From NCBI RefSeq assembly GCF_015554145.1, contig NZ_JADNHZ010000007.1, forward strand, positions 1 through 64,000: a DNA stretch of 64,000 nucleotides. Reading direction: 5' to 3'. The DNA comes from Collinsella aerofaciens. GTDB lineage: Bacteria > Actinomycetota > Coriobacteriia > Coriobacteriales > Coriobacteriaceae. Below are positions 1 to 64,000 of the stretch, piece after piece. How positions within the stretch are numbered: position 1 is the stretch's first letter; every line of letters begins with the position of its first letter. Both the position numbers and the translations under genes were made by a program. The notes under the pieces were generated by a model. That model worked only from the letters and a program-made list of their open reading frames with translations. It did no database searches and had not been told where the DNA came from.

Positions 1-30
1 ATCATGCTTCACTCTCAAATCAACGCGCAT

Positions 31-71
31 AAAGAAAGCCTCCCATTTCTCATGTCCAAGAAATGGGAGGC
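31..71 (-). terminator. Rho-independent terminator of the biotin-ligase-like gene
   Basis: Perfect 13-bp arms at 38-50 and 59-71 with an 8-nt loop. Read on the minus strand the hairpin is followed by a T-rich run (TTTCTTT). It lies about 60 bp after the stop of the minus-strand gene ending at 133. Confidence 0.85.
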
Positions 72-132
72 AGTTCACACAGCCGAGGAGGGTCTTGTTG
101 TCATCGCTATCTTTGAGCGCGGGCGCCTCGCG

Positions 133-834
133 TTACAGTCCGCGAATCCGTACGGCCTCGGGCGGAAACTCCTGCTCGCCGGCATCGGTCTTGATGGTCG
201 CGCGGCCCCAGATGTCCAGGCCCGCAAACACACCGACCGCAAGCGGCAAGCCGCTGGGCGACACCGCCGCGACCTGACGACCCAGCAGTGGCACCATATC
301 GAAGTACTCACCCAGCACCGGAGCCAGCGGGCCGGCAGCGCCCTGCGGCGTGTTGGCGGCAACCGCCCAGGCGTCAACGCGGGTCAGCACAGCGGCGGCC
401 AATGCCTCGATCAGCGCCTCATCTGCCATATCCACGCCAAGCTCACCCAGCGCCGCACGCTCAATATCAACCGTCACCGCGGCAAACATGCCCGCAGCAC
501 CGGCACCGCCGTTCACGGCAACACGCGCGAGCGACGTCTCAAACGCAGGCGCACCGCACACGATATCGCTCGGCCACTGGATACCAACTTTACCGGCAAG
601 GCCCAACCCCGGCGTCGAAGCCGTGCCCACGAGCGCGTCCATCATGCCCATCGCGGCCACAAACGGCAGGCCGTGGAAGGCGTGCATGTTCACATCGGGA
701 CGCACGACCAGCGAAAACGTCAGCGAAGCATCGCCCACGCTCCACGCGCACCAGCCCGCGGACACGCCCTCGCGGCCCGCGTCGCGCGCCGCGTCGAGCT
801 CGGTGCCAGCGGCAACAGCATTCATCTCGATCAT
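133..834 (-). CDS. Biotin/lipoate-protein ligase-like protein (BirA family, divergent)
   Basis: 233 residues. The middle resembles the catalytic core of biotin-[acetyl-CoA-carboxylase] ligase: LTFSLVVRP, then GLPFVAAMGMMDAL, then QWPSDIV where the family has KWPNDI. The end (GRATIKTDAGEQEFPPEAVRI) looks like the small C-terminal BirA domain. The family joins biotin to a carboxylase carrier protein through biotinyl-AMP. There is no N-terminal winged helix, so this would not be a repressor. The glycine/arginine-rich adenylate loop (GRGRxGR) is poorly kept, reduced to AGREGVSAG, so activity is uncertain. The ATG follows directly on the folPK stop codon (TAGATG), indicating translational coupling. 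A second, canonical BirA may exist elsewhere in the genome. Confidence 0.6.
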   Translation of the reverse strand: MIEMNAVAAGTELDAARDAGREGVSAGWCAWSVGDASLTFSLVVRPDVNMHAFHGLPFVAAMGMMDALVGTASTPGLGLAGKVGIQWPSDIVCGAPAFETSLARVAVNGGAGAAGMFAAVTVDIERAALGELGVDMADEALIEALAAAVLTRVDAWAVAANTPQGAAGPLAPVLGEYFDMVPLLGRQVAAVSPSGLPLAVGVFAGLDIWGRATIKTDAGEQEFPPEAVRIRGL

Positions 835-2577
835 CTACATACGCCCCAATTCGCCCACGATATGGCCCACGCGGTCCTCGGGCTCCTTGACCTCGACGCC
901 GTTGTAGCGGAAGAACCGCGCCGGGTCGTGCATCAGATCCTCGAGCGGCACCAGCACAAAGTCACGCTCGCCGATCAGCGGATGCGGCAGGCGCAGCTTT
1001 TTGCCGCCGTGGGTCTCGCCGTCCATCCACAGCAGGTCCAAGTCGATGGTGCGCGGACCGTTGGCCTTGGCCTTTTTGGAGCGGTCGCGACCCAGCTCGG
1101 CCTCGATCTTCATGAGCTCGTCGAGCAGCACCAACGGCGCCAGCTCGGTCTTAATCTCGATGACGGCGTTGGCAAACGCGTCCTGGCGTGTCTCGTAGGC
1201 CGGCTCGCTCTCGTAGATCTTGGAGGAGTTGGACACGCAGGTGAGTGGAATCTCGGCGATCATGTCGCGTGCGGCGCGGATGTTGTCGCAGCGATGCCCC
1301 AGGTTGGAGCCCACGGCCACAAACGCGCGGCGCGGCTGCGGCTTGGCAACCGCCCAGTAGCCGTTCAGGAACTGCGCAAAACCCGCGGCGTCGTGCACGC
1401 GCACGATGTTGGCACCGGCCTGGATGGCGCCCAGGCACACGCCAAACGTAGCGGCATCGCGCTCGGCGGCCTCGGTCACGCCCGAGACGGCGCCCACAAA
1501 GCGCTTGCGCGATACGGCGCACATGAGCGGATAGCCCAGTGACGCCATCTTGGCAGTCTCGCGCTGGATGACGATGTCCTCGTTGGCCGTCTTGCCAAAG
1601 CCCGGACCGGGATCGATGCAGATGCGGTCGCGCGACACGCCGGCGTGGATGAGCGCGCGGGCCTGGTCGGACAGAAAGCCCATGACGCGGCGCATGATGG
1701 GCGCCGAATCGGGCAGGGTGAAGCGGCGGAGCTGCGAGGTGGGCACGTAGGCTTCCTCGCGGCGGGCGCTGCGGCGCATCATGGCGGCCAGGTGGTCATT
1801 GGGCTCCGATGCGGCCTCGGTGGCTGCGGGCGCGGCCTCGGGCGCGGGCGCGACGGTCTCGGCGGCAGTAGCCTGCTCGGCGGCGGGCGCCTCCTGCTCG
1901 CTTGCGGGCTCAGACGTGGGCTCCGGTTCACCAAACGGCAACGAGGGCTGCACCACGCCACCCGGAAGCTTGGCCTCCGGCTTAGACTCGCCCAGCAACT
2001 TGCCGCGACGGCGGCGAGCCGGCTTCTCGGCCTCACGCGCGGCCTCGGCAGCCGCCTCGCGCGCCTTCTCGGCAACAAACGCCGCTGCCGAGGTATCGAG
2101 CTGCACCGTTGCGTGCGTGCGCGCGGGCGCGGCGACCTCGCCGGCATGCATCACGATGACGCCGCAGGTGCTCGTCTTAACAAACTCGACCATCTTGGGG
2201 TCGGTGAAGCCGGTCACGTCGTTGACGATCGAGGCGCCGCAGCGCACGGCCGCCTTGGCAACCGCCACGTGACGCGTGTCGATCGAGACGATGGCGCCCT
2301 CCTTGGCCAGCGCGCGCACCACGGGCAGCACGCGGCGAGCCTCCTCGTCGGGATTGACCGGGGTAAAACCAGGGCGCGTGGACTCGCCGCCTACGTCGAT
2401 GATGTCGGCGCCGGCGTCGAGCATCGTCAGGCCATACTCGATCGCGGCATCCGGGTCGAAGTGCTCCCCGCCATCGCTAAACGAATCGGGCGTCACGTTG
2501 AGGACGCCCATGATGCGCGGACGGTCAAAGCTGAGCTCGTACTTTCCGCACCGCCATGTCTTGCTGTCGTTCGCCAT
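835..2577 (-). CDS. folP-folK: Dihydropteroate synthase / HPPK fusion with a large internal insertion
   Basis: 580 residues and two enzymes of folate synthesis. Residues 10-410 are dihydropteroate synthase: NVTPDSFSDGG (27-37), GADIIDVGGESTRPG (56-70), SIDT (98-101), DPGPGFGKT (322-330) and SRKRF (356-360). Residues 417-580 are 6-hydroxymethyl-dihydropterin pyrophosphokinase, with VGSNLGHR and the signature GPRTIDLDLLW (507-517). The DHPS barrel is split by about 130 extra residues (roughly 147-285) rich in Ala, Glu and Pro, after VIVMHAG. Start: AGGAGG lies 6 nt before the second ATG (2577), whereas the first in-frame ATG at 2583 abuts the SD, so 2577 is preferred. It is followed without a gap by the biotin-ligase-like gene. 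The domain order DHPS-HPPK lacks folB, which must lie elsewhere. Confidence 0.93.
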   Translation of the reverse strand: MANDSKTWRCGKYELSFDRPRIMGVLNVTPDSFSDGGEHFDPDAAIEYGLTMLDAGADIIDVGGESTRPGFTPVNPDEEARRVLPVVRALAKEGAIVSIDTRHVAVAKAAVRCGASIVNDVTGFTDPKMVEFVKTSTCGVIVMHAGEVAAPARTHATVQLDTSAAAFVAEKAREAAAEAAREAEKPARRRRGKLLGESKPEAKLPGGVVQPSLPFGEPEPTSEPASEQEAPAAEQATAAETVAPAPEAAPAATEAASEPNDHLAAMMRRSARREEAYVPTSQLRRFTLPDSAPIMRRVMGFLSDQARALIHAGVSRDRICIDPGPGFGKTANEDIVIQRETAKMASLGYPLMCAVSRKRFVGAVSGVTEAAERDAATFGVCLGAIQAGANIVRVHDAAGFAQFLNGYWAVAKPQPRRAFVAVGSNLGHRCDNIRAARDMIAEIPLTCVSNSSKIYESEPAYETRQDAFANAVIEIKTELAPLVLLDELMKIEAELGRDRSKKAKANGPRTIDLDLLWMDGETHGGKKLRLPHPLIGERDFVLVPLEDLMHDPARFFRYNGVEVKEPEDRVGHIVGELGRM

Positions 2578-2672
2578 GAACATCCTCCTAAAATGCCCAC
2601 GCCGCCGAGCTTGGGGAGCTGGCGGCGGGGTCGCTTTGCACTCAGTCTTTCTATTGTATCCGCGCGCGCGGG

Positions 2673-3425
2673 CTAGAACGCAAACGCGGCCGCGATGTCG
2701 CAAGAAATCAGCAGGTCGGCATTTGCATCCTGATCGGTGGGGGCAAGGTTGCATATGGCCAGTGTATCGCCGGTAAAGTAGCGTGTAAGGCCCGCCGCCG
2801 GATACACCACGAGCGAGGTCCCGCCTACAATGAGGGCATCGGCCGCGGCGATGGCGACAACGGCACCGGTCAACACATGCTCGTCGAGCGGCTCTTCGTA
2901 GAGCACCACATCGGGCTTGATGCGACCACCGCACGCGGGGCACACGGGCACGCCCGCGGCGTCCTCGTGCTCGCGCGAGCAAATCCACTCGGCGCTATAG
3001 ACCGCTCCGCATGACTGGCAAATGTTGCGATGGACCGATCCGTGCAACTCAAACACGCGCTGCGAGCCCGCCATCTGATGCAAGCCGTCGATGTTTTGCG
3101 TCACCACGGCGTCAAGCTTGCCGGCTCGCTCCAGTTCGGTCAGCTTGGTGTGGCAGCGGTTGGGCTTAGCGTTAAGCGCGATCATCTTGGTTCGGTAAAA
3201 GTCGAAGAACTCCGCCGGATGTGTCTCGTAAAAGCTGTGCGACAGCATGGTCTCGGGCGGATAGGCAAACTGCTGGTGATACAGGCCGTCCACGCTGCGA
3301 AAATCGGGAATGCCGCTTGCCGTGGAAACACCAGCGCCGCCAAAGAACACCACGCGCTCGTGGGTATTGAACAGCTCCGCCAGCGCGGCGGAGGCCTGCC
3401 TGGGGTCCGATATTGCCTGCGTCAT
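2673..3425 (-). CDS. cobB: NAD-dependent protein deacylase (sirtuin)
   Basis: 250 residues, normal length for a bacterial Sir2. NAD-binding GAGVSTASGIPDFRS is at 30-44, TQNIDGLH at 109-116, the catalytic His at 128 (LHGS), and a zinc site is formed by Cys136/Cys139 and Cys162/Cys165. The family removes acetyl or related acyl groups from lysines using NAD+, releasing nicotinamide and O-acyl-ADP-ribose. The start has GGAGGACTCATATG. It lies 95 bp upstream of folPK on the same strand, so co-transcription is possible; no functional link is evident. Substrate preference cannot be read from the sequence. Confidence 0.93.
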   Translation of the reverse strand: MTQAISDPRQASAALAELFNTHERVVFFGGAGVSTASGIPDFRSVDGLYHQQFAYPPETMLSHSFYETHPAEFFDFYRTKMIALNAKPNRCHTKLTELERAGKLDAVVTQNIDGLHQMAGSQRVFELHGSVHRNICQSCGAVYSAEWICSREHEDAAGVPVCPACGGRIKPDVVLYEEPLDEHVLTGAVVAIAAADALIVGGTSLVVYPAAGLTRYFTGDTLAICNLAPTDQDANADLLISCDIAAAFAF

Positions 3426-3560
3426 ATGAGTCCTCCGTCCTTGTTAGTCGGGCAGCGTTGGGCGACGTCCCAGCATGCGGCCTTTAAGTCAGCATGCGCG
3501 GAGCCCGCCCCGCCCCTGTTGCGCTAATCTTAAGCCTGCCAACCCCGTCGAAAGGACACC

Positions 3561-4379
3561 ATGCCTCAGACTTACACTTTCGCCTCGTGGAACGTCAACG
3601 GCCTGCGCGCCGTGCTAAAAAAGGACCCGAGCTTTATCCAGATCGCGCAAGAACTCGACGTCGATATCCTGGCGCTGCAAGAGACCAAGCTGCAAGAAGG
3701 CCAGGTCGATATTGACCTGCCCGGCTATCACCAAACCTGGAGCTACGCCGAGCGTAAAGGCTATTCGGGCACTGCGGTCTTTAGCCGCCAGGAACCGCTG
3801 CGCGTGCTGCGCGCCGACGCGCTGCTACCCTACGCCGGCGAGGGCGAGGCGGCCGCACTCGTCGCCCAAGCCGTAACCGAGGGCCGCGTCTGCGCGCTCG
3901 AGTTCGACAAGTTTTGGTTTGTCGACGTCTATACGCCCAACGCCCAAAATGAACTCGCCCGCATCGACGTGCGCATGGCCTGGGACGATGCTTACCGCGG
4001 CTTTTTGAACGCACTCGAGCGCGAGACCGGCAAACCCGTCGTGACCTGCGGCGACTTTAACGTGGCGCACGAGGAGATCGACCTTAAGAACCCCAAGTCC
4101 AACCGCGGCAACGCGGGCTTTTCGGACGAAGAACGCGGCAAGTTCACCGAGCTACTCAACGCCGGCTTTACCGATACCTGGCGCACGGCAAACCCCGACG
4201 TCGAGGGCGTCTACAGCTGGTGGAGCTATCGCTTTAATGCCCGCAAGAACAACGCAGGCTGGCGCATCGACTACTTCCTGGTAAGCGACGCAATCGCCGA
4301 CAACGTACGCGACACCGGCATCCGCGGCGACATCTTTGGCAGCGACCACTGCCCCGTCACCCTCACGCTAGAGCTCTAG
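3561..4379 (+). CDS. xth: Exodeoxyribonuclease III (AP endonuclease)
   Basis: 272 residues of the exonuclease/endonuclease/phosphatase fold. Asn11 lies in SWNVNGLRA and the metal-binding Glu41 in LALQETK. GDFNVAH carries the Asp/Asn pair, GWRIDYFLVS follows, and the C-terminal GSDHCPV carries the catalytic Asp-His. The enzyme cuts DNA 5' to abasic sites and trims 3' ends in base excision repair. The ATG is preceded by GAAAGGACACC. Transcribed alone and divergently from the sirtuin (135-bp spacer), it is followed by the tandem palindromic elements at 4381-4870 rather than by a simple terminator. Confidence 0.95.
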   Translation: MPQTYTFASWNVNGLRAVLKKDPSFIQIAQELDVDILALQETKLQEGQVDIDLPGYHQTWSYAERKGYSGTAVFSRQEPLRVLRADALLPYAGEGEAAALVAQAVTEGRVCALEFDKFWFVDVYTPNAQNELARIDVRMAWDDAYRGFLNALERETGKPVVTCGDFNVAHEEIDLKNPKSNRGNAGFSDEERGKFTELLNAGFTDTWRTANPDVEGVYSWWSYRFNARKNNAGWRIDYFLVSDAIADNVRDTGIRGDIFGSDHCPVTLTLEL

Positions 4380-4380
4380 C

Positions 4381-4620
4381 CCCAACTGATCCCCTGGGGA
4401 CGGAGGAAAACGGATCATTTTGGGCCTCGTGAGGGTATCCGCATGACCCATCCGCCACGAAACACGCCCATCTACTACGTTTAAGCCACCACCCTCAACC
4501 ACAGCGAACAACGCAAAAAGAAAACCGCAGGTAGAAAGCCTGCGGTTTTTCATAAAACGCGGTCATGGTCGGGGGTATCAAGCTAAACGTAGTAGATGGG
4601 CCAGTTTCGTGGCAAGCGCC
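4381..4620. repeat. Palindromic element, unit 1 of a tandem pair
   Basis: Begins with a GGGGACGG-type hairpin (TGATCC...GGATCA, 4387-4417). A long inverted repeat follows: outer arms 4454-4463/4604-4613 and a perfect 17-bp inner pair 4467-4483/4584-4600. A small hairpin with arms AAAACCGCAGG (4521-4531/4539-4549) and a following T run sits in the middle and could terminate xth transcripts. Unit 2 starts 240 bp further on with the same header and the same internal AAAACCGCAGGT but different arms. No convincing ORF. Confidence 0.85.
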
Positions 4621-4870
4621 GTCAACTGATTCCCTGGGGACATCTGGGGACGGAAGAAAATGGATCAATTTGGCTCTCTGAGGGCCACGATGCCCGTCAT
4701 ATCAGCCGGCCATTCCAAAACTATGCCGGTTTACGGGGCTGAATCGCGAACCCCCAACCATACGCAATTCCGAGATAATAAAACCGCAGGTGAACGGCTT
4801 GCTCTATTTCAAAAAAGCCGGCATGGTCTGCCTGCGCCAATCTAGCCCCGTAAACCGGCATAGTTTTAAA
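4621..4870. repeat. Palindromic element, unit 2 of a tandem pair
   Basis: The header hairpin at 4627-4667 (TGATTCC...GGATCA) repeats that of unit 1, with an extra CATCTGGGGA. It is followed by perfect 24-bp inverted arms, 4717-4740 and 4844-4867, unrelated to the arms of unit 1. The interior shares AAAACCGCAGGT with unit 1 and can fold through CGCAGG/CCTGCG. Together the two units fill the 535-bp gap between xth and the next gene. Confidence 0.85.
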
Positions 4871-4914
4871 ATGGCACCGAAGCAGTATTGATTCCCGCCC
4901 CGACGCAACCAGCC

Positions 4915-5613
4915 CTACAGCCCGTATTTCACGACGACACGGTTAATGCGACGGCACCAAGGCTTGTACAAGGCGGCCAAAAACACGCAGGTCGCAAGGC
5001 CGTGCGTAATATCGAACGGCACCGCCGTGGCAAGACGCGCCACGGCACCCGCCCAAGTAAGCGGCTGTACAAAACCAATGATGTCATACGCGTTGATCAC
5101 GACGCCATAGAGCAGGCCCGACGCAAAGCCGTACGCCAGCAGTGCTGGCATGCGCACGGTGCCGTCGGCGCGGTCGAACGCACCCGCATGCGCCAGCGCG
5201 CCGCCGACATAGCCAACCAGGCCCCAGGCATACATCTGCCACGGCGTCCACATGCCCTGTCCAAAAAAGAAATTGCTGGTCAGCGCCGCCAGCGCGCCAA
5301 CCATAAAACCATTGCGGCGACCAAGCGTCGCCCCCGCGATAATGGCGATGGCACTCACCGGTTTAAAGTCGGGAATGGGACCGAACAAGATGCGCCCTGC
5401 CGCGGCCAACGCCGCCAACACCAGCGTGGGCATAATCTGGCGCAGGCCCGGGCGCGACGCCTCGTAACCCGCAAAGAACAGCGCAAGCACCAGTGCCACC
5501 ACGACAAGCATGGCAAGCGCCGCCTGCTCAATGCCCGCCAGCAACGTTGCAGCCATCACCGCAGGAACTGCCAGCAGCAGCGGGATCTCCATATGTTGCA
5601 ACGCACGCGACAA
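4915..5613 (-). CDS. ECF transporter S component (substrate-binding membrane subunit)
   Basis: 232 residues, hydrophobic, with about six membrane segments. The central stretch FGPIPDFKPVSAIAIIAGATLG, then NFFFGQGMWTPWQMYAWG, is typical of energy-coupling-factor S subunits of the type often assigned to cobalamin or related vitamins. S subunits bind a vitamin and dock onto a shared EcfT/ATPase module, and such a module is encoded at 11322-13852. The start is TTG at 5613, six bases after GGAGG. Two other lines support function as a solitary S gene: no ATPase is adjacent, and the S subunits of group II ECF transporters are usually scattered. The vitamin is not identifiable. Confidence 0.8.
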   Translation of the reverse strand: MSRALQHMEIPLLLAVPAVMAATLLAGIEQAALAMLVVVALVLALFFAGYEASRPGLRQIMPTLVLAALAAAGRILFGPIPDFKPVSAIAIIAGATLGRRNGFMVGALAALTSNFFFGQGMWTPWQMYAWGLVGYVGGALAHAGAFDRADGTVRMPALLAYGFASGLLYGVVINAYDIIGFVQPLTWAGAVARLATAVPFDITHGLATCVFLAALYKPWCRRINRVVVKYGL

Positions 5614-5656
5614 CGGCAGCCTCCATCAGACAAATGCCCGTACATGGTAGCACGCG

Positions 5657-5690
5657 CAAAAAAAGAAGCCGACCAGTCCCCCGGTCGGCC
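5657..5690 (-). terminator. Rho-independent terminator
   Basis: Stem GCCGACC/GGTCGGC (5668-5674/5683-5689) followed on the minus strand by TTCTTTTTTT. It ends the membrane-protein gene at 5739-6200 and separates it from the S-component gene. Confidence 0.85.
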
Positions 5691-5738
5691 CCGACAGCCA
5701 TTCGTCTGTTATACCCGCTGCACAAGCGGCACCAAGCT

Positions 5739-6200
5739 CTATTCGCCCGTCACCTTAGCGGCAAGCGCCGCGGCAAAGGGGTCAAACAGCAAGCCGCCCA
5801 CAACAACAAACGCCCAGCCACCCGTCACAAGACGTGCCCAGCGCGAAAAATAAGGCATGCCATTGACCACGCCAAAGCCCGTCTGAAAAGCAATCTCAAA
5901 CAGTCCGATAAGGCAAAAGAGCAGCGTAGCGCCCACAACGGTTCCGCAGACACGCGCGCCGGGAGTACCTGGCTCAAAGCCAAAAAACTCGACGCACATG
6001 CCGACGGTTTTACCAAAGAGCGGCATAAAGCTCACAATTTGCGCAATGGCAATGGCTAGGGCAAGCTGTCCCCAAAAGCCCGTGACGCCTTGAAAATCGA
6101 GTGCGGCTTTTCCCTCGATAATCGGCAAAAACGAACACATGAGCAGGGGGTTGACGATGCCATTGAGGATCGTCACGACGGTGCTCTTTTTCAACGTCAA
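5739..6200 (-). CDS. Small integral membrane protein of unknown function
   Basis: About 153 residues with four predicted membrane segments (for example ILNGIVNPLLMCSFLPII, LALAIAIAQIVSFMPLF, VCGTVVGATLLFCLIGLF, TGGWAFVVVGGLLF). I recognise no family with confidence. The start is taken as TTG at 6200, nine bases after AGGAG; the upstream in-frame TTG at 6209 touches the SD and is less likely. It has its own terminator at 5657-5690. The gene lies between an ECF S component and an MFS gene, all on the minus strand, but spacing gives no evidence for a shared operon with either. Confidence 0.6.
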   Translation of the reverse strand: MTLKKSTVVTILNGIVNPLLMCSFLPIIEGKAALDFQGVTGFWGQLALAIAIAQIVSFMPLFGKTVGMCVEFFGFEPGTPGARVCGTVVGATLLFCLIGLFEIAFQTGFGVVNGMPYFSRWARLVTGGWAFVVVGGLLFDPFAAALAAKVTGE

Positions 6201-6255
6201 GTAAATCAACTCCTAGTATTGTGCCAACCGGCATCGAACAAACGGGGGCGTGGCA

Positions 6256-7446
6256 CTACGTAAGCGAATCGGGCGAGGGCAGAAGCGGAGACGCCAGCGC
6301 CGTGGCGCCAAACAGAACGGCGCATCCCAAAAGGAGCGTTTCGTAGCTCTCGCCAATGCAGCAAGAAAGCACCACGGGAATCAAAAACGTCAATCCCAGC
6401 GAGACGGTACTCACCACACCGCCGGCGCTTCCCGCAAGGCCATCGCGCACGCCGGGAAGCATGTACGGCAGCGACTGGACGACGGGCCCGGCAACGGCGC
6501 TCGCGATGCCGATCGCAAACATCAGCCCTATCGAAGACGTGGAAATAAAGGCTTCCCCAGCCCACATGAGCACGCCTCCGGCGACCGCCGACAAAGCCAT
6601 AAATGCACGGTAGTCCTTAAACTGCGCGCGCATATAGGGGCCGACCACGCTCCCGACAATCGATCCGAGGGTTACAAACGAAGCCAGGACTCCAGCGGTT
6701 TGCGGCTCGATCGAAACCTCGAGCGCCGATACCAAATAACCGGAGTACGCCGTAGCCGACGCGAGGGCGACTCCAAGTAGCACCGCCACAAGCCAAATCA
6801 TCGGCATCTTGGCCACCGTTCCAAAAGCGCCCGCCATCGGCACGGAGTCACCGGCGCCGCCATCGCTTGCTGCACGCACGGCGTCCGCCGACGGCGCGAC
6901 AAGCAGCCACAGCAGCCCAAATACCGCAAACAAGACAGCGGCGAGCACGTATGCCTGCCCAGCCGCCGCAAAGAGAGGAGACGTCGCAAGCGAGCAGGCA
7001 ATGCCGGCGGAGCCCGCCGCATAAAACCACCCCATGGCGCGATCGGTGTCATCGCCAAAAGCAGGTCCCAACACCTTCAACGCAATGGCGTTGATGACGC
7101 AGGGCGCCGCGCCCAGCAGCATGCTCGCTGCAAACAGCGTCGCAAACGAGGAACACGCGACGCGCGCGGCCGCCGCGGCCGCAGAAACCGCCGATGCGAA
7201 AAACACGAGCGCCTTCACGCCGCGACGATCGGCACAAACGCCTGCCGGCATACCAAACACCACGGCAGGAATAAACGGGGCAAACAGGACAGCCGAAAAC
7301 TCGGCAGACGACAACCGCAGGCTCGACACAACCATGTGCGCCAACCCCGACACCTGGTACTGCGCGTAGTTGGCGGCAAACACGACGCCGCACACCACAA
7401 ACAGCAACGCGTACTTCTCGACCGTCCCTTTGCTCACATCAATCAC
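6256..7446 (-). CDS. MFS transporter (paralogue of the 9101-10312 transporter)
   Basis: 396 residues and about 12 membrane segments. A loop PAGVCADRRGVKAL fits the MFS cytoplasmic loop motif between helices 2 and 3. The N-terminus ANYAQYQVSGLAHMV matches the other MFS protein of this cluster (ANYMQYQVSALAVEV), so the two are paralogues flanking the amidohydrolase. The start is GTG at 7446, or GTG at 7437 which has better SD spacing. It lies 5 bp after the amidohydrolase stop, so the two are certainly co-transcribed. Likely role: uptake or export of the amidohydrolase substrate or product; the compound is unknown. Confidence 0.85.
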   Translation of the reverse strand: MIDVSKGTVEKYALLFVVCGVVFAANYAQYQVSGLAHMVVSSLRLSSAEFSAVLFAPFIPAVVFGMPAGVCADRRGVKALVFFASAVSAAAAAARVACSSFATLFAASMLLGAAPCVINAIALKVLGPAFGDDTDRAMGWFYAAGSAGIACSLATSPLFAAAGQAYVLAAVLFAVFGLLWLLVAPSADAVRAASDGGAGDSVPMAGAFGTVAKMPMIWLVAVLLGVALASATAYSGYLVSALEVSIEPQTAGVLASFVTLGSIVGSVVGPYMRAQFKDYRAFMALSAVAGGVLMWAGEAFISTSSIGLMFAIGIASAVAGPVVQSLPYMLPGVRDGLAGSAGGVVSTVSLGLTFLIPVVLSCCIGESYETLLLGCAVLFGATALASPLLPSPDSLT

Positions 7447-7451
7447 CCTAA

Positions 7452-9098
7452 CTATGCCTCGTCCTTGCGATAGACAATACGCCCATCGAATATGGTCGTC
7501 TCGACCTCCAGCTCACGAAGCGCCATCGGGTCCATCTCAAACGGGTTACCCGACAGGATAACGATGTCGGCCAGCTTGCCGGCGGCAAGACTGCCCAGAC
7601 GGCGCTCGAAACCCTCGACATAGGCGGAGCCGAGCGTATGCGCCTGGAGCGTCTCGCCAAGCGTCAGCGCGTTCTCGCGGAAATAGCCTTCCGCCGGATG
7701 CCCATCGAACTCGCTGCGCGTCACCGCGGCATATACGGTGTCGATGGGATCGATCGACATGACCGCAGGCCAGTCGGTACCAAGGCCCAGATGGATTCCG
7801 CCGTCGGCCTCCTCCCGGTAGCGCCACATATGGCTCATGCGCTCCTCGCCGAGCGAGCCCTCGTACACGCCCTGCCCAAGGCCTCCAATGGGATGCTGCG
7901 GCTGAATCGCGGCGTTGATGCCCAGGCGCTTCATACGCGCAATGTCCTCAAACTGCAGGTTGTCGGTGTGCTCGATGGCAAAACGCGTCCCCTTGTCGCC
8001 GCACGCCTCCTCGGCGCGCTCGACGGCATCGATGATCATCGTGGCCGAGGCATCGCCAATGGCATGGATGCGAACGTCAAAGCCGTTCTTATCGGCCTCG
8101 AGCACCATGTGGTCGAGCGTCTCTTGGTTGCACGCCGGCTCGCCGCGGAAGCCCTTGCCCATGGGGGCGTTGAGATACGGCTCGTGCATGTATGCCGTAT
8201 AGGCCTCGGGGCAGCCGTCCAGGATGTACTTAAGGCCCGCCATGCGCACGCGCTCGCCATGATGGCGCGCCCTCAGAGCCTGCGACTCCGCCATGGGAGC
8301 ATCGAGCGCAGAGTAATAGCTAATGCGCAGCGTGCTGAGGTCCTCGTTTGCCAGTCGGTCGTAAATGTCGTACACGCCGGGCGTAGTCACGCCCAGGGGA
8401 TGCATGTCGCCGATCGAAGTGATGCCGAGCCTGTTAAACTTGCGCATCGACTTGAGCAGCGAAGCATCGAGGTCCGGCTTGTTGAGCACCACATCGAGCA
8501 GAATGTTCGTCGCCTGGGGCTCGGACAGAAAACCGTTGGGCTCGCCGTTGTCAAAGTGGCGGATGAGGCCGCCCTCGGGCGTCGGGGTGTTACGGTCGAT
8601 GCCGACCGCTTTGAGCGCGGCGGTATTGCACCAAACCACGTGCATCGAAAAGTCCGAAAGCACAATCGGGCGATCGATGTCGAGTGCATCGAGGCTACGG
8701 CAGTCGGGATCAGTCGGATCCTCCCATGCGGGCGAATACCAGCCCTGGCCGTAGATCCACGGGTTGTCGGGGTGCTCGGCGGCAAACTTCGCCACGGCAT
8801 CGACGCAGGCCTGCTCGCTCGGCAAGAACATCAAATCGCAGCAGAAGTCCTCGTCTTTCTGGATGGAGCCGAGCGCAAAGTGCATGTGCGAATCGTTGAA
8901 TCCGGGCATGACCAGCTTGTTGCCCGCATCGATCACCTCGGTATCGGGACCGACAAACGGCTGCACCTTGTCGGGTGCGCCCACGGCGACGATCTCGTTG
9001 CCGCGAACCGCGACGCATCCCGCATGGGGCTCAAGCTCCTCGGCCGTAAACAGCGCCGTCGTCTTAATGACGATGTCGGCAGGAACCACCGCCTCCAT
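7452..9098 (-). CDS. Metal-dependent amidohydrolase, YtcJ-like
   Basis: 548 residues, the usual size of the amidohydrolase-3 family. An N-terminal composite-domain strand (DIVIKTTALFTAEE) is followed by DSHMHF (metal-binding HxH), HAIGDAS, FAIEHTDNL and GLGTDWP, which supply the barrel His and Asp ligands. The C-terminal strand GKLADIVILSGNPFEMDP closes the fold. Members hydrolyse amide or cyclic amide bonds, mostly of unknown substrates. The ATG follows the upstream MFS stop by 2 bp (TAATCATG), and the downstream MFS starts 5 bp after its stop, giving an MFS-hydrolase-MFS operon. A divergently read LuxR gene (10515) is the probable regulator. Confidence 0.85.
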   Translation of the reverse strand: MEAVVPADIVIKTTALFTAEELEPHAGCVAVRGNEIVAVGAPDKVQPFVGPDTEVIDAGNKLVMPGFNDSHMHFALGSIQKDEDFCCDLMFLPSEQACVDAVAKFAAEHPDNPWIYGQGWYSPAWEDPTDPDCRSLDALDIDRPIVLSDFSMHVVWCNTAALKAVGIDRNTPTPEGGLIRHFDNGEPNGFLSEPQATNILLDVVLNKPDLDASLLKSMRKFNRLGITSIGDMHPLGVTTPGVYDIYDRLANEDLSTLRISYYSALDAPMAESQALRARHHGERVRMAGLKYILDGCPEAYTAYMHEPYLNAPMGKGFRGEPACNQETLDHMVLEADKNGFDVRIHAIGDASATMIIDAVERAEEACGDKGTRFAIEHTDNLQFEDIARMKRLGINAAIQPQHPIGGLGQGVYEGSLGEERMSHMWRYREEADGGIHLGLGTDWPAVMSIDPIDTVYAAVTRSEFDGHPAEGYFRENALTLGETLQAHTLGSAYVEGFERRLGSLAAGKLADIVILSGNPFEMDPMALRELEVETTIFDGRIVYRKDEA

Positions 9099-9100
9099 GA

Positions 9101-10312
9101 TTACTCGCCGTCCTTAGCGGCGGCAGCCTGCATAGCCTTGCGGCCGAGCTCGGGCAGGAAGAAGACCGGCACCACGGAAAGCAGGAAGCAGAGGCTCTCG
9201 AGGCCCATGTTCATGGTGTAGTCGGCGCCGGCGACAGCGGAGATGCCGATGGGCAGGAAGTAGCTCATGAGCAGGGAGATGGTGCCAACGATGCCGCCAG
9301 CGGAACCGGCGTACGTGTCGCCGATCTCGGGGAGCAGAACCGGCATGGACTGCATGATCGGACCGTTGATGGCGGTGAAGAAGCCGTTGGTGACCAGGAT
9401 CGCCCACAGCAGGAAGCCGACGGGGGTGTACCACGTCACGAACATCGAGACAGCGCCGATGAGCGTGGTGACGATGAGGAAGCCCTTGAACTTGCCAAGC
9501 TTGTCGCAGAAAGCAGGTCCCACGATGCAGCCGAAGAAGCTGCCGACGGTGACGATGGCGGCCATGAAGCCGGCGGTAGCGGCATCGATGCCCTTGCCGA
9601 GCTGGAGCGCCTGGGGCAGGAAGCCGGCATAGGCAGTGGTGGAGGCGAGGCCAAAGCCAACGCCGATGGAGATCAGCCACACGCCGGGGCTCTTGATGGC
9701 GACCTTGAGGTAGTCGAGCACGGGCTCGGGCTCGGGAAGCGGCTGACCCTCGGGCACGTCACGGTCGAGTACGATCCAAAGGACCCAGGAGATGGTCATG
9801 GCGACAGCGGCAACCATGTAGGAGTTGAAAACGCTGCCGAACATGCCGGCGCAGATCTGGGCGACGACGATGGCGACGCACGAAGCGGCGTAGAACAAGC
9901 CCATGGCAAAGCCGGTCTGCTCGCGGAACCACGTGCCGAGCACCTTGATGAGGTTGGCGTTGAGCGCCGAGATGCCCATGCCGATCAGGAACATCGACAC
10001 CATCTGCATCGTGAACGAGTCGAGCGTAAAGCAGCGGAGGAAGCCGCCGGCAACCGAAATTGCGGTGCAGACCGCAACGACCTTCTTGGAACCGATGCGG
10101 TCACCGAGGGCGCCCAGCGGAATCGAGAAGAAGACAGCAGTAAGCATGGGGACGAGGAACAGCATCGAGAAGCCGACGGTATCGATGTTGAGCATCGGCA
10201 TGACCTCGACGGCGAGCGCCGAGACCTGGTACTGCATGTAGTTAGCCATAAAGCACAGCAAGCAAACGACCGAAACGATCGCCCAGCGCCATGAAGGAAG
10301 CTTCTCTTCCAT
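9101..10312 (-). CDS. MFS transporter, first gene of the amidohydrolase operon
   Basis: 403 residues, 12 predicted membrane segments. PLGALGDRIGSKKVV is the MFS loop 2-3 signature. The ATG at 10312 is preceded by AAAGGAGTCATC. The open frame extends upstream to 10411, but that stretch is non-hydrophobic and lacks an SD, so it was excluded. Homologous to the 6256-7446 protein (shared NYxQYQVSxLA N-terminus). Having two related carriers around one hydrolase suggests separate import and export, or substrate and product, but direction cannot be told from the sequence. Confidence 0.87.
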   Translation of the reverse strand: MEEKLPSWRWAIVSVVCLLCFMANYMQYQVSALAVEVMPMLNIDTVGFSMLFLVPMLTAVFFSIPLGALGDRIGSKKVVAVCTAISVAGGFLRCFTLDSFTMQMVSMFLIGMGISALNANLIKVLGTWFREQTGFAMGLFYAASCVAIVVAQICAGMFGSVFNSYMVAAVAMTISWVLWIVLDRDVPEGQPLPEPEPVLDYLKVAIKSPGVWLISIGVGFGLASTTAYAGFLPQALQLGKGIDAATAGFMAAIVTVGSFFGCIVGPAFCDKLGKFKGFLIVTTLIGAVSMFVTWYTPVGFLLWAILVTNGFFTAINGPIMQSMPVLLPEIGDTYAGSAGGIVGTISLLMSYFLPIGISAVAGADYTMNMGLESLCFLLSVVPVFFLPELGRKAMQAAAAKDGE

Positions 10313-10447
10313 GATGACTCCTTTGGTTAGTCGAGTATTCAGACAGCTTGGAGAGCCGGGCCCTGGCTCTTCGGTGCCCACATTTTGCGATTGACCCTTC
10401 ACCGAAACCATTCGGCATCCGGCTTATCATCATGCGAAAAAAAAGGA

Positions 10448-10460
10448 GTAGTATCACTAC
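10448..10460. promoter_or_regulatory. Possible operator palindrome in a divergent promoter region
   Basis: GTAGTATCACTAC is a 5-bp perfect inverted repeat with a 3-bp centre, in the 200-bp gap between the divergent MFS operon and the LuxR gene. It is the only symmetric element I see there. Its binding partner is unknown and no clear -35/-10 pair was identified, so this is a weak call. Confidence 0.3.
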
Positions 10461-10514
10461 GCTAAATAGCTAAAACGCCAGCTTAAACCCTACGCAATTT
10501 CATCGGAGGTCATC

Positions 10515-11297
10515 TTGAGCTTTCTGTCCGATTCCGAGTGGCTCTGCTTAAACGATCTTGTGCTTTCGATTAATTCCATCGACAACGACCGAGAATTCCG
10601 GTCGACCATCCTCAAGAAGTTGCGTTTTCTTATCCCCTACGAGTCGGCAGCGTTTTTCCTGAGCGATCTTTCCAAAGACCTCGTTTCCACCCCGCAGGAA
10701 TGGAAGACGCGCGTCTTTCTCGACCCGCTCGGCATCGACGTCCCCGCCGGGATGCTCGAGCGCTACACCGAAGAGTACTGGCAACAGGATATGATCGTCG
10801 CGCATCGCAACCTCACGCGCTCGACGGTGCTGCGCGAATCCGACCAGCTCAGCCCCGGCGATATCGAGAGTAGCTATATGAAGGACTACCTTGGCGGCCG
10901 TCATGTCGTCAACGTGAGTTTCTTTAACGATGAGGGCTTTTTGGGATCGCTCAATCTCAATCGCAAAAAAGAGGAAGGCGACTTCACCGACCGCGAAGTC
11001 CAGATTCTGGAGCTGGTCGAGCCCCACCTTACCAATCGCCTATCCAAATGGCGCGTCCGGGCCGACCGCAGCTCATCCGAGGTGGTGTTCGCCCATGACT
11101 ACGATGTCTCGGCGCGCGAAATCGATGTGTGTCGTTGCGTGTTATCGGGCATGGACAACGCGGCCATCGCCGAAGAGCTCTCCATCAGCACTGGCACCGT
11201 TAAAAAGCATCTGGAGAACATCTTTCGAAAAACACAGGTCAACAGCCGCGTTGGGCTCATGGCGCTCCTTCAGCAGTACACGGCGCTCAAGCAGTAA
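10515..11297 (+). CDS. LuxR-family transcriptional regulator
   Basis: 260 residues. The C-terminal 65 residues form a LuxR helix-turn-helix: SAREIDVCRCVLSGMDNAAI, then ELSISTGTVKKHLENIFRKT. The first about 180 residues have a GAF-like character (for example NVSFFNDEGFLGSLNLNRKK and FTDREVQILELVEPHL) and could sense a ligand; no membrane segment is present. The start is TTG at 10515, four bases after GGAGGT. Placed head to head with the MFS-amidohydrolase-MFS operon, it most simply controls that operon. The effector is unknown. Confidence 0.85.
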   Translation: MSFLSDSEWLCLNDLVLSINSIDNDREFRSTILKKLRFLIPYESAAFFLSDLSKDLVSTPQEWKTRVFLDPLGIDVPAGMLERYTEEYWQQDMIVAHRNLTRSTVLRESDQLSPGDIESSYMKDYLGGRHVVNVSFFNDEGFLGSLNLNRKKEEGDFTDREVQILELVEPHLTNRLSKWRVRADRSSSEVVFAHDYDVSAREIDVCRCVLSGMDNAAIAEELSISTGTVKKHLENIFRKTQVNSRVGLMALLQQYTALKQ

Positions 11298-11321
11298 GAC
11301 CGTTCTCGCCCGCGAACCCGC

Positions 11322-12965
11322 TCACGCCCTATAAAACACGTTGTCGGCAAAGAAGTCGGTCGGCGGCTCCATGCAGGCGATCTCGCCATCAAACATCATG
11401 GCAATGTCATCGGCAACCTGCTCGGCAAAATCCAGGTCGTGCGTTGCCATGATGACGGTGCCGCCAGCCCGCGCATGGTCGCGCAGGGCGCGGGCGATGA
11501 TGCGGCGGCTGGCCAGGTCCAGACCCTTGGTGGGCTCATCGAGCAATAGCAGTTCGGGGCCGATTAGCAGTAGCTTTGCCAACGCAAGCAGTTGGCGCTG
11601 TCCGCCCGAAAGGTCATAGGGGTGGCGTTCCCCTAAGCCCGCGAGCCCCAGACTCACCGCGCGCTCCCGCGCCATATCCTCGCCGTACCCGCAGGTCGAA
11701 GCCCATTCCATCAGCTCGTCGCGCACCGTCTCGGCAACCAGCAATGCTTTGGGATTCTGAGGCAGCAGCGCCGCCGAGGCCGCTCCGCGCATCATGCGGC
11801 CGCGCTGCAGCTTGGCGGTCTTCGCCAGCACCGAAAGCATTGTCGACTTGCCGCAGCCGTTACCGCCAACAACCGCATGCACCGCGCCAGCCGAAAACGA
11901 CGCATCGAGCCCGCGCAGCACCCAACCGCCTGCGCGATCGTAGCGAAACCAGCTCCCTGCCAGGGTGGTAGCCGACCCAGCGTGCATTTTTTGGAGTATT
12001 CTGCTTCCATCCGTGCGCGGGAAGGCTTCCGAGCCGTTCTTGAGCGACGTTTGCGCCACAAATTCGGACGATTTGTCCAATTCCGAACTTTTTTTCGCGC
12101 TCGATGCGTCCACGGGCGACTCCAGAGAGCCCAAACTGTCCTCACGCCTGCTGAATACTCCTGTTTTTGCACATCGGATGGCACCCCACCCCAACATGTC
12201 ATCGGAAAACAGCGATTCTCGGCGTCCCAAAGAAGCCATATCCGCCACCTCGCGCACGCGGCCGCCCTCAATCCGATACGCGCACGTCGCATATTCGAGC
12301 ATCGGGCGCGGCTGGTGCGTTGCCACAACAACCGTGCAACCCAGCTCGCGGTTCACGCGAAACAGCGCGTGCAGAAAATTTTTCTCGGCAACAGGATCGA
12401 GCTGGGACGTGGGCTCGTCGAGCAGCAGCACGCGCGGGCGCAAGGCCAGCACGGCCGCCAACGACAGCAGCTGCTTGCGTCCGCCCGAAAGTGTATCGGT
12501 ATCGCGGTGGAGCCAATCCTCCAGCCCAAAGAAATAGCTGGTCTCGGCTACGCGACGGCGCATCTCGTCGCGCGACATACCCAGATTTTCCAGGCCAAAC
12601 GCCATCTCGTGCCACACGGTTTCGCACACGATCTGGTTCTCGGGATCCTGGAACACATAGCCCACGCGCTCCGCCGATGCCCGCACGTCCATGTCGGCAA
12701 CGTTCTCGCCCAGCACGCGCGCATCACCAGTGCGCTCGCCCGCCGGAGCGATCTCGGGCTTGAGCAGCGAGAGTAGCGTCGATTTGCCCGACCCAGTACC
12801 ACCAACCAGCAGTGCAAACGCACCTTGGGGAACAGACCAGTCGAGCTCGTCGAGTACCGGCGCCTCAGCCCCGGGGTAGGTAAAGCTCAGGCCCCGCACC
12901 TCAATCGCAGGCACATCGGAGCCGCACGCCCCGCCCGTTACCGAGCAGTTATCCAACCGGGTCAT
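11322..12965 (-). CDS. ECF transporter double ATPase (EcfA-EcfA' fusion) with an in-frame repeat insertion
   Basis: 547 residues with two complete ABC domains. The first (about 20-250) has GGTGSGKST, the signature LSGGRKQ and VLLLDEPTSQLD. The second (about 330-545) has GGNGCGKST, LSGGQRQ and LLLLDEPTKGLD. In other bacteria these are usually two proteins (EcfA1 and EcfA2) that power vitamin uptake together with EcfT and S subunits. The linker, residues about 265-328, is low-complexity sequence (AKTGVFS to ILQKMH) encoded exactly by the 189-bp repeat at 11983-12171. The start codon overlaps the ecfT stop by one base (TGATG), showing translational coupling. Both ATPase sites look intact, so the fusion should be functional despite the insertion. 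Confidence 0.9.
   Translation of the reverse strand: MTRLDNCSVTGGACGSDVPAIEVRGLSFTYPGAEAPVLDELDWSVPQGAFALLVGGTGSGKSTLLSLLKPEIAPAGERTGDARVLGENVADMDVRASAERVGYVFQDPENQIVCETVWHEMAFGLENLGMSRDEMRRRVAETSYFFGLEDWLHRDTDTLSGGRKQLLSLAAVLALRPRVLLLDEPTSQLDPVAEKNFLHALFRVNRELGCTVVVATHQPRPMLEYATCAYRIEGGRVREVADMASLGRRESLFSDDMLGWGAIRCAKTGVFSRREDSLGSLESPVDASSAKKSSELDKSSEFVAQTSLKNGSEAFPRTDGSRILQKMHAGSATTLAGSWFRYDRAGGWVLRGLDASFSAGAVHAVVGGNGCGKSTMLSVLAKTAKLQRGRMMRGAASAALLPQNPKALLVAETVRDELMEWASTCGYGEDMARERAVSLGLAGLGERHPYDLSGGQRQLLALAKLLLIGPELLLLDEPTKGLDLASRRIIARALRDHARAGGTVIMATHDLDFAEQVADDIAMMFDGEIACMEPPTDFFADNVFYRA
11983..12171. mobile_element. MITE-like element inside the ECF ATPase gene (63 codons, in frame)
   Basis: 19-nt terminal inverted repeats at 11983-12001 and 12153-12171. 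Both begin with TGCA and end with GGAGTATTC; they differ only in the six bases between (TTTTTT against AAAACA, read inward). Length is 189 bp, exactly 63 codons, with no stop codon in the host frame. It falls between the two ATPase domains. No target duplication is obvious and no transposase is encoded. Calling it a mobile element is an inference from its termini and placement. Confidence 0.65.
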
Positions 12966-13852
12966 CAGCCAAACCTCTTCTCGTCAATCGCGTGCAGCAC
13001 ACAGGGCAACACCATCCAAGCCGCGTACACAATATAGCCAGGCCACGGCGCCGGCACCGAAAGCTGCGGGTAAAACGAATACTGCGTCGTCGCGGTCCAC
13101 GCCACCGCCACCGCGGCAGCACCAAGCAGCGCGAGCCCGACCAGCGCGGCAACGTCGCTGCACCCCAGTCGATACCGCGCATACGTCGTACGACGCGTCG
13201 CGGCACCCCACCCGCGCGAGCGCATCGCGTCCGCACGCTCCAGCGAATCTTCCATGCCCCAGCCCATCAACACGCTCGACGCCCGCAAGCGCGAGCGCAC
13301 GGGGTCGGCCGGCGCGCGGCCCGGCACATCAATCGCATCCTGCACCGCCAACACCGTACGACCGCGGCGCAAAAACTGCGGGATAAGCCTCATGCACATC
13401 GAGATCATGAGCGCAATCACCGGTGCGGCATTGCCCAGCAGCGCGAGCACCTTGTCGTATTCGAGCATCGACGCCGCCGCCTCAAACCACAGCACGCTCG
13501 CCACAAACAGCCCGCCCATGCACAGGCCGTATACCATGCTCTCCAGATACACCGCGCGCATGCCAATACGGAACAGCTCCGTCGAGCCCGAGGCGCTAAA
13601 CAGCGGATTGAGCACCGCGACGATCAAAATCACCGGCAGCTGCCAGCGGAGTGCGCCCAGCGTGCGGGCAGCCCCACGCGTCGCAAATCCATACGCCAGC
13701 CCGCCCGCAAGTGACAGCGCAATCAGTACCGGCTGCATCGAGAACATAGTGAGCCCCAGCGTCAGCACTATATAGAGTGCCGGCACAGCCGGATGCGACA
13801 TCGAGAATGCCGCGACGGGCTCGCCGCCAAACTCCTCTCGTATGTTGTCCAC
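12965..13852 (-). CDS. ecfT: ECF transporter transmembrane coupling subunit EcfT
   Basis: About 295 residues (CbiQ/EcfT family). Hydrophobic N-terminal segments (SHPAVPALYIVLTLGLTMFS, VLIALSLAGGLAYG) are followed by the coupling helices with the conserved Ala-Arg-Gly type motif region SVLMGWGMEDSLERADAMRSRGW, which contacts the ATPases. The start is uncertain: GTG at 13852 is used here, ATG at 13801 would give 278 residues, and the open frame runs to 14023 through sequence that does not look like protein. Directly coupled to the fused ATPase gene. With the S component at 4915-5613 it would make a complete vitamin importer, although several S subunits probably share it. Confidence 0.88.
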   Translation of the reverse strand: MDNIREEFGGEPVAAFSMSHPAVPALYIVLTLGLTMFSMQPVLIALSLAGGLAYGFATRGAARTLGALRWQLPVILIVAVLNPLFSASGSTELFRIGMRAVYLESMVYGLCMGGLFVASVLWFEAAASMLEYDKVLALLGNAAPVIALMISMCMRLIPQFLRRGRTVLAVQDAIDVPGRAPADPVRSRLRASSVLMGWGMEDSLERADAMRSRGWGAATRRTTYARYRLGCSDVAALVGLALLGAAAVAVAWTATTQYSFYPQLSVPAPWPGYIVYAAWMVLPCVLHAIDEKRFG

Positions 13853-14051
13853 GGGCACCCCCGTCCCCTCGCTCAAACAACAGCTCCGCAGCACCGCCAA
13901 CGCCGCACGTACGCAGTGCAAACGCCACGCCGGCGGCGCAAGCCTCAACCGCCGCAAACCAATCGTTACGCGCTCGTCATATGCCTGCGGTATCATATTG
14001 CGCCGTGTATCGTTTCCAAACACACGTCTCTATAACGTAACAGGAGATCAC

Positions 14052-15464
14052 ATGGACGCAACCGCAATTATCCTCGCTGCCGGCGAGGGCACCCGCATGA
14101 AGTCGAACCACTGCAAGGTTTCGCACAAGATCCTGGGTAAGCCCATGGTCCAGTGGATCGTCGACGCTACCATCAAGGCCGGCTGCAGCCGCGTCGTGGT
14201 TGTCATCGGCAGCCACGCCGACGAGATGCGCGCCCTCATCGACGGCGCCTACGCCAGCAGCGCCACCAAGGTCGAGTGCGTCGAGCAGACCGAGCGTCTG
14301 GGCACCGGTCACGCCGTGAAGGTCGCGCTCGAGGCCTGTGGCATCACGCAAGGCCCCGTCGTGGTGCTCAACGGCGACCTGCCGCTCATCACCGCCGACA
14401 CCGTCGCCAAGTTCGCGCAAACCGTCGCCACCGGCGAGCTCGCCTGCACCGTCATGACCATGACCCCGCCCGATCCTTTCGGCTACGGCCGCATCAAGCT
14501 GGGCGCCGACGGTCAGATCGAGCGCATCATCGAGCAGAAGGACTGCACGCCCGAGCAGGCCGCCACGCTGCTGGAGTGCAACGCCGGCTGCTACGCCTTT
14601 GACGGCGCGCAGCTCGCCGCCCACATTAACGAGATCGGCAACGACAACGCGCAATCCGAGTACTACCTGCCCGACATGCTCGAGATCCTCAAAGGCCACG
14701 GCCAGGCTGTCTCCATCTTCCACTGCGACGACTACCGCGACGGCCTGGGCGTCAACAGCCGCATCCAGCTCGCACAGCTCACCGCCATCGCGCGCGACCG
14801 CATCAACGAGCACTGGATGGCCGAGGGCGTTACCTTCATCGACCCCACGCAGGCCTGGATCGGCCCCGATGCCGTTATCGGCCGCGATACCGTCGTGTGG
14901 CCGCAGACGCACCTGATCGGCCACGTCACCGTGGGCGAGGAGTGCCAGCTCGGTCCCAACAGCCGCCTCACCGACACCACCGTCGGCAGCGGCTGCACCA
15001 TCGATGAGACCATCGCCATCGAGGCCGTCATCGAGAACGGCGTCGACTGCGGCCCGCGCGCCTACCTGCGCCCGGGCACCCACATGCTCGACGGCTCCAA
15101 GGCCGGCACGCACGTGGAGATCAAGAAGTCCACGATCGGCGAGGGCTCCAAGGTGCCGCACCTGTCCTACATCGGCGACACCACCATGGGCTCCGGCGTC
15201 AACGTGGGCGCGGGCTCCATCACCTGCAACTACGACGGCGTTCACAAGCACAAGACCGTCATCGGCAAGGATGCCTTCATCGGCTCCGACACCATGATGG
15301 TCGCGCCCGCCCAGATCGGCGACGGCGCGCTCGTGGCCGCCGGCTCCGTCATCACCGAGCCGGTCCCGGCCGACGCACTTGGTCTGGGCCGCGCCCGTCA
15401 GGTAAATATTGAGGGCTGGGCCGCCGATTACCGCCGCCGCCTGCACGAGGACGACGAGGTATAA
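14052..15464 (+). CDS. glmU: Bifunctional GlcNAc-1-P uridyltransferase / GlcN-1-P acetyltransferase
   Basis: 470 residues, standard length. The N-terminal nucleotidyltransferase has LAAGEGTRMKS (signature GxGTRM), then LNGDLPLI and the metal-site region. From about residue 250 a left-handed beta-helix of hexapeptide repeats (VIGRDTVVWPQTHLIGHVTV) carries the acetyltransferase site, including RPGTHMLDGSKAGTHVEIKK and NYDGVHKHKTVIG. It makes UDP-GlcNAc for peptidoglycan. The start at 14052 follows CAGGAGATCAC; the frame is open upstream to 13842 but that part overlaps ecfT and is not conserved. Followed by a terminator, then prs, a pairing common in Gram-positive bacteria. Confidence 0.97.
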   Translation: MDATAIILAAGEGTRMKSNHCKVSHKILGKPMVQWIVDATIKAGCSRVVVVIGSHADEMRALIDGAYASSATKVECVEQTERLGTGHAVKVALEACGITQGPVVVLNGDLPLITADTVAKFAQTVATGELACTVMTMTPPDPFGYGRIKLGADGQIERIIEQKDCTPEQAATLLECNAGCYAFDGAQLAAHINEIGNDNAQSEYYLPDMLEILKGHGQAVSIFHCDDYRDGLGVNSRIQLAQLTAIARDRINEHWMAEGVTFIDPTQAWIGPDAVIGRDTVVWPQTHLIGHVTVGEECQLGPNSRLTDTTVGSGCTIDETIAIEAVIENGVDCGPRAYLRPGTHMLDGSKAGTHVEIKKSTIGEGSKVPHLSYIGDTTMGSGVNVGAGSITCNYDGVHKHKTVIGKDAFIGSDTMMVAPAQIGDGALVAAGSVITEPVPADALGLGRARQVNIEGWAADYRRRLHEDDEV

Positions 15465-15480
15465 CGTTTTACCAAGCACA

Positions 15481-15514
15481 AAAGGAGCTGCTCCATGGGG
15501 GCGGCTCCTTTTTC
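15481..15514 (+). terminator. Terminator after glmU
   Basis: Stem AAAGGAGC...GGCTCCTTT with a T tract (TTTTTCT), 17 bp after the glmU stop. Because prs follows 140 bp later, it may attenuate rather than fully separate the two. Confidence 0.8.
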
Positions 15515-15656
15515 TATCGTGACCTGCGCAACCGGATGAGTGGTCGGTTCGTGTCCGTTGGCGGTAAAGACGTTATCAGGACCCGATAAACCCCGCCGCG
15601 CGGTTACAATGCAACAAGGCATCTATATGGCATTCGATGTATAAAGGAGAAGGGTA

Positions 15657-16643
15657 ATGCCGATTAATGATCCCGAGAAGTCGGAGAATATGCGCAAGTC
15701 CATCCGCGTGTATTCCGGTTCCTCCAACCGTCCCCTCGCTCAGAAGATTGCTGAGTACCTTGGGGTCGAGCTTTCGGGCCTTACGCTAAAGCAGTTCGCC
15801 AATGGTGAGATTTACGCCCGCTACGACGAGACCGTCCGCGGCGCCGACGTCTTCCTGATTCAGTCCGTGGCCGGCGGCAACGTCAACGACATGCTCATGG
15901 AGCTGCTCATCGCCACCGACGCTGCCAAGCGTGCATCCGCCCGCTCCATCACCGCCGTCATCACCCACTACGGCTATGCCCGCCAGGACCGCAAGGCCGG
16001 CCCGCGCGAGCCCATCACCGCCCGCCTCGTCGCCAACCTGCTCGAGCGTGCCGGCGTCAACCGCATCATCACCCTCGACCTGCACCAGGGCCAGATCCAG
16101 GGCTTCTTCGATATCCCGGTTAACCACCTGTCCGCACTGCCGCTGTTTGGCCAGTACTACAACGACATGCACTTCGACACCGACAACCTGGTTGTCGTCT
16201 CCCCCGACGTGGGTCGCGCCAAGGCCGCCAAGAAGCTGTCCGACATGCTCGGCTGCGACCTGGCCATCGCCCACAAGGGCCGTCCGCGCCACAACGCCGC
16301 CGAGGTCATGGGCATCATCGGTGACATCAAGGGCAAGACCTGCATCATCAACGACGACATGATCGACACTGCTGGCACCCTGTGCGCCAACGTCAAGGAG
16401 CTCAAGGCTATGGGCGCCGGCGACATCTACGTCTGCGCCACCCACGGCATCTTCTCCGGTCCGGCCATCGAGCGTCTGAACGACGCCCCCATCGTCGAGT
16501 GCGTCGTCACCGACGCCATCCCCGTCGAGGTCGGCGGCAAGATCAAGACTATCTCGGTCGCCGAGGAGTTCGCTCAGGCCATCTCCGCCGTTTACCACGA
16601 GGAGCCCGTCTCCACGCTCGTCGGCGGCGACTTCGCGCTGTAA
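15657..16643 (+). CDS. prs: Ribose-phosphate pyrophosphokinase (PRPP synthetase)
   Basis: 328 residues. SGSSNRPLAQKIAEYLGV opens the family fold. DLHQGQIQGFFDIPVNHLSA contains the metal/ribose-phosphate region, VVSPDVGRAKAAKKLSDML the catalytic flexible loop area, and INDDMIDTAGTL the PRPP-binding loop. It transfers pyrophosphate from ATP to ribose-5-phosphate, supplying PRPP for the purine and pyrimidine enzymes found at 31-51 kb here. AAAGGAGAAGGGTA precedes the ATG. A strong GC-rich hairpin terminator follows at 16673-16748. Confidence 0.96.
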   Translation: MPINDPEKSENMRKSIRVYSGSSNRPLAQKIAEYLGVELSGLTLKQFANGEIYARYDETVRGADVFLIQSVAGGNVNDMLMELLIATDAAKRASARSITAVITHYGYARQDRKAGPREPITARLVANLLERAGVNRIITLDLHQGQIQGFFDIPVNHLSALPLFGQYYNDMHFDTDNLVVVSPDVGRAKAAKKLSDMLGCDLAIAHKGRPRHNAAEVMGIIGDIKGKTCIINDDMIDTAGTLCANVKELKAMGAGDIYVCATHGIFSGPAIERLNDAPIVECVVTDAIPVEVGGKIKTISVAEEFAQAISAVYHEEPVSTLVGGDFAL

Positions 16644-16672
16644 TCGCATCGTCCTTGCAACCCGGCGCTTCG

Positions 16673-16748
16673 CCGTCGGAACAGAAGAAACCCCCGCGCT
16701 CCCCCTTGCTTCGCAAAGGTCGCGCGGGGGTTTCTTCTGTTCCGACGG
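16673..16748. repeat. Perfect long hairpin, 26-bp arms, acting as terminator of prs
   Basis: Arms 16673-16698 and 16723-16748 are perfect reverse complements around a 24-nt centre containing GCTCC-CCC-TTGCTTCGCAAAGGTCGC. Almost the same centre (GCTCC-GG-TTGCTTCGCAAAG-TCGC) occurs at 38454-38477 inside unrelated 31-bp arms. The GC-rich arm ending in a T-rich stretch can stop prs transcription, but it is far longer than a simple terminator. Confidence 0.85.
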
Positions 16749-16868
16749 CTCGCTCTGCCGCGGCCGCGCTTTTGTCTGGTGGGATTTCGCTGAAACGAAG
16801 TCTCGCCTTCGGCGGGCGTGGTAGCCTTTGTCGTTGATTAAACTTTTATGTGTAACGGAAGGACAAAT

Positions 16869-17498
16869 ATGGCAGCTGCACAGCCGCTTAAGATTCGCAT
16901 GGTTGCCGGGCTTGGCAACCCGGGCGAGGAATATGCCGAAACCCGCCACAACGCCGGCTTTAAGGCGATTGACGAGCTGGCCCGTCAGGCCGGCGTCACG
17001 TACTGGAAAAACCAGGCCGGCGCCGAGGTCGCGCTCATCAACATCAACGATCCCGAGGAAGAGGGCGGTAAGCGCCAGATTGTACTGGTCAAGCCGCAGT
17101 CGTACATGAACACCTCGGGCGGACCCATCTCCAAGCTCTGCCGCGAGTACAAGATCAAGGCCGAGGAGCTGCTCGTCATCCACGACGAGCTCGACATTCC
17201 CGCCGGTGACGTGCGCGTCAAGGTGGGCGGAGGCCATGCCGGTCACAACGGCCTGCGCTCCATCATCGACAAGATGGGTAGCCGCGACTTTAGCCGCATC
17301 CGCACCGGCATCGGCAACCCTCCCGGCAAAATGCCCGTGGCCGACTATGTGCTCAAACAGCTGCGCGCCCGCGAGGCCGATGACTTCCAGGACACCTGCG
17401 CCCGCGCCGCCGACGCCGCCGGCCTGGCCATCGTGCACGGCGTGATCTATGCCCGCGACCACGTCAACGGCGCCGCCTCCGCCAACGGCAAGCACTAA
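16869..17498 (+). CDS. pth: Peptidyl-tRNA hydrolase
   Basis: 209 residues. GLGNPGEEYAETRHNAGF contains the catalytic His (RHN), followed by VKPQSYMNTSG and HDELDIPAGDVRVK, with GGGHAGHNGLRSI then supplying the remaining active-site residues. The enzyme releases tRNA from prematurely dropped peptidyl-tRNA. The start at 16869 follows GGAAGGACAAAT; the in-frame ATG at 16848 lacks an SD. Terminated by the hairpin at 17608-17649. Confidence 0.96.
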   Translation: MAAAQPLKIRMVAGLGNPGEEYAETRHNAGFKAIDELARQAGVTYWKNQAGAEVALININDPEEEGGKRQIVLVKPQSYMNTSGGPISKLCREYKIKAEELLVIHDELDIPAGDVRVKVGGGHAGHNGLRSIIDKMGSRDFSRIRTGIGNPPGKMPVADYVLKQLRAREADDFQDTCARAADAAGLAIVHGVIYARDHVNGAASANGKH

Positions 17499-17703
17499 AA
17501 CCTACCGTTTAGGGACAGGTTTATTTTGGCAGGTTTTATCTGCGGAAACGCCCCGGTGGCCGCATCGCAATAGACCCCCCCCCGCCGCCATACACGCATA
17601 ACACCCCAAAGGGGGCCGGCCTCATCACAACCCGAGGCCGGCCCCCTTTGCCGTTTTACCTGATAAAACCGACCAAAATAAACCTGTCCCTATTTGGTAG
17701 GTC
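17497..17703. repeat. Inverted pair of GGGACAG hairpins flanking a terminator
   Basis: The left hairpin 17497-17537 (AAAACCTACC...GGCAGGTTTT) and the right hairpin 17664-17703 (AAAACCGACC...GGTAGGTC) are near copies in opposite orientation, each with CTGTCCC/GGGACAG beside AAATAAACC. The left copy begins inside the pth stop codon. A third copy lies at 33029-33069. Between them is the strong terminator at 17608-17649. The rest of the 377-bp gap holds a C run and nothing recognisable as a gene. Confidence 0.85.
17608..17649 (+). terminator. Terminator of pth (16-bp perfect arms)
   Basis: Arms 17608-17623 and 17634-17649 (AAAGGGGGCCGGCCTC and its exact complement) with a 10-nt loop, about 110 bp after pth. 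It ends in a short T run. Confidence 0.85.
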
Positions 17704-17875
17704 GAAGTGGATAAACCCTTTTCCCAACCGCCGAAGACACACGTAAACAGCATGTCCATGAGGGTATAATTTGCACCGTATGTCTGCACAACGCCTGTGC
17801 GCGTACGGTTTTACTCGGGCTACCGTCCATTTCCGTGGAGGCACGGTTCGGCGGCCCTAACAAGAGAGGGGTTCT

Positions 17876-18715
17876 ATGTATAAGATCCTGGAGAAGACGC
17901 AGTTCTCGGAGAAGGTGTTCAAGTTCCGCATCGAGGCGCCCGCAATCGCCAAGCATGCGCACGCTGGACAGTTCCTCATGGTTCGCGCCAACGAGACGGG
18001 CGAGCGCGTCCCGTTTACCCTGGCCGGCTGGAACGGTGACGAGGGCTGGGTCGAGTTCATCTTCATGGTGATCGGCAAGACCACCGAGATGCTGTCCACC
18101 TACGAGGCCGGCGAGTCGCTGCGCGACGTCGTGGGCCCGCTGGGCGTTCCCACCGAGATGGCCGAGGGCCCCTGCGCCGTCATTGGCGGCGGCGTCGGCC
18201 TGGCAATTGCCTTCCCGGTCGCCAAGCACCTGGTCGAGACCGGCCACGAGGTACACGCCATCATGGGCGCCCGCACCAAGGACCTCCTGCTCATGGAGGA
18301 CCAGTTCCGCGAGCTCCTCGACGAGGACCACATCCACATCACCACTGACGACGGCTCCTACGGCGAGCAGGGCGTTGTCACCGCTCCGCTGGAGCGCCTG
18401 CTGCAGGACAAGGCCGTGAGCCAGGTCTTCTGCGTCGGCCCCGTTCCGATGATGAAGTTCTCGACCCTCACCGCCCAGAAGTACGACACCCCCATCACCG
18501 CGTCGCTCAACCCCATCATGGTTGACGGCACCGGTATGTGCGGCTGCTGCCGCGTCGAGGTGGGCGGCGTGACCAAGTTCGCTTGCGTCGACGGCCCCGA
18601 CTTCGATGCCACCCTGGTTGACTGGGATGACCTTCGTGCCCGCCAGGCCGCTTACCGTTCCGAAGAGGGCGAGTCCCTCAAGGCCTATGAGGAAAAGAGC
18701 TGCGCATGCCACTAG
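17876..18715 (+). CDS. FAD/NAD-binding ferredoxin-NADP reductase subunit (NfnA / SudB-like)
   Basis: 279 residues resembling PyrK, the NfnA small subunit and the sulfide dehydrogenase beta subunit. The flavin domain contains RVPFTLAGW, and the NAD domain contains GGGVGLAIAFPVAKHL. A C-terminal cysteine cluster, GTGMCGCCRVEVGG...FACVDGP, would hold a [2Fe-2S] centre. With the next gene (10-nt overlap) it should form an NADH-dependent ferredoxin:NADP+ oxidoreductase, or a glutamate-synthase-like sulfide/polysulfide reductase. An upstream TATAAT at 17765-17770 is a likely -10 element. The ATG follows AGAGAGGGGTTCT. Which physiological reaction it carries out cannot be settled from the sequence. 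Confidence 0.85.
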   Translation: MYKILEKTQFSEKVFKFRIEAPAIAKHAHAGQFLMVRANETGERVPFTLAGWNGDEGWVEFIFMVIGKTTEMLSTYEAGESLRDVVGPLGVPTEMAEGPCAVIGGGVGLAIAFPVAKHLVETGHEVHAIMGARTKDLLLMEDQFRELLDEDHIHITTDDGSYGEQGVVTAPLERLLQDKAVSQVFCVGPVPMMKFSTLTAQKYDTPITASLNPIMVDGTGMCGCCRVEVGGVTKFACVDGPDFDATLVDWDDLRARQAAYRSEEGESLKAYEEKSCACH

Positions 18716-20115
18716 TTAACGGTCGTTTCGTTGCCGATATGAAGTCGCCCCGCACCCCCGATAACGAGGAGCCGGCTGCCGAGCGCGCCTGCGACTTCCG
18801 CCCCGTCGACAAGGGCTTCACCGAGGAGATGGCGCTGGCCGAGGCCGAGCGCTGCCTCAACTGCAAGAAGCCGTTCTGTGTTGAGGGCTGCCCCGTCAAC
18901 ATCAACATCCCCCGCTTTATCGAGCAGATCCGCGAGAAGGACTTCGGCGGCGCTCTCGATACCATCCGCGAGGACTCCATGCTTCCCGCCATCTGCGGCC
19001 GCGTCTGCCCGCAGGAGAACCAGTGCGAGGGCAAGTGCATCCGCGGCAAGAAGTCCGAGCCCGTGGCCATCGGCCAGCTCGAGCGCTTCCTGGGTGACCG
19101 CCCCGAGCTCGCCTCCACGCCCAAGATGGCCCCCAAGAACGGCAAGAAGGTCGCCGTCGTCGGTTCCGGCCCGTCCGGCATCACCTGCGCCGGCGAGCTC
19201 GCCCGTAACGGCTTTGACGTCACCGTCTTCGAGGCTTTCTTCACCGGCGGCGGCGTGCTGGTCTACGGCATCCCCGAGTTCCGTCTGCCCAAGGCAGTCG
19301 TCAAGCGCGAGATTGACGGCCTGGAGGACATGGGCGTTAAGTTTGAGTACAACTCCGTCGTGGGCAACATGGCCACGGCCGAGGAGCTGTTCGAGCAGGG
19401 CTTCGACGCCATCTACGTGGCGACCGGCGCCGGCCTGCCCAAGTTCCTCAACGTCCCCGGCGAGAACCTGCCCAACGTCTTCTTCGCGAACGAGTACCTC
19501 ACCCGCGTGAACCTGATGAAGGCCAACAAGTTCCCCGAGTACGACACCCCCACCAAGCACGGCAAGAACGTCGTCGTCTTTGGTGGCGGCAACGTGGCTA
19601 TGGACGCCGTCCGTACCGCCAAGCGCCTGGGCGCCGAGCACGCCATCATCGCCTACCGTCGTACCGAGGACGAGATGCCCTGCCGTCGCGCCGAGCTGCA
19701 CCACGCTAAGGCCGAGGGCGTCGAGGTCCTGCCGCTCGTTTCCCCGCTCGAGTTTGTCGCTGGCGAGGACGGCTCCGTGTGCGCCGTCAAGGTCCAGAAG
19801 ATGGAGCTTGGCGAGCCCGACGAGTCCGGCCGCCGTCGTCCGGTTGCCATCGAGGGCGCCATCGAGGAGATCCCCTGCGACGTCGCGATTAGCGCCATCG
19901 GCACCAACGCCAACCCCTTCGCTGCCAAGATCGGTGGCAAGATGGAGCTCAACAAGTGGGGCTACATCGTTGCCGACGAGGAGACCGGCCAGACCACCGA
20001 TCCCCGCATCTGGGCCGGCGGCGACATCGTCACCGGTGCCGCTACGGTCATTCTGGCGATGGGCGCCGGCAAGAAGGCCGCCGCTTCCATCACCAAGAGC
20101 CTGCTGGGCGAGTAA
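18706..20115 (+). CDS. NADPH-dependent glutamate synthase-type oxidoreductase (NfnB / GltD-like)
   Basis: 469 residues. The N-terminal ferredoxin-like part CLNCKKPFCVEGCPVNINIP plus ICGRVCPQENQCEGKCIRG binds two [4Fe-4S] clusters. It is followed by an FAD site, VAVVGSGPSGITCAGELA, and an NADPH site, VVVFGGGNVAMDAVRTAKRLG. The C-terminal GGDIVTGAATVILAMGAGKKAA is the second FAD motif. The protein lacks the large GltB glutaminase subunit, so the pair is better viewed as Nfn-type bifurcating transhydrogenase or SudAB than as true glutamate synthase. Start overlaps the preceding gene. Terminator at 20144. Confidence 0.88.
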   Translation: MPLVNGRFVADMKSPRTPDNEEPAAERACDFRPVDKGFTEEMALAEAERCLNCKKPFCVEGCPVNINIPRFIEQIREKDFGGALDTIREDSMLPAICGRVCPQENQCEGKCIRGKKSEPVAIGQLERFLGDRPELASTPKMAPKNGKKVAVVGSGPSGITCAGELARNGFDVTVFEAFFTGGGVLVYGIPEFRLPKAVVKREIDGLEDMGVKFEYNSVVGNMATAEELFEQGFDAIYVATGAGLPKFLNVPGENLPNVFFANEYLTRVNLMKANKFPEYDTPTKHGKNVVVFGGGNVAMDAVRTAKRLGAEHAIIAYRRTEDEMPCRRAELHHAKAEGVEVLPLVSPLEFVAGEDGSVCAVKVQKMELGEPDESGRRRPVAIEGAIEEIPCDVAISAIGTNANPFAAKIGGKMELNKWGYIVADEETGQTTDPRIWAGGDIVTGAATVILAMGAGKKAAASITKSLLGE

Positions 20116-20143
20116 TCACCTACAGAGCTAGCCATTCAACGGC

Positions 20144-20183
20144 AAAGTCCCCGTCGAGCACGCGCCCGGCGGGGACTTTTTCT
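20144..20183 (+). terminator. Terminator of the Nfn-like operon
   Basis: Arms AAAGTCCCCG (20144-20153) and CGGGGACTTT (20170-20179) followed by TTTC, 28 bp after the stop. Confidence 0.85.
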
Positions 20184-20197
20184 ATGCCGACCGCCCA

Positions 20198-20234
20198 AAC
20201 CACCACGATGGGGACAGGCACCTTTGTGGTGGTT
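20198..20234. repeat. GGGACAG-type REP hairpin
   Basis: AACCACCAC...GTGGTGGTT arms around GGGGACAGGCACC. Same CCACCAC sub-family as 22894-22928, 24505-24542 and 56617-56651. Confidence 0.8.
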
Positions 20235-20256
20235 GGGGGCCTGGCCGGTCGTTTTG

Positions 20257-20472
20257 TCTCGATCTGTAACACCTGGAGCCCGTTGAGCCTTGTAGTTGTT
20301 ACAGATCGAGATATTGCTCCAGCCGCACCCGCTTTGTCTCAATCTGTAACAGTTAGAGGCCAAATTCCTCGCTACATGTTACAGATCGAGACGTTAGGTT
20401 GGCGGCCATTCGGTTCATCTAAATCTGTAACATCTAGGGCCGTTTTGGGCAGCCAGGTGTTACAGATCGAAA
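20257..20472. repeat. Three tandem palindromes with an 80-bp period
   Basis: Each unit is an inverted repeat TCT(C/A)(G/A)ATCTGTAAC...GTTACAGATCGA(G/A)A. Units span about 20257-20311, 20337-20391 and 20418-20472, so repeat starts lie 80 and 81 bp apart. The arms are nearly constant, the 27-nt loops and the about 26-nt spacers differ. Located between convergent genes (NfnB-like on plus, surface protein on minus). No ORF; function unknown. Confidence 0.9.
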
Positions 20473-20509
20473 TCTCGCAAAAGCCGAGGATGGGCGCCGT
20501 CACCAAAAC

Positions 20510-22867
20510 CTAACGCTTGCGACGCTTGGTCGCGGCGATGCCGGCCGCGGCTACGGTTGCGCCGGCGATGCCTAGGGCGGCGACCGTCATCGCGGTGGTA
20601 TCCCCCGTGGTAGCCAGGACAGCAGCGCCCTTCTTGGCCTGCGTGGTTTTCTCAACCGTCTTGATCGTGGCGGTTGTCGTAGCCGGCTTGGCCGCGGGCT
20701 TCACCCCAGGCTGCGGCGTCGGCTTGGAATCCGGCGTAGGCTGCGGGTCGGGAGTCGGCGTGGCTTCGGGCGTAAAGGTCAGATCGGTGTTGAGCCACAG
20801 GGTGTAGATCCAGCCGCTGTCCTCATCGGATACGCTATCCGCGACCTGGTAGCCGCACTCCTGGCCGTTGATCACCAGCTTGGTGTCGGGCGTAAAGTAG
20901 AAGCCGCGCGCGGACTTGAGGTAGATACCGTAGCGATAGGTCACGCCGGGCTTAAAGGCGTCGATGTGATTCGTGATGTTCTGATCCCAGAACTTCTGAG
21001 AGTTCACTTCGCTGCCATCGCTGCCCGTCCAGAACTCACACTGAGGAAGGGAGTTGGAACCCGTCGGAACGTTCGCCGTAAAGACCGGCTTATCGCCCGC
21101 CTTGAAGGTGGTCGTGGCGCCGTTGATCTCGATAACGTCGATGGCCCGCCATTCGTCGATCGGCTGCTCGCACAGCATATTGTCAGCGTTTGGCGCGAAG
21201 ACGCCGTTGACGGTCTTGATGTGGTGCGCCCAATGACCGTTGACGTACATCATGCAGTCATCGGCCACGGTATTGTCGCCCTTGAGCCTCAGCTCAACGG
21301 AGTACATGTAGAACTTGTCCTCCTCGAAGTGGTCAATCTTCTTCATGCCCGGCGTGTACTTTGCGGGGTCGGAATACCAGAAGGCAACGGGCTTGAGCTC
21401 CGCAGGATCGCTGCCATCCATCTCTTCCCAGCACTCATAGGCGATCTCATACTTATCGGCATCGGCGGCAGGAATCGTCGCGGTCGCACGCGGCGCCTCG
21501 CCGGGCGCGTAGTCGGTTTTCACATCGTTGACGTTTAGATTCTCAAGAGCTTCGTTTTCCGACGAAGCAGGCATCGTAATTGTTTTAATAGCAGGGACAT
21601 ACAGGAATTCTCCGCTTAGACTCGACTTTACGGTTTCCCCGTTTACGGTAACAACGGTTTCATCGCTGAAGGAATATCCGTCTTTTGGCTTCAGCATAAG
21701 AGAATACACGTACTCTTTCCCGCTTTTAAACTTTGTAATAGTCGGCAGGGAACCATGTGAGCCGTTATCGGAATACCAGGCAGCAACGGGTTCGTTGTTT
21801 TCAAATTCCTGCCAGCATTCATAAGCGATTTCGTATTTATCTGCATCGTAGTTAGGGACACCTGCCGTCGCCTGCGGACCAGTATCCAGCTGCCAATTGA
21901 AGTTCGTATTCTGAACATTGGCAAAGGAGATGGATTCCGATTCTGATTCCGCTGCCGGGATAACAAGGCACGCCCTCTCGTAGACATGGGTGCGGGTGTA
22001 GTAGTCATCCCGGATCTCGTTAATAGTGGGTTTCCCGGTCGCCTCGGTGTCTCCTTTAAAGGCGTCGTCCGGATCACCGATGATGATATTCCCGGGCTCT
22101 GTACCCGTATACGTAAGCTTGGATCCATCATAGGTGGTCGTCATCTTGGACTTATTCTCCTTGTACTCCGTAAAGTACTTCTGTTCCTCCTTCTGTCTCT
22201 GAATCTTGCTGATATCCAGGGTAAGCGTTGTTTTATTGCTCGCACTGTCATACGCCGCATGGACGATCAAGTCCCCCAGGCCGATAAAAGTCAAAGCGCT
22301 ACCATCGAGAGCAGACTGGTCTCCATCTACAAGGGCAATCCCCTTCACATACTCAATCGTTTCTTCTTTCTTGATGTCGGTGTAATTGTTCCGCACCGTA
22401 ATATTGACCCTAACGCCGCTGCCGCCAACAACATCGGTCACACCGCAGGGCATGATGGCGTCATTCGCCGGCGTGGCGGCGTTATCGCTGAGAGTGTTTT
22501 GCTCAGCGGGTGCCGCATCGCTAGATTCATCGGCGGTGCCAGCCGGAGTCGTCTGCTGAGGTTCAGCGACGGTTTGTACCGTCGGGGCAGCATCGGTTGC
22601 AGGCGCGGTCGAAGCAGCTGGTGCGGTCGTCGCAGCCGCATCCTCCGCAACCGCCGGCGTCACCGGAGCCGCGGCAACCTCGTCCGTCCCAGCGGCGGGA
22701 TCGGCGCATTCGTTCGCCAGCGCCACGCTCGGCAGCAGCAGCTGGCCGACCATAAGCGCACACGCGCCGACGCACGCGATTTTGGCACCCACACAACGCC
22801 AGGTACCGTGAACCAGCGAGCAGGTACGCTCACGCTGAGTTTGCTTATCAAAGTGGCTTCCGTTCAT
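20510..22867 (-). CDS. Cell-wall-anchored surface protein with three repeat domains (LAxTG sorting signal)
   Basis: 785 residues. An export signal occupies about residues 1-55 (AKIACVGACALMVGQLLLPSVALA). An Ala/Thr/Pro-rich stretch follows (about 56-140), then a unique region, then three related domains of about 100 residues. Domains one and two share DADKYEIAYECW and WYSD; the third keeps only the end (TYRYGIYLK...LVINGQE). A proline-rich stalk (TPDPQPTPDSKP) leads to LATTG (751-755), a hydrophobic helix and KRRKR, the sortase substrate signal. Start chosen at the ATG after AAGGAGGCCGTT. DNA for the first domain and the region before it (about 21530-22400) is clearly richer in A+T than the rest. 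Probably an adhesin or matrix-binding protein; no ligand can be assigned. A class B sortase is encoded at 36829. Confidence 0.85.
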   Translation of the reverse strand: MNGSHFDKQTQRERTCSLVHGTWRCVGAKIACVGACALMVGQLLLPSVALANECADPAAGTDEVAAAPVTPAVAEDAAATTAPAASTAPATDAAPTVQTVAEPQQTTPAGTADESSDAAPAEQNTLSDNAATPANDAIMPCGVTDVVGGSGVRVNITVRNNYTDIKKEETIEYVKGIALVDGDQSALDGSALTFIGLGDLIVHAAYDSASNKTTLTLDISKIQRQKEEQKYFTEYKENKSKMTTTYDGSKLTYTGTEPGNIIIGDPDDAFKGDTEATGKPTINEIRDDYYTRTHVYERACLVIPAAESESESISFANVQNTNFNWQLDTGPQATAGVPNYDADKYEIAYECWQEFENNEPVAAWYSDNGSHGSLPTITKFKSGKEYVYSLMLKPKDGYSFSDETVVTVNGETVKSSLSGEFLYVPAIKTITMPASSENEALENLNVNDVKTDYAPGEAPRATATIPAADADKYEIAYECWEEMDGSDPAELKPVAFWYSDPAKYTPGMKKIDHFEEDKFYMYSVELRLKGDNTVADDCMMYVNGHWAHHIKTVNGVFAPNADNMLCEQPIDEWRAIDVIEINGATTTFKAGDKPVFTANVPTGSNSLPQCEFWTGSDGSEVNSQKFWDQNITNHIDAFKPGVTYRYGIYLKSARGFYFTPDTKLVINGQECGYQVADSVSDEDSGWIYTLWLNTDLTFTPEATPTPDPQPTPDSKPTPQPGVKPAAKPATTTATIKTVEKTTQAKKGAAVLATTGDTTAMTVAALGIAGATVAAAGIAATKRRKR

Positions 22868-22893
22868 AACGGCCTCCTTGGTCGATGGGCCAT

Positions 22894-22928
22894 ACCACCA
22901 CAAAGGTGCCTGTCCCCTTTGTGGTGGT
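22894..22928. repeat. GGGACAG-type REP hairpin
   Basis: ACCACCACAAAGG...CTTTGTGGTGGT arms with TGCCTGTCCC between, in the promoter region upstream of the surface-protein gene. Confidence 0.8.
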
Positions 22929-22963
22929 CCTGTACCACCAAGATGTGCCAAATGACTCCGCAC

Positions 22964-22991
22964 GCCTAGGTTCGTAGATGCGAACCTAGGC
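22964..22991. repeat. Perfect 11-bp inverted repeat in a divergent intergenic region
   Basis: GCCTAGGTTCG at 22964-22974 and its exact complement at 22981-22991, six-base loop. It lies between the divergent surface-protein and membrane-LuxR genes. It has no T tract on either side, so it is a hairpin or operator rather than a terminator. Confidence 0.6.
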
Positions 22992-23093
22992 CTCTAACTG
23001 CGGTTTAATTCAATATAATTTCGCCATCGCCACACTCGTCCCAAGGACGCTACAATCGAGGACACAATAATTCGTCCATCCAAAGGACCGTCC

Positions 23094-24497
23094 TTGAACC
23101 TAAGCAAGCCTAAAATCAACGCGCTTCTGGCACTCGCGCTTTTTACCTTCGCCTTTCTTTCCGTCGAGTTTCGCTTCGACATCAATGTCGGCCTGCTCGC
23201 CGGCGCCGAGCGCGTTGTGCTCGCACAGGGCTTTATCCTTGGTGCCAGCGTCATCGGCTTTATCGGATATGCACCACTGCTCGGTCTCGCCCAACGCAAA
23301 GGCCAGCCCCAGGCAGCCGTCAGCGCCGCCGTTCCCATCGCCATCCTGGGATTGACCCAAATCCAGTCCCCCACGGGTTCGCTTGTGCTCGAGATTCTGG
23401 GCTGCGTGGCATTCTTTGGGCTCGGTCTGCTGGGTGCCGCAGCGCACCACGCCTTTTCATTGGCATTCCAGGATGATCCCAAGCTCGCCACCGGTGCAGG
23501 AGCGGCCTATGCCGCGGGCATCCTGATGCAGTTCGCCATCAACCTGCTCAATTGCGGCGGCATCGCAGAGCTCATCGTCCTTGGCATAGCGACCATCGCC
23601 ATCTCCGCACTCAGCGTCGTTCCCCAAAAGGCCGCCGAGAGCTCCAGCCGCGCCATCAATCCCTTTGTTGAGCCCTCGCACGCCCTCGCCAAGCAGGCAT
23701 GCTGGAGCATCGCGCTCATCATGATTCTTGCCTGCTTGTTCTCGACCCTGGACAACGTGGTCACGCTCTCCAACGCCCACGGCACCATTGCCGTGCAAAC
23801 ATGGCCGCGCCTCTTTTTGGCGGCGAGCGGCCTTGCCGCCGGCATTATCTTTGATCTTGCCGAACGCCGATACATGGGACTCGTCATGCTCGGCATCGCC
23901 GTACTCTCGACCATTTCCATCCTAGCCGTAGAGGCCGGGGCCGATCCCAACCTGGGCCTTATCGTCTTTTACCTGAGCTCGGGCTTTTTCGTCACGTTCT
24001 TCACCGCCACCTTTACACAGCTGGCACCGCGCATGCATGCGCCCGCCCTCTGGGCCGGCATGGGACGCGCCGCCAACAACATGTGCGCGTTCACTACATC
24101 GGGAATCTCGCTGACACTTGTGACCTCGGGCAATGTTGCTCTCATCATGATCGGTGCGCTCGTTTTGCTCGTCGCGGCTTGCGTGGCATTCGTTGCCGCC
24201 GGCCTGTTCCGTCTACCCCAGACCAAGCAGGAACGCGAACATCAACAGCTTGCCGAGAAAGCACTGGCAGCGCCGAGTATCGAAGAGCAACGCCAGGCCT
24301 TCATCAGCGACCGCGGCCTCACCCCGCGCGAAGTGGACGTGCTGGTAGCCGTAACCCAGGATGAACGCCCACTCAAGCAGGTCGCCGAGGAACTCGGCAT
24401 CTCGATGCGCATGGTGCAGCGCCACCTAAGCTCTATCTACCAAAAGACCGACACGCAGACGCGCGCCGGTCTCACCAAGGCCTTCCCCTCGGCCTAA
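23094..24497 (+). CDS. Membrane-bound LuxR regulator: transporter-like domain plus helix-turn-helix
   Basis: 467 residues. The first about 370 residues hold roughly ten to twelve hydrophobic segments resembling an MFS carrier. The last about 65 residues are a LuxR helix-turn-helix (LTPREVDVLVAVTQ, KQVAEELGISMRMVQRHLSS). Fusions of this type are abundant in Coriobacteriia and are presumed to sense a ligand at the membrane. The TTG start follows AAAGGACCG. It is divergent from the surface-protein gene, which is therefore the best candidate target, but no regulatory site is proven. A REP hairpin follows immediately after the stop. Confidence 0.85.
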   Translation: MNLSKPKINALLALALFTFAFLSVEFRFDINVGLLAGAERVVLAQGFILGASVIGFIGYAPLLGLAQRKGQPQAAVSAAVPIAILGLTQIQSPTGSLVLEILGCVAFFGLGLLGAAAHHAFSLAFQDDPKLATGAGAAYAAGILMQFAINLLNCGGIAELIVLGIATIAISALSVVPQKAAESSSRAINPFVEPSHALAKQACWSIALIMILACLFSTLDNVVTLSNAHGTIAVQTWPRLFLAASGLAAGIIFDLAERRYMGLVMLGIAVLSTISILAVEAGADPNLGLIVFYLSSGFFVTFFTATFTQLAPRMHAPALWAGMGRAANNMCAFTTSGISLTLVTSGNVALIMIGALVLLVAACVAFVAAGLFRLPQTKQEREHQQLAEKALAAPSIEEQRQAFISDRGLTPREVDVLVAVTQDERPLKQVAEELGISMRMVQRHLSSIYQKTDTQTRAGLTKAFPSA

Positions 24498-24504
24498 AAA
24501 CAAA

Positions 24505-24542
24505 AACCACCACAAAGGTGCCTGTGCCCCTTTGTGGTGGTT
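24505..24542. repeat. GGGACAG-type REP hairpin between convergent genes
   Basis: AACCACCACAAAGG...CCTTTGTGGTGGTT with TGCCTGTGCC in the loop; one base is inserted in the usual GTCCC core. It starts 8 bp after the stop at 24497 and ends 16 bp before the stop of the minus-strand gene at 24558, so it may serve as a bidirectional 3' hairpin. Confidence 0.8.
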
Positions 24543-24557
24543 CTCGCTCGGCTGCGG

Positions 24558-25181
24558 TTAGCCCTCGAGCTGTGCCAGCTTGTAGCGGTAGGCCGCCGCG
24601 ATGACGTCTTTGCAGCCCTCGCGGCCCAGCTTGGCGCGGTTGACGACGATGTCCTTACCGCTCGTCATCTTCCACTTTCCGGCGCTGTAGCGCTTATAGA
24701 ACGCCTCGCGCGCCTTCTGCTGCTGTTTGACCAGCTTGGCGCCCTTCTTTTTGTTAAGTCCGCGCTTCTTGCGCACGATTTCGACGCGGTCCTCAAAGGG
24801 AGCGGTCACCAACACGGCAATGTGGTTGGGGTTGTTGCGAAGCAGGTAATCGGACAGGCGGCCTTCGATAATGCAGCTCTCGGTCTCGCCCAGATCCAAA
24901 ATCACCTGACTCATCTTTTGGAACAACTTATCCGAGTACGAACGCGCATCGTAGCGGTCGGGCAGGAACGCCATGTTCTCCACGGCCAGACGCTCGTCGT
25001 AGGCGGCCATCTTATCGAGCGACTCGCCCGTGCGCAGCGACGCACGCACCAGCAGCTCGTTGTCATACAGCGGAATCCCCAACTCGTCGGCAAGCATGCG
25101 ACCAATCTCGTGGCCCTCGGCGCCAAAGTCGCGCGCGATGGTAATGACCACAGGATTCTTCTTATTCTCCAGATCGCTCAT
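24558..25181 (-). CDS. Cytidylate kinase-like protein
   Basis: 207 residues. The start PVVITIARDFGAEGHEIGRML is typical of the cytidylate-kinase-2 family, a P-loop kinase-like group whose P-loop is modified. FEDRVEIVRKKRGLNKKKGAKLVKQQQ is the lid-like basic region. The family is common in anaerobic gut bacteria and its substrate is not established. Start chosen at the ATG after AAAGGAATCGCG; the frame is open to 25226 but includes the REP hairpin at 25199. It is the last gene after an amino-acid ABC transporter, 48 bp beyond the permease stop, possibly a separate transcript. Confidence 0.75.
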   Translation of the reverse strand: MSDLENKKNPVVITIARDFGAEGHEIGRMLADELGIPLYDNELLVRASLRTGESLDKMAAYDERLAVENMAFLPDRYDARSYSDKLFQKMSQVILDLGETESCIIEGRLSDYLLRNNPNHIAVLVTAPFEDRVEIVRKKRGLNKKKGAKLVKQQQKAREAFYKRYSAGKWKMTSGKDIVVNRAKLGREGCKDVIAAAYRYKLAQLEG

Positions 25182-25198
25182 CGCGATTCCTTTCTCTA

Positions 25199-25227
25199 TG
25201 TGACAAAGGGGCTGTCCCTTTGCCACA
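25199..25227. repeat. GGGACAG-type REP hairpin
   Basis: TGTGACAAAGG...CCTTTGCCACA with GGCTGTCC at the centre, in the 48-bp space between the kinase-like gene and the permease gene. Confidence 0.7.
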
Positions 25228-25229
25228 TT

Positions 25230-25868
25230 CTACGCTGCCACCATTCGCCTCTGATATGCGCGAACCAGCAGCGAAATACCAAAGTTGAGCACAAAGTACA
25301 TCGCAAACACCAGACCGTAGAGCATAAGCACCTGCGACAGGTCGATCGCATGGGCCATCACGACGTTTGCCGTGTACATGAGCTCGGCCACGTTAATGCC
25401 CGAAAGATACGAGCTGTCCTTGATGACGGTCGTGCACTGGCTAAACAGCGCCGGGATGATCGTCTTAAACGTCTGCGGCAGAATGATGTAGCGCATGGTG
25501 GCAAAGAAGCCGAAGCCCTGGCTCTGCGCTGCCTCAAACTGGCCGCGCGGAATCGAGTTGAGGCCACCACGCACAATCTCGGCCATAACAGCGCTGGTAA
25601 ACAGCGTAAAGGCGATGGTCGAAATCACAATGTCCAAACCCTGCACCGTAAAGTAGATAAACAGGATCCACAGCAGGTTCGGCGTGCAACGGAACAGCTC
25701 GATATAGGCGCTCACCAAAATACGGAACGGGCGGGGCGCATAGCTTTTAACGAGCGCCAGCACCGTGCCAAAGATGAGCGAGAAAAAGATCGACAGCGCC
25801 GAGATCTCGATTGTCTTAACAAAGCCGCCCCAAATGTAGAGCAGGTTGGTCGCGTTGAAGATTTCCAT
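25230..25868 (-). CDS. Polar amino-acid ABC transporter permease
   Basis: 212 residues, His/Glu/Gln/Arg/opine-type permease. Five or so membrane helices, with the EAA loop GGLNSIPRGQFEAAQSQGFGFF that contacts the ATPase. Start after GAGGAGGCCTAGCGC, 3 bp from the preceding permease stop. It pairs with the 25872-26618 permease to form the heterodimeric channel. Confidence 0.92.
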   Translation of the reverse strand: MEIFNATNLLYIWGGFVKTIEISALSIFFSLIFGTVLALVKSYAPRPFRILVSAYIELFRCTPNLLWILFIYFTVQGLDIVISTIAFTLFTSAVMAEIVRGGLNSIPRGQFEAAQSQGFGFFATMRYIILPQTFKTIIPALFSQCTTVIKDSSYLSGINVAELMYTANVVMAHAIDLSQVLMLYGLVFAMYFVLNFGISLLVRAYQRRMVAA

Positions 25869-25871
25869 GCG

Positions 25872-26618
25872 CTAGGCCTCCTCTACGTTGTCGAGCCCCA
25901 GCTCGGCCAGGCTCACGCCGCGCGGACGCTCCTTGGAGCGGTGCTCGAGCCACTGCACCAGCATGGCGAGCGGAAAGCAGATGATGAAATACATAAGGCA
26001 GCAGACGATGTATCCCTGCAGGTAACCGTACAGACTCACAAAGTTGTCGGAACGGTACATAAGGTCGCCGCCGGCCACAAGCGCCAGCACCGACGTGTTC
26101 TTGACCAGGTTGAGCGCCTGGTTACACAGCGGCGGCAAAATGATCTTGAACGTCTGGGGCAGCACGATGTACCAGTACGCCTGCGCACGGGTGAAGCCCT
26201 GGCTCTGGGCCGCCTCCATCTGACCGCGCGGAACCGCCTCGATACCGGTGCGGATGACCTCCGAAATGTAGGCCGCATGATACAGACCCACGCCCAAGAA
26301 GCCCAGCACAAACGGCGCGATGCGCACCGGCTGGTCGGCACCGGTTATGGCCTGCAAAAACTGCGGACCGGCCATGTACATAAAGAGCACCTGCACGGGC
26401 AACGGGGTGTTCTGGTAAAACTCCACGTACACGCGGCTTATGGCGCGCAGTACGCGCGAGCGAGTGGTAGAGAACACGCCCAGCAGCGTGCCCAGCACCA
26501 GCGACAGCAGCAGACCGGCAACGACCACCTGCAGCGTCACGCCAAAGCCCTCCCAGAAGGGCCCCATGTTTTGAAATGTCGTCGACCAGCGGTCGGCGTC
26601 AAACAATCCTTCGAGCAT
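25872..26618 (-). CDS. Polar amino-acid ABC transporter permease
   Basis: 248 residues, paralogue of the next permease. EAA loop: TGIEAVPRGQMEAAQSQGFT. Start at 26618 after AAGGAAGGAATCAA; an earlier in-frame ATG (26651) overlaps the upstream gene and has no SD. Two permeases plus one ATPase and one binding protein make a complete importer. Confidence 0.92.
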   Translation of the reverse strand: MLEGLFDADRWSTTFQNMGPFWEGFGVTLQVVVAGLLLSLVLGTLLGVFSTTRSRVLRAISRVYVEFYQNTPLPVQVLFMYMAGPQFLQAITGADQPVRIAPFVLGFLGVGLYHAAYISEVIRTGIEAVPRGQMEAAQSQGFTRAQAYWYIVLPQTFKIILPPLCNQALNLVKNTSVLALVAGGDLMYRSDNFVSLYGYLQGYIVCCLMYFIICFPLAMLVQWLEHRSKERPRGVSLAELGLDNVEEA

Positions 26619-26643
26619 TTGATTCCTTCCTTGGACGATGCGC

Positions 26644-27522
26644 CTATACAAGACCCCAGGTCTTGACCTCTTGGTCGAGCCAGCCGTCGGCCAGGCGATC
26701 GCAAATCACCTGATCGACCACGGCCGAAAGGTCGCAGCCCTTCTTGGTCGCCACGCCGTAGCCCTGCTCGCCAAACTTGACCTCGGGCTGCAGCAGCTCA
26801 ACGGTCTCGTTCATGTAACCGGCCAGCGTGGAGCGGTCCATGGCAAAGACGTCGATATTGCCGGCGTCGAGGGAACTCTTGATGATGGGATAGCCGCTAA
26901 AGGCCCTAAACTCGGGCTTACAGCTAAAGCCGTTGTCCTTGATCATCTGCTCGATCAGGCCCTGCGTGGTGGCACCCTGACTCACGCCAATGACCTTACC
27001 GTCCAGATCCTCAATCGAGGTAAAGCCCGAACGCTTCTTGACCATGAGTCCCACGTAGTCGGTACGGTACGGCGTCGAGAAATCCCAGCTCTTCTTGCGC
27101 TCGTCGGTGATGGTGTAGGTCGCCGCGACCACGTCAAGCTGGCCGTTATCGATCAGCGGGCCGCGCGTCTTGGGCGTTACGTCGGTAAACTCGACAAGCT
27201 CCTGAGCACGGGCTTCCTTGTAGCTCACGCCAAAGACGGCAGCGGCGATCTGGTAGCACAAATCGACTTCCATGCCCTCAAAGCGGCCCTTGGCGGTGTC
27301 GTAATAGCCATAGCCGGGAACGTCCTTCTTAACGCCGGCATTCAGATGGCCACGCGACTTAATGGCCGCAAGCTTGGACCCCTTGTCGGAGCCCTCGCCG
27401 CTGGTAGAGTTGCCGCAACCGGTAAGCGCGGCCCCCGTCAGCGCAAGCATGCCGGCGCCAGCCAGCTGCAAAAAGTGACGGCGCGACACGGCCGCCCTCG
27501 TCATATCCGTCATGTCCATCAC
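26644..27522 (-). CDS. Amino-acid ABC transporter substrate-binding lipoprotein
   Basis: About 292 residues. An N-terminal SRRHFLQLAGAG resembles a twin-arginine signal and runs into the lipobox LTGC (Cys at about 36). This suggests Tat export followed by lipid anchoring. The mature part is a family-3 bacterial solute-binding protein (GRFEGMEVDLCYQIAAAVF, DVVAATYTITDERKKSWDFS, GVSQGATTQG), the group that binds glutamate, aspartate, cystine or related polar amino acids. Start is either GTG 27522 or ATG 27519. Five bases separate it from the ATPase gene. The exact ligand is unknown. Confidence 0.9.
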   Translation of the reverse strand: MMDMTDMTRAAVSRRHFLQLAGAGMLALTGAALTGCGNSTSGEGSDKGSKLAAIKSRGHLNAGVKKDVPGYGYYDTAKGRFEGMEVDLCYQIAAAVFGVSYKEARAQELVEFTDVTPKTRGPLIDNGQLDVVAATYTITDERKKSWDFSTPYRTDYVGLMVKKRSGFTSIEDLDGKVIGVSQGATTQGLIEQMIKDNGFSCKPEFRAFSGYPIIKSSLDAGNIDVFAMDRSTLAGYMNETVELLQPEVKFGEQGYGVATKKGCDLSAVVDQVICDRLADGWLDQEVKTWGLV

Positions 27523-27527
27523 CGCGC

Positions 27528-28259
27528 CTAGTGCAGAATCTTGGACAGGAACTCGCGGCAGCGCGGGTTCTCGGGGTTATCGAAGAAGTGCTCGGGCGTG
27601 CCCTCCTCCAGAATGCGGCCGTCCTCCATAAAGATGACGCGGTCGGCCACCTGGCGCGCAAAGCCCATCTCATGCGTCACGCAGATCATGGTGATGTCCT
27701 CCTGCGCGAGCTCGATCATAACGTCCAGAACCTCCTGGACCATCTCGGGGTCGAGCGCCGAGGTCGGCTCGTCAAACAGGATGATGGGCTGCTTGGTGCA
27801 CAGGGCACGGGCGATGGCGATACGCTGCTGCTGACCGCCCGAGAGGTTCTGCGGATACTCGCCGGCCTTATGCGCCATGCCAACGCGCTTGAGCGCGGCG
27901 ATGGCGATCTCGGTCGCCTCCTCCTTGCTCTTCTTTTGTAGCTTGATGGGCGCGAGCGTCAGGTTGCCCAGCACCGTCATGTTGGGATACAGGTTGAACT
28001 GCTGAAACACCATGGAGCTATACTTGCGGGCCATCTCCAGGTGATTCTTTTTGGTGAGCGGCGTACCGTCGATGATGACCTCGCCCGACGTGGGCTCCTC
28101 AAGATAGTCGACGCAACGGATGAGCGTCGACTTGCCCGAGCCGGAAGGCCCGATCATTACGAGCTTCTCGCCGCGCTTGACGGTGAGGTTGATATCTTTG
28201 AGCACATGCAGGTCGCCAAAGTACTTGTTGAGATGCTTGATCTCGATCATGTCTGCCAT
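27528..28259 (-). CDS. Amino-acid ABC transporter ATP-binding protein
   Basis: 243 residues, typical GlnQ-type ATPase. GPSGSGKST Walker A, LSGGQQQR signature, [12 protein letters not shown] Walker B, and [19 protein letters not shown] switch His. First gene of the operon ATPase - binding protein - permease - permease. The ATG follows GGGAAGGGACATTC. Confidence 0.94.
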
Positions 28260-28365
28260 GAATGTCCCTTCCCTGCGTTTACACGAGTTGAACTATTGTA
28301 CGGAAAGAACCACGTTCCCGCAGCCCACACTACATTCCCGTAAAGAACCCGCAACCTTCCGCCCA

Positions 28366-28432
28366 CTCATTGGGGACAGACTTAAATGAGTACCCAATGA
28401 GCGGGTACTCATTTAAGTCTGTCCCCAATGAG
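28366..28432. repeat. GGGACAG REP forming a perfect 30-bp inverted repeat
   Basis: Arms 28366-28395 and 28403-28432 are exact reverse complements (CTCATTGGGGACAG... and ...CTGTCCCCAATGAG) around 7 nt. Each arm carries one GGGGACAG core, so it reads as two REP hairpins head to head. It lies about 110 bp upstream of the amino-acid ABC operon. Confidence 0.9.
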
Positions 28433-28458
28433 CGCTCAACCGCCCTTGTTGAGCATAA

Positions 28459-28606
28459 GTCAGCGAAAACCCGTACACGCGAGTAAGGTGACGTGAAATG
28501 AAAGGGCGCAGACCTTATGGTCGCGCCCTTGAAATTGAACGTCAGATTGCCGTGTGTACGGGTTTGCAGCGTCGAGCCGTTATGCGGTTTGGTAAAACCG
28601 CATAAC
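28459..28606. repeat. Structured intergenic element, copy A
   Basis: Nested pairing: ACCCGTACAC/GTGTACGGGT (28469-28478/28554-28563), TGACGT/ACGTCA (28489-28494/28539-28544) and a tip hairpin AAGGGCG...CGCCCTT. AAGGT and AGATT face each other between the first two stems. A second hairpin follows, GTTATGCGGTTT...AAACCGCATAAC (28579-28606). Copy B at 46591-46738 keeps the plan with different stem bases; copy C is at 63651-63749. It sits directly after the yqeY stop on the minus strand. With the REP above it fills the 350-bp gap; no ORF was seen. Confidence 0.8.
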
Positions 28607-28609
28607 AAA

Positions 28610-29059
28610 TTACGCGAGTTTGGCTCCGACGATCTTTGCCGCGGCAGGCTTGTCGAAGTTGCCGCCGGTGGCCTTGCCGAGTGCTCCCATGACCTGGCCC
28701 ATCTGCTTCTTGGACGTGGCGCCCAGCTCGGCGATAACCTGCTCGATCAGCGCCTCGAGCTCCTCGCCCGAAACCTGCGCGGGCAGCAGGCTCTCCAGAA
28801 TCTTGACCTGCTCGGTCAGGTTGTCGGTACGGTCCTGGTCGGTACCGGCCTTGATGGACATCTCCAGCGTCTCGCTCGTCTGCTTAATCAGACGCTTGAT
28901 CATGCTGTTGACGTCTTCCTCGGTCACGTCGCGGCGCTCGTTGACCTCGATATTCTTCACCTCGGCCTTGACCTGACGGATGATGGACAGGCGAACCTTG
29001 TCCTTGGCCTTCATGGCCGCGATCATTTCCTTCTGCAGCTCTTCGTTGGTCATCTGCAA
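28610..29059 (-). CDS. yqeY: GatB/YqeY domain protein
   Basis: 149 residues, full length for YqeY. Two helical bundles: KAKDKVRLSIIRQVKAEVKN and TSKKQMGQVMGALGKATGGNFDK at the C-terminus. The family resembles the tRNA-binding tail of the amidotransferase subunit GatB. Its role is not firmly known; a tRNA-linked function is usually proposed. ATG after AGAGGATTTGCAG. Structured element A begins 3 bp after the stop. Confidence 0.9.
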   Translation of the reverse strand: MQMTNEELQKEMIAAMKAKDKVRLSIIRQVKAEVKNIEVNERRDVTEEDVNSMIKRLIKQTSETLEMSIKAGTDQDRTDNLTEQVKILESLLPAQVSGEELEALIEQVIAELGATSKKQMGQVMGALGKATGGNFDKPAAAKIVGAKLA

Positions 29060-29107
29060 ATCCTCTCTAATAGCGTGGGCGGCACTTGCGCGAGCACCGC
29101 CCCATGA

Positions 29108-30328
29108 TTACTCAGTCGTCGACGAATCGTCGGTCGAACTCTTGGTGACGCCCTTCAGACTGACGTTGTATGGCACGTCTTTGGGCATGGGGTTGACGGT
29201 GATGTCGGCATCCTTCTTGTACTGCTCCAGCCACTCGCTGTACGCGGTGCTGGCCGCTTGCGTCTTCACCACGTTGGAGACGTACTTTTTGATGGCCTTG
29301 GGCACCTGGTTGATGTCATCAACCTGATTATCGACATGGAAGTAGTCGGTGCACTTGATGATGTGGTAACCATAGGTCGACTCGACGACTTCGCTCACAT
29401 CGCCCTTGTTGAGCCCCTCGAGCGCCGTCTGGTAGCTGTCGACAAAGGTGGTGAGCTTATCCCAGCCCACATCGCCCTTCTTCTCCTTGGAACCGGTGTC
29501 CTCGGAGTACTGTTCAACGGCGTCCTCAAAGCTCAGCTCACCGGAGTTGATCTTGTCCAGGCACTCCTGCGCCTTGGCCTTGGCGGCAGCCTTGTCCTCG
29601 TCGGAAGCGTCGGAATCAACCTTGATCAGGATGTTCGACGAGCGGCGGGCGTCGTTGTAGCTGGACAGGTTTTCGTTGATGTAATCGACAATCTCGCTGT
29701 CCTTGGGCTTGCTCGTGGGCGCGACGGCATCCTTGAGTTTCTGCTGCGCCAGACTCTCCTTGAGCGAATCCTTGTAGGTGTCTTCGGTATAGCCGTAGGT
29801 CTTGAGGGTCTTCTTAAAGGCCTTGGCACCGCCCGCGCTCTTGCACGCGTCCTTCCAAGCCTTCTCGACCTCCTCGTCCGACACCGTCACGCCGTTCTCT
29901 TTCTGTGCCTGTTGAAGCAGAATCTGCTGCGTGTAGGAGTCGATGAGTTGCTTGCGATACCTCTTGGGCGTGAGGTCGTTGTCGACCAGATACTGCGCCC
30001 AGTCCTTGTCCTTGGTGTAGCCGTAGGACGTGCGCATGTTCATGATCTGCTTGGTCACGGTGTCCTCGGTGAGGTTGGTGCCGTTGATAGTGGCAGCAAC
30101 ACCGCCGGTCAGCTTGTAGCCCGAGGTGTCCTCGGCCTGCGACATAAGGCCGGAGCACGCCATCGCCGAGACGGAAAGCAGCATCGCCAGCACGCCGATG
30201 ACCACCAGAACGATCTTGACGGTCTTGGACACGCGGGTCTTGCGCTGCTTCTTGCGAGAGCTGGAGGCGGCGCGAGCCTGCTGCTCGGGCGTCGGCTCGG
30301 GTGCGGGGTTCTTTTTCTTATTTGCCAT
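29108..30328 (-). CDS. Parvulin-type peptidyl-prolyl isomerase, membrane anchored (PrsA/SurA-like)
   Basis: 406 residues. A basic cytoplasmic N-terminus (KKNPAPEP..., KKQRKTRVSK) precedes one membrane segment (about 38-60, VKIVLVVIGVLAMLLSVSAM). A SurA-N-like helical region follows, then a parvulin domain: SSNILIKVDSDASDED, YSEDTGSKEKKGDVGW and STYGYHIIKCTDYF. Such proteins help fold exported proteins on the outer face of the membrane. The only Cys near the helix (MACSG) is not a clear lipobox, so an uncleaved anchor is likelier than a lipoprotein. Start at the ATG after GAAAGGCCAACT; the longer frame to 30427 crosses a REP. Confidence 0.88.
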   Translation of the reverse strand: MANKKKNPAPEPTPEQQARAASSSRKKQRKTRVSKTVKIVLVVIGVLAMLLSVSAMACSGLMSQAEDTSGYKLTGGVAATINGTNLTEDTVTKQIMNMRTSYGYTKDKDWAQYLVDNDLTPKRYRKQLIDSYTQQILLQQAQKENGVTVSDEEVEKAWKDACKSAGGAKAFKKTLKTYGYTEDTYKDSLKESLAQQKLKDAVAPTSKPKDSEIVDYINENLSSYNDARRSSNILIKVDSDASDEDKAAAKAKAQECLDKINSGELSFEDAVEQYSEDTGSKEKKGDVGWDKLTTFVDSYQTALEGLNKGDVSEVVESTYGYHIIKCTDYFHVDNQVDDINQVPKAIKKYVSNVVKTQAASTAYSEWLEQYKKDADITVNPMPKDVPYNVSLKGVTKSSTDDSSTTE

Positions 30329-30396
30329 AGTTGGCCTTTCGCATAACGAATCGAACAAACGCCATTGTGTCACAACGCAGCCCCCGCGGCACGCTT

Positions 30397-30514
30397 GGTG
30401 CATTGGGGACAGGTTAATCTGCACCATTTTGGTGCAAAGGGGACAGCTCTGGCAGCCGGCAGTTAGGGACAGTCCCCAAGTGCCGGCACATAAGGAACGT
30501 CCCTAGGTGCCGGC
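30397..30514. repeat. Cluster of GGGACAG-type REP hairpins
   Basis: Three hairpins in succession. GGTGCATT...TGCACC with GGGGACAGG (30397-30425) is followed by a further GGGGACAG at 30439. GCCGGCA...TGCCGGC with GGGACAGTCCC spans 30455-30487. TGCCGGC...GCCGGC with GGAACGTCCC spans 30481-30514. They fill the space between the PTS gene and the parvulin gene. Confidence 0.8.
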
Positions 30515-30525
30515 TTAGCCCCACC

Positions 30526-30990
30526 TTAGAAGTGGCGGCGGATGGCGTCGACCATGCCCTGCGGCGTGGTCTGGCCGAGCACGTCGGCTGCGGCATCGGC
30601 GTCCATAAAGATGTTCATGAGCGCCTGCAGGGCCTCGACCTGACCGCCCGGCTCGGCGATGCCCAGATTGATGACGATCTGCGCCGGCACCGGAGCGCCC
30701 ATGCCAGCCATAGCGTTAAATGTCACGGGCGCGGCGGGCTTCACCACCGCGATATAGGGCTTGGCCACAAACCCCGGATCGGTATGCGGAATGGCAATGT
30801 TTGCCGCCGGCATGGCAAGACCCGTGGGATAGGCATCCTCGCGCGTGCGAACGGCGTCGAGCCAACCGTCGGCAATGTAGCCGCGCGGAGCAAGCTCACT
30901 CTCGAGTTGCGCAAACACCTCACCCGGCGTCGCACACTCCCAATCAAAAAACACCAGCTCAGGCGTAAACAGCGCTTCGTTATCCGCCAT
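30526..30990 (-). CDS. PTS EIIA protein, fructose/galactitol type
   Basis: 154 residues, one EIIA-2 domain. The phosphorylated His is in ANIAIPHTD, about residue 70. TGLAMPAAN before it and VKPAAPVTFNAMAG after it are usual for GatA/FruA-type IIA. It would accept phosphate from HPr and pass it to a IIB unit. No IIB or IIC gene is nearby, so it is an orphan that may serve a distant permease or act in regulation. Start after GAGAGAGGTGAGCGC. Confidence 0.85.
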   Translation of the reverse strand: MADNEALFTPELVFFDWECATPGEVFAQLESELAPRGYIADGWLDAVRTREDAYPTGLAMPAANIAIPHTDPGFVAKPYIAVVKPAAPVTFNAMAGMGAPVPAQIVINLGIAEPGGQVEALQALMNIFMDADAAADVLGQTTPQGMVDAIRRHF

Positions 30991-31016
30991 GCGCTCACCT
31001 CTCTCACCTAGTCATT

Positions 31017-31099
31017 CAGGAACGTCCCCGATGACCACCCAAAACAAAAGGTGGTCACGCGCGCCTTGGCGCCAATGACCACCCTGACCACTCAACTAA
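31017..31099. repeat. GGGAC-type REP hairpins
   Basis: AACGTCCCCG leads into TGACCACC...GGTGGTCA (31032-31039/31050-31057), a GCGCC...GGCGC hairpin, and two further TGACCAC motifs. Between the PTS IIA gene and purN. Confidence 0.7.
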
Positions 31100-31115
31100 A
31101 TTGTACTGTGCGCCG

Positions 31116-31817
31116 CTAGCCGCGGGGCGCATCAATTGCGACCTTGCCGCTCTCCAGCACGTGGACGCGGCCGTCGGCGAGCATCTGCACGACCTCGGGA
31201 TACAGCACGTGCTCAATCGCGTGGATATGCTCCTCGAGCGTGTCGACGTCCCAGCCTTCCTCGACAGCCAGCGCACGCTGGGCGATGATGGGGCCGTTGT
31301 CGTAAATCTCGTTGGCAAAGTGCACGGTCACGCCGGTCACCTTGACACCACGCGCAAACGCATCGTCAATCGCATGGGCACCGGTAAAGCTCGGCAGCAG
31401 CGCCGGATGCAGGTTGACCACGCGATTGGGGAACGCCGCCAGCAGCGGCGTGTGCACCATGCGCATGTAGCCGGCCATGACCACATACTCGCAGCCGCGT
31501 TCGAGCAGCTCGTGCGCGATGATCTCATCGGCGGCGATGGGGTCGGCATAGACATCCTTGGACAGCGTGAGCGTCTGGATGCCCGCGCGCTCAGCGCGCT
31601 GCAAACCCCTAGCCGAAGGACGGCTCGACACCACAAGCTCAATCGAGGCGTTGAGCTTACCGGCGGCGATCAGATCGATCAGCGCCTGCAGGTTGGTACC
31701 CGAGCCGCTGATAAGCACGCCAATCTTAAGCGGCTCGGCCGTATCGGTGCCGGTCGGACGGGTGTAGGGCACAAAGCCCAGGCCCTCGGCAGCAGCCATC
31801 TGCTCGTTAGCGCTCAT
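31116..31817 (-). CDS. purN: Phosphoribosylglycinamide formyltransferase
   Basis: 233 residues. KIGVLISGSGTNLQALIDLI is the phosphate-binding start, VVMAGYMRMV and NLHPALLPSFTGAHAIDDAF contain the catalytic Asn/His, and GVTVHFANEIYDNGPII the Asp region. It formylates GAR with 10-formyl-THF, the third step of purine synthesis. An N-terminal extension of about 30 residues (MSANEQMAAAEGLGFVPYTR) precedes the usual start. The ATG overlaps the purM stop by 11 nt, so the two are coupled. Confidence 0.95.
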   Translation of the reverse strand: MSANEQMAAAEGLGFVPYTRPTGTDTAEPLKIGVLISGSGTNLQALIDLIAAGKLNASIELVVSSRPSARGLQRAERAGIQTLTLSKDVYADPIAADEIIAHELLERGCEYVVMAGYMRMVHTPLLAAFPNRVVNLHPALLPSFTGAHAIDDAFARGVKVTGVTVHFANEIYDNGPIIAQRALAVEEGWDVDTLEEHIHAIEHVLYPEVVQMLADGRVHVLESGKVAIDAPRG

Positions 31818-32910
31818 CGGAGTACACGACCTTACCGGAACCCTCGACGCACTCGCCCACGCGGAACGGCTTCTCGCCCAGCGCGACCAGTGCCTCGGTC
31901 ACGGCGGCCTCGTCCTCGGGGGCGACGATCAGGCACAGGCCGACGCCCATGTTGAAGGTCTTGCATGCCTCGTTGGGCGCGAGCTCGGCCTGACGCGACA
32001 CGTAAGTGATAACGGGCGGAACGTCCCAACCCATCTCGGCGCCGTTGCGGGTGACCACGGCGTCAACGTCGTCGGCGAGCGCGCGGTTGAGGTTCTCGGT
32101 AATACCGCCGCCGGTGATGTGGGCGATAGCATGCACGTTGGCGCCGCCGCGCAGCAGCTCAAGAATCGGCTTCACATAAATGCGCGTGGGGGCCAGCAGG
32201 GCGTCAGCCAGCGAAGCGCCACCGAGCTCCTCGAGCGGACGGCTCAGCTCCTCGGCCTTAGCGGCGGCCTCGGGCGTGCCCGGCTTGATGCCGTCGACGC
32301 CGATGACCTTGCGCACGAGCGAGTAGCCGTTGGAGTGCACGCCGGTGGAAGGCAGGCCCAGGATCACATCGCCCGGGCGAACGTTCGCGGGGTCGAGCAT
32401 CTTGGGACGATCGACGACGCCCACGGTAAAGCCGGCGAGGTCGTAGTCGGCCGGAGCCATAACGCCCGGGTGCTCGGCCATCTCGCCGCCCACGAGCGCG
32501 CAGCCCGCGAGCTTGCAGCCGTCGGCCACGCCCTTGATGATCTTTGCCATGTGCTCGGCCTCGATGTGACCGATGGCAACGTAGTCCAGGAAGAACAGCG
32601 GCTCGGCGCCCGAAGCCAAAATGTCGTTGACGCACATAGCGACCAGGTCCTGGCCCACCGTCTCGTGACGGTCCATGATCTGGGCGAGCACGAGCTTGGT
32701 GCCCACGCCGTCGGTACCGCTGATCAGGATCGGGTCTTCCATATCCTTAAGCGCGGCAGCCGAGAACAGGCCACCGAAGCCGCCGATGCCGCCGATAACT
32801 TCGGGACGATTGGTGTCCTTGACCATCTGCTTAATCGCGTCGACGGCGCGACCGCCCTCGGCGGTATCGACGCCGGCGTCCTCGTACGTCACATGCTTGC
32901 TGTCGCTCAT
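31807..32910 (-). CDS. purM: Phosphoribosylformylglycinamidine cyclo-ligase (AIR synthetase)
   Basis: 367 residues. SGTDGVGTKLVLAQIM and DLVAMCVNDILASGAEPLFFLDY are the ATP- and substrate-site motifs. GGEMAEHPGVM and ITGGGITENLNRAL follow. It closes the imidazole ring in purine synthesis. Start after AGGAAGGCTCAG. Upstream of purN in the same operon; purF lies 157 bp further upstream on the same strand, with a REP hairpin between. Confidence 0.96.
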   Translation of the reverse strand: MSDSKHVTYEDAGVDTAEGGRAVDAIKQMVKDTNRPEVIGGIGGFGGLFSAAALKDMEDPILISGTDGVGTKLVLAQIMDRHETVGQDLVAMCVNDILASGAEPLFFLDYVAIGHIEAEHMAKIIKGVADGCKLAGCALVGGEMAEHPGVMAPADYDLAGFTVGVVDRPKMLDPANVRPGDVILGLPSTGVHSNGYSLVRKVIGVDGIKPGTPEAAAKAEELSRPLEELGGASLADALLAPTRIYVKPILELLRGGANVHAIAHITGGGITENLNRALADDVDAVVTRNGAEMGWDVPPVITYVSRQAELAPNEACKTFNMGVGLCLIVAPEDEAAVTEALVALGEKPFRVGECVEGSGKVVYSDER

Positions 32911-33028
32911 CTGAGCCTTCCTCTCCCACTACCGTGGCGCCGCGCGGGCGCCAAACGGTGCTCATAGTTGCGTTCATTTCGGCGCGCGCCATAACAGCAC
33001 GCGCCGTCATATCAACAAAACAGCAGGT

Positions 33029-33069
33029 AAAACCTACCAAAATAAACCTGTCCCCACATGGCAGGTTTT
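33029..33069. repeat. GGGACAG REP overlapping the purF stop codon
   Basis: AAAACCTACC...GGCAGGTTTT (33029-33038/33060-33069) with AAATAAACCTGTCCCC between. Same sub-family as the pair at 17497-17703. Its right arm contains two bases of the purF stop codon (33068-33070), so it forms the purF 3' end. Confidence 0.8.
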
Positions 33070-34738
33070 AGGCCTCGCCGTGCTCCTCTTCCCAGCTGCG
33101 GTCGTCGTATTTCTCGACCACGGCGTCGTCGTCAAAGTACAGCGGCTTGTCCAGGTTGCGGGGCTTAAAGCCCTCCATAAACTTGTCGCGGCCAAAGCTA
33201 TCGGGAATCGCCACGGGATAGCGGCCGGTAAAGCACGCGTCGCAGTAGCCGCCCTTGGGCATGACCTTAAGCAGGCCCTCGACCGAAAGGAAGGCCAGCG
33301 AATCGGCGCCGATATACTCGCAAATCTCGTCGACCGTCTTGTTGGCGCTGATAAGCTGCGACTGCACGTCGGTATCGATACCGTAGAAGCACGGCCAAAT
33401 GACCTCGGGCGAGTTGATGCGGATGTGAATCTCCTTGGCGCCGGCGTTGCGCAGCATCTTGACGAGCTGCACCATGGTGGTGCCGCGCACGATGGAGTCG
33501 TCGATGACGACCAGGCGCTTGCCCTCGATGTTGTCGCGCAGCGGGTTGAGTTTCATACGCACGCCCATGGCGCGCAACTCCTGCGTGGGCTCAATAAACG
33601 TACGGCCCACGTAGCGGTTCTTGATAAGGCCCTCGCCAAAGGGAATACCGCTCTCGTGCGAATACCCCTCCGCGGGCGGCAGGCCGGAGTCGGGCACGCC
33701 GATGACCAGGTCGGCCTCGACGGGCTCCTCATGTGCCAGCTGACGACCCATGTCGTAACGGCAGGCATAGACGCTCTTGCCGTTCATGATGGAGTCGGGG
33801 CGGGCAAAGTAAACCTGCTCAAAGATGCAGTTGGCGGGCTCTTCGGCTGCAGGCACGCCCTGCTCGGATACCAGACCCTCGGCGCTGATGCGCAAGATCT
33901 CGCCGGGACGGACGTCACGGACGTACTCGGCACCCACGATGTCGAGTGCGCAGGTCTCGGAAGCAACGACCCAGCCGCCGGCGCGCGTGACACGGACGGC
34001 GGAGTCGACCGTCGCGGCGCCGTCCTGCGACGGCAGCTGCGAAACGGCTGCGGCATCGGCCTGGTCCAGACCCTCGTCCACCAGCTTGCCCAGCACGAGC
34101 GGGCGAATGCCGTGTGGATCGCGGAATGCGTAGAGCGCCTGCTCGTTGATGAGCGTCATGGCGTAGCCGCCGCGCACGAGCTCCATGGTCTTGCGAATGC
34201 CCTCGCGCAGATGGCCCGTACGCTGGGTAAAGTAGCCGATGAGTTTGGTCGCGACCTCGGAATCCGAATTGGAGAGGAATGGCACGCCCAGCTCGATCAG
34301 CTGGCGGCGCAGCTCGTCGGTGTTGACGAGGGTGCCGTTGTGAGCAAGCGCGATAATGACGCTGTTGATGGTAGAGAGGTGCGGCTGAGAGGCTTCCCAG
34401 CTCTTGGCGCCGGCGGTGCCGTAGCGCACATGACCCACGGCCAGCTGGCCGGAGAGCGTCGACAGGTCGGCATTGGAGAACACGCGGTCGAGCAGGCCCA
34501 GATCCTTGCGGACCATAACCGTGCCGCCGTCACCCACGGCGATTCCCGCCGATTCCTGGCCACGGTGCTGCAGTGCACGCAGGCCAAAGTACGTCAGTCG
34601 AGCCACGTCGCGATCGGGCGCCCATACGCCGAAAATGCCACATTCCTCATGCAGCTGGTCGGAGTCCGGATCATACGTCGACATGGTGTTCACCTGTCCC
34701 GCGGCACGCTCGGCCGCGCGGATGGTTTCTTGAGACAT
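33068..34738 (-). CDS. purF: Amidophosphoribosyltransferase
   Basis: 556 residues. The N-terminal glutaminase has its catalytic Cys at 33 (HEECGIFG), exposed after removal of a propeptide. The PRTase domain contains the PRPP loop VIDDSIVRGTT, and the C-terminal Cys residues (GGYCDACFTGRYP) suggest the Fe-S type. It makes phosphoribosylamine, the first committed step of purine synthesis. The start at 34738 follows GAGGGGATACC, giving a 32-residue propeptide. An internal ATG (Met19) after AGGTGAACACC would give a more usual 14-residue propeptide and is a real alternative. Confidence 0.95.
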   Translation of the reverse strand: MSQETIRAAERAAGQVNTMSTYDPDSDQLHEECGIFGVWAPDRDVARLTYFGLRALQHRGQESAGIAVGDGGTVMVRKDLGLLDRVFSNADLSTLSGQLAVGHVRYGTAGAKSWEASQPHLSTINSVIIALAHNGTLVNTDELRRQLIELGVPFLSNSDSEVATKLIGYFTQRTGHLREGIRKTMELVRGGYAMTLINEQALYAFRDPHGIRPLVLGKLVDEGLDQADAAAVSQLPSQDGAATVDSAVRVTRAGGWVVASETCALDIVGAEYVRDVRPGEILRISAEGLVSEQGVPAAEEPANCIFEQVYFARPDSIMNGKSVYACRYDMGRQLAHEEPVEADLVIGVPDSGLPPAEGYSHESGIPFGEGLIKNRYVGRTFIEPTQELRAMGVRMKLNPLRDNIEGKRLVVIDDSIVRGTTMVQLVKMLRNAGAKEIHIRINSPEVIWPCFYGIDTDVQSQLISANKTVDEICEYIGADSLAFLSVEGLLKVMPKGGYCDACFTGRYPVAIPDSFGRDKFMEGFKPRNLDKPLYFDDDAVVEKYDDRSWEEEHGEA

Positions 34739-34969
34739 GGTATCCCCTCAGAGCCTCGTATTTTTGGCGTTACCCGCCTTATTATACGCACGGCGCGACG
34801 TGCTCCCCAGCGCATGAGCAGCGCTTTTTAAAAGCCCACCGAGCTAATAATCCGTTTTGTTGCCAAACATTTTATCGGTCTGTCCAGCGTAAGTGCCCGC
34901 GCCCCCAGATGGCCGCCGCGTCCGCCGTTGGGGATTACAAAGTTGCAATTGGGACGTTCGTCCTGTCTT

Positions 34970-34998
34970 TTGGCAGGTCGGCGGCGTATCCTTATAAT
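34970..34998 (+). promoter_or_regulatory. Sigma-70-type promoter for the CmpB-like gene
   Basis: TTGGCA at 34970-34975, 17-bp spacer, TATAAT at 34993-34998. It lies 27 bp before the ATG at 35025. Confidence 0.8.
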
Positions 34999-35024
34999 CT
35001 ACAACAAAGCGAGAAAGGTTCTGT

Positions 35025-36254
35025 ATGGATCGAAACGAACTCGACCCCAGCGTCCCCAGCGCCACGGAGGTCAAGAAGATCCCCCTCATCATTAAGGTGT
35101 ACGCCGTCCTGTGCATCCTTTCCGGCGTGGGCACGCTCCCGTCGGTCGCTGCCTTTATGTGGCAGGTCATCACGGCACTTGTTAACGGCAACGCCACCGA
35201 AAAGCTCGGCGACAACACGCTCGTCGCAGTCGGCCTTATCGTCGCCGGCATCATGCTCTCTGCGGCAAGTGCCGTCATCCTAATCATCTTTGGCCTGGAC
35301 CTTATCAAAAACCAGCGCCGCAACGCCGCCCGCCTGTCCTACATCCTTATTGCATTCACCGTCGTCGAGCTTTTGGTCGACGTGATGCTCCAGGGCATCG
35401 GGCCCTTCCTACTGCGTCCCGCGATCCAGCTCGGCATCCTTGTTGCACTTTCGGCAACCGTCGACCCCACGCTGCGTCAGGAGCGCGAACTGCAGCGCCG
35501 CCTGCAGGAGATGCTCGACCGCGACGCCGCCGCCGAGGGCATGCTCGGGCGCGATGAAACCGGCGAAGGCTACATCAAGCTCAACTACTTCAACCTGTTC
35601 TGGGTTTTCTTTGTCTGCTGCGTGCTCGGCCTGATCGCCGAGGACATCTGGCACATGACGGTCGACGACCCGGGCGTCTATCAGAACCGCGCCGGCATGC
35701 TGTTTGGCCCCTTCAGCCCCATCTACGGATTTGGCGCCGTGCTCATGACCATGGTGCTTAACCGCTTCTACAAAAAGAACCCCATCATCATTTTCCTGGT
35801 GAGCGCCCTGCTCGGCGCCAGCTTTGAGGTGTTCGTGGGCTGGTTTATGCAGACCGCGTTTGGCGTGGTCTCGTGGAGCTACTCGCACATAACGCTGTTC
35901 GGTTTGCCCGATCCGCTCGTGGTCCTCACGGGCGGACGCACCTGCACGGGCTTCGCCTGCCTGTGGGGCCTGGGCGGCCTCATCTGGATCAAGCTGCTGC
36001 TGCCGAGGCTGCTTAAGCTTATCAACAAGATCCCCTGGAAGAGCCGCTACTCGGCCACCGTCATCTTTACCGTTATCATGCTGGTCGACGGCGTCATGAC
36101 GCTGCAGTCGCTCGACTACTGGTACCAGCGCGTTAACGGCACGGAGCCGGACATTCCCGTCGCACAGTTCTACGGAGAGCACTTCGATAACGAATACATG
36201 GAAAACCGCTTCCAGAGCATGACCATGAGCCCCAAGGATGCGACGCGCGTGTAG
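35025..36254 (+). CDS. Putative ABC-transporter type IV membrane protein (CmpB family)
   Basis: 409 residues, at least eight membrane segments. The N-terminal half has four, then a charged linker with RQERELQRRLQEMLDRD. The second half, from YFNLFWVFFVCCVLGLIAED through RAGMLFGPFSPIYGFGAVL to ASFEVFVGWFMQTAFGVVSW, matches the CmpB-type permease family common in Firmicutes and Coriobacteria. The function of that family is not established. It is a single gene with its own promoter (34970) and terminator (36278). SD is GAGAAAGG. Confidence 0.8.
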   Translation: MDRNELDPSVPSATEVKKIPLIIKVYAVLCILSGVGTLPSVAAFMWQVITALVNGNATEKLGDNTLVAVGLIVAGIMLSAASAVILIIFGLDLIKNQRRNAARLSYILIAFTVVELLVDVMLQGIGPFLLRPAIQLGILVALSATVDPTLRQERELQRRLQEMLDRDAAAEGMLGRDETGEGYIKLNYFNLFWVFFVCCVLGLIAEDIWHMTVDDPGVYQNRAGMLFGPFSPIYGFGAVLMTMVLNRFYKKNPIIIFLVSALLGASFEVFVGWFMQTAFGVVSWSYSHITLFGLPDPLVVLTGGRTCTGFACLWGLGGLIWIKLLLPRLLKLINKIPWKSRYSATVIFTVIMLVDGVMTLQSLDYWYQRVNGTEPDIPVAQFYGEHFDNEYMENRFQSMTMSPKDATRV

Positions 36255-36277
36255 CGCTCACCGCGCCCAAAACGCAA

Positions 36278-36317
36278 AATGCCCGCCGGTATCACACGTA
36301 CCGGTGGGCATTTTTAT
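36278..36317 (+). terminator. Terminator of the CmpB-like gene
   Basis: AATGCCCGCCGGTA (36278-36291) pairs with TACCGGTGGGCATT (36299-36312), followed by a T run. Confidence 0.9.
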
Positions 36318-36344
36318 AAACGATCCTTCTATCGACGCAAGCCT

Positions 36345-36761
36345 CTACGCCTCGCACTCGACCTCGCTCACACACTCATTTTTGATGGTGCCGACGAGCG
36401 CCTGCAGCGCATCGACCACGTGCGGGCGAATGTCCCCGCCGATGAGCACGAGCATGATGTCGTCACCTACGGCAAGCTCGCCGCTTGCCAGCCACACGCG
36501 CACATAGCCGATACCCGGCATCGCGCGCGTGGCCCCGATAGCAGACCGTACCTTTTCGGCGTCGTAGTCAAAGACCATGCCGCCCACCCTGCGGCCTGGT
36601 GCCACGCCATCGGTCTCGACTCCGCGCACCTCGGCCTTGGGCGTCGCACGCACCACACCGTTATGCGTCAGATACATCCCGCAGCCTGCCGCCGAAGCAT
36701 CGGCCTTGGCCTCGCGCAGCCAAGCATCAATCGAAGGCATCAATTTGCCACTCTCAAGCAT
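36345..36761 (-). CDS. MoaE-like protein (molybdopterin synthase large subunit family, divergent)
   Basis: 138 residues. MYLTHNGVVRATP near the start and the block GIGYVRVWLASGELAVGDDIMLVLIGGDI, followed by VVDALQALVGTIKNE, follow the MoaE fold (...HR.G.L.vGe..v.vav...). The usual C-terminal lysine motif of MoaE (IWKKE) is absent; the protein ends KNECVSEVECEA. It is therefore uncertain whether it can make molybdopterin. No MoaD or other molybdenum-cofactor gene is nearby. Start after GGTAAGGGAGAAACG. Confidence 0.6.
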   Translation of the reverse strand: MLESGKLMPSIDAWLREAKADASAAGCGMYLTHNGVVRATPKAEVRGVETDGVAPGRRVGGMVFDYDAEKVRSAIGATRAMPGIGYVRVWLASGELAVGDDIMLVLIGGDIRPHVVDALQALVGTIKNECVSEVECEA

Positions 36762-36783
36762 CGTTTCTCCCTTACCGTCGTCG

Positions 36784-36818
36784 AGTAGCCAATTTGGGAC
36801 GGGGCCTTTTTAGCTACT
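36784..36818. repeat. GGGACGG-type REP hairpin
   Basis: AGTAG...CTACT arms with CAATTTGGGACGGGGCC between. Very similar to 60154-60192. It lies between the sortase and MoaE-like genes. Confidence 0.8.
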
Positions 36819-36828
36819 CTCGAACAAC

Positions 36829-37827
36829 TTATTCCTCGACCGGCGTGAGCACCATGACGGCGCGCGTGTTGCTCAGCGACAGCGAACGACAGGTCACAAG
36901 CGTTACAACCTTAGTTGCCGAAGCGGCACGATCGGTAGCATCACTCGCCACGGCAGAAGCGCCGTCGAGCATCTCGAACAGGTAGTTCTTGAGTCCGTCG
37001 TCGCCCTCAAAATTGGTCGTGCGCGCCTTGGCATACGTGTCCTCGACCACCTTGGTCGCCAGCGGACGCAGCTTATACGTCGCATCGCGCGTGATGTAGT
37101 ACACATATTCAATGCTATCGAACGTTGCCTGGTCAGTCGTATCCGAAATCACGTTGAACATCGACCCATCGTTCATATGGTGGCCGTAGATCGTGGTCTG
37201 CTGGTCTACCATTCCCGGCGCGGTGTCATCGCTATCCAGGAAAATGGCACCGGACGCGTTAGCCGTACCGTCAAACAGCGTGTTGAGGTATTTGGAGTTG
37301 TTGTTGGTCTGCACCACGGGATAGTTGATATTGGTTCCCGGCACGTAAATCCAACCCACAATCTCGGGGTTCGTCTGAGCAAGCGCATCAAAGTCGATAA
37401 TCGGCACGCCGCTGGCATCCTTATCGCTTACATATTGCTTCTCGATTTTCTGATACGAATCGCTCGCCTGCTTATAGCCAATCTGGGCATTAATAAAGAT
37501 AGCGGCGGCGGCGACAATCAGGCCGATACCGATGATGATGAGCAGAATGGGAATAATGGAGCGGCGCTTTTTGCGCGGCGGCTCGGTGCAATCCGACGGC
37601 GCGGCATGCGATGAAGACCGGGGCGGCTTCTTAGCGGAGCTATAAGACGAAGGACGATATGCGGCCGGCGCGTCCTGTCGACGATGCGTCGCCGGTGTCA
37701 CGGGGCGCGGCGCGCGCGGCTGCTGAGGAGAGGATGTCCGACCCTGCTGCGCCGCATGGGCGGCACCCGGCTTCGACGGATCGGGAATCTGAGAAGCCTT
37801 GAATCGTTTTCCCTGATAATCGGACAT
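36829..37827 (-). CDS. srtB: Class B sortase
   Basis: 332 residues. A long Pro/Ser-rich cytoplasmic tail (1-90, ending PPRKKRR) precedes one membrane segment (91-112) and the extracellular catalytic domain. NINYPVVQTNNNSKYL is typical of class B. Active-site residues are His216 (TTIYGHHMND), Cys313 (TLVTC) and Arg322 (NTRAVMV). Sortases cleave a sorting motif and join the protein to the cell wall. A LATTG surface protein is encoded at 20510 but is not adjacent; class B enzymes usually have other motifs, so pairing is unproven. SD: AAGGAGAGCC. Confidence 0.9.
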   Translation of the reverse strand: MSDYQGKRFKASQIPDPSKPGAAHAAQQGRTSSPQQPRAPRPVTPATHRRQDAPAAYRPSSYSSAKKPPRSSSHAAPSDCTEPPRKKRRSIIPILLIIIGIGLIVAAAAIFINAQIGYKQASDSYQKIEKQYVSDKDASGVPIIDFDALAQTNPEIVGWIYVPGTNINYPVVQTNNNSKYLNTLFDGTANASGAIFLDSDDTAPGMVDQQTTIYGHHMNDGSMFNVISDTTDQATFDSIEYVYYITRDATYKLRPLATKVVEDTYAKARTTNFEGDDGLKNYLFEMLDGASAVASDATDRAASATKVVTLVTCRSLSLSNTRAVMVLTPVEE

Positions 37828-37862
37828 GGCTCTCCTTATACTGCGGTGAAACGGCGGAACGC

Positions 37863-38327
37863 CTAGGCGTCAGCCATCTCCTGCTTCATCTTCTCGATAA
37901 CCTTGCGGTACTCGGGGTCGCAAGCACCCAGAATCTGCGTGGCATAGATAGCGGCGTTCTTGGCACCGTTGATGGCAACGCAGGCCACGGGCACGCCCGA
38001 AGGCATCTGCACCATCGACAGCAGCGAATCCATACCGCCCAGGTCACTCGTCTTCATAGGCACGCCGATAACCGGCAGCGGCGTAAAGGCAGCCACGACA
38101 CCACCCAGGTGGGCGGCCTTGCCGGCGGCGGCGATAATCACTTTGATACCGCGATCGGCGGCAGTCGAAGCCCACTCGTGGACCTTCGCCGGCGTGCGGT
38201 GCGCGCTCGCAATGACGAGCTCATAGGGCACACCCAGTGCCTCGAGCTCGGCGGTGCAGCCTTCCATAACGCCCAGATCGGACTTGGAACCCATGATGAT
38301 CCCGACAACCGGCTTCTGATCTGCCAT
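37863..38327 (-). CDS. purE: 5-(carboxyamino)imidazole ribonucleotide mutase
   Basis: 154 residues, class I PurE. GIIMGSKSDLGVMEG carries the Ser/Asp substrate site, ASAHRTPAKVHEW the catalytic His, and AAAGKAAHLGGVVA the glycine-rich loop. It moves the carboxyl group of N5-CAIR to make CAIR. AGGAGG is 9 nt before the ATG at 38327 and 3 nt before another at 38333; the former is preferred. No purK is adjacent. Confidence 0.95.
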   Translation of the reverse strand: MADQKPVVGIIMGSKSDLGVMEGCTAELEALGVPYELVIASAHRTPAKVHEWASTAADRGIKVIIAAAGKAAHLGGVVAAFTPLPVIGVPMKTSDLGGMDSLLSMVQMPSGVPVACVAINGAKNAAIYATQILGACDPEYRKVIEKMKQEMADA

Positions 38328-38413
38328 AAACATAGACCTCCTGTTGAGAGCGGTGACGCAGCGAATCCGCGACCCTTAACTACTGAGAGTAGTATAGCTG
38401 CTCCCGTCCCTGC

Positions 38414-38518
38414 GGTCCCCGGGTGCCCCGCGGCGGGCTGGGTTTTTATCTTCGCTCCGGTTGCTTCGCAAAGTCGCTCAGCTAAATAACCCAGCCCGCC
38501 GCGGGGCACCCGGGGACC
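38414..38518. repeat. Perfect 31-bp inverted repeat with a conserved tip
   Basis: Arms 38414-38444 and 38488-38518 match exactly (begin GGTCCCCGGG, end CTGGGTT). The tip contains TTGCTTCGCAAAG flanked by GCTCC and TCGC, as in the prs element at 16673-16748, though the arms are unrelated. It lies upstream of purE on the minus strand. Confidence 0.9.
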
Positions 38519-38559
38519 TACCGGGGATTGCCATGACGTACGTTGGCTGAAATATTAAC

Positions 38560-38595
38560 GTGGGCTCCGCCGTTCGAACGAACGGCGGAGCCCAC
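38560..38595. terminator. 15-bp hairpin between carB and purE
   Basis: GTGGGCTCCGCCGTT at 38560-38574 and its exact complement at 38581-38595, then CTTTTTATTC on the plus strand. No plus-strand gene precedes it; on minus it lies 170 bp after carB. Probably a terminator-like repeat. Confidence 0.55.
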
Positions 38596-38668
38596 ACTCA
38601 CTTTTTATTCAGCCCTAGTCATCGCACAAAGCCCCTTCGGCAGCACACGGTGCAGCCAAGTCACCGCA

Positions 38669-38753
38669 GGCCGGGGCGGGAGGCGGTCCTTTCTCTCGGA
38701 AAACTTCGCGAAGCCCAGTTTCCGAGAGAAAGTGTCCGGCTCCCGCCCCGGCC
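38669..38753. repeat. Two-tier inverted repeat after carB
   Basis: Outer 14-bp arms GGCCGGGGCGGGAG (38669-38682/38740-38753) and inner 14-bp arms CTTTCTCTCGGAAA (38689-38702/38719-38732). The tip ACTTCGCGAAGC resembles, on the minus strand, the GCTTCGCAAAG tip of the 16.7 and 38.4 kb elements. It ends 13 bp from the carB stop and probably terminates carAB. The 438-bp gap 38328-38765 is filled by these three hairpins. Confidence 0.85.
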
Positions 38754-38765
38754 GGACAGCTCGAC

Positions 38766-42080
<3,315 letters not shown>

Positions 42081-42081
42081 G

Positions 42082-43527
42082 TTAGTTCTCCTCGTTCTTG
42101 GTCGCGGCGGAACCACCATCGGCGAAATTCCAGCCGGCGAGGCGGTCCTTCGCGGTGTCGATGTCCAGGTAGTTCTCCTCGCCGTCCATGAGTCGCGTAA
42201 AGGCGGTAAAGAGATAGTGGGCATCGGTGGGGCCGGGCGAAGCCTCGGGGTGGTACTGGACCGAGAAACACGGGGCGTCGAGCAGCTGGATGCCCTCGGC
42301 GGTGCCGTCGTTGAGGTTCACATGTGTCAGGCGAATGCGACCAAAGCGCTCGTTCATCACGACCGGCGCGACGCCGCGACGCACCCAGGCGCGCAGGTCG
42401 CCATCGGCCGCATGCTCGGTTTCGCCGCCGGAAAGCTCCGGAATCAGTTTGCCCAGACTGGGGAACAGCAGGCCAAAGCCGTGGTTTTGCGCGGTGATCT
42501 CCACGCGACGGCTCACCAGATTCATAACCGGCTGGTTACCGCCACGGTGACCGAATTTAAGCTTTTCCATTTGGGCGCCGCAGGCCAAGCTGATCATCTG
42601 GTGACCCAGGCAAATACCAAAGACCGGCACCTTGCCGATCAGCTGCTGCACCTGCTCGTAGGTCTCCACCACGGCATCGGGGTCGCCGGGGCCGTTGGAC
42701 AAAAAGACGCCATCAGGATTCATGTCGAGCACCTGCTGGGCGGGCGTATCCCACGGCACGACGGTGAGGTCGCAGCCGGCACGGACCAGGCCCTCCAGAA
42801 TACCGCGCTTCACACCGCAGTCGTAGGCGACCACTTTGTGACGGGCAGGAGCGGCAGCCGCAAGCGCAAAGCCATGCGTGGCAGGCAGGTCGGCGGCCAC
42901 AAACTCGTGAGGCGCGGGACAGCTCACGGTCTTGACCAGGTTCTCGCCCACCAGCGTGGGCGCTGCGTCCAGACGCTCGGCGAGCTCGTCGACGTCGAAG
43001 ATCTCTGTCGAGATAATGCCCATCTTGGAACCATTGTCGCGCAGATGGCGCACCAGAGCGCGGGTGTCGACACCCTCGATAGCGACGATGCCGTGAGCGC
43101 GCAGGTACTCCGGCACGCTGACGGCCGAGCGCCAGTTAGAAGGCGTGGCGCACATGTCGCGAACGATCATGCCGCGCATAGCCGGAGCGCTCGCAGGGCG
43201 CACGGCGTCGCCGGGGAAGGCCGACTGGACATCGGTCTCGTCGATACCGTAATTGCCGATCTGCGGATAGGTCATGGTTACAATTTGGCCGGCATAACTC
43301 GGGTCGGTCATGACCTCAAAGTAGCCCTCAAGCGAGGTGTTGAAGCAGACTTCGCCGGTCGCGGTGCCCTCGGCGCCGCATGCACGTCCATAAAAAATGG
43401 TCCCATCCTCAAGATACAGGATACAGGGACCGCAGGTGCCCTTGCTGGTTTTGGCCAGCATACGCTGGCAAAGCTCGCTGGGCGCGAAGGTGCGGGCGGC
43501 AGCGCCCGCGGTATGGTTGTTCGCCAT
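42082..43527 (-). CDS. carA: Carbamoyl-phosphate synthase small subunit, enlarged
   Basis: 481 residues, about 100 longer than E. coli CarA. The N-terminal CarA domain starts near residue 36 ([15 protein letters not shown]), so about 30 extra residues precede it. The class I glutaminase has its Cys in [10 protein letters not shown] and His/Glu in [10 protein letters not shown]. About 36 residues are inserted between AQNHGF and [14 protein letters not shown] ([20 protein letters not shown] region), and the C-terminus is extended by about 30. Start at 43527 after GGGAAGGAGAATT. The AT-rich 206-bp upstream region probably holds the promoter. Confidence 0.95.
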
Positions 43528-43686
43528 AATTCTCCTTCCCGGTCTCACAGGACCGGCTTAAAGGTTGGTAGTTAGGCCTCGCGGTATTCTAACCGCAAGC
43601 ATCGCCTATGGCATTAATTACATAGAATTGTTTACAAAAAGATAATTATGACGTCTCATGCATAATGATTTTTCTGGGACGGGGAT

Positions 43687-43727
43687 TAAAAATCATCCCG
43701 CGGGGCTTGTGGCTCACACGGGATGAT
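43687..43727 (-). terminator. Terminator of the 43734-44699 gene
   Basis: ATCATCCCG (43692-43700) pairs with CGGGATGAT (43719-43727); on minus it is followed by TTTTTAAT. Confidence 0.85.
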
Positions 43728-43733
43728 GGCGTC

Positions 43734-44699
43734 TTATTTTTTCTTGTCCTGTTCCAGCAGATCGGACGGTGAACGATCGGGCTTGCCGCCGCGGAAAATC
43801 TCGCGGCCATGCAGACGATGCTCCAGGTCACGTTCGGCCTTTTCCTCGTCAATCTTGGTCTGGCTCACCACCGGGTCCTCGATCAGCGACGAAACCGAGT
43901 TCACCTGTTTTTGAATGCGCTCGGCAATGGTGTCGTCCATGCTTACGATGCGCATCTTCCAGTCGATACTCGTGGCGTTGGATGAGCTCTTGGTCCACAC
44001 AAACGTCAAAATGGCGCTCTGATGACCCCGCGCGGGGAACATGCCAAAAAAGGAATCGTGCTGAATGTTGCTATCCTCGTCGATATAGGCGTGAACGTTA
44101 TACACCACGCGGTCAATCTTGTCGTTGAGCAGGGCGTTGGTCGCAAGCGCCGCGGCCTGGATCTGCCCGTTGGACAGCAGCTCGAGCTCATTGGCAGACG
44201 ACGTGTCCAACACCGTCACCTCAACCGTGCCCGTGCGCTCATCGGCCTCGTCGACAGAAAAATCAAGCGGGAACTGCGTAAAGCCGTTGCCCCATTCGAG
44301 TCCACCCTTGAGCGCGGTCGAGACGGTATCCACCGAAACGCTCTCGGACAGGTTGGCGGTATTCAGACGGCGCATCACGCCGTAGCCGATCTGCATGCCC
44401 ACGATCAGCACCAGAATACCGATGACCACGGCCATCGCGGTCTTCGTAATGGTATGGCTCACCTGCGAGCCCGAAGGATCGTCCTCGGACAGCGGGTCGA
44501 TATGTTTTGCCTGGCTCGCGCGGTCCTCGCTGCGCAGCTGCGCTAGCGCCGCTTTGTCACCGCGCTTGGCCGCAGCCTCCTTCTCACGCATGCGCTCGGT
44601 TCGCTTTTTGGCAAGCGTGGGATCCAAGACACCGGATGCATCGATTTCGGAGAATAACTCCGTCACTTCTTCCGGAGTCAAAGGGTTCTTGTCAGCCAT
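43734..44699 (-). CDS. Single-pass membrane protein of unknown function
   Basis: 321 residues. A charged cytoplasmic N-terminus (1-84, rich in Glu, Lys and Arg) is followed by one membrane segment (about 86-108, KTAMAVVIGILVLIVGMQIG). An external domain of about 150 residues contains PLDFSVDEADERTGTVEVTV and FVWTKSSSNATSIDWKMRIVSM. A charged coiled-coil-like tail ends DKKK. No family is recognised. It follows the ABC exporter gene by 19 bp on the same strand, so a shared transcript is likely. SD: GACAGGAAG. Confidence 0.75.
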   Translation of the reverse strand: MADKNPLTPEEVTELFSEIDASGVLDPTLAKKRTERMREKEAAAKRGDKAALAQLRSEDRASQAKHIDPLSEDDPSGSQVSHTITKTAMAVVIGILVLIVGMQIGYGVMRRLNTANLSESVSVDTVSTALKGGLEWGNGFTQFPLDFSVDEADERTGTVEVTVLDTSSANELELLSNGQIQAAALATNALLNDKIDRVVYNVHAYIDEDSNIQHDSFFGMFPARGHQSAILTFVWTKSSSNATSIDWKMRIVSMDDTIAERIQKQVNSVSSLIEDPVVSQTKIDEEKAERDLEHRLHGREIFRGGKPDRSPSDLLEQDKKK

Positions 44700-44718
44700 A
44701 AACTTCCTGTCATATCAA

Positions 44719-46491
44719 TCAGTCGAGCTCGTGCGCACGCGCACCTTCGAACTGCATTCGATAGTAACGGGCATAGGTGCCGCCACGGGCGAGAAGCTCC
44801 TCGTGCGTGCCACGCTCCACAACGCGACCATGCTCAACGGTCGCAATCTCATCGGCATGCTTAATGGTCGAAAGACGATGGGCGATGATGATTGTGGTAC
44901 GGCCGCGTGCCAGCTCTTCGAGTGACTCCTGCACCGCCTCCTCGCTCTCGTTATCCAAAGCACTCGTCGCCTCGTCCAAAATCAGGATCTTGGGGTTCTT
45001 GAGAAACACGCGCGCGATGGCAACGCGCTGTTTCTGTCCGCCCGAAAGACGGCTGCCGCGCTCGCCCACGACCGTGTCATAGCCCTGTGGAAGCGACTCG
45101 ATAAAGGCATCGATGTTGGCACGACGGGCGGCCTCGGCGATCTCTTCTGCCGTGGCGCCCGGCTTGCCGTAGGCGATGTTCTCGCCGATTGTTCCGTCAA
45201 ACAGGTAGACATCCTGCTGCACCAGGCCGATAGCGCGGCGCAGGCTCTGCTGCGTCACATCGCGCACGTCCTGACCGTCGATGCTAATGGACCCAGCGGC
45301 AACGTCGTAAAAGCGCGGCAGCAGCGAACAGGTCGTGGACTTGCCACCGCCCGAAGGGCCAACCAAAGCGATGGTCTGCCCGGGCTTGATGGACAGATCC
45401 ATATGGTCGATAACGGGACGCTCGTCGGCATCGCCCTCGCCCAGCTCAACATCCTCGTAGTTAAAGCACACGTCGTGATAATCCACGGCGCCGGCGGTCA
45501 CCTGCAGATCCATGGCGCCCGGCTTGTCCTGGATATCCGGCGCGGTCGAGAGTACCTCGTCCATACGCTTAAAGCCGGCGATGGCCTTCTGATACGTTTC
45601 GGCCGAATTGACGAGTGTCTCGAGCGGCGTGCAGAACAGCGAAATATAGAGTGCAAAGGTCGCCATATCGACCGCCTGCAGCTGTCCCTGGGCGACCAGC
45701 CAGCCGCCCAGCAGTACCACGATCACATAGAGCACACCCGAGAGCAGGCCATACGTCGCAGTATAGACGCCCATGGCGTGATACATGTTTTCCTTGGACG
45801 AAAGGTAGCGATTGTTGGAGGCGCGGAACTTAGAGCGCTCGGTCTCCTCATTGGCAAAGCTCTTGACCACGCGCATGCCCGCCAGCGAATCCTGCAGCTG
45901 CGCATTGATGCCGCTGATCTTTTTGCGGTTGTCGCTAAAGACCTCGCGCATGCGCATGTTCTGCCAAAACATGATGACCGAAAACGCTGCTGTCACCGCA
46001 GCCATGGCAAGCGCCAGCACCGGGGCGATGGTAAAGAGGATCACAAACGAGCCGATAATCTCGATGCCGCAGATGATGATCCACTCGGGCACGTGGTGCG
46101 CCGCCTCGCAGATATCGAACAGGTCGTTGACCACGCGGCTCATCATGTCGCCCGAGCTGTTACGGTCGAAGTACGCAAAGCTAAAGCGCTCATACTGGTC
46201 GAACAGGTCCTCGCGCATCTTGGACTCCATGCGCGCACCCATCACGTGACCCCAATAGCTCACAAAATAGCGGCAGGCGCAGCGGACGGCATACATCAGC
46301 ACCAAACCCACCGCGATCATACCGAGCGCCTGCATAATGGCAGCCTGACCCTGGGTAAAGAGCCCACCGGTCAAATTGCGCAGGATAATGGGGAACGCCA
46401 GGTCAATGGCGGCAAGCACCAGAGCACAAACAGTATCAGCAACAAAAAGCCCCATCTGGGGCTCGTAATACGAGAGAAACCTTTTAAACAT
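44719..46491 (-). CDS. ABC exporter, fused membrane and ATPase domains (MsbA/MdlB type)
   Basis: 590 residues. Six membrane helices span about 1-310, with the coupling region ENMYHAMGVYTATYG. The ATPase domain carries LVGPSGGGKST (Walker A), RLSGGQKQRVAIAR (signature), ILILDEATSALDN (Walker B) and AHRLSTIKHAD (switch His). Acts as a homodimer, or as a heterodimer if a partner exists elsewhere. Substrate unknown; lipid or drug export is typical. Start after GAGGATTGC. Structured element B precedes it. Confidence 0.93.
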   Translation of the reverse strand: MFKRFLSYYEPQMGLFVADTVCALVLAAIDLAFPIILRNLTGGLFTQGQAAIMQALGMIAVGLVLMYAVRCACRYFVSYWGHVMGARMESKMREDLFDQYERFSFAYFDRNSSGDMMSRVVNDLFDICEAAHHVPEWIIICGIEIIGSFVILFTIAPVLALAMAAVTAAFSVIMFWQNMRMREVFSDNRKKISGINAQLQDSLAGMRVVKSFANEETERSKFRASNNRYLSSKENMYHAMGVYTATYGLLSGVLYVIVVLLGGWLVAQGQLQAVDMATFALYISLFCTPLETLVNSAETYQKAIAGFKRMDEVLSTAPDIQDKPGAMDLQVTAGAVDYHDVCFNYEDVELGEGDADERPVIDHMDLSIKPGQTIALVGPSGGGKSTTCSLLPRFYDVAAGSISIDGQDVRDVTQQSLRRAIGLVQQDVYLFDGTIGENIAYGKPGATAEEIAEAARRANIDAFIESLPQGYDTVVGERGSRLSGGQKQRVAIARVFLKNPKILILDEATSALDNESEEAVQESLEELARGRTTIIIAHRLSTIKHADEIATVEHGRVVERGTHEELLARGGTYARYYRMQFEGARAHELD

Positions 46492-46590
46492 GCAATCCTC
46501 GAAGAGAAATAAATAGCGTGAGAAATCCGGTTGAACCGGTCAGGCTGAAAACAAAGCGTCCCAACAAGCATAACGCCGATGTTCTGGCAG

Positions 46591-46738
46591 CGTCAGCGAA
46601 AACGTCCCTAAGCGAGCAAGGTGCCTTGAAAGAGGAGCGACGCGTACTTCGGTACGCGAGCGACGATTGAAAGGCAGATTGCCGCTTAGGGGCGTTTGCA
46701 GCGTCGACTCGTTACGCGGTTTGGTAAAACCGCGTAAC
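46591..46738. repeat. Structured intergenic element, copy B
   Basis: CCCTAAGCG/CGCTTAGGG (46606-46614/46683-46691), TGCCTT/AAGGCA (46622-46627/46671-46676), AAGGT opposite AGATT, and a tip hairpin CGCGTAC-TTCG-GTACGCG inside GAAAGAGGAG...CGACGATTGA. A terminal hairpin GTTACGCGGTTT...AAACCGCGTAAC (46711-46738) ends exactly at the NUDIX stop codon. Same plan as copy A with compensated stems. It fills most of the 247-bp gap. Confidence 0.85.
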
Positions 46739-47434
46739 CTAGAGCTCCGCACCCCCAAGGCGATGCGCGATGCTATCGCAGGCCAAGGCGCCCACGACGG
46801 TCTTGGCGTCTTCGATCTTGCCGTCGAGCACGGCGTCGATCAGCTCGTGCAGCGGCACCAGGTCCACGTTGACAAACTCGTCATCATCGGGGTTGGGCGC
46901 ATCAAACTCGAGCTTGGTAGCCAAGTAGATGCGGATGATCTCATCGCAAAAACCGCAGGACGTGACAATCGACGTCAAAAAGCGAATACGACCAGCCCTA
47001 AAGCCCGTCTCCTCATGCAGTTCGCGCTTGGCGCAATCGAGCGGATCCTCGCCTGGATCGAGCTTGCCGGCGGGAATCTCGACCGTCACGCGGTCGATGG
47101 CGGTGCGGTACTGACGCACCAGTACGATCTTGCCGCTCTCGGTCAGCGCCACGACGGCCGCCGCACCCGGATGGCGAACGATATCGCGGGCGCTGCGGCG
47201 ACCGTTGGGCAGCTCAACCTCAAGACGGTGGACGTCGAGGATCTTGCCCTTCCAGGCGCACTCCTCCGAAAGAATCTTCTCGTGCAGCTCGGCATCGTGC
47301 GGGTCGTCGTCGCCCAGCACCAGCGCCGGCTCGTCAGCGACCTCGCCACCAGGCTCGCCCTCGGCGTGCCCATACATGCGGCTGTCCTCTTCGACGATCT
47401 GCGCGTCCACGAGCTCTTCGTTCTTCTCGTCCAT
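46739..47434 (-). CDS. NUDIX hydrolase, ADP-ribose pyrophosphatase type
   Basis: 231 residues. The Nudix box is GEDPLDCAKRELHEETGF after IPAGKL. Upstream VVALTESGKIVLVRQYRTAI is typical of ADP-ribose pyrophosphatases (NudF). An acidic N-terminal extension of about 50 residues (DAQIVEEDSRMYGHAEGEP) is unusual. Start at 47434, nine bases after GAGAGG, rather than 47443. 20 bp downstream of purD; probably same transcript. Confidence 0.9.
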   Translation of the reverse strand: MDEKNEELVDAQIVEEDSRMYGHAEGEPGGEVADEPALVLGDDDPHDAELHEKILSEECAWKGKILDVHRLEVELPNGRRSARDIVRHPGAAAVVALTESGKIVLVRQYRTAIDRVTVEIPAGKLDPGEDPLDCAKRELHEETGFRAGRIRFLTSIVTSCGFCDEIIRIYLATKLEFDAPNPDDDEFVNVDLVPLHELIDAVLDGKIEDAKTVVGALACDSIAHRLGGAEL

Positions 47435-47454
47435 CCGTCTCATTCCTCTCGGAT

Positions 47455-48759
<1,305 letters not shown>

Positions 48760-48813
48760 GGGTGCCTCCTCTATGGATGAATGGCCCGCTCCGCGCGAGC
48801 CCTTTGCAAGCAA

Positions 48814-48855
48814 ATATACCCCTCGGCCGCCCACTTGGGCTGCAAAGGGGTATAT
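48814..48855. terminator. Hairpin between purA and purD
   Basis: ATATACCCCT (48814-48823) pairs with AGGGGTATAT (48846-48855) around an inner GCCC/GGGC stem. No T tract, so termination efficiency after purA is doubtful. Confidence 0.5.
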
Positions 48856-48877
48856 CGCAATAACCAAATGGTCCCGA

Positions 48878-50173
<1,296 letters not shown>

Positions 50174-50257
50174 TTACATTCATGGACTGTCTACGCGCCA
50201 CGCCGGCACGCAGAAGCACAAAACATTCCCAGTATACCCGTGCAACGGGCGCCTGTC

Positions 50258-51649
50258 CTACTCCTCGGCATGTGCCCCATCAAGCTCATAGAACTTGGTG
50301 GATGCCGGCAGGAACATCAGGTCGACGTCGCCGATCGGGCCCGAACGGTTCTTAGCCACGACGATACGCGTAACGCCCTCGTCGGGTCGATCGTCGCGCG
50401 AGGCTTCGGCCTCGTCGGCGGAGCGGTCCAAGAACATAACGATATCGGCGTCCTGCTCGATGGAGCCCGATTCACGAAGGTCGGAAAGCTGCGGGCGCTT
50501 GCCGGTACGGGATTCGACCTGACGCGAGAGCTGCGACAGCGCGATGAGCGGGATCTTGAGCTCCTTGGCCATGATCTTCAGACCACGCGACATTTCCGAG
50601 ACCTCGACGGTACGGCTCTCGGAGCGGCGTCCCGGCGGAGGACTCACCAGCTGCAGGTAGTCCAAGATGATGATGGCCTTCTCCTTGTTGTGGAGCATGC
50701 GGCGGCTCTTGGCGCGGATCTCGGTCACCGTGGTGCCGGGCGTATCGTCAATCAGAATATCGAGCTTGGACAAGGTCTGCGTGGCCTCGTTGATATTGGC
50801 CCACTGCTCGGGGCTAATGCGGCCCATGCGGAAGTCACTGATCGAAATCATGGCGTAGGCGCAAATCAGACGCTGGGCAATTTCCTTGCCCGACATCTCC
50901 AGAGAGAAGAAGCCGACGGTATAACCGGCGGCGGCGGCGTTGAGCGCCAGGTTCAGGGCGAACGACGTCTTACCCACAGCAGGGCGGGCGCCGATGATGA
51001 TGAGCTGGCCCTCGCGAAAACCCATGAGCATGCGGTCGAGCGACGGGAAGCCCGTGGGCACGCCCGCAGCCTGGCCGCCGGCCTGGCACACTTCCTCGGC
51101 CTCGTTATAGGCCTCGACCATAAACTCGGTCAGCGTCTTGTAGCTCGACTTGACCTCGCGCGCCGTGACCTTGAGCAACTTGCTCTCGGCCAGCTCCACG
51201 ACCTCTTTGGTGTCGGTGGGGGCGTTGTATGCCAGCGCGTTGATCTCGTTGGTGGCGCCGATCAGCTCACGCAGCATCGAATCGCGGCGAACGATAGCGG
51301 CATGGTGCTGCCAGTTGACGAGCGACAGGGTCTGACCCATCAACTCCAAAATGTACGCTTCGCCGCCCACGGCATCGAGCTTGTTGATGCTTCGCAGGTA
51401 ATCGATCAGCGAGATGGAGTCGATGGGAATGCGGCTGTTGTACATATCGACCATCGCGGTATAGATGGTCTTATGAATGGGCCGGTAGAAGTCATCGGGC
51501 TGCAGCTCGACCTGGGCTTCTTCGACCACCTCGGGCGATAGCAGCATAGCGGCCAGTACATTGGCCTCTGCATCTTGGTTTTGGGGAAGACCCAACTTTG
51601 AGCCGCGGTCCTCAACCGTCAGCCCGGTCTCCCTATCGTCATATGCCAT
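50258..51649 (-). CDS. dnaB: Replicative DNA helicase
   Basis: 463 residues. An N-terminal helical domain (PQNQDAEANVLAAMLLSPEV) and a RecA-like motor with Walker A ARPAVGKTSFAL, Walker B IIILDYLQLV and LSQLSRQVESR (arginine-finger region). It unwinds the parental strands at the fork. Start taken at 51649 after TGAGGATGCTC. It follows the rpsF-ssb-rpsR-rplI operon, with a terminator between, a classic arrangement near the origin. Confidence 0.96.
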   Translation of the reverse strand: MAYDDRETGLTVEDRGSKLGLPQNQDAEANVLAAMLLSPEVVEEAQVELQPDDFYRPIHKTIYTAMVDMYNSRIPIDSISLIDYLRSINKLDAVGGEAYILELMGQTLSLVNWQHHAAIVRRDSMLRELIGATNEINALAYNAPTDTKEVVELAESKLLKVTAREVKSSYKTLTEFMVEAYNEAEEVCQAGGQAAGVPTGFPSLDRMLMGFREGQLIIIGARPAVGKTSFALNLALNAAAAGYTVGFFSLEMSGKEIAQRLICAYAMISISDFRMGRISPEQWANINEATQTLSKLDILIDDTPGTTVTEIRAKSRRMLHNKEKAIIILDYLQLVSPPPGRRSESRTVEVSEMSRGLKIMAKELKIPLIALSQLSRQVESRTGKRPQLSDLRESGSIEQDADIVMFLDRSADEAEASRDDRPDEGVTRIVVAKNRSGPIGDVDLMFLPASTKFYELDGAHAEE

Positions 51650-51802
51650 GAGCATCCTCATTCATATCGCTTGCGAGCATCCATAGTATCAGCCACGGTC
51701 CCAAAACGCGCCGCGCGCCGCCAATCATCACCGAACCAAACGGATGAACGGTCCTGTGTATAGGACTTCGACGCAACGTTCACCATGACACTCACTCAGC
51801 GC

Positions 51803-51844
51803 AAATAAAACAAAAGGGCGCCCTGGTTTCCCAGAGCGCCCTTC
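51803..51844 (-). terminator. Terminator of the rpsF-ssb-rpsR-rplI operon
   Basis: AAGGGCGC (51814-51821) pairs with GCGCCCTT (51836-51843); on minus it is followed by TTGTTTTATTT. Confidence 0.85.
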
Positions 51845-51875
51845 TTAGAACAAGATTGTTGCGTTGCAGCAAATG

Positions 51876-52415
51876 CTACTCGGCAGCAGCCTCAGTCTCG
51901 ACCTCGGCGGTCTCGGCCTCGGCGACCTCAGCGGCCTCCTCGACCTCAGCCTCGGCAGCGAGCTCCTCGGCGGTAACGCCGACGAGAACGACAACCTCGG
52001 CCTTGATCTCGCGGTACAGCGAGATGGCAACGGTGTGGGCACCGGCAACCTTGATGGGCTTACCGAGCTCGACGCGCTTGCGGTCGATGTCCATACCGAG
52101 CTGAGCCTTGATGGCGTCAGCGATCATAGCGGCGGTAACGGAGCCAAAGAGGATGCCCTCGTCGCCGACCTTGACGTCAACGGTGACCGTCTTGCCCTCG
52201 AAGGCAGCCTTGGTCTCGTTGGCGGTAGCCAGACGGACGGCCTCGCGCTTGGCGATGTTGTTGCGACGCTCGTCAAGCTGCTTGAGGTTGCCCTTGGTGG
52301 CGGCAACAGCGAGCTTCTTGGGGAACAGGAAGTTCTCAGCGTAACCCTGAGCGACCTCTACGACGTCACCCTCGCCGCCCTTGCCCTTGATCTCATCGAG
52401 AAGAATAACCTTCAT
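51876..52415 (-). CDS. rplI: Ribosomal protein bL9
   Basis: 179 residues. MKVILLDEIKGKGGEGDVVEVAQGYAENFLFPK is the N-terminal signature, followed by the long connecting helix and the C-terminal domain. The tail after about 150 residues is Ala/Glu-rich (EELAAEAEVEEAAEVAEAET), making it about 30 residues longer than usual. SD: AAGGGAG. Confidence 0.97.
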   Translation of the reverse strand: MKVILLDEIKGKGGEGDVVEVAQGYAENFLFPKKLAVAATKGNLKQLDERRNNIAKREAVRLATANETKAAFEGKTVTVDVKVGDEGILFGSVTAAMIADAIKAQLGMDIDRKRVELGKPIKVAGAHTVAISLYREIKAEVVVLVGVTAEELAAEAEVEEAAEVAEAETAEVETEAAAE

Positions 52416-52430
52416 GATGCGTCTCCCTTC

Positions 52431-52697
52431 TTAGCCGCGGTCGCGGTTGCCACGAGAGGAAACCACGGGGACGGTGTACGGCAGGAGTGCCATCTCGCGG
52501 GCGCGCTTGATGGCATTGGCGATGTCATGCTGATGCTGCGTGCAAGCGCCAGTGACGCGACGGGGCTTGATCTTGCCACGGTCGGTCATGTACTTACGGA
52601 GAAGCTGAGTGTCCTTATAGTCGATGAACTCAGTGTTCTCCTTGCAGAACTGGCAGTACTTACGACGCGGCTGACGTGCAGAAAAATCATTAGCCAT
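52431..52697 (-). CDS. rpsR: Ribosomal protein bS18
   Basis: 88 residues. [18 protein letters not shown] and [17 protein letters not shown] are typical. The CxxC plus CxxH residues form a zinc-binding (C+) type. ATG at 52697 after AAAGGTATTTTGAC; the longer frame to 52748 lacks an SD. Confidence 0.97.
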
Positions 52698-52769
52698 GTC
52701 AAAATACCTTTCATTTGGCAACTTCGGCGAACCGAAGCCGCCTCTCACTCAAAAATAGGTGAACAACCC

Positions 52770-53222
52770 TTAGAACGGGATGTCCTCATCGTAGACGTCG
52801 ACCGCGGGCGGCGTAGCCACCGGTGCGGCAGGACGTGCTGCGGGCGCGGGAGCTGCGGGGGCGTAACCGCCCTGATCGTAGCCACCCTGGCCACCACGGG
52901 AGCTCATAAACTCGATCTCATCGACGATGACCTCAAGCTTGCTCCGGCGCTGGCCGTCGCGCTCCCAAGAGCTGTAGCGCAGCTTGCCCTCGATCGCGAC
53001 CTTGTTTCCCTTTGCCAGGAAACGGCTCACGGCCTCGGCGCGGGTGCCGAACATGGTGCAGTCGACAAAGTTGGGATAGTCCTCCCACTCGCCAGTCTGC
53101 GCGTTGCGGCGACGATCGTTCACGGCGACGCCAAAGGACAGAACCTGGGTTCCGCCGGCGGTGGCGCGCAGCTCGGGATCGCGGGTGAGGTTACCGGTGA
53201 TGTTCACTCGATTGATGCTCAT
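52770..53222 (-). CDS. ssb: Single-stranded DNA-binding protein
   Basis: 150 residues. OB fold begins MSINRVNITGNLTRDPELRAT. The tail is rich in Gly, Ala and Pro and ends with the acidic DEDIPF tip that recruits repair and replication partners. Between rpsF and rpsR as in most bacteria. Confidence 0.97.
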   Translation of the reverse strand: MSINRVNITGNLTRDPELRATAGGTQVLSFGVAVNDRRRNAQTGEWEDYPNFVDCTMFGTRAEAVSRFLAKGNKVAIEGKLRYSSWERDGQRRSKLEVIVDEIEFMSSRGGQGGYDQGGYAPAAPAPAARPAAPVATPPAVDVYDEDIPF

Positions 53223-53270
53223 AACTCACTACTTCCTCTTGGGGCACAAGCCCAGTCCAAAACGACAGTC

Positions 53271-53564
53271 TTACTCCTGGTCGTCACGACGGACGATCAT
53301 GTGGCGGACCACAGCGTCGGTGATGCGCAGGACGCGATCAAGCTCGGCGATCTGGGTAGGATCTGCGTGGAAGTTGATGAGGGTGTAGTCACCATCGGTG
53401 AGGTCGTTGATCTCGTAGGCGAGCTTGCGCTTGCCCCACTCGTCAACGGAGTCGACCTTGCCAGCGCCCTCGGCGATCGTGGTATCGATACGCTTCATAA
53501 CAGCGAGACGAGTCTCGGGGTCGAGCGACGGGTCAACAAAGAACAGCAGTTCATAAGCCTTCAT
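53271..53564 (-). CDS. rpsF: Ribosomal protein bS6
   Basis: 97 residues. MKAYELLFFVDPSLDPETR, GKRKLAYEINDLTDGDYTLI and ITDAVVRHMIVRRDDQE cover the fold. ATG after AGAGGAGGTGACAAT. First gene of the operon; bS6 and bS18 bind each other, and in several bacteria the complex represses its own mRNA. Confidence 0.97.
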   Translation of the reverse strand: MKAYELLFFVDPSLDPETRLAVMKRIDTTIAEGAGKVDSVDEWGKRKLAYEINDLTDGDYTLINFHADPTQIAELDRVLRITDAVVRHMIVRRDDQE

Positions 53565-53590
53565 ATTGTCACCTCCTCTGGGCAAATGTG

Positions 53591-53619
53591 GCTTCAGGTC
53601 GTGAAGGTGCGCCTGAAGC
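53591..53619 (-). promoter_or_regulatory. Leader hairpin before rpsF, candidate bS6:bS18 site
   Basis: GCTTCAGG (53591-53598) pairs with CCTGAAGC (53612-53619) around 13 nt, 27 bp before the rpsF ATG on the minus strand. Position fits a known type of r-protein autoregulatory leader; the specific motif was not verified. Confidence 0.4.
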
Positions 53620-54024
53620 AGGAAAAGACTTGGTAATAATATCTTTCAACCTCCCAGGCCGCAAGAATATGCAGCTACAACCTCATGACCTCCACATATG
53701 CCCATATTCGCACGACGTTTCATGCGCATTCCAACCAAATGCCGACCAAGAGCTTGACGGATTTGTGGACAAGATACGGTGCCGCGGGGACAAGCTGAGC
53801 CAAGCCGCAGGTCAACGGGCACAAGGCTGTGGTCGCAAAATGCATACCAGTGGTCCACAGCACCACCCAAAGATTTTTATATTCATTGCCAAGTCGCTTA
53901 TGAATACCCCTTTTGAACAATTGAGTTGATCAACCACGCTGGTCGGAAGCCGTTTTTTGGCACCTCAAACCCCACTGCAACGCCAAGCGCGGCCAAGCGT
54001 TTTAAAAAATGCCAACTTTTCTGT
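53620..54024. other. Non-coding gap upstream of rpsF and tRNA-Ser
   Basis: About 400 bp, lower in GC than its surroundings, between divergent units. A 113-codon open frame on plus (53588-53929) lacks an SD, has atypical composition and was rejected. One DnaA-box-like TTGTCCACA (minus, about 53763-53771) is present but isolated. The promoter of the rpsF operon must lie here; no clear -35/-10 pair was found. Confidence 0.5.
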
Positions 54025-54052
54025 TTGCACTTTGCGATTCCTCGTGTATACT
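54025..54052 (+). promoter_or_regulatory. Promoter of tRNA-Ser(GGA)
   Basis: TTGCAC at 54025-54030, 16-bp spacer, TATACT at 54047-54052, 16 bp before the tRNA 5' end. Confidence 0.8.
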
Positions 54053-54068
54053 GACTTTCGCATTTAAC

Positions 54069-54159
54069 GGAGAGTTGTCCGAGTGGCCGAAGGAGCACGA
54101 TTGGAAATCGTGTAGGCGTCAAAAGCGTCTCCAGGGTTCAAATCCCTGACTCTCCGCCA
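54069..54159 (+). tRNA. tRNA-Ser (anticodon GGA)
   Basis: 91 nt including encoded CCA. Acceptor GGAGAGT/ACTCTCC, long variable arm typical of serine tRNA, anticodon loop with GGA in GATTGGAAATC, T arm GGGTTCAAATCCC. Confidence 0.95.
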
Positions 54160-54168
54160 GTTAATTCC

Positions 54169-54198
54169 AAAGCAGGCCTTCGAGCCTGCTTTGTTTTT
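54169..54198 (+). terminator. Terminator after tRNA-Ser(GGA)
   Basis: AAAGCAGGC (54170-54178) pairs with GCCTGCTTT (54184-54192), then GTTTTT. Confidence 0.85.
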
Positions 54199-54207
54199 AC
54201 CCCACGC

Positions 54208-54298
54208 GGAGGGGTGGCAGAGTGGTTGAATGCGGCGGTCTCGAAAACCGTTTGGCCTGTATAAGGTCACGAGGGTTCGAATCCCTCCTCCTCCGCCA
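54208..54298 (+). tRNA. tRNA-Ser (anticodon CGA)
   Basis: 91 nt with encoded CCA. Acceptor GGAGGGG/CTCCTCC (one G-T pair), anticodon loop CTCGAAA giving CGA, long variable arm, T arm GAGGGTTCGAATCCCTC. Its last 25 bases before CA reappear inverted at 54364-54388. Confidence 0.95.
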
Positions 54299-54310
54299 TT
54301 TTGGTTGAGA

Positions 54311-54336
54311 AAGCTCCCAACAACGGGAGCTTTTTT
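54311..54336 (+). terminator. Terminator after tRNA-Ser(CGA)
   Basis: AAGCTCCC...GGGAGCTT followed by TTTT. It is enclosed by the inverted tRNA 3'-end copies. Confidence 0.9.
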
Positions 54337-54363
54337 GTTATCGAGTCATGTTCAAGCAAATAC

Positions 54364-54388
54364 GGCGGAGGAGGAGGGATTCGAACCC
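54364..54388 (-). repeat. Inverted copy of the tRNA-Ser(CGA) 3' end
   Basis: 25 bases, the exact reverse complement of 54273-54297 (T arm and acceptor of the tRNA). It is separated from the gene by 66 bp that contain the terminator. The rest of the tRNA is absent, so this is a fragment. Confidence 0.95.
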
Positions 54389-54409
54389 GCCAGGGCGCAA
54401 AGCGTAAAG

Positions 54410-54490
54410 AAAACGCGCCACGGGCGCGTTTTTAGCGCAGCGCGGTCGGCGTAAGCCGACCGGATAAATTTTGAGCGCTGCTCAAAATTT
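54410..54490. repeat. Three consecutive hairpins
   Basis: AAAACGCGCC...GGCGCGTTTT (54410-54432), CGGTCGGC-GTAA-GCCGACCG (54443-54462) and AAATTTTGAGC...GCTCAAAATTT (54466-54490) lie almost back to back. From 54491 to the gene start at 54669 only an open frame without SD is seen. Confidence 0.8.
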
Positions 54491-54668
54491 AGACATCCCT
54501 CCTATTCAACCACGCCCCCATCGCGTTCAGCATCGACCCAGATCCCCAAACATGGAACCTACGCCCGCATCCAGTCCCGACCGTTTGCCGAGCAATAGGG
54601 TCGCAATCGGCGCCGAACATGTACTATGTACGGGCATTGTCCAAATCCGTAATCCAAAGGACCCCATC

Positions 54669-55358
54669 TTGCCCGTCGTCGCCGCTATGACCGTTACCTC
54701 ACACGCCACGGATGCCATGGTCGCCATCCCGTTTTGGCTCGAAATGTTCGCCGTCGTCGCGGCTTCAATCTCGGGCGTGTTGGTCGCGCGCGAGCACAAA
54801 CTCGACCTGGTGGGTGCAGTTGCGCTCGCCGTGGTCTGTGGCTTGGGCGGCGGTCTTTTACGCGACATGACGCTGCAGGTGGGCAACGTCTACATCCTCA
54901 ACCAGCCAATGGCGCTGCCGCTTTCCATTGCCACGGCAGCCATCATCTATATTTTCCCGGCAATCGTCGACAAGCCCGAAAAACTCATTCCCCTGCTCGA
55001 CATCATCTCGGTCGGCATCTACGCCGCCACTGGAGCAGACAAGGCGCTGGTCTACGGCTTTGCACCGGCGGTGTGCATCATGATGGGCTTTTTCACCGCG
55101 GTGGGCGGCGGCATGTTGCGCGATGGCTTTATGGGCGTGGTTCCGGGCATTTTCCAACGTACTAACTTTTATGCCATCGCCGCCATCGCCGGATCGACAA
55201 GCTATGTGTGTCTCGTTATGAGCGGCATTATGAGCAATGTCGCCGCGCTGGTCGTATGCGTTGTCGTGACCATGGGTCTGCGCTGGCTCTCGCTGCGCTT
55301 TGACATCAAAAGCCCCACCGAAGAAGATATCGCGCGCTTCTTGCACCGTAAAAAGTAA
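54669..55358 (+). CDS. TRIC-type cation channel family protein (YadS/UPF0126)
   Basis: 229 residues, seven membrane segments in two similar halves. Each half carries the glycine signature: CGLGGGLLRDM and AVGGGMLRDGFMG. Prokaryotic TRIC proteins form K+-permeable trimers. Start taken as TTG at 54669, seven bases after AAAGGA. The open frame reaches 54471 but its first 66 codons run through a hairpin and are not hydrophobic or family-like. Confidence 0.85.
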   Translation: MPVVAAMTVTSHATDAMVAIPFWLEMFAVVAASISGVLVAREHKLDLVGAVALAVVCGLGGGLLRDMTLQVGNVYILNQPMALPLSIATAAIIYIFPAIVDKPEKLIPLLDIISVGIYAATGADKALVYGFAPAVCIMMGFFTAVGGGMLRDGFMGVVPGIFQRTNFYAIAAIAGSTSYVCLVMSGIMSNVAALVVCVVVTMGLRWLSLRFDIKSPTEEDIARFLHRKK

Positions 55359-55464
55359 ACAGCACGGCACGACCCTTCGAAATGCAACCGAGAGGTTCTT
55401 TTAGAGCGCCCACGCGTTGGGTACCCTGTTAGGTGCATATCGAGCATCTGACGAAGGATTCACT

Positions 55465-56610
55465 ATGCCCTGCAATCAATTCCCGTCGACCCAACGCCGT
55501 AAAGCGCGGGGCCGCATCACCATCCTATTCGCGCTCATCGCTCTGGCGCTCACCGCACTTCCCGCTACGGCTCTTGCCGGCACGGACACCGCAGGCAACG
55601 TACTTGCGACCGACAATGACGCCACTCCGTCCGGCGTCGAAGGTGACCTGTACTGGGCAGGTCAGGCCCTCAACTTGGACGATGCGTCCATCGGCCGCGA
55701 CATAATTGCAGCAGGCGAGAGCCTCTCCATCCGCGACTGCACGGTGGGCGGCGCCGTCCGCTTGGCGGCGCGCACCATCGACATTGCCAAGACTACGGTT
55801 GATGGCAGCGTGACCGTTGCCGGCCAGCATGTCGTGCTCAACACCGGTAGCACCGCCAACTGTTTTTACGCGATGGGCGAGACGGTTGCCCTGCGCGGTT
55901 CTACCAAGTCGGCAGTGCTCGCGGGCGACACCGTGACCATCGATGGCACCGTCGAGGGCGATGTCGAGGTTTGGGCCGATAAGCTCATCCTGGGCAAGAA
56001 CACCCACATCACCGGCACCGTGAACGCGCACGTCTCCGAGAACCCCGAGCGCGCCGCGGGAGCCGAGGTCGGCGCGCTCAAGATCGACCGCACCGAGAGC
56101 GAGGATACTTCCACCGTTAACGATGTCATCGGCGGTATCGTCGCCGCGGCACTCTCGACCTGCTTTGTCGCCCTACTGCTCGAACTCGTCTTTCCGCGCG
56201 CAACCGCCAGCGCCGCCGGCATGCTCCACCAGCGCCCCATGCCCCTGTGGGTGAGCGGTCTTCTGGGCACGATTGCTGTCGTCCCCGCCGTCCTGCTGCT
56301 GATTATCTCGATTGCCGGCCTGTCGCTTGCCGGAGCCCTCTTGTGCGGCGTTATCGGCATCGCGTTGGTGTCGAGCGCCTTTGCGGGGTGCGCGATCGGC
56401 CGCATGGTCGGACACAACCAGAACCGCTACGCCATGGCAGCCGTCGGCGGTGTGGCCGCAGGCGCCCTCACAGGACTCCCCCTCATCGGCGACTTCATCA
56501 GCGGCGTGGCATTTGTCTTTATGCTCGGCTACGTTATCCAGATCATCTGGCGCAACGCTCACCTCAAGTCGCAACAGCCGGCTAATACGCCAGGACTCCC
56601 CACCGCCTAG
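55465..56610 (+). CDS. Bactofilin-like exported domain fused to a membrane domain
   Basis: 381 residues. A signal-like hydrophobic segment (about 19-39) is followed by about 150 residues of short beta repeats (LNLDDASIGRDIIAAGESLSI, VDGSVTVAGQHVVLN, IDGTVEGDVEVWADKLIL), typical of polymer-forming bactofilin-like folds. About five membrane helices follow (from VNDVIGGIVAAALSTCFVAL). Role unknown; such proteins may scaffold envelope processes. ATG after GAAGGATTCACT. A REP follows 6 bp after the stop. Confidence 0.75.
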   Translation: MPCNQFPSTQRRKARGRITILFALIALALTALPATALAGTDTAGNVLATDNDATPSGVEGDLYWAGQALNLDDASIGRDIIAAGESLSIRDCTVGGAVRLAARTIDIAKTTVDGSVTVAGQHVVLNTGSTANCFYAMGETVALRGSTKSAVLAGDTVTIDGTVEGDVEVWADKLILGKNTHITGTVNAHVSENPERAAGAEVGALKIDRTESEDTSTVNDVIGGIVAAALSTCFVALLLELVFPRATASAAGMLHQRPMPLWVSGLLGTIAVVPAVLLLIISIAGLSLAGALLCGVIGIALVSSAFAGCAIGRMVGHNQNRYAMAAVGGVAAGALTGLPLIGDFISGVAFVFMLGYVIQIIWRNAHLKSQQPANTPGLPTA

Positions 56611-56616
56611 TCGCCA

Positions 56617-56677
56617 ACCACCACAAAAGGGCCAGGCACCTTTGTGGTGGTGCAAGCGAACCTGTCCCCCTTGCACC
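56617..56677. repeat. Two adjacent GGGACAG-type REP hairpins
   Basis: ACCACCACAAAAGG...CCTTTGTGGTGGT (56617-56651), then GGTGCAAG...CTTGCACC with AACCTGTCCCC (56649-56677). Between convergent genes. Confidence 0.8.
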
Positions 56678-56713
56678 AAAAAGGGCGCCGACCATTGCGG
56701 TCGACGCCCTTTC
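56676..56713 (-). terminator. Terminator of typA
   Basis: AAAGGGCGTCGACC...GGTCGGCGCCCTTT on the minus strand followed by TTGG; 27 bp after the typA stop. Confidence 0.85.
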
Positions 56714-56739
56714 TTATTGGCGGTTATAAGCCCCAGCGC

Positions 56740-58578
<1,839 letters not shown>

Positions 58579-58695
58579 GTAGTTCCCCTATCTTCTATCC
58601 ATATACAAACGGCACGCGTATGCGACCCACCCAGCAATGCAACGCTCGACGGGAATATTGAGCCTTTTACCGAAAACTCGTTTATTTTAGCGATT

Positions 58696-59145
58696 TTAGA
58701 TAAGAGGGGTTTCCTCACCTGCAGGTTCAGGGTCGCTCCACATAAAACCATCGCCGGCGCCCATGCCCTCATACAGCACATATGCCGAAAAACCGCTCTC
58801 GAGCGTGGTTTCGAAGAAGCTCACGAGCAGGGCGTCGTGATAGCCGCCGTCAATTTCGACACAACCGGTGTAGCCGATGGCATAGCGGGCGATGCGGCCC
58901 AGGCCCTCGTCCTTAAGACCCATCTTGTGCTCGGAGATAAAGTTGGTGGCCGCCTCGAGGCACGCCTCTTCGCCGTCCTCGTCGAGCGCCGCCAGATATC
59001 GGTTGGAAGCAGCGTCCTCGATCGCCACAACTACGCCCGGATTCTCGCCGGCGGCAAGGTCGTCCAAGAACGCACCAATCAGGTCACACACCATGGCGTC
59101 GAGCTCGGCGGAGACGTTACCGGCGTCCTGCATATCCTGTGCCAT
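58696..59145 (-). CDS. Hypothetical protein
   Basis: 149 residues, acidic, soluble, no signal or membrane segment. Ends DPEPAGEETPLI. Contains NRYLAALDEDGEEACLEAA and YAIGYTGCVEIDGGYHDALLVSFFE. No family recognised. SD GGGAAGG before the ATG and codon usage like its neighbours make it a real gene. Between typA and the 59176 gene on the same strand, 30 bp from the latter. Confidence 0.75.
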   Translation of the reverse strand: MAQDMQDAGNVSAELDAMVCDLIGAFLDDLAAGENPGVVVAIEDAASNRYLAALDEDGEEACLEAATNFISEHKMGLKDEGLGRIARYAIGYTGCVEIDGGYHDALLVSFFETTLESGFSAYVLYEGMGAGDGFMWSDPEPAGEETPLI

Positions 59146-59175
59146 CTTTAGACCTTCCCATCGAGTCCGGCGTCG

Positions 59176-59532
59176 TTACAGTTCTTGTGCCTCGGCAGCG
59201 ATCTTGGCGGCAGCGTCGCGGGCGCGCATCATATCCATCGCGCGCTTGTCGAGTACCTTGATCTGGTTGGCCAGCATTACTGCATCGACCACGCCCCAGA
59301 TTACCAAGCCTGTTGAAATCGAAAACCCAAGCGCACCAACTGTACCACGAAGGCGCGAGCAGATTGCCGCGACAAGGGCGGAGACGACAACCATCTTGAT
59401 AAACGAGCCGCGGCGCTCGCGAAGCGTGCGGGCCTGCGTCACATAGGCAATGCGAGCCGCCTCAGAAGCCTCCGAGCGCATCTGGGCTTCACGCGCGATG
59501 GCGGCCACTTCAGCCGATACGCGGGTACCCAT
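59176..59532 (-). CDS. Small membrane protein of unknown function
   Basis: 118 residues. A helical charged N-terminus (VSAEVAAIAREAQMRSEASEAA), two membrane segments (MVVVSALVAAICSRL and LGFSISTGLVIWGVVDAVML), and an Ala-rich tail. ATG at 59532 follows GGAGAGGTCGCTG. An earlier ATG (59562) overlaps the bifunctional-nuclease stop but has no SD. Probably co-transcribed with 59563-60063. Confidence 0.7.
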   Translation of the reverse strand: MGTRVSAEVAAIAREAQMRSEASEAARIAYVTQARTLRERRGSFIKMVVVSALVAAICSRLRGTVGALGFSISTGLVIWGVVDAVMLANQIKVLDKRAMDMMRARDAAAKIAAEAQEL

Positions 59533-59562
59533 CAGCGACCTCTCCGCTCGCGTGCCAGACAT

Positions 59563-60063
59563 TTAGAAGTCATCGGGGGAGAGCGTATGGACGAACTCGT
59601 CGAACTTCTCGAACTCCTGCTCGTCGTCGACTTCCTCGGCGTGGGTAGAAACAGTGCCCAGGCGATTCATGATGTCGTCCTCCACAAACATGGGAGCATT
59701 GCTGCGCACGGCAAGGGCAATGGCATCACTGGGACGGGCGTCGATCTTGCGCTCCTCGCCATCGGCCAGTACGACGATCGTCGCGTAGAACACCGGCGGC
59801 TCGGCGCGAACGATCTCGATGCGCTCGAGCTTGGCGCCCAGGGCGTCGACGGTGTCGAGCAGCAGGTCATGGGTGATCGGGCGCTCGGCGCGGCCGCTAT
59901 CGATGCCGCGGCTGATGGCAGCAGCTTCAAACGAACCAGTCTGAATGGAAAGGGAACGCAGCGGCGCGGGCGAGTCCGATTTGCTGCTGCGCTCACGAAG
60001 TACGATAAGCGATGGCACGGGACCGGCGGCCATGACGATGGTCTCTATGTCGACACGAACCAT
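59563..60063 (-). CDS. Bifunctional nuclease (BFN/DUF151) family protein
   Basis: 166 residues. IEIVRAEPPVFYATIVV and EERKIDARPSDAIALAVRSNAPMFVEDDIM are the family blocks (core RPSDAIALA). Related proteins were described as nucleases in plants; the bacterial role is unproven. The middle (GIDSGRAERPITHDLL) is standard. ATG after GGAGGTGTTCC; the upstream frame to 60093 was not used. Confidence 0.88.
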   Translation of the reverse strand: MVRVDIETIVMAAGPVPSLIVLRERSSKSDSPAPLRSLSIQTGSFEAAAISRGIDSGRAERPITHDLLLDTVDALGAKLERIEIVRAEPPVFYATIVVLADGEERKIDARPSDAIALAVRSNAPMFVEDDIMNRLGTVSTHAEEVDDEQEFEKFDEFVHTLSPDDF

Positions 60064-60153
60064 GGAACACCTCCGGTACGTAGCGGTTAACACGCGGCAG
60101 CCCGCCGCATTGAATAGCTATACTACCCAAACTTTCGCACAGCACACAAAATC

Positions 60154-60192
60154 AAAGTAGTTAATTTGGGGCGGGGCTTTTTTGACTACTTT
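60154..60192. repeat. GGGGCGG-type REP hairpin
   Basis: AAAGTAGT...ACTACTTT with TAATTTGGGGCGGGGC between; sister of 36784-36818. Confidence 0.8.
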
Positions 60193-60201
60193 CAGTAGGT
60201 A

Positions 60202-60234
60202 AGAAAAAAGCCCCGAGGCAACGCCCCAGGGCTC
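60202..60234 (-). terminator. Terminator of the tRNA cluster
   Basis: GAGCCCTGGGGC...GCCTCGGGGCTTTTTT on the minus strand, 14 bp after the tRNA-Ile 3' end. Confidence 0.85.
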
Positions 60235-60247
60235 TTCACAGTTTTGA

Positions 60248-60324
60248 TGGTGGACCTGACAAGATTCGAACTTGTGACCTCCCGGTTATCAGCCGGACGC
60301 TCTAACCAACTGAGCTACAGGTCC
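60248..60324 (-). tRNA. tRNA-Ile (anticodon GAT), copy 2
   Basis: 77 nt with CCA. Acceptor GGACCTG/CAGGTCC, anticodon loop CTGATAA, T arm ACAAGTTCGAATCTTGT. Identical to copy 1 at 60472-60548. Confidence 0.96.
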
Positions 60325-60328
60325 ATCA

Positions 60329-60404
60329 TGGTGGAGGTTAGGGGGATCGAACCCCTGACCTCAGGCTTGCAAAGCCCGCGCTCTCCCAGCTGAGCTAAAC
60401 CCCC
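60329..60404 (-). tRNA. tRNA-Ala (anticodon TGC)
   Basis: 76 nt with CCA. Acceptor GGGGGTT/AACCTCC, anticodon loop TTTGCAA, T arm CAGGGGTTCGATCCCCCT. Only 4 bp separate it from tRNA-Ile copy 2. Confidence 0.96.
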
Positions 60405-60415
60405 ACGGAGACAGT

Positions 60416-60460
60416 AATAAACACCCCAGCGGCGACTCGGCTCTCGCTGGGGTGTTTATT
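60416..60460 (-). terminator. Perfect 16-bp hairpin between tRNA-Ile copy 1 and tRNA-Ala
   Basis: AATAAACACCCCAGCG at 60416-60431 and its exact complement at 60445-60460. On minus it ends ...GTGTTTATT. It could terminate or process the tRNA-Ile copy 1 transcript before tRNA-Ala. Confidence 0.65.
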
Positions 60461-60471
60461 GCGAAAGAAAG

Positions 60472-60548
60472 TGGTGGACCTGACAAGATTCGAACTTGTG
60501 ACCTCCCGGTTATCAGCCGGACGCTCTAACCAACTGAGCTACAGGTCC
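60472..60548 (-). tRNA. tRNA-Ile (anticodon GAT), copy 1
   Basis: 77 nt with CCA, identical to copy 2. It has its own upstream promoter at 60563-60592. Confidence 0.96.
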
Positions 60549-60562
60549 ATCGCGCAAGGGAT

Positions 60563-60592
60563 ATATTAGACGAGTCGTTACGCGCGCGTCAA
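60563..60592 (-). promoter_or_regulatory. Promoter of the tRNA-Ile/Ala/Ile cluster
   Basis: Minus strand: TTGACG (60592-60587), 18-bp spacer, TAATAT (60568-60563), 15 bp before the tRNA 5' end. Confidence 0.75.
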
Positions 60593-60619
60593 CAACTTTT
60601 TTGAAAATCTTTGAGGGGT

Positions 60620-60755
60620 GTGTCAGACGGCTGGGCGAGATGGGTTAGGTTTGCTGCTCGGGCAGTCCTGCGCAAGACGAAGGCCACATTAAGTGGCCTT
60701 CTTTGCGTGCGGAACTCGCGACAAACCTAACCCATCTCGCCCAGCCGTCTGACAC
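60620..60755. repeat. Perfect 34-bp inverted repeat enclosing a hairpin
   Basis: Arms 60620-60653 and 60722-60755 are exact reverse complements (GTGTCAGACGG...GGTTTG). Inside, GAAGGCCAC...GTGGCCTTC (60679-60701) extends through CGCAA/TTGCG. It lies after gyrA and before the tRNAs; read on minus it may terminate gyrA. Confidence 0.9.
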
Positions 60756-60845
60756 GGGGCTCCAAGCTTGTCAAAAAAGCGGTCGGCGCGCAGTGCGCCG
60801 ACCGCCGATATATGGGGTCTGATATTTTCTACCAGCTAGTTCCTC

Positions 60846-63584
60846 TTACTCGTCTAGGAGATCCTCTGGCATGTCGTTGCCGTCGCCTAGATCGACAGGG
60901 GTTTCTTCGGGGGCAGAGCCGTCTTCTGTGGCTTCGCCTTCGGGCTTCTCCTTGGCGGCCGTCATGCGGGCTACGGCGCAGATGCGGTCGTTGTCGTCGA
61001 CGGTCATCATCTTGACGCCCTGGGTGGCGCGGCCAGTCTGGCTAATCTCATCGGTCTTGACGCGAATGACCGTCGCGCCCTCCGTCACGATGAACAACTC
61101 GTGCTGCGGGCCCACCGTCTTCATGGCCGCGAGGTTGCCCTTACGCTCGGTCATTTGGATGGTGTAGACGCCCTGGCCGCCGCGATTCTGCTCCGGGTAG
61201 TCCGCGACCGGCGTGCGCTTGCCGTAGCCGCGCTCGGTGATGACGAATAGATCGCCGTTGCCGTTAGTGACTTCCATGCCCAGAACGCTCACGCCGTCCT
61301 TCATACCGATACCGCGAACGCCGCTAGTATCGCGGCCGGTGGCGCGCACCTGCTCCTCGGAGAACATGATCGCCTTGCCCGCGGTGGTGGCCAGGATAAT
61401 CTTGTCGCCCTCGCGCACGCGGCGCACGTTTAGCAGCGCGTCGTCGTCACGCAGGTTGATAGCGATCAGGCCGTCGCGGCGGCTGCGGTCATATGCGCTC
61501 ATTACGGTCTTCTTGACCATGCCGCTCTTGGTGGCAAACATCAGGTACTCGTCGGCAGGGAACTCGCGGCAGCTGATGACGCTCGCGATCTTCTCGCCCT
61601 CCTCGAAGGGCAGCAGGTTGACGATCGCGGTACCGCGTGCCTGGCGCGTACCCACCGGCAGCTCGTGCACCTTCAGGCGATAGACCTTACCCTTGCTCGA
61701 GAAGAACAGCACGTACTCGTGCGTGGACGCGATGAACATCTCGTCGATGACGTCGTCCTCTTTGAGGTTGACGCCCGAGACGCCCTTGCCGCCGCGCTTC
61801 TGGGCGCGGTAGGCGGCCACCGGGATGCGCTTGACATAGCCGGTGTGGGTGATGGTCACGACCATGTCCTCGTCGGCGATGAGGTCCTCGACGTCCAGGT
61901 CCTTCTCGACATGGCTGATCTCGGTGCGGCGCTTATCGCCGAACTTCTTGGAGATCTCGCGCATCTCTTCCTTAATGACGCCCAGGATCTTCTCCTCGTG
62001 CGCCAGCAGGTCCTCGTAGTAGGCGATGGCGCGGCGCAGGCCGTCCAGCTCTTCCTGGATCTTGTCGCGCTCCAGGCCGGTCAGGCGGCGCAGCTTCATC
62101 TCGAGGATGGCCGTGGTCTGCTCGGGCGTAAAGCCAAAGCGCTCGATCAGGCGGCTGCTGGCCTCGGAATCGGTCTGCGAGGAACGGATGATGCTGATGA
62201 CCTCGTCGATATGGTCAAGGGCCATCAGGTAACCCTCGAGGATATGCGCGCGGGCCTGGGCCTTCTTAAGGTCGAAGCGGGTGCGGCGGGTGACAACGTC
62301 GACCTGGTGGTCGATGTAGTGCTGCAGCATCTCGCGCAGGCTCAAGCATTTGGGAACGCCGTTGACAAGCGCCAGGTTGTTGGCGCCAAAGGTCGTCTGC
62401 AGCGAGGTGTACTTGTACAGGTTGTTGAGCACGACCTGCGGGATGACGCCCTTCTTGAGTTCGATGACCAGACGGATACCCTTCTGGTTGGACTCATCGC
62501 GCATATCCGAGATACCCTCGATGCGCTTGTCGTTGACGAGCTGGGCGATCTTCTCCTGCAGGGTGCCCTTGTTGACCATGTAGGGAATCTCGGTAAAGAC
62601 CAGGCGGCTGCGGCCGGTCTTGGTGGACTCCACGTGAGCCTTGGCGCGCACGGTAATGGAGCCACGGCCGGTCTCGTAGCTCTGCTTAATACCGGCACTG
62701 CCCATGATGATGGCGCCGGTGGGGAAGTCCGGACCGGGCATGATCTGCATGAGCTCGTCGACAGTGGCGTCGGGATTATCGATCAGGTAGCAGGTTGCCT
62801 CGATCGCCTCGGTGAGGTTATGCGGGGCGATATTGGTGGCCATGCCGACGGCGATGCCCTGGCTGCCGTTGACCAGCAGGTTGGGGAAGCGCGCAGGCAG
62901 CGCCTGAGGCTCGGCGAGCGATTCGTCGTAGTTGGGCTGCCAGTCGACGGTATCCTTCTGCAAGTCACGCAGCAATTCCATGGCGGGCTTGGCCAGGCGG
63001 CTCTCGGTGTAACGCATGGCCGCCGCGCCGTCGCCGTCGATGTTGCCGAAGTTGCCGTGACCGTCGATGAGCGGCGTGCGCATGGAGAACCACTGCGCCA
63101 GGCGGACCATGGCCTCATAGACCGCGTAGTCGCCATGCGGGTGGTACTTACCGATAACTTCGCCGACCGTCCAGGCCGACTTCTTGTGCGGGCGGTTGGG
63201 GTAGATGCCGCTCTCGTTCATCGCGTACAGGATGCGGCGGTGCACCGGCTTTAGGCCGTCGCGCACGTCCGGCAGGGCGCGCGCCGTGATGACCGACATC
63301 GAATACTCGATAAACGACTGCTTCATCTCGCGACCGAACTCCGAAATCTGGAGCTGGCCGCCATTGATATCCTCGCCGGCCGAGGCGCCACGGTCGACTT
63401 CGCCAAAGCTCTCCTCGAGCTCACCGTCGTCCTCTTCCTCGTCATCATCGGCATCGGGGTTATAGGCGTCCGGATCGCCGTCCTCGCCCTGCTCAGCACG
63501 GGCAAGCAGGCGCCTCAGATCGTCGGGCATGCCGGCGTCGCCGGCCTCGCCCATGCCCTCGTTATTGTTGATATCGTCTGCCAC
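60846..63584 (-). CDS. gyrA: DNA gyrase subunit A
   Basis: 912 residues. An acidic N-terminal extension of about 75 residues ([20 protein letters not shown]) precedes the usual start [22 protein letters not shown]. Catalytic Tyr192 is in AMRYTESRL, and the GyrA box [10 protein letters not shown] marks a DNA-wrapping C-terminal domain. The quinolone-determining region reads [17 protein letters not shown]: Tyr153 and Glu157 align with E. coli Ser83 and Asp87. GTG start after AGGAGGTAAC. The C-terminus is acidic ([15 protein letters not shown]). Follows gyrB by 172 bp. Confidence 0.97.
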
Positions 63585-63650
63585 GTTACCTCCTCATGGT
63601 TTGCGTGGTTCAAATCAGATAGTCCCCGTCCCCGTCACTAGGACGGAGAC

Positions 63651-63749
63651 GGCTTTTCCAGGTGCCGCAGATTCGCTCGAAAGAGGAGGGAAGCGTACTT
63701 GGGTACGCGACCGACGATTGAGAGCGAAGGTGCGGTGGCTGGGAAAGCC
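63651..63749. repeat. Structured intergenic element, copy C, between gyrB and gyrA
   Basis: Outer arms GGCTTTTCCAG.../...CTGGGAAAGCC (63651/63749), CCGCA/TGCGG, AGATT facing AAGGT, TTCGCTC/GAGCGAA (63672-63678/63722-63728), then GAAAGAGGAG...GCGTAC-TTGG-GTACGC...CGACGATTGA. The tip agrees with copy B; the AGATT/AAGGT loop is on the opposite sides. It starts 8 bp after the gyrB stop. Confidence 0.85.
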
Positions 63750-63756
63750 GAACAGG

Positions 63757-64000
63757 TTAGGCATCTAAGAATCGTGCGTCATGCGCGTGCTTCTCGATGT
63801 ACTCGCGGCGATAGCCGACCTCGGAACCCATCAGCTCGCGCACGGCGCGGTCTGCCACCACGGCATCCTCGATCGACACGCGCTGCAGGATGCGGGTCTT
63901 GGGATCCATCGTCGTCGAGGCGAGCTGCTTGGGGTCCATCTCGCCCAGACCCTTGTAGCGCTGGACGGTATAGCCCTTGCGCTTCTTGGTGATCTTGCCG
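63757..64000 (-). CDS. gyrB: DNA gyrase subunit B, C-terminal part (runs off the right edge)
   Basis: About 80 codons visible. [14 protein letters not shown] is the gyrase B TOPRIM-end signature; [19 protein letters not shown] and the end [12 protein letters not shown] are typical. The 5' end lies beyond position 64000. With gyrA downstream it marks the vicinity of dnaA and the origin. Confidence 0.97.

Follow-up and report, generated by a model that had tools for sequence, protein, structure and literature searches.

Rickettsia palindromic elements (RPEs) are palindromic repeats that are read in frame and occur in many copies within genes. Looping operator pairs, such as the lac operators, place a pair of protein sites ~100–250 bp apart on the same helix face, and miniature inverted elements of the MITE type are short, with inverted ends, a non-coding interior and several copies. 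The REPINs and BIMEs that accompany RAYT genes in Pseudomonas and E. coli are dispersed, mostly extragenic inverted doublets with constrained spacing, with a RAYT gene beside one copy. REPINs have been characterized as inverted, length-constrained doublets (PMC3116915). The family of paired sites analyzed here, from the Collinsella aerofaciens complex, shares the listed features of each of these systems and departs from each. Like the RPEs, it has a member that is read in frame at a tolerated position of a protein, but it has a single genic copy, and its sites are double-stranded and do not covary. Like the operator pairs, it presents two sites on one helix face across a similar span, but it is dispersed over ~13 unrelated loci, its sites are long, asymmetric and inverted, and its binder is putative. 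Unlike the REPINs, it combines long 43-bp sites with a low copy number, no singlets, no compensatory signature and one intragenic copy. The open-licence literature searched contains no account of a Collinsella family of this kind.

The genic member lies in a window of 64,000 nucleotides (positions 1–64,000 of contig NZ_JADNHZ010000007.1), within the ecfA fusion gene of an ECF transporter (11322–12965, minus strand, 547 aa), which encodes two ABC ATPase domains, detected as two Pfam PF00005 stretches. The first-pass annotation had placed here a 189-bp MITE-like element with 19-nt terminal inverted repeats, comprising 63 open codons between the ABC domains; the coordinates, the frame and the location are all correct. 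That segment (11983–12171, minus strand) runs from TGCA to TGCA, measures 18.0 turns of 10.5 bp and supplies ~63 linker codons. Its inverted ends are real, but the proposed repeats are not the unit: the arms TGCATTTTTTGGAGTATTC (11983–12001) and TGCAAAAACAGGAGTATTC (12153–12171, minus strand) share 13 of 19 positions, with six mismatches in the middle, and correspond to the cores of an asymmetric 43-bp site that is present in two inverted copies. The full element spans 229 bp (11963–12191), each 43-bp end reaching 20 bp beyond the reported repeat. Site 1, at the 5′ end in ecfA (GGGTGGGGTGCCATCCGATGTGCAAAAACAGGAGTATTCAGCA, 12149–12191, minus strand), scores 44.5 bits with a weight matrix and a profile E-value of 4.9e-7; site 2, at the 3′ end (GGGTGGTAGCCGACCCAGCGTGCATTTTTTGGAGTATTCTGCT, 11963–12005, plus strand), scores 40.6 bits and 5.9e-7. 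The interior (12006–12148) is coding, is not common to other loci and has lost part of its length in two relatives.

Within the window alone the arm pair is weak, an equal match count arising in 28 of 100 shuffles when two mismatches are allowed. Across genome G000, to which the window belongs, the inverted repeat is far beyond chance: TGCANNNNNNGGAGTATTC has 10 exact matches against none for the reversed control, and matches with one or two mismatches form eight facing pairs, 170–232 bp long. An alignment of 82 ends from 41 elements in five genomes (26 distinct ends) delimits a sharp-edged conserved block that begins 20 bp outside TGCA and ends 22 bp inside it. The site reads, in order, RGGT, a loosely C/G-rich stretch, GCGnCG, TGCA, a run of A or T, SGAGTATTC and WGCA; the A/T tract thus lies mid-site, and every element carries two such sites in inverted, inward-facing orientation.

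Whole-genome searches with a sequence-only profile, derived from 30 sites, retrieved 86 sites from six genomes of the complex, all in facing pairs and none orphaned. The counts are even throughout (G000, 16; G001, 14; G002, 18; G007, 22; G025, 12; G012, 4), and no match in these six genomes falls between E-values of 3e-6 and 0.1. Among 21 other Collinsella genomes the best profile match, at E 0.065, is partial and at chance level. Weight-matrix scores over 618 kb of Collinsella DNA are likewise bimodal, giving 75 pairs and only five unpaired sites, all at the edges of extracted loci. The exact core pattern, sought in ~85,000 species genomes, occurs among the matches listed (80 of 105) in aerofaciens-complex Collinsella plus two single chance matches, and in no viral contig. 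The search for intergenic copies in Collinsella that the first-pass annotation had proposed thus yields a multi-copy, inverted-end family, the other members of which are intergenic.

The pairs occupy ~13 loci that recur across species. One lies inside ecfA; the others lie between ansA and a small regulator, between pepC and larA, between rho and an EFR1-type gene, between pfkA and an ftsX-type permease, between that permease and an XRE regulator, and beside adh, tal, groES, a RAYT gene, lemA, an arsR-type regulator and uxaC. These gene names derive from sequence reading rather than curation, and the ans and tal loci, split in clustering by flank divergence, were merged by their neighboring genes. 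Most loci adjoin at least one gene 3′ end, and no divergent arrangement is found among those called. All 24 genomes examined from the complex carry the ecfA copy; G012 has only two pairs, of which one is the ecfA pair. Most loci are polymorphic for presence, and because presence varies there, the element is dispensable at those loci. In the genomes checked, elements are spread from about −925 kb to +510 kb relative to dnaA, a pattern too weak for a claim. Eight loci, termed class I (L120, L121, L122, L125, L126, L129, L138 and orthologues), carry TATGCA-N15-TATGCA starting 29 bp outside one site, with a repeat distance of 21 bp, and TGCATA just inside the other; they share such small motifs and not whole interiors.

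Other repeats occur near some of these loci. A large terminator-like palindrome beside groES (query 1754–1834) matches window positions 60647–60728 (G000:C46) at 88% over 81 bp and has many copies among the searched Collinsella genomes, G039 included, constituting a second dispersed family. The left flanks of L138, L144 and L129 contain a nested palindrome, CGTCCTCGGACATG–hairpin–CGTCCTGCGGA, in which the hairpin varies; this palindrome is repeated beside several genes. The RAYT (Y1_Tnp) homologues (L158–L177) are conserved beside suf genes; in many, the YVH motif has Ser instead of Tyr, and in some HVH has become HVR, which suggests that catalysis has been lost while the C-terminal HTH may be retained.

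The spacing between paired sites is discrete. TGCA-to-TGCA lengths fall into classes of 168–171, 189, 199/200, 209–211 and 231–233 bp, which lie within ~2 bp of 16, 18, 19, 20 or 22 turns of 10.5 bp, except for one 171-bp copy and two 57-bp alleles. Phasing to 10.5 bp is supported by a Rayleigh probability of ~3e-6 over 14 loci and of 1.5e-4 by simulation over six length classes, figures that are weakened because some loci may share ancestry; the likeness of lengths between loci may likewise be partly inherited, since eight loci share further marks. Within a locus, length is almost invariant between species despite 10–30% interior divergence, being equal in 382 of 422 allele pairs. The interior has one-third as many gaps per substitution as the flanks, a conservative comparison because the control flanks are partly coding.

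Sequence conservation is concentrated in the sites. Identity across orthologues is 97.9% in the site cores and 91.8% in their outer part, with 86.7% in the interiors and 86.5–88% in the flanks. Retrieval by pattern could inflate such values, and this was checked through partner sites, ecfA alleles found by protein, and the whole-genome profile searches; all 44 partner sites that were not needed for retrieval are intact. The interior is tolerant, since three alleles at different loci (L149, L240 and L130) carry IS256-family insertions there. At L130 an IS21-like element is in turn inserted within the IS256-family element.

The ecfA alleles allow the DNA and protein levels to be compared in a sample that is unbiased because it was retrieved by protein. 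As the first-pass annotation had stated, the copy is translated in frame as a linker, which is apparently unconstrained. Both sites are kept in 24 of 24 alleles of the complex, and all 22 full-length alleles measure 189 bp from TGCA to TGCA. In the ecfA alleles of the close relatives G002 and G033 (L085 and L084), 132 bp between the sites has been lost in frame; both sites are retained, and the remaining 57 bp from TGCA to TGCA is off helical phase. The 22 full-length linkers form two groups with near-equal replacement and silent differences: between groups the linker interior has dN of 0.46–0.52 and dS of 0.54–0.70, as against dN of 0.02–0.08 and dS of 0.09–0.61 in the ABC domains of the same allele pairs, so that dN/dS is ~0.7–0.9 in the linker versus ~0.1–0.2 in the domains. 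The linker's protein sequence thus appears to drift nearly neutrally, and the protein would tolerate almost any residues there. Within each group, third-position diversity in the element is the lowest of any 76-codon window in ecfA. The element's DNA may be held by selection or may have spread recently by recombination; recent between-species recombination could account for part of the low third-position diversity.

Comparison with relatives also bears on how the element came to reside in ecfA. Distant Collinsella carry the same two-ATPase fusion without the sites, with linkers of ~15 to 90 residues, and for this reason the element neither joined the ecfA genes, as had been suggested, nor was needed for a long linker. 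The comparison with ecfA fusions of related strains that the first-pass annotation had proposed thus shows fusions without the sites in these distant species, and both sites in all 24 alleles of the complex. The ATPase fusion is older than the element, which may plausibly have inserted into an earlier and shorter linker.

What, then, do the paired sites do? A stem in RNA is suggested by the transcript, which folds better than shuffles (z −4.2), and by the adjacency of most loci to a gene 3′ end, where inverted arms could act as a terminator or RNA element. We judge this very improbable, as only 1 of 125 changes at matched positions is compensated between left and right arms, permutation shows that the two arms of a locus resemble each other no more than they resemble arms from elsewhere, and the A/T run frequently has A in one arm where its partner has T, which cannot pair. 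The favorable fold is explained because the inverted arrangement of the sites alone yields a stem. The Rfam search returned chance miRNA models and no family match, and the ecfA copy would place a large stem within an mRNA. With arms that do not covary, an RNA or cruciform hairpin is rejected, and the ends are therefore putatively two double-stranded protein sites rather than RNA or a single-strand hairpin. Mobilization as a REPIN-like element by the neighboring Y1 transposase, acting through single-strand hairpins, meets the same objection, since REPIN arms commonly show compensatory changes. The inverted, length-constrained doublets recall REPINs and the RAYT adjacency is real: the gene is found in 23 genomes, adjoining one element in ~10 of them, and close homologues occur in 23 of 24 element-bearing genomes, an association that may reflect shared ancestry. 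The polarity of the A tracts is nevertheless unmatched between arms, genomes hold ~2–11 pairs and not hundreds, and many of the RAYT proteins have the Ser substitution; RAYT-driven movement is disfavored and appears improbable. Inverted sites ~200 bp apart are also reminiscent of invertons, and the pair could flank an invertible segment serving as a switch. This is the least probable of the readings considered and is rejected, as interiors and end variants at the inspected orthologous loci are constant in orientation relative to their flanks, and no inversion is seen among the ecfA alleles compared.

A relic family of non-autonomous transposons, the identity proposed by the first-pass annotation, would explain more. 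The 43-bp ends would be the sites of a lost transposase, the phasing would reflect transpososome geometry, and one copy would have come to lie in the ecfA linker. Such a history is consistent with the inverted multi-block ends, which are transposon-like in length, the several mostly intergenic copies beside gene 3′ ends, the presence/absence polymorphism, the features common to the eight class I loci, and the much shorter ecfA linkers of other Collinsella. Against it, no offset or length gives a flank match clearly above background that would mark a target-site duplication, and relatives offer no clean empty site, element-free intergenic alleles having replaced the whole spacer. The interiors of most loci do not match one another, and some contain ordinary terminators; the copies occupy fixed loci in different species; and the ends, far more conserved than the interior and never orphaned, are helically phased in a way that MITEs are not. 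No autonomous element with the same ends was found in the ~85,000 species genomes or the viral contigs by the exact core pattern, although such a partner could be extinct or diverged. Because no target duplication, clean empty site or autonomous partner was found, the designation MITE is not established. It is possible that the sites descend from a long-dead transposon; as an account of the present family, we find the relic reading doubtful.

The observations establish paired, oriented, phased and conserved double-stranded sites. We favor the explanation, at a probability of roughly 0.55, that the ecfA segment is one member of a paired-site family and probably a docking pair for a putative DNA-bridging protein. 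A single oligomeric DNA-binding protein would recognize the 43-bp site and bridge the facing pair, closing a loop of ~170–230 bp (16–22 turns) with both sites on one helix face; the binder might be a transposase or recombinase that has been domesticated, or else a nucleoid or regulatory factor. The TATGCA-N15-TATGCA repeat beside the site in class I loci would fit a composite protein-assembly layout, and we count it in favor. We infer the protein and the loop, together with any influence on neighboring genes or chromosome structure, from these arrangements. Weighing against docking are the off-phase 57-bp alleles of G002 and G033, the polymorphism for presence at most loci, and the IS256-family insertions tolerated in three interiors. 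Under the docking explanation, the ecfA pair would sit in a flexible inter-domain linker and be read as a ~63-residue tether at little cost to the protein, which would demand little beyond an open frame, with DNA-level selection keeping the sites.

Somewhat more tentatively, at a little less than even odds, the family may constitute a class of paired docking sites, dispersed and phase-locked, that has not been described before and is under selection at ~13 loci of one gut species complex, with one pair held at the DNA level in a coding linker whose length and composition it shapes. If so, the length and sequence of a protein linker would be set by a DNA-binding requirement and not by the protein, and an abundant human gut bacterium would possess a strictly paired, helix-phased site family whose 43-bp site offers a defined probe for its binder.

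Follow-up and report, generated by a model that had tools for sequence, protein, structure and literature searches.

Across the Coriobacteriia, a class of human gut bacteria, palindromic repeats of conserved structure are anchored at stop codons to within a few bases. Folding well on one DNA strand only, they look more like a small mobile DNA hairpin than an ordinary RNA switch. On balance, the copies probably form a class-wide set of non-autonomous, REP/MITE-like repeats that spread as DNA and are recognised as folded single-stranded DNA. The repeat offers a testable case of how small palindromes come to spread and why they prefer gene ends. Through it, variable hairpins enter central operons (gyrB-gyrA), where closely related species differ, and these hairpins may affect expression and genome stability.

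Anatomy and extent of the repeat family

The window analysed here is a stretch of 64,000 nt from a Collinsella aerofaciens contig. A sequence-only reading had described a folded element in three copies (A, B and C), and all three were found where it had placed them, with an outer stem, AAGGT opposite AGATT, and GAAA...TTGA enclosing a tip hairpin. The tip common to copies B and C and the exchange of AAGGT and AGATT in copy C are likewise present in the window sequence. The copies are thus real, but the number three was too low, with 46 covariance-model matches in the same genome. On the + strand the folds have z-scores of −11.6 (A), −9.9 (B) and −9.6 (C), with 0/200 dinucleotide shuffles in each case. 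Copies A and B also carry a 5′ leader, beyond the stretch first delimited, and a separate 12-bp 3′ hairpin, H3. The window copies lie next to housekeeping genes (Pfam). The parts of the three copies and the adjoining gene ends are as follows.

28446–28458, + strand: 5′ leader of copy A, TTGTTGAGCATAA form (shared with other type-1 copies)
28459–28574, folding strand +: type-1 core hairpin of copy A (117.5 bits, model R1)
28579–28606, + strand: H3 of copy A, ending 3 nt short of the stop codon of yqeY (from the sequence)
28610–28612, read on the − strand: yqeY stop codon (YqeY by Pfam)
46570–46591, + strand: 5′ leader of copy B, ACGCCGATGTTCTGGCAGC form (leader alignment by eye)
46592–46706, + strand: type-1 core hairpin of copy B (124.4 bits, model R1)
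46711–46738, + strand: H3 of copy B, directly abutting the TAG stop of a NUDIX gene
46739–46741, read on the − strand: TAG stop of the NUDIX gene (gene by Pfam)
63646–63754, + strand: type-2 hairpin of copy C in the gyrB-gyrA spacer (54.1 bits, model R1)
63757 and 63584, − strand: gyrB stop and gyrA start, respectively, beside copy C (both genes by Pfam)

Type 1 (A and B) is composed of a leader, a core and the 12-bp hairpin H3. The leader is ∼13–25 nt long and by inspection takes two or three alternative forms, and the form found in copy A is common to several type-1 copies of the same genome (e.g. loci L061–L063, L074 and L086). The core measures 115–118 nt and is bounded by GTCAGCGA and GCAGCGTCG. 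Type 2 (C) has the inner plan of type 1 with its internal-loop strands exchanged, a conserved outer stem with tandem U.G wobbles, and no H3; a pattern for the arrangement of copy C gave only chance-level matches within the window. Hybrids were found in which type-1 frames hold type-2-like cores or a type-1 copy has exchanged strands (L052, L054–L056), and two copies at unrelated loci have identical 115-nt cores and completely different 3′ sides. The parts of the element (stems, leaders and 3′ hairpins) are freely interchangeable. Two contigs of the genome end shortly upstream of type-1 copies that share a 23-nt flank (L068 and L072), which suggests that the repeats break the assembly.

A blastn search with copy B hit tens of places in its own 2.45-Mb genome. 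The covariance model, built from 20 copies, gave the 46 matches in this Collinsella genome and matches in 36 of 58 relatives. A search of the Coriobacteriia with a second model, in which up to 12 candidates per genome were scored, matched 118/296 genomes and 39/125 genera. Two single-contig genomes of another family (G117 and G121) contained 36 and 43 matches. The exact type-1 motif was found in 73 named stretches, 67 of which are from Collinsella, many of them C. aerofaciens; the remaining six are from unrelated genera and were counted by motif alone, not as copies.

The sequence-only reading had rested its case on paired changes in the stems, and these hold throughout the family, with compensatory change at 24/36 pairs among the 20 copies. 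In larger sets the proportion was 33/36 (45 distinct rows of the same genome) and 34/36 (68 distinct rows, other genera and families), both alignments being fitted to the covariance model and so leaning towards its structure. The own-genome rows contained 418 compensatory cells (128 ± 9 when shuffled) and the rows from other genera and families 605 (176 ± 12 when shuffled), values reached by 0/500 shuffles in either set. Covariation scores were 0.67–0.72, compared with 0.07–0.15 in slid controls. More covarying copies therefore exist, and the covariation is strong support for selection on a folded nucleic acid.

Other repeats occur in the same window. A perfect 30-bp inverted repeat (CTCATTGGGGACAG...) at 28366–28432 belongs to another palindromic repeat and adjoins copy A; related palindromes (GGGGACAG/CTGTCCCC) occupy many intergenic spacers of relatives. 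Dispersed palindromes around AGGTGCCTGTCCCC (20199–20233, 22894–22928, 24506–24532 and 56617–56651) seem to form one more REP-like family. The perfect inverted repeat of 28 bp at 16663–16757, to which the model gave 42.9 bits on the − strand, is probably a plain hairpin and was excluded from the counts. At 60248–60548 a tRNA-Ala gene lies between two identical tRNA-Ile genes.

One-stranded folding and position behind stop codons

In the internal loops of the repeat, purine faces purine (mostly G.A), and this is true of one strand only. Mismatches were counted by arm-to-arm alignment of copies thinned at 85% identity, leaving out nine low-scoring or antisense duplicate matches and short rows. 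In the Collinsella alignments (48 non-redundant copies, a few of them from other genera) there were 421 Pu.Pu, 12 Py.Py, 113 G.T and 38 A.C mismatches, and in other families (43 non-redundant copies) 335, 11, 105 and 31, respectively; an earlier count on the model alignments had given 196 G.T and 59 A.C. The strand with the purine loops is the more stable one in 91/91 copies, with RNA and DNA parameters alike. Ten other inverted repeats of the window (Pu.Pu 11, Py.Py 18, G.T 7, A.C 11) and 50 distinct H3 hairpins (8, 5, 9 and 4) served as controls and have no strand bias. Because the model set the orientation of the copies, the labels are consistent and some bias may have been added; arms without a strand preference would not yield the observed mismatch ratios.

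The folding strand is the template strand of the abutting gene. Contexts were collected from 189 rows, 42 of which (nine low-scoring or antisense duplicates, other duplicates and locus-edge copies) were dropped, and in 131 of the 147 distinct contexts left, the 3′ end of the element faces the stop of a gene to which the folding strand is antisense. The end of H3 lies −4 to +7 nt from the facing stop in 69/82 cases, and the end of the type-2 core −19 to +9 nt in 29/35, four type-2 rows at +33 to +35 resembling type-1 frames; single distances can be off because the genes were called by a simple codon-bias caller. With types assigned by a rough motif rule, tandem genes account for 53/111 type-1 and 28/36 type-2 contexts and convergent pairs for 43/111 type-1 contexts, and only 2/147 copies lie between divergent genes, compared with 6/48 gene pairs in the window. 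In the genome of the window, the right-hand gene has its stop facing the element at 27/32 type-1 and 12/13 type-2 copies (45 of the 46 copies). Stops abutting type 1 are TAG in 58/82 cases, compared with 177/371 baseline genes (Fisher p 1.5e-4, which ignores relatedness), an excess that arises because the junction often divides the stop as TA/G.

This position invites the explanation that the repeat serves the abutting gene as an mRNA 3′ element, which would stall terminating ribosomes, block 3′ exonucleases or replace a terminator, as reported for E. coli REPs close to stop codons. In most contexts H3 or the core ends a few nucleotides from the stop, sites A and B of the window genome lack the simple terminator present in relatives, and E. 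coli REPs less than 16 nt from the stop codon lower translation, according to the excerpted text of PMC12306157; such an effect may well apply to the repeat as a consequence of its position. However, the mRNA strand folds worse in 91/91 copies, the pairs kept by wobbles are G.T on the other strand (113 vs 38), some copies are reversed at the same site (site B), and H3 has no U-run in the copies inspected. Selection on a strand that is absent from the mRNA of the gene is evidence against a primary function as an mRNA hairpin, and we regard this explanation as unlikely, if still worth weighing.

More doubtful still is that the folding strand is transcribed into a structured noncoding or antisense RNA. 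The RNA fold of this strand would be very stable and covarying, and in the convergent pairs (43/111 type 1) the strand would belong to the 3′ UTR of the opposite gene. In tandem contexts, however, no sense gene reads the folding strand, which at tandem operon genes would not be in mRNA, Rfam has no match, and the upstream sequence consists of two or three alternative leaders and is not one conserved promoter. That copies lie in operons and lack a conserved promoter is an argument against a dedicated RNA. The choice between RNA and single-stranded DNA, which the sequence-only reading had left open, is thus tilted towards DNA, the folding strand being antisense to the abutting gene and often inside operons.

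With both RNA readings disfavoured, a folded DNA strand remains. The hairpins of REP and IS200/IS605 elements are recognised as a folded single DNA strand, and by analogy the unit is probably recognised in this form by a putative enzyme acting in trans, with the G.A loops marking the strand to be recognised. The tight distance to the stop codon needs a further assumption beyond a transposase.

Orientation to the replication fork and turnover of copies

The leading strand is G-rich, and origin and terminus were inferred from GC skew. Among the listed copies of the genomes examined, the folding strand is mostly the template of the leading strand. In G117 and G121, the listed copies fall in two strand blocks that match the GC-skew blocks, and the folding strand is the leading-strand template in 18/19 (of 36 copies) and 22/23 (of 43), compared with 65% and 73% of genes on the leading strand where windows were sampled. 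After removal of reverse-strand double calls (3/40 and 2/49), the rule holds at 31/37 places in Collinsella G182, compared with 59% of genes, and at 36/47 in G014 by recount (35/47 in the count tested). The stop-codon rule holds in 33/35 cases in G182, where the six exceptions to the fork rule still obey it; in Collinsella the gene rule is therefore the stricter one. Similar copies at L378 and L396:4168–4284, between tandem genes in two genomes of another family, are in the sense orientation and are the sole fork-rule exceptions among the listed copies there; this copy is possibly domesticated.

The orientation rules could reflect either survival or the way in which copies are written in. If survival decides, copies would be kept where the folding strand is least exposed, that is, neither in mRNA nor on the lagging-strand template. 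The other possibility is a new class of ssDNA hairpin element, written in beside stop codons by Okazaki-like uptake of single strands complementary to mRNA. Such uptake, retron- or recombineering-like, might act on the lagging-strand template behind leading-strand genes and would account for the orientation to the gene (antisense) as well as to the fork; we consider it a long shot.

Related species gain, lose and swap copies at the same sites. Site A is occupied in 6/30 orthologous loci, and close relatives without a copy mostly have a plain terminator. Site B has the form found in the window in 4/30 orthologous loci and another type-1 copy in the opposite orientation in 5/30. Site C (gyrB-gyrA) has type 2 or type 1 in 11/30 and an 11-nt spacer in 10 close relatives. 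In a comparison of L156 with L110, a type-2 copy appears to have inserted cleanly, with another palindrome on one side and a stop codon on the other. Most of the other site differences replace the spacer, so that transposition and spacer recombination are inseparable, and spread by recombination is possible. The empty-site comparison is noisy, many "empty" partners being the same locus under another identifier; among the site comparisons listed there was no convincing target duplication, and palindromic ends are present.

The window genome has two Y1_Tnp (RAYT-like) genes (L171 and L170). CTGTCCC-type palindromes lie near L171, and near L170 there is a GGGACAAA...TTGTCCC palindrome that resembles the spacer at the empty site B. 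No mobilising gene was found, the model search giving no copies of the repeat within the ∼3.3-kb locus of either of the two. With Y1 as a candidate mobiliser, five of 33 genomes of the genus lack a Y1 match and have few elements (0, 1, 0, 1 and 4 matches); some genomes have Y1 together with few elements or none, and phylogeny confounds the comparison. No related autonomous or parent transposon was seen in the loci inspected. Carriage by phage or plasmid and an IS110 element were rejected. The element has no phage match. A loose pattern picked out 91 stretches on virus contigs, of which 80 were scored with the model and 0 matched, and a type-2 pattern found none. The single "plasmid" record is 900 kb long and carries tyrS. 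An annotated IS110-family transposase of C. aerofaciens (L559:2600–3980) is apparently inserted in a GGGGACG-type palindrome beside a type-1 copy; by inspection it sits inside another palindromic repeat and is not part of this element.

Comparison with known systems

No Rfam family matches the repeat. The sequence-only reading had raised identity with Collinsella-1 (RF01700), which has no match at any copy; its best score in the genome, 24.4 bits at another locus, is below the 35-bit cut-off. Like the repeat, Collinsella-1 comes from Actinobacteria and the human gut, according to a table of PMC2864571. A match to a simple terminator, which the same reading had named as grounds for dropping its proposal, was not seen in the copies inspected, as no T-run follows H3 on either strand. 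No published description of the repeat was recognised in the open-access literature; the excerpts of PMC3733652, PMC12306157 and PMC2817692 do not mention Collinsella or Eggerthella, and an unannotated overlap with the candidate list of PMC8040213 is possible.

The attC sites of integrons are folded single strands of conserved structure and variable sequence behind ORFs. The repeat appears to resemble them in these respects and in lying on the template strand, but its copies are single and beside housekeeping genes and no cassette array was seen, so that attC-like sites for a tyrosine recombinase acting on the folded template strand behind genes are a very remote prospect.

REP elements are palindromic units of 20–40 bp tagged with GTAG or CGTC, according to the excerpted text of PMC3733652. 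The repeat shares with those described there its palindromic, dispersed, extragenic character, a hairpin plan and a position mostly downstream of coding regions (131/147 contexts), and differs in size and structure from them, with a core of ∼116 nt plus H3, which argues against the known-REP match that had also been considered. Most type-1 copies have CGTC between the core and H3, where it is not a terminal tag; it is absent from type 2. The regular one-strand G.A loops, the leader and the second hairpin are further differences from REPs, and unlike GTAG-type REPs, which flank a RAYT gene, the repeat is absent from the two RAYT-like gene loci of its own genome. ERIC/IRU and other MITE-like repeats are imperfect palindromes of 100–170 bp, intergenic and multicopy, and in all these features the repeat is similar to them. 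It is set apart from ERIC/IRU by the conservation of structure and not of sequence, and by its strict anchoring to stop codons.
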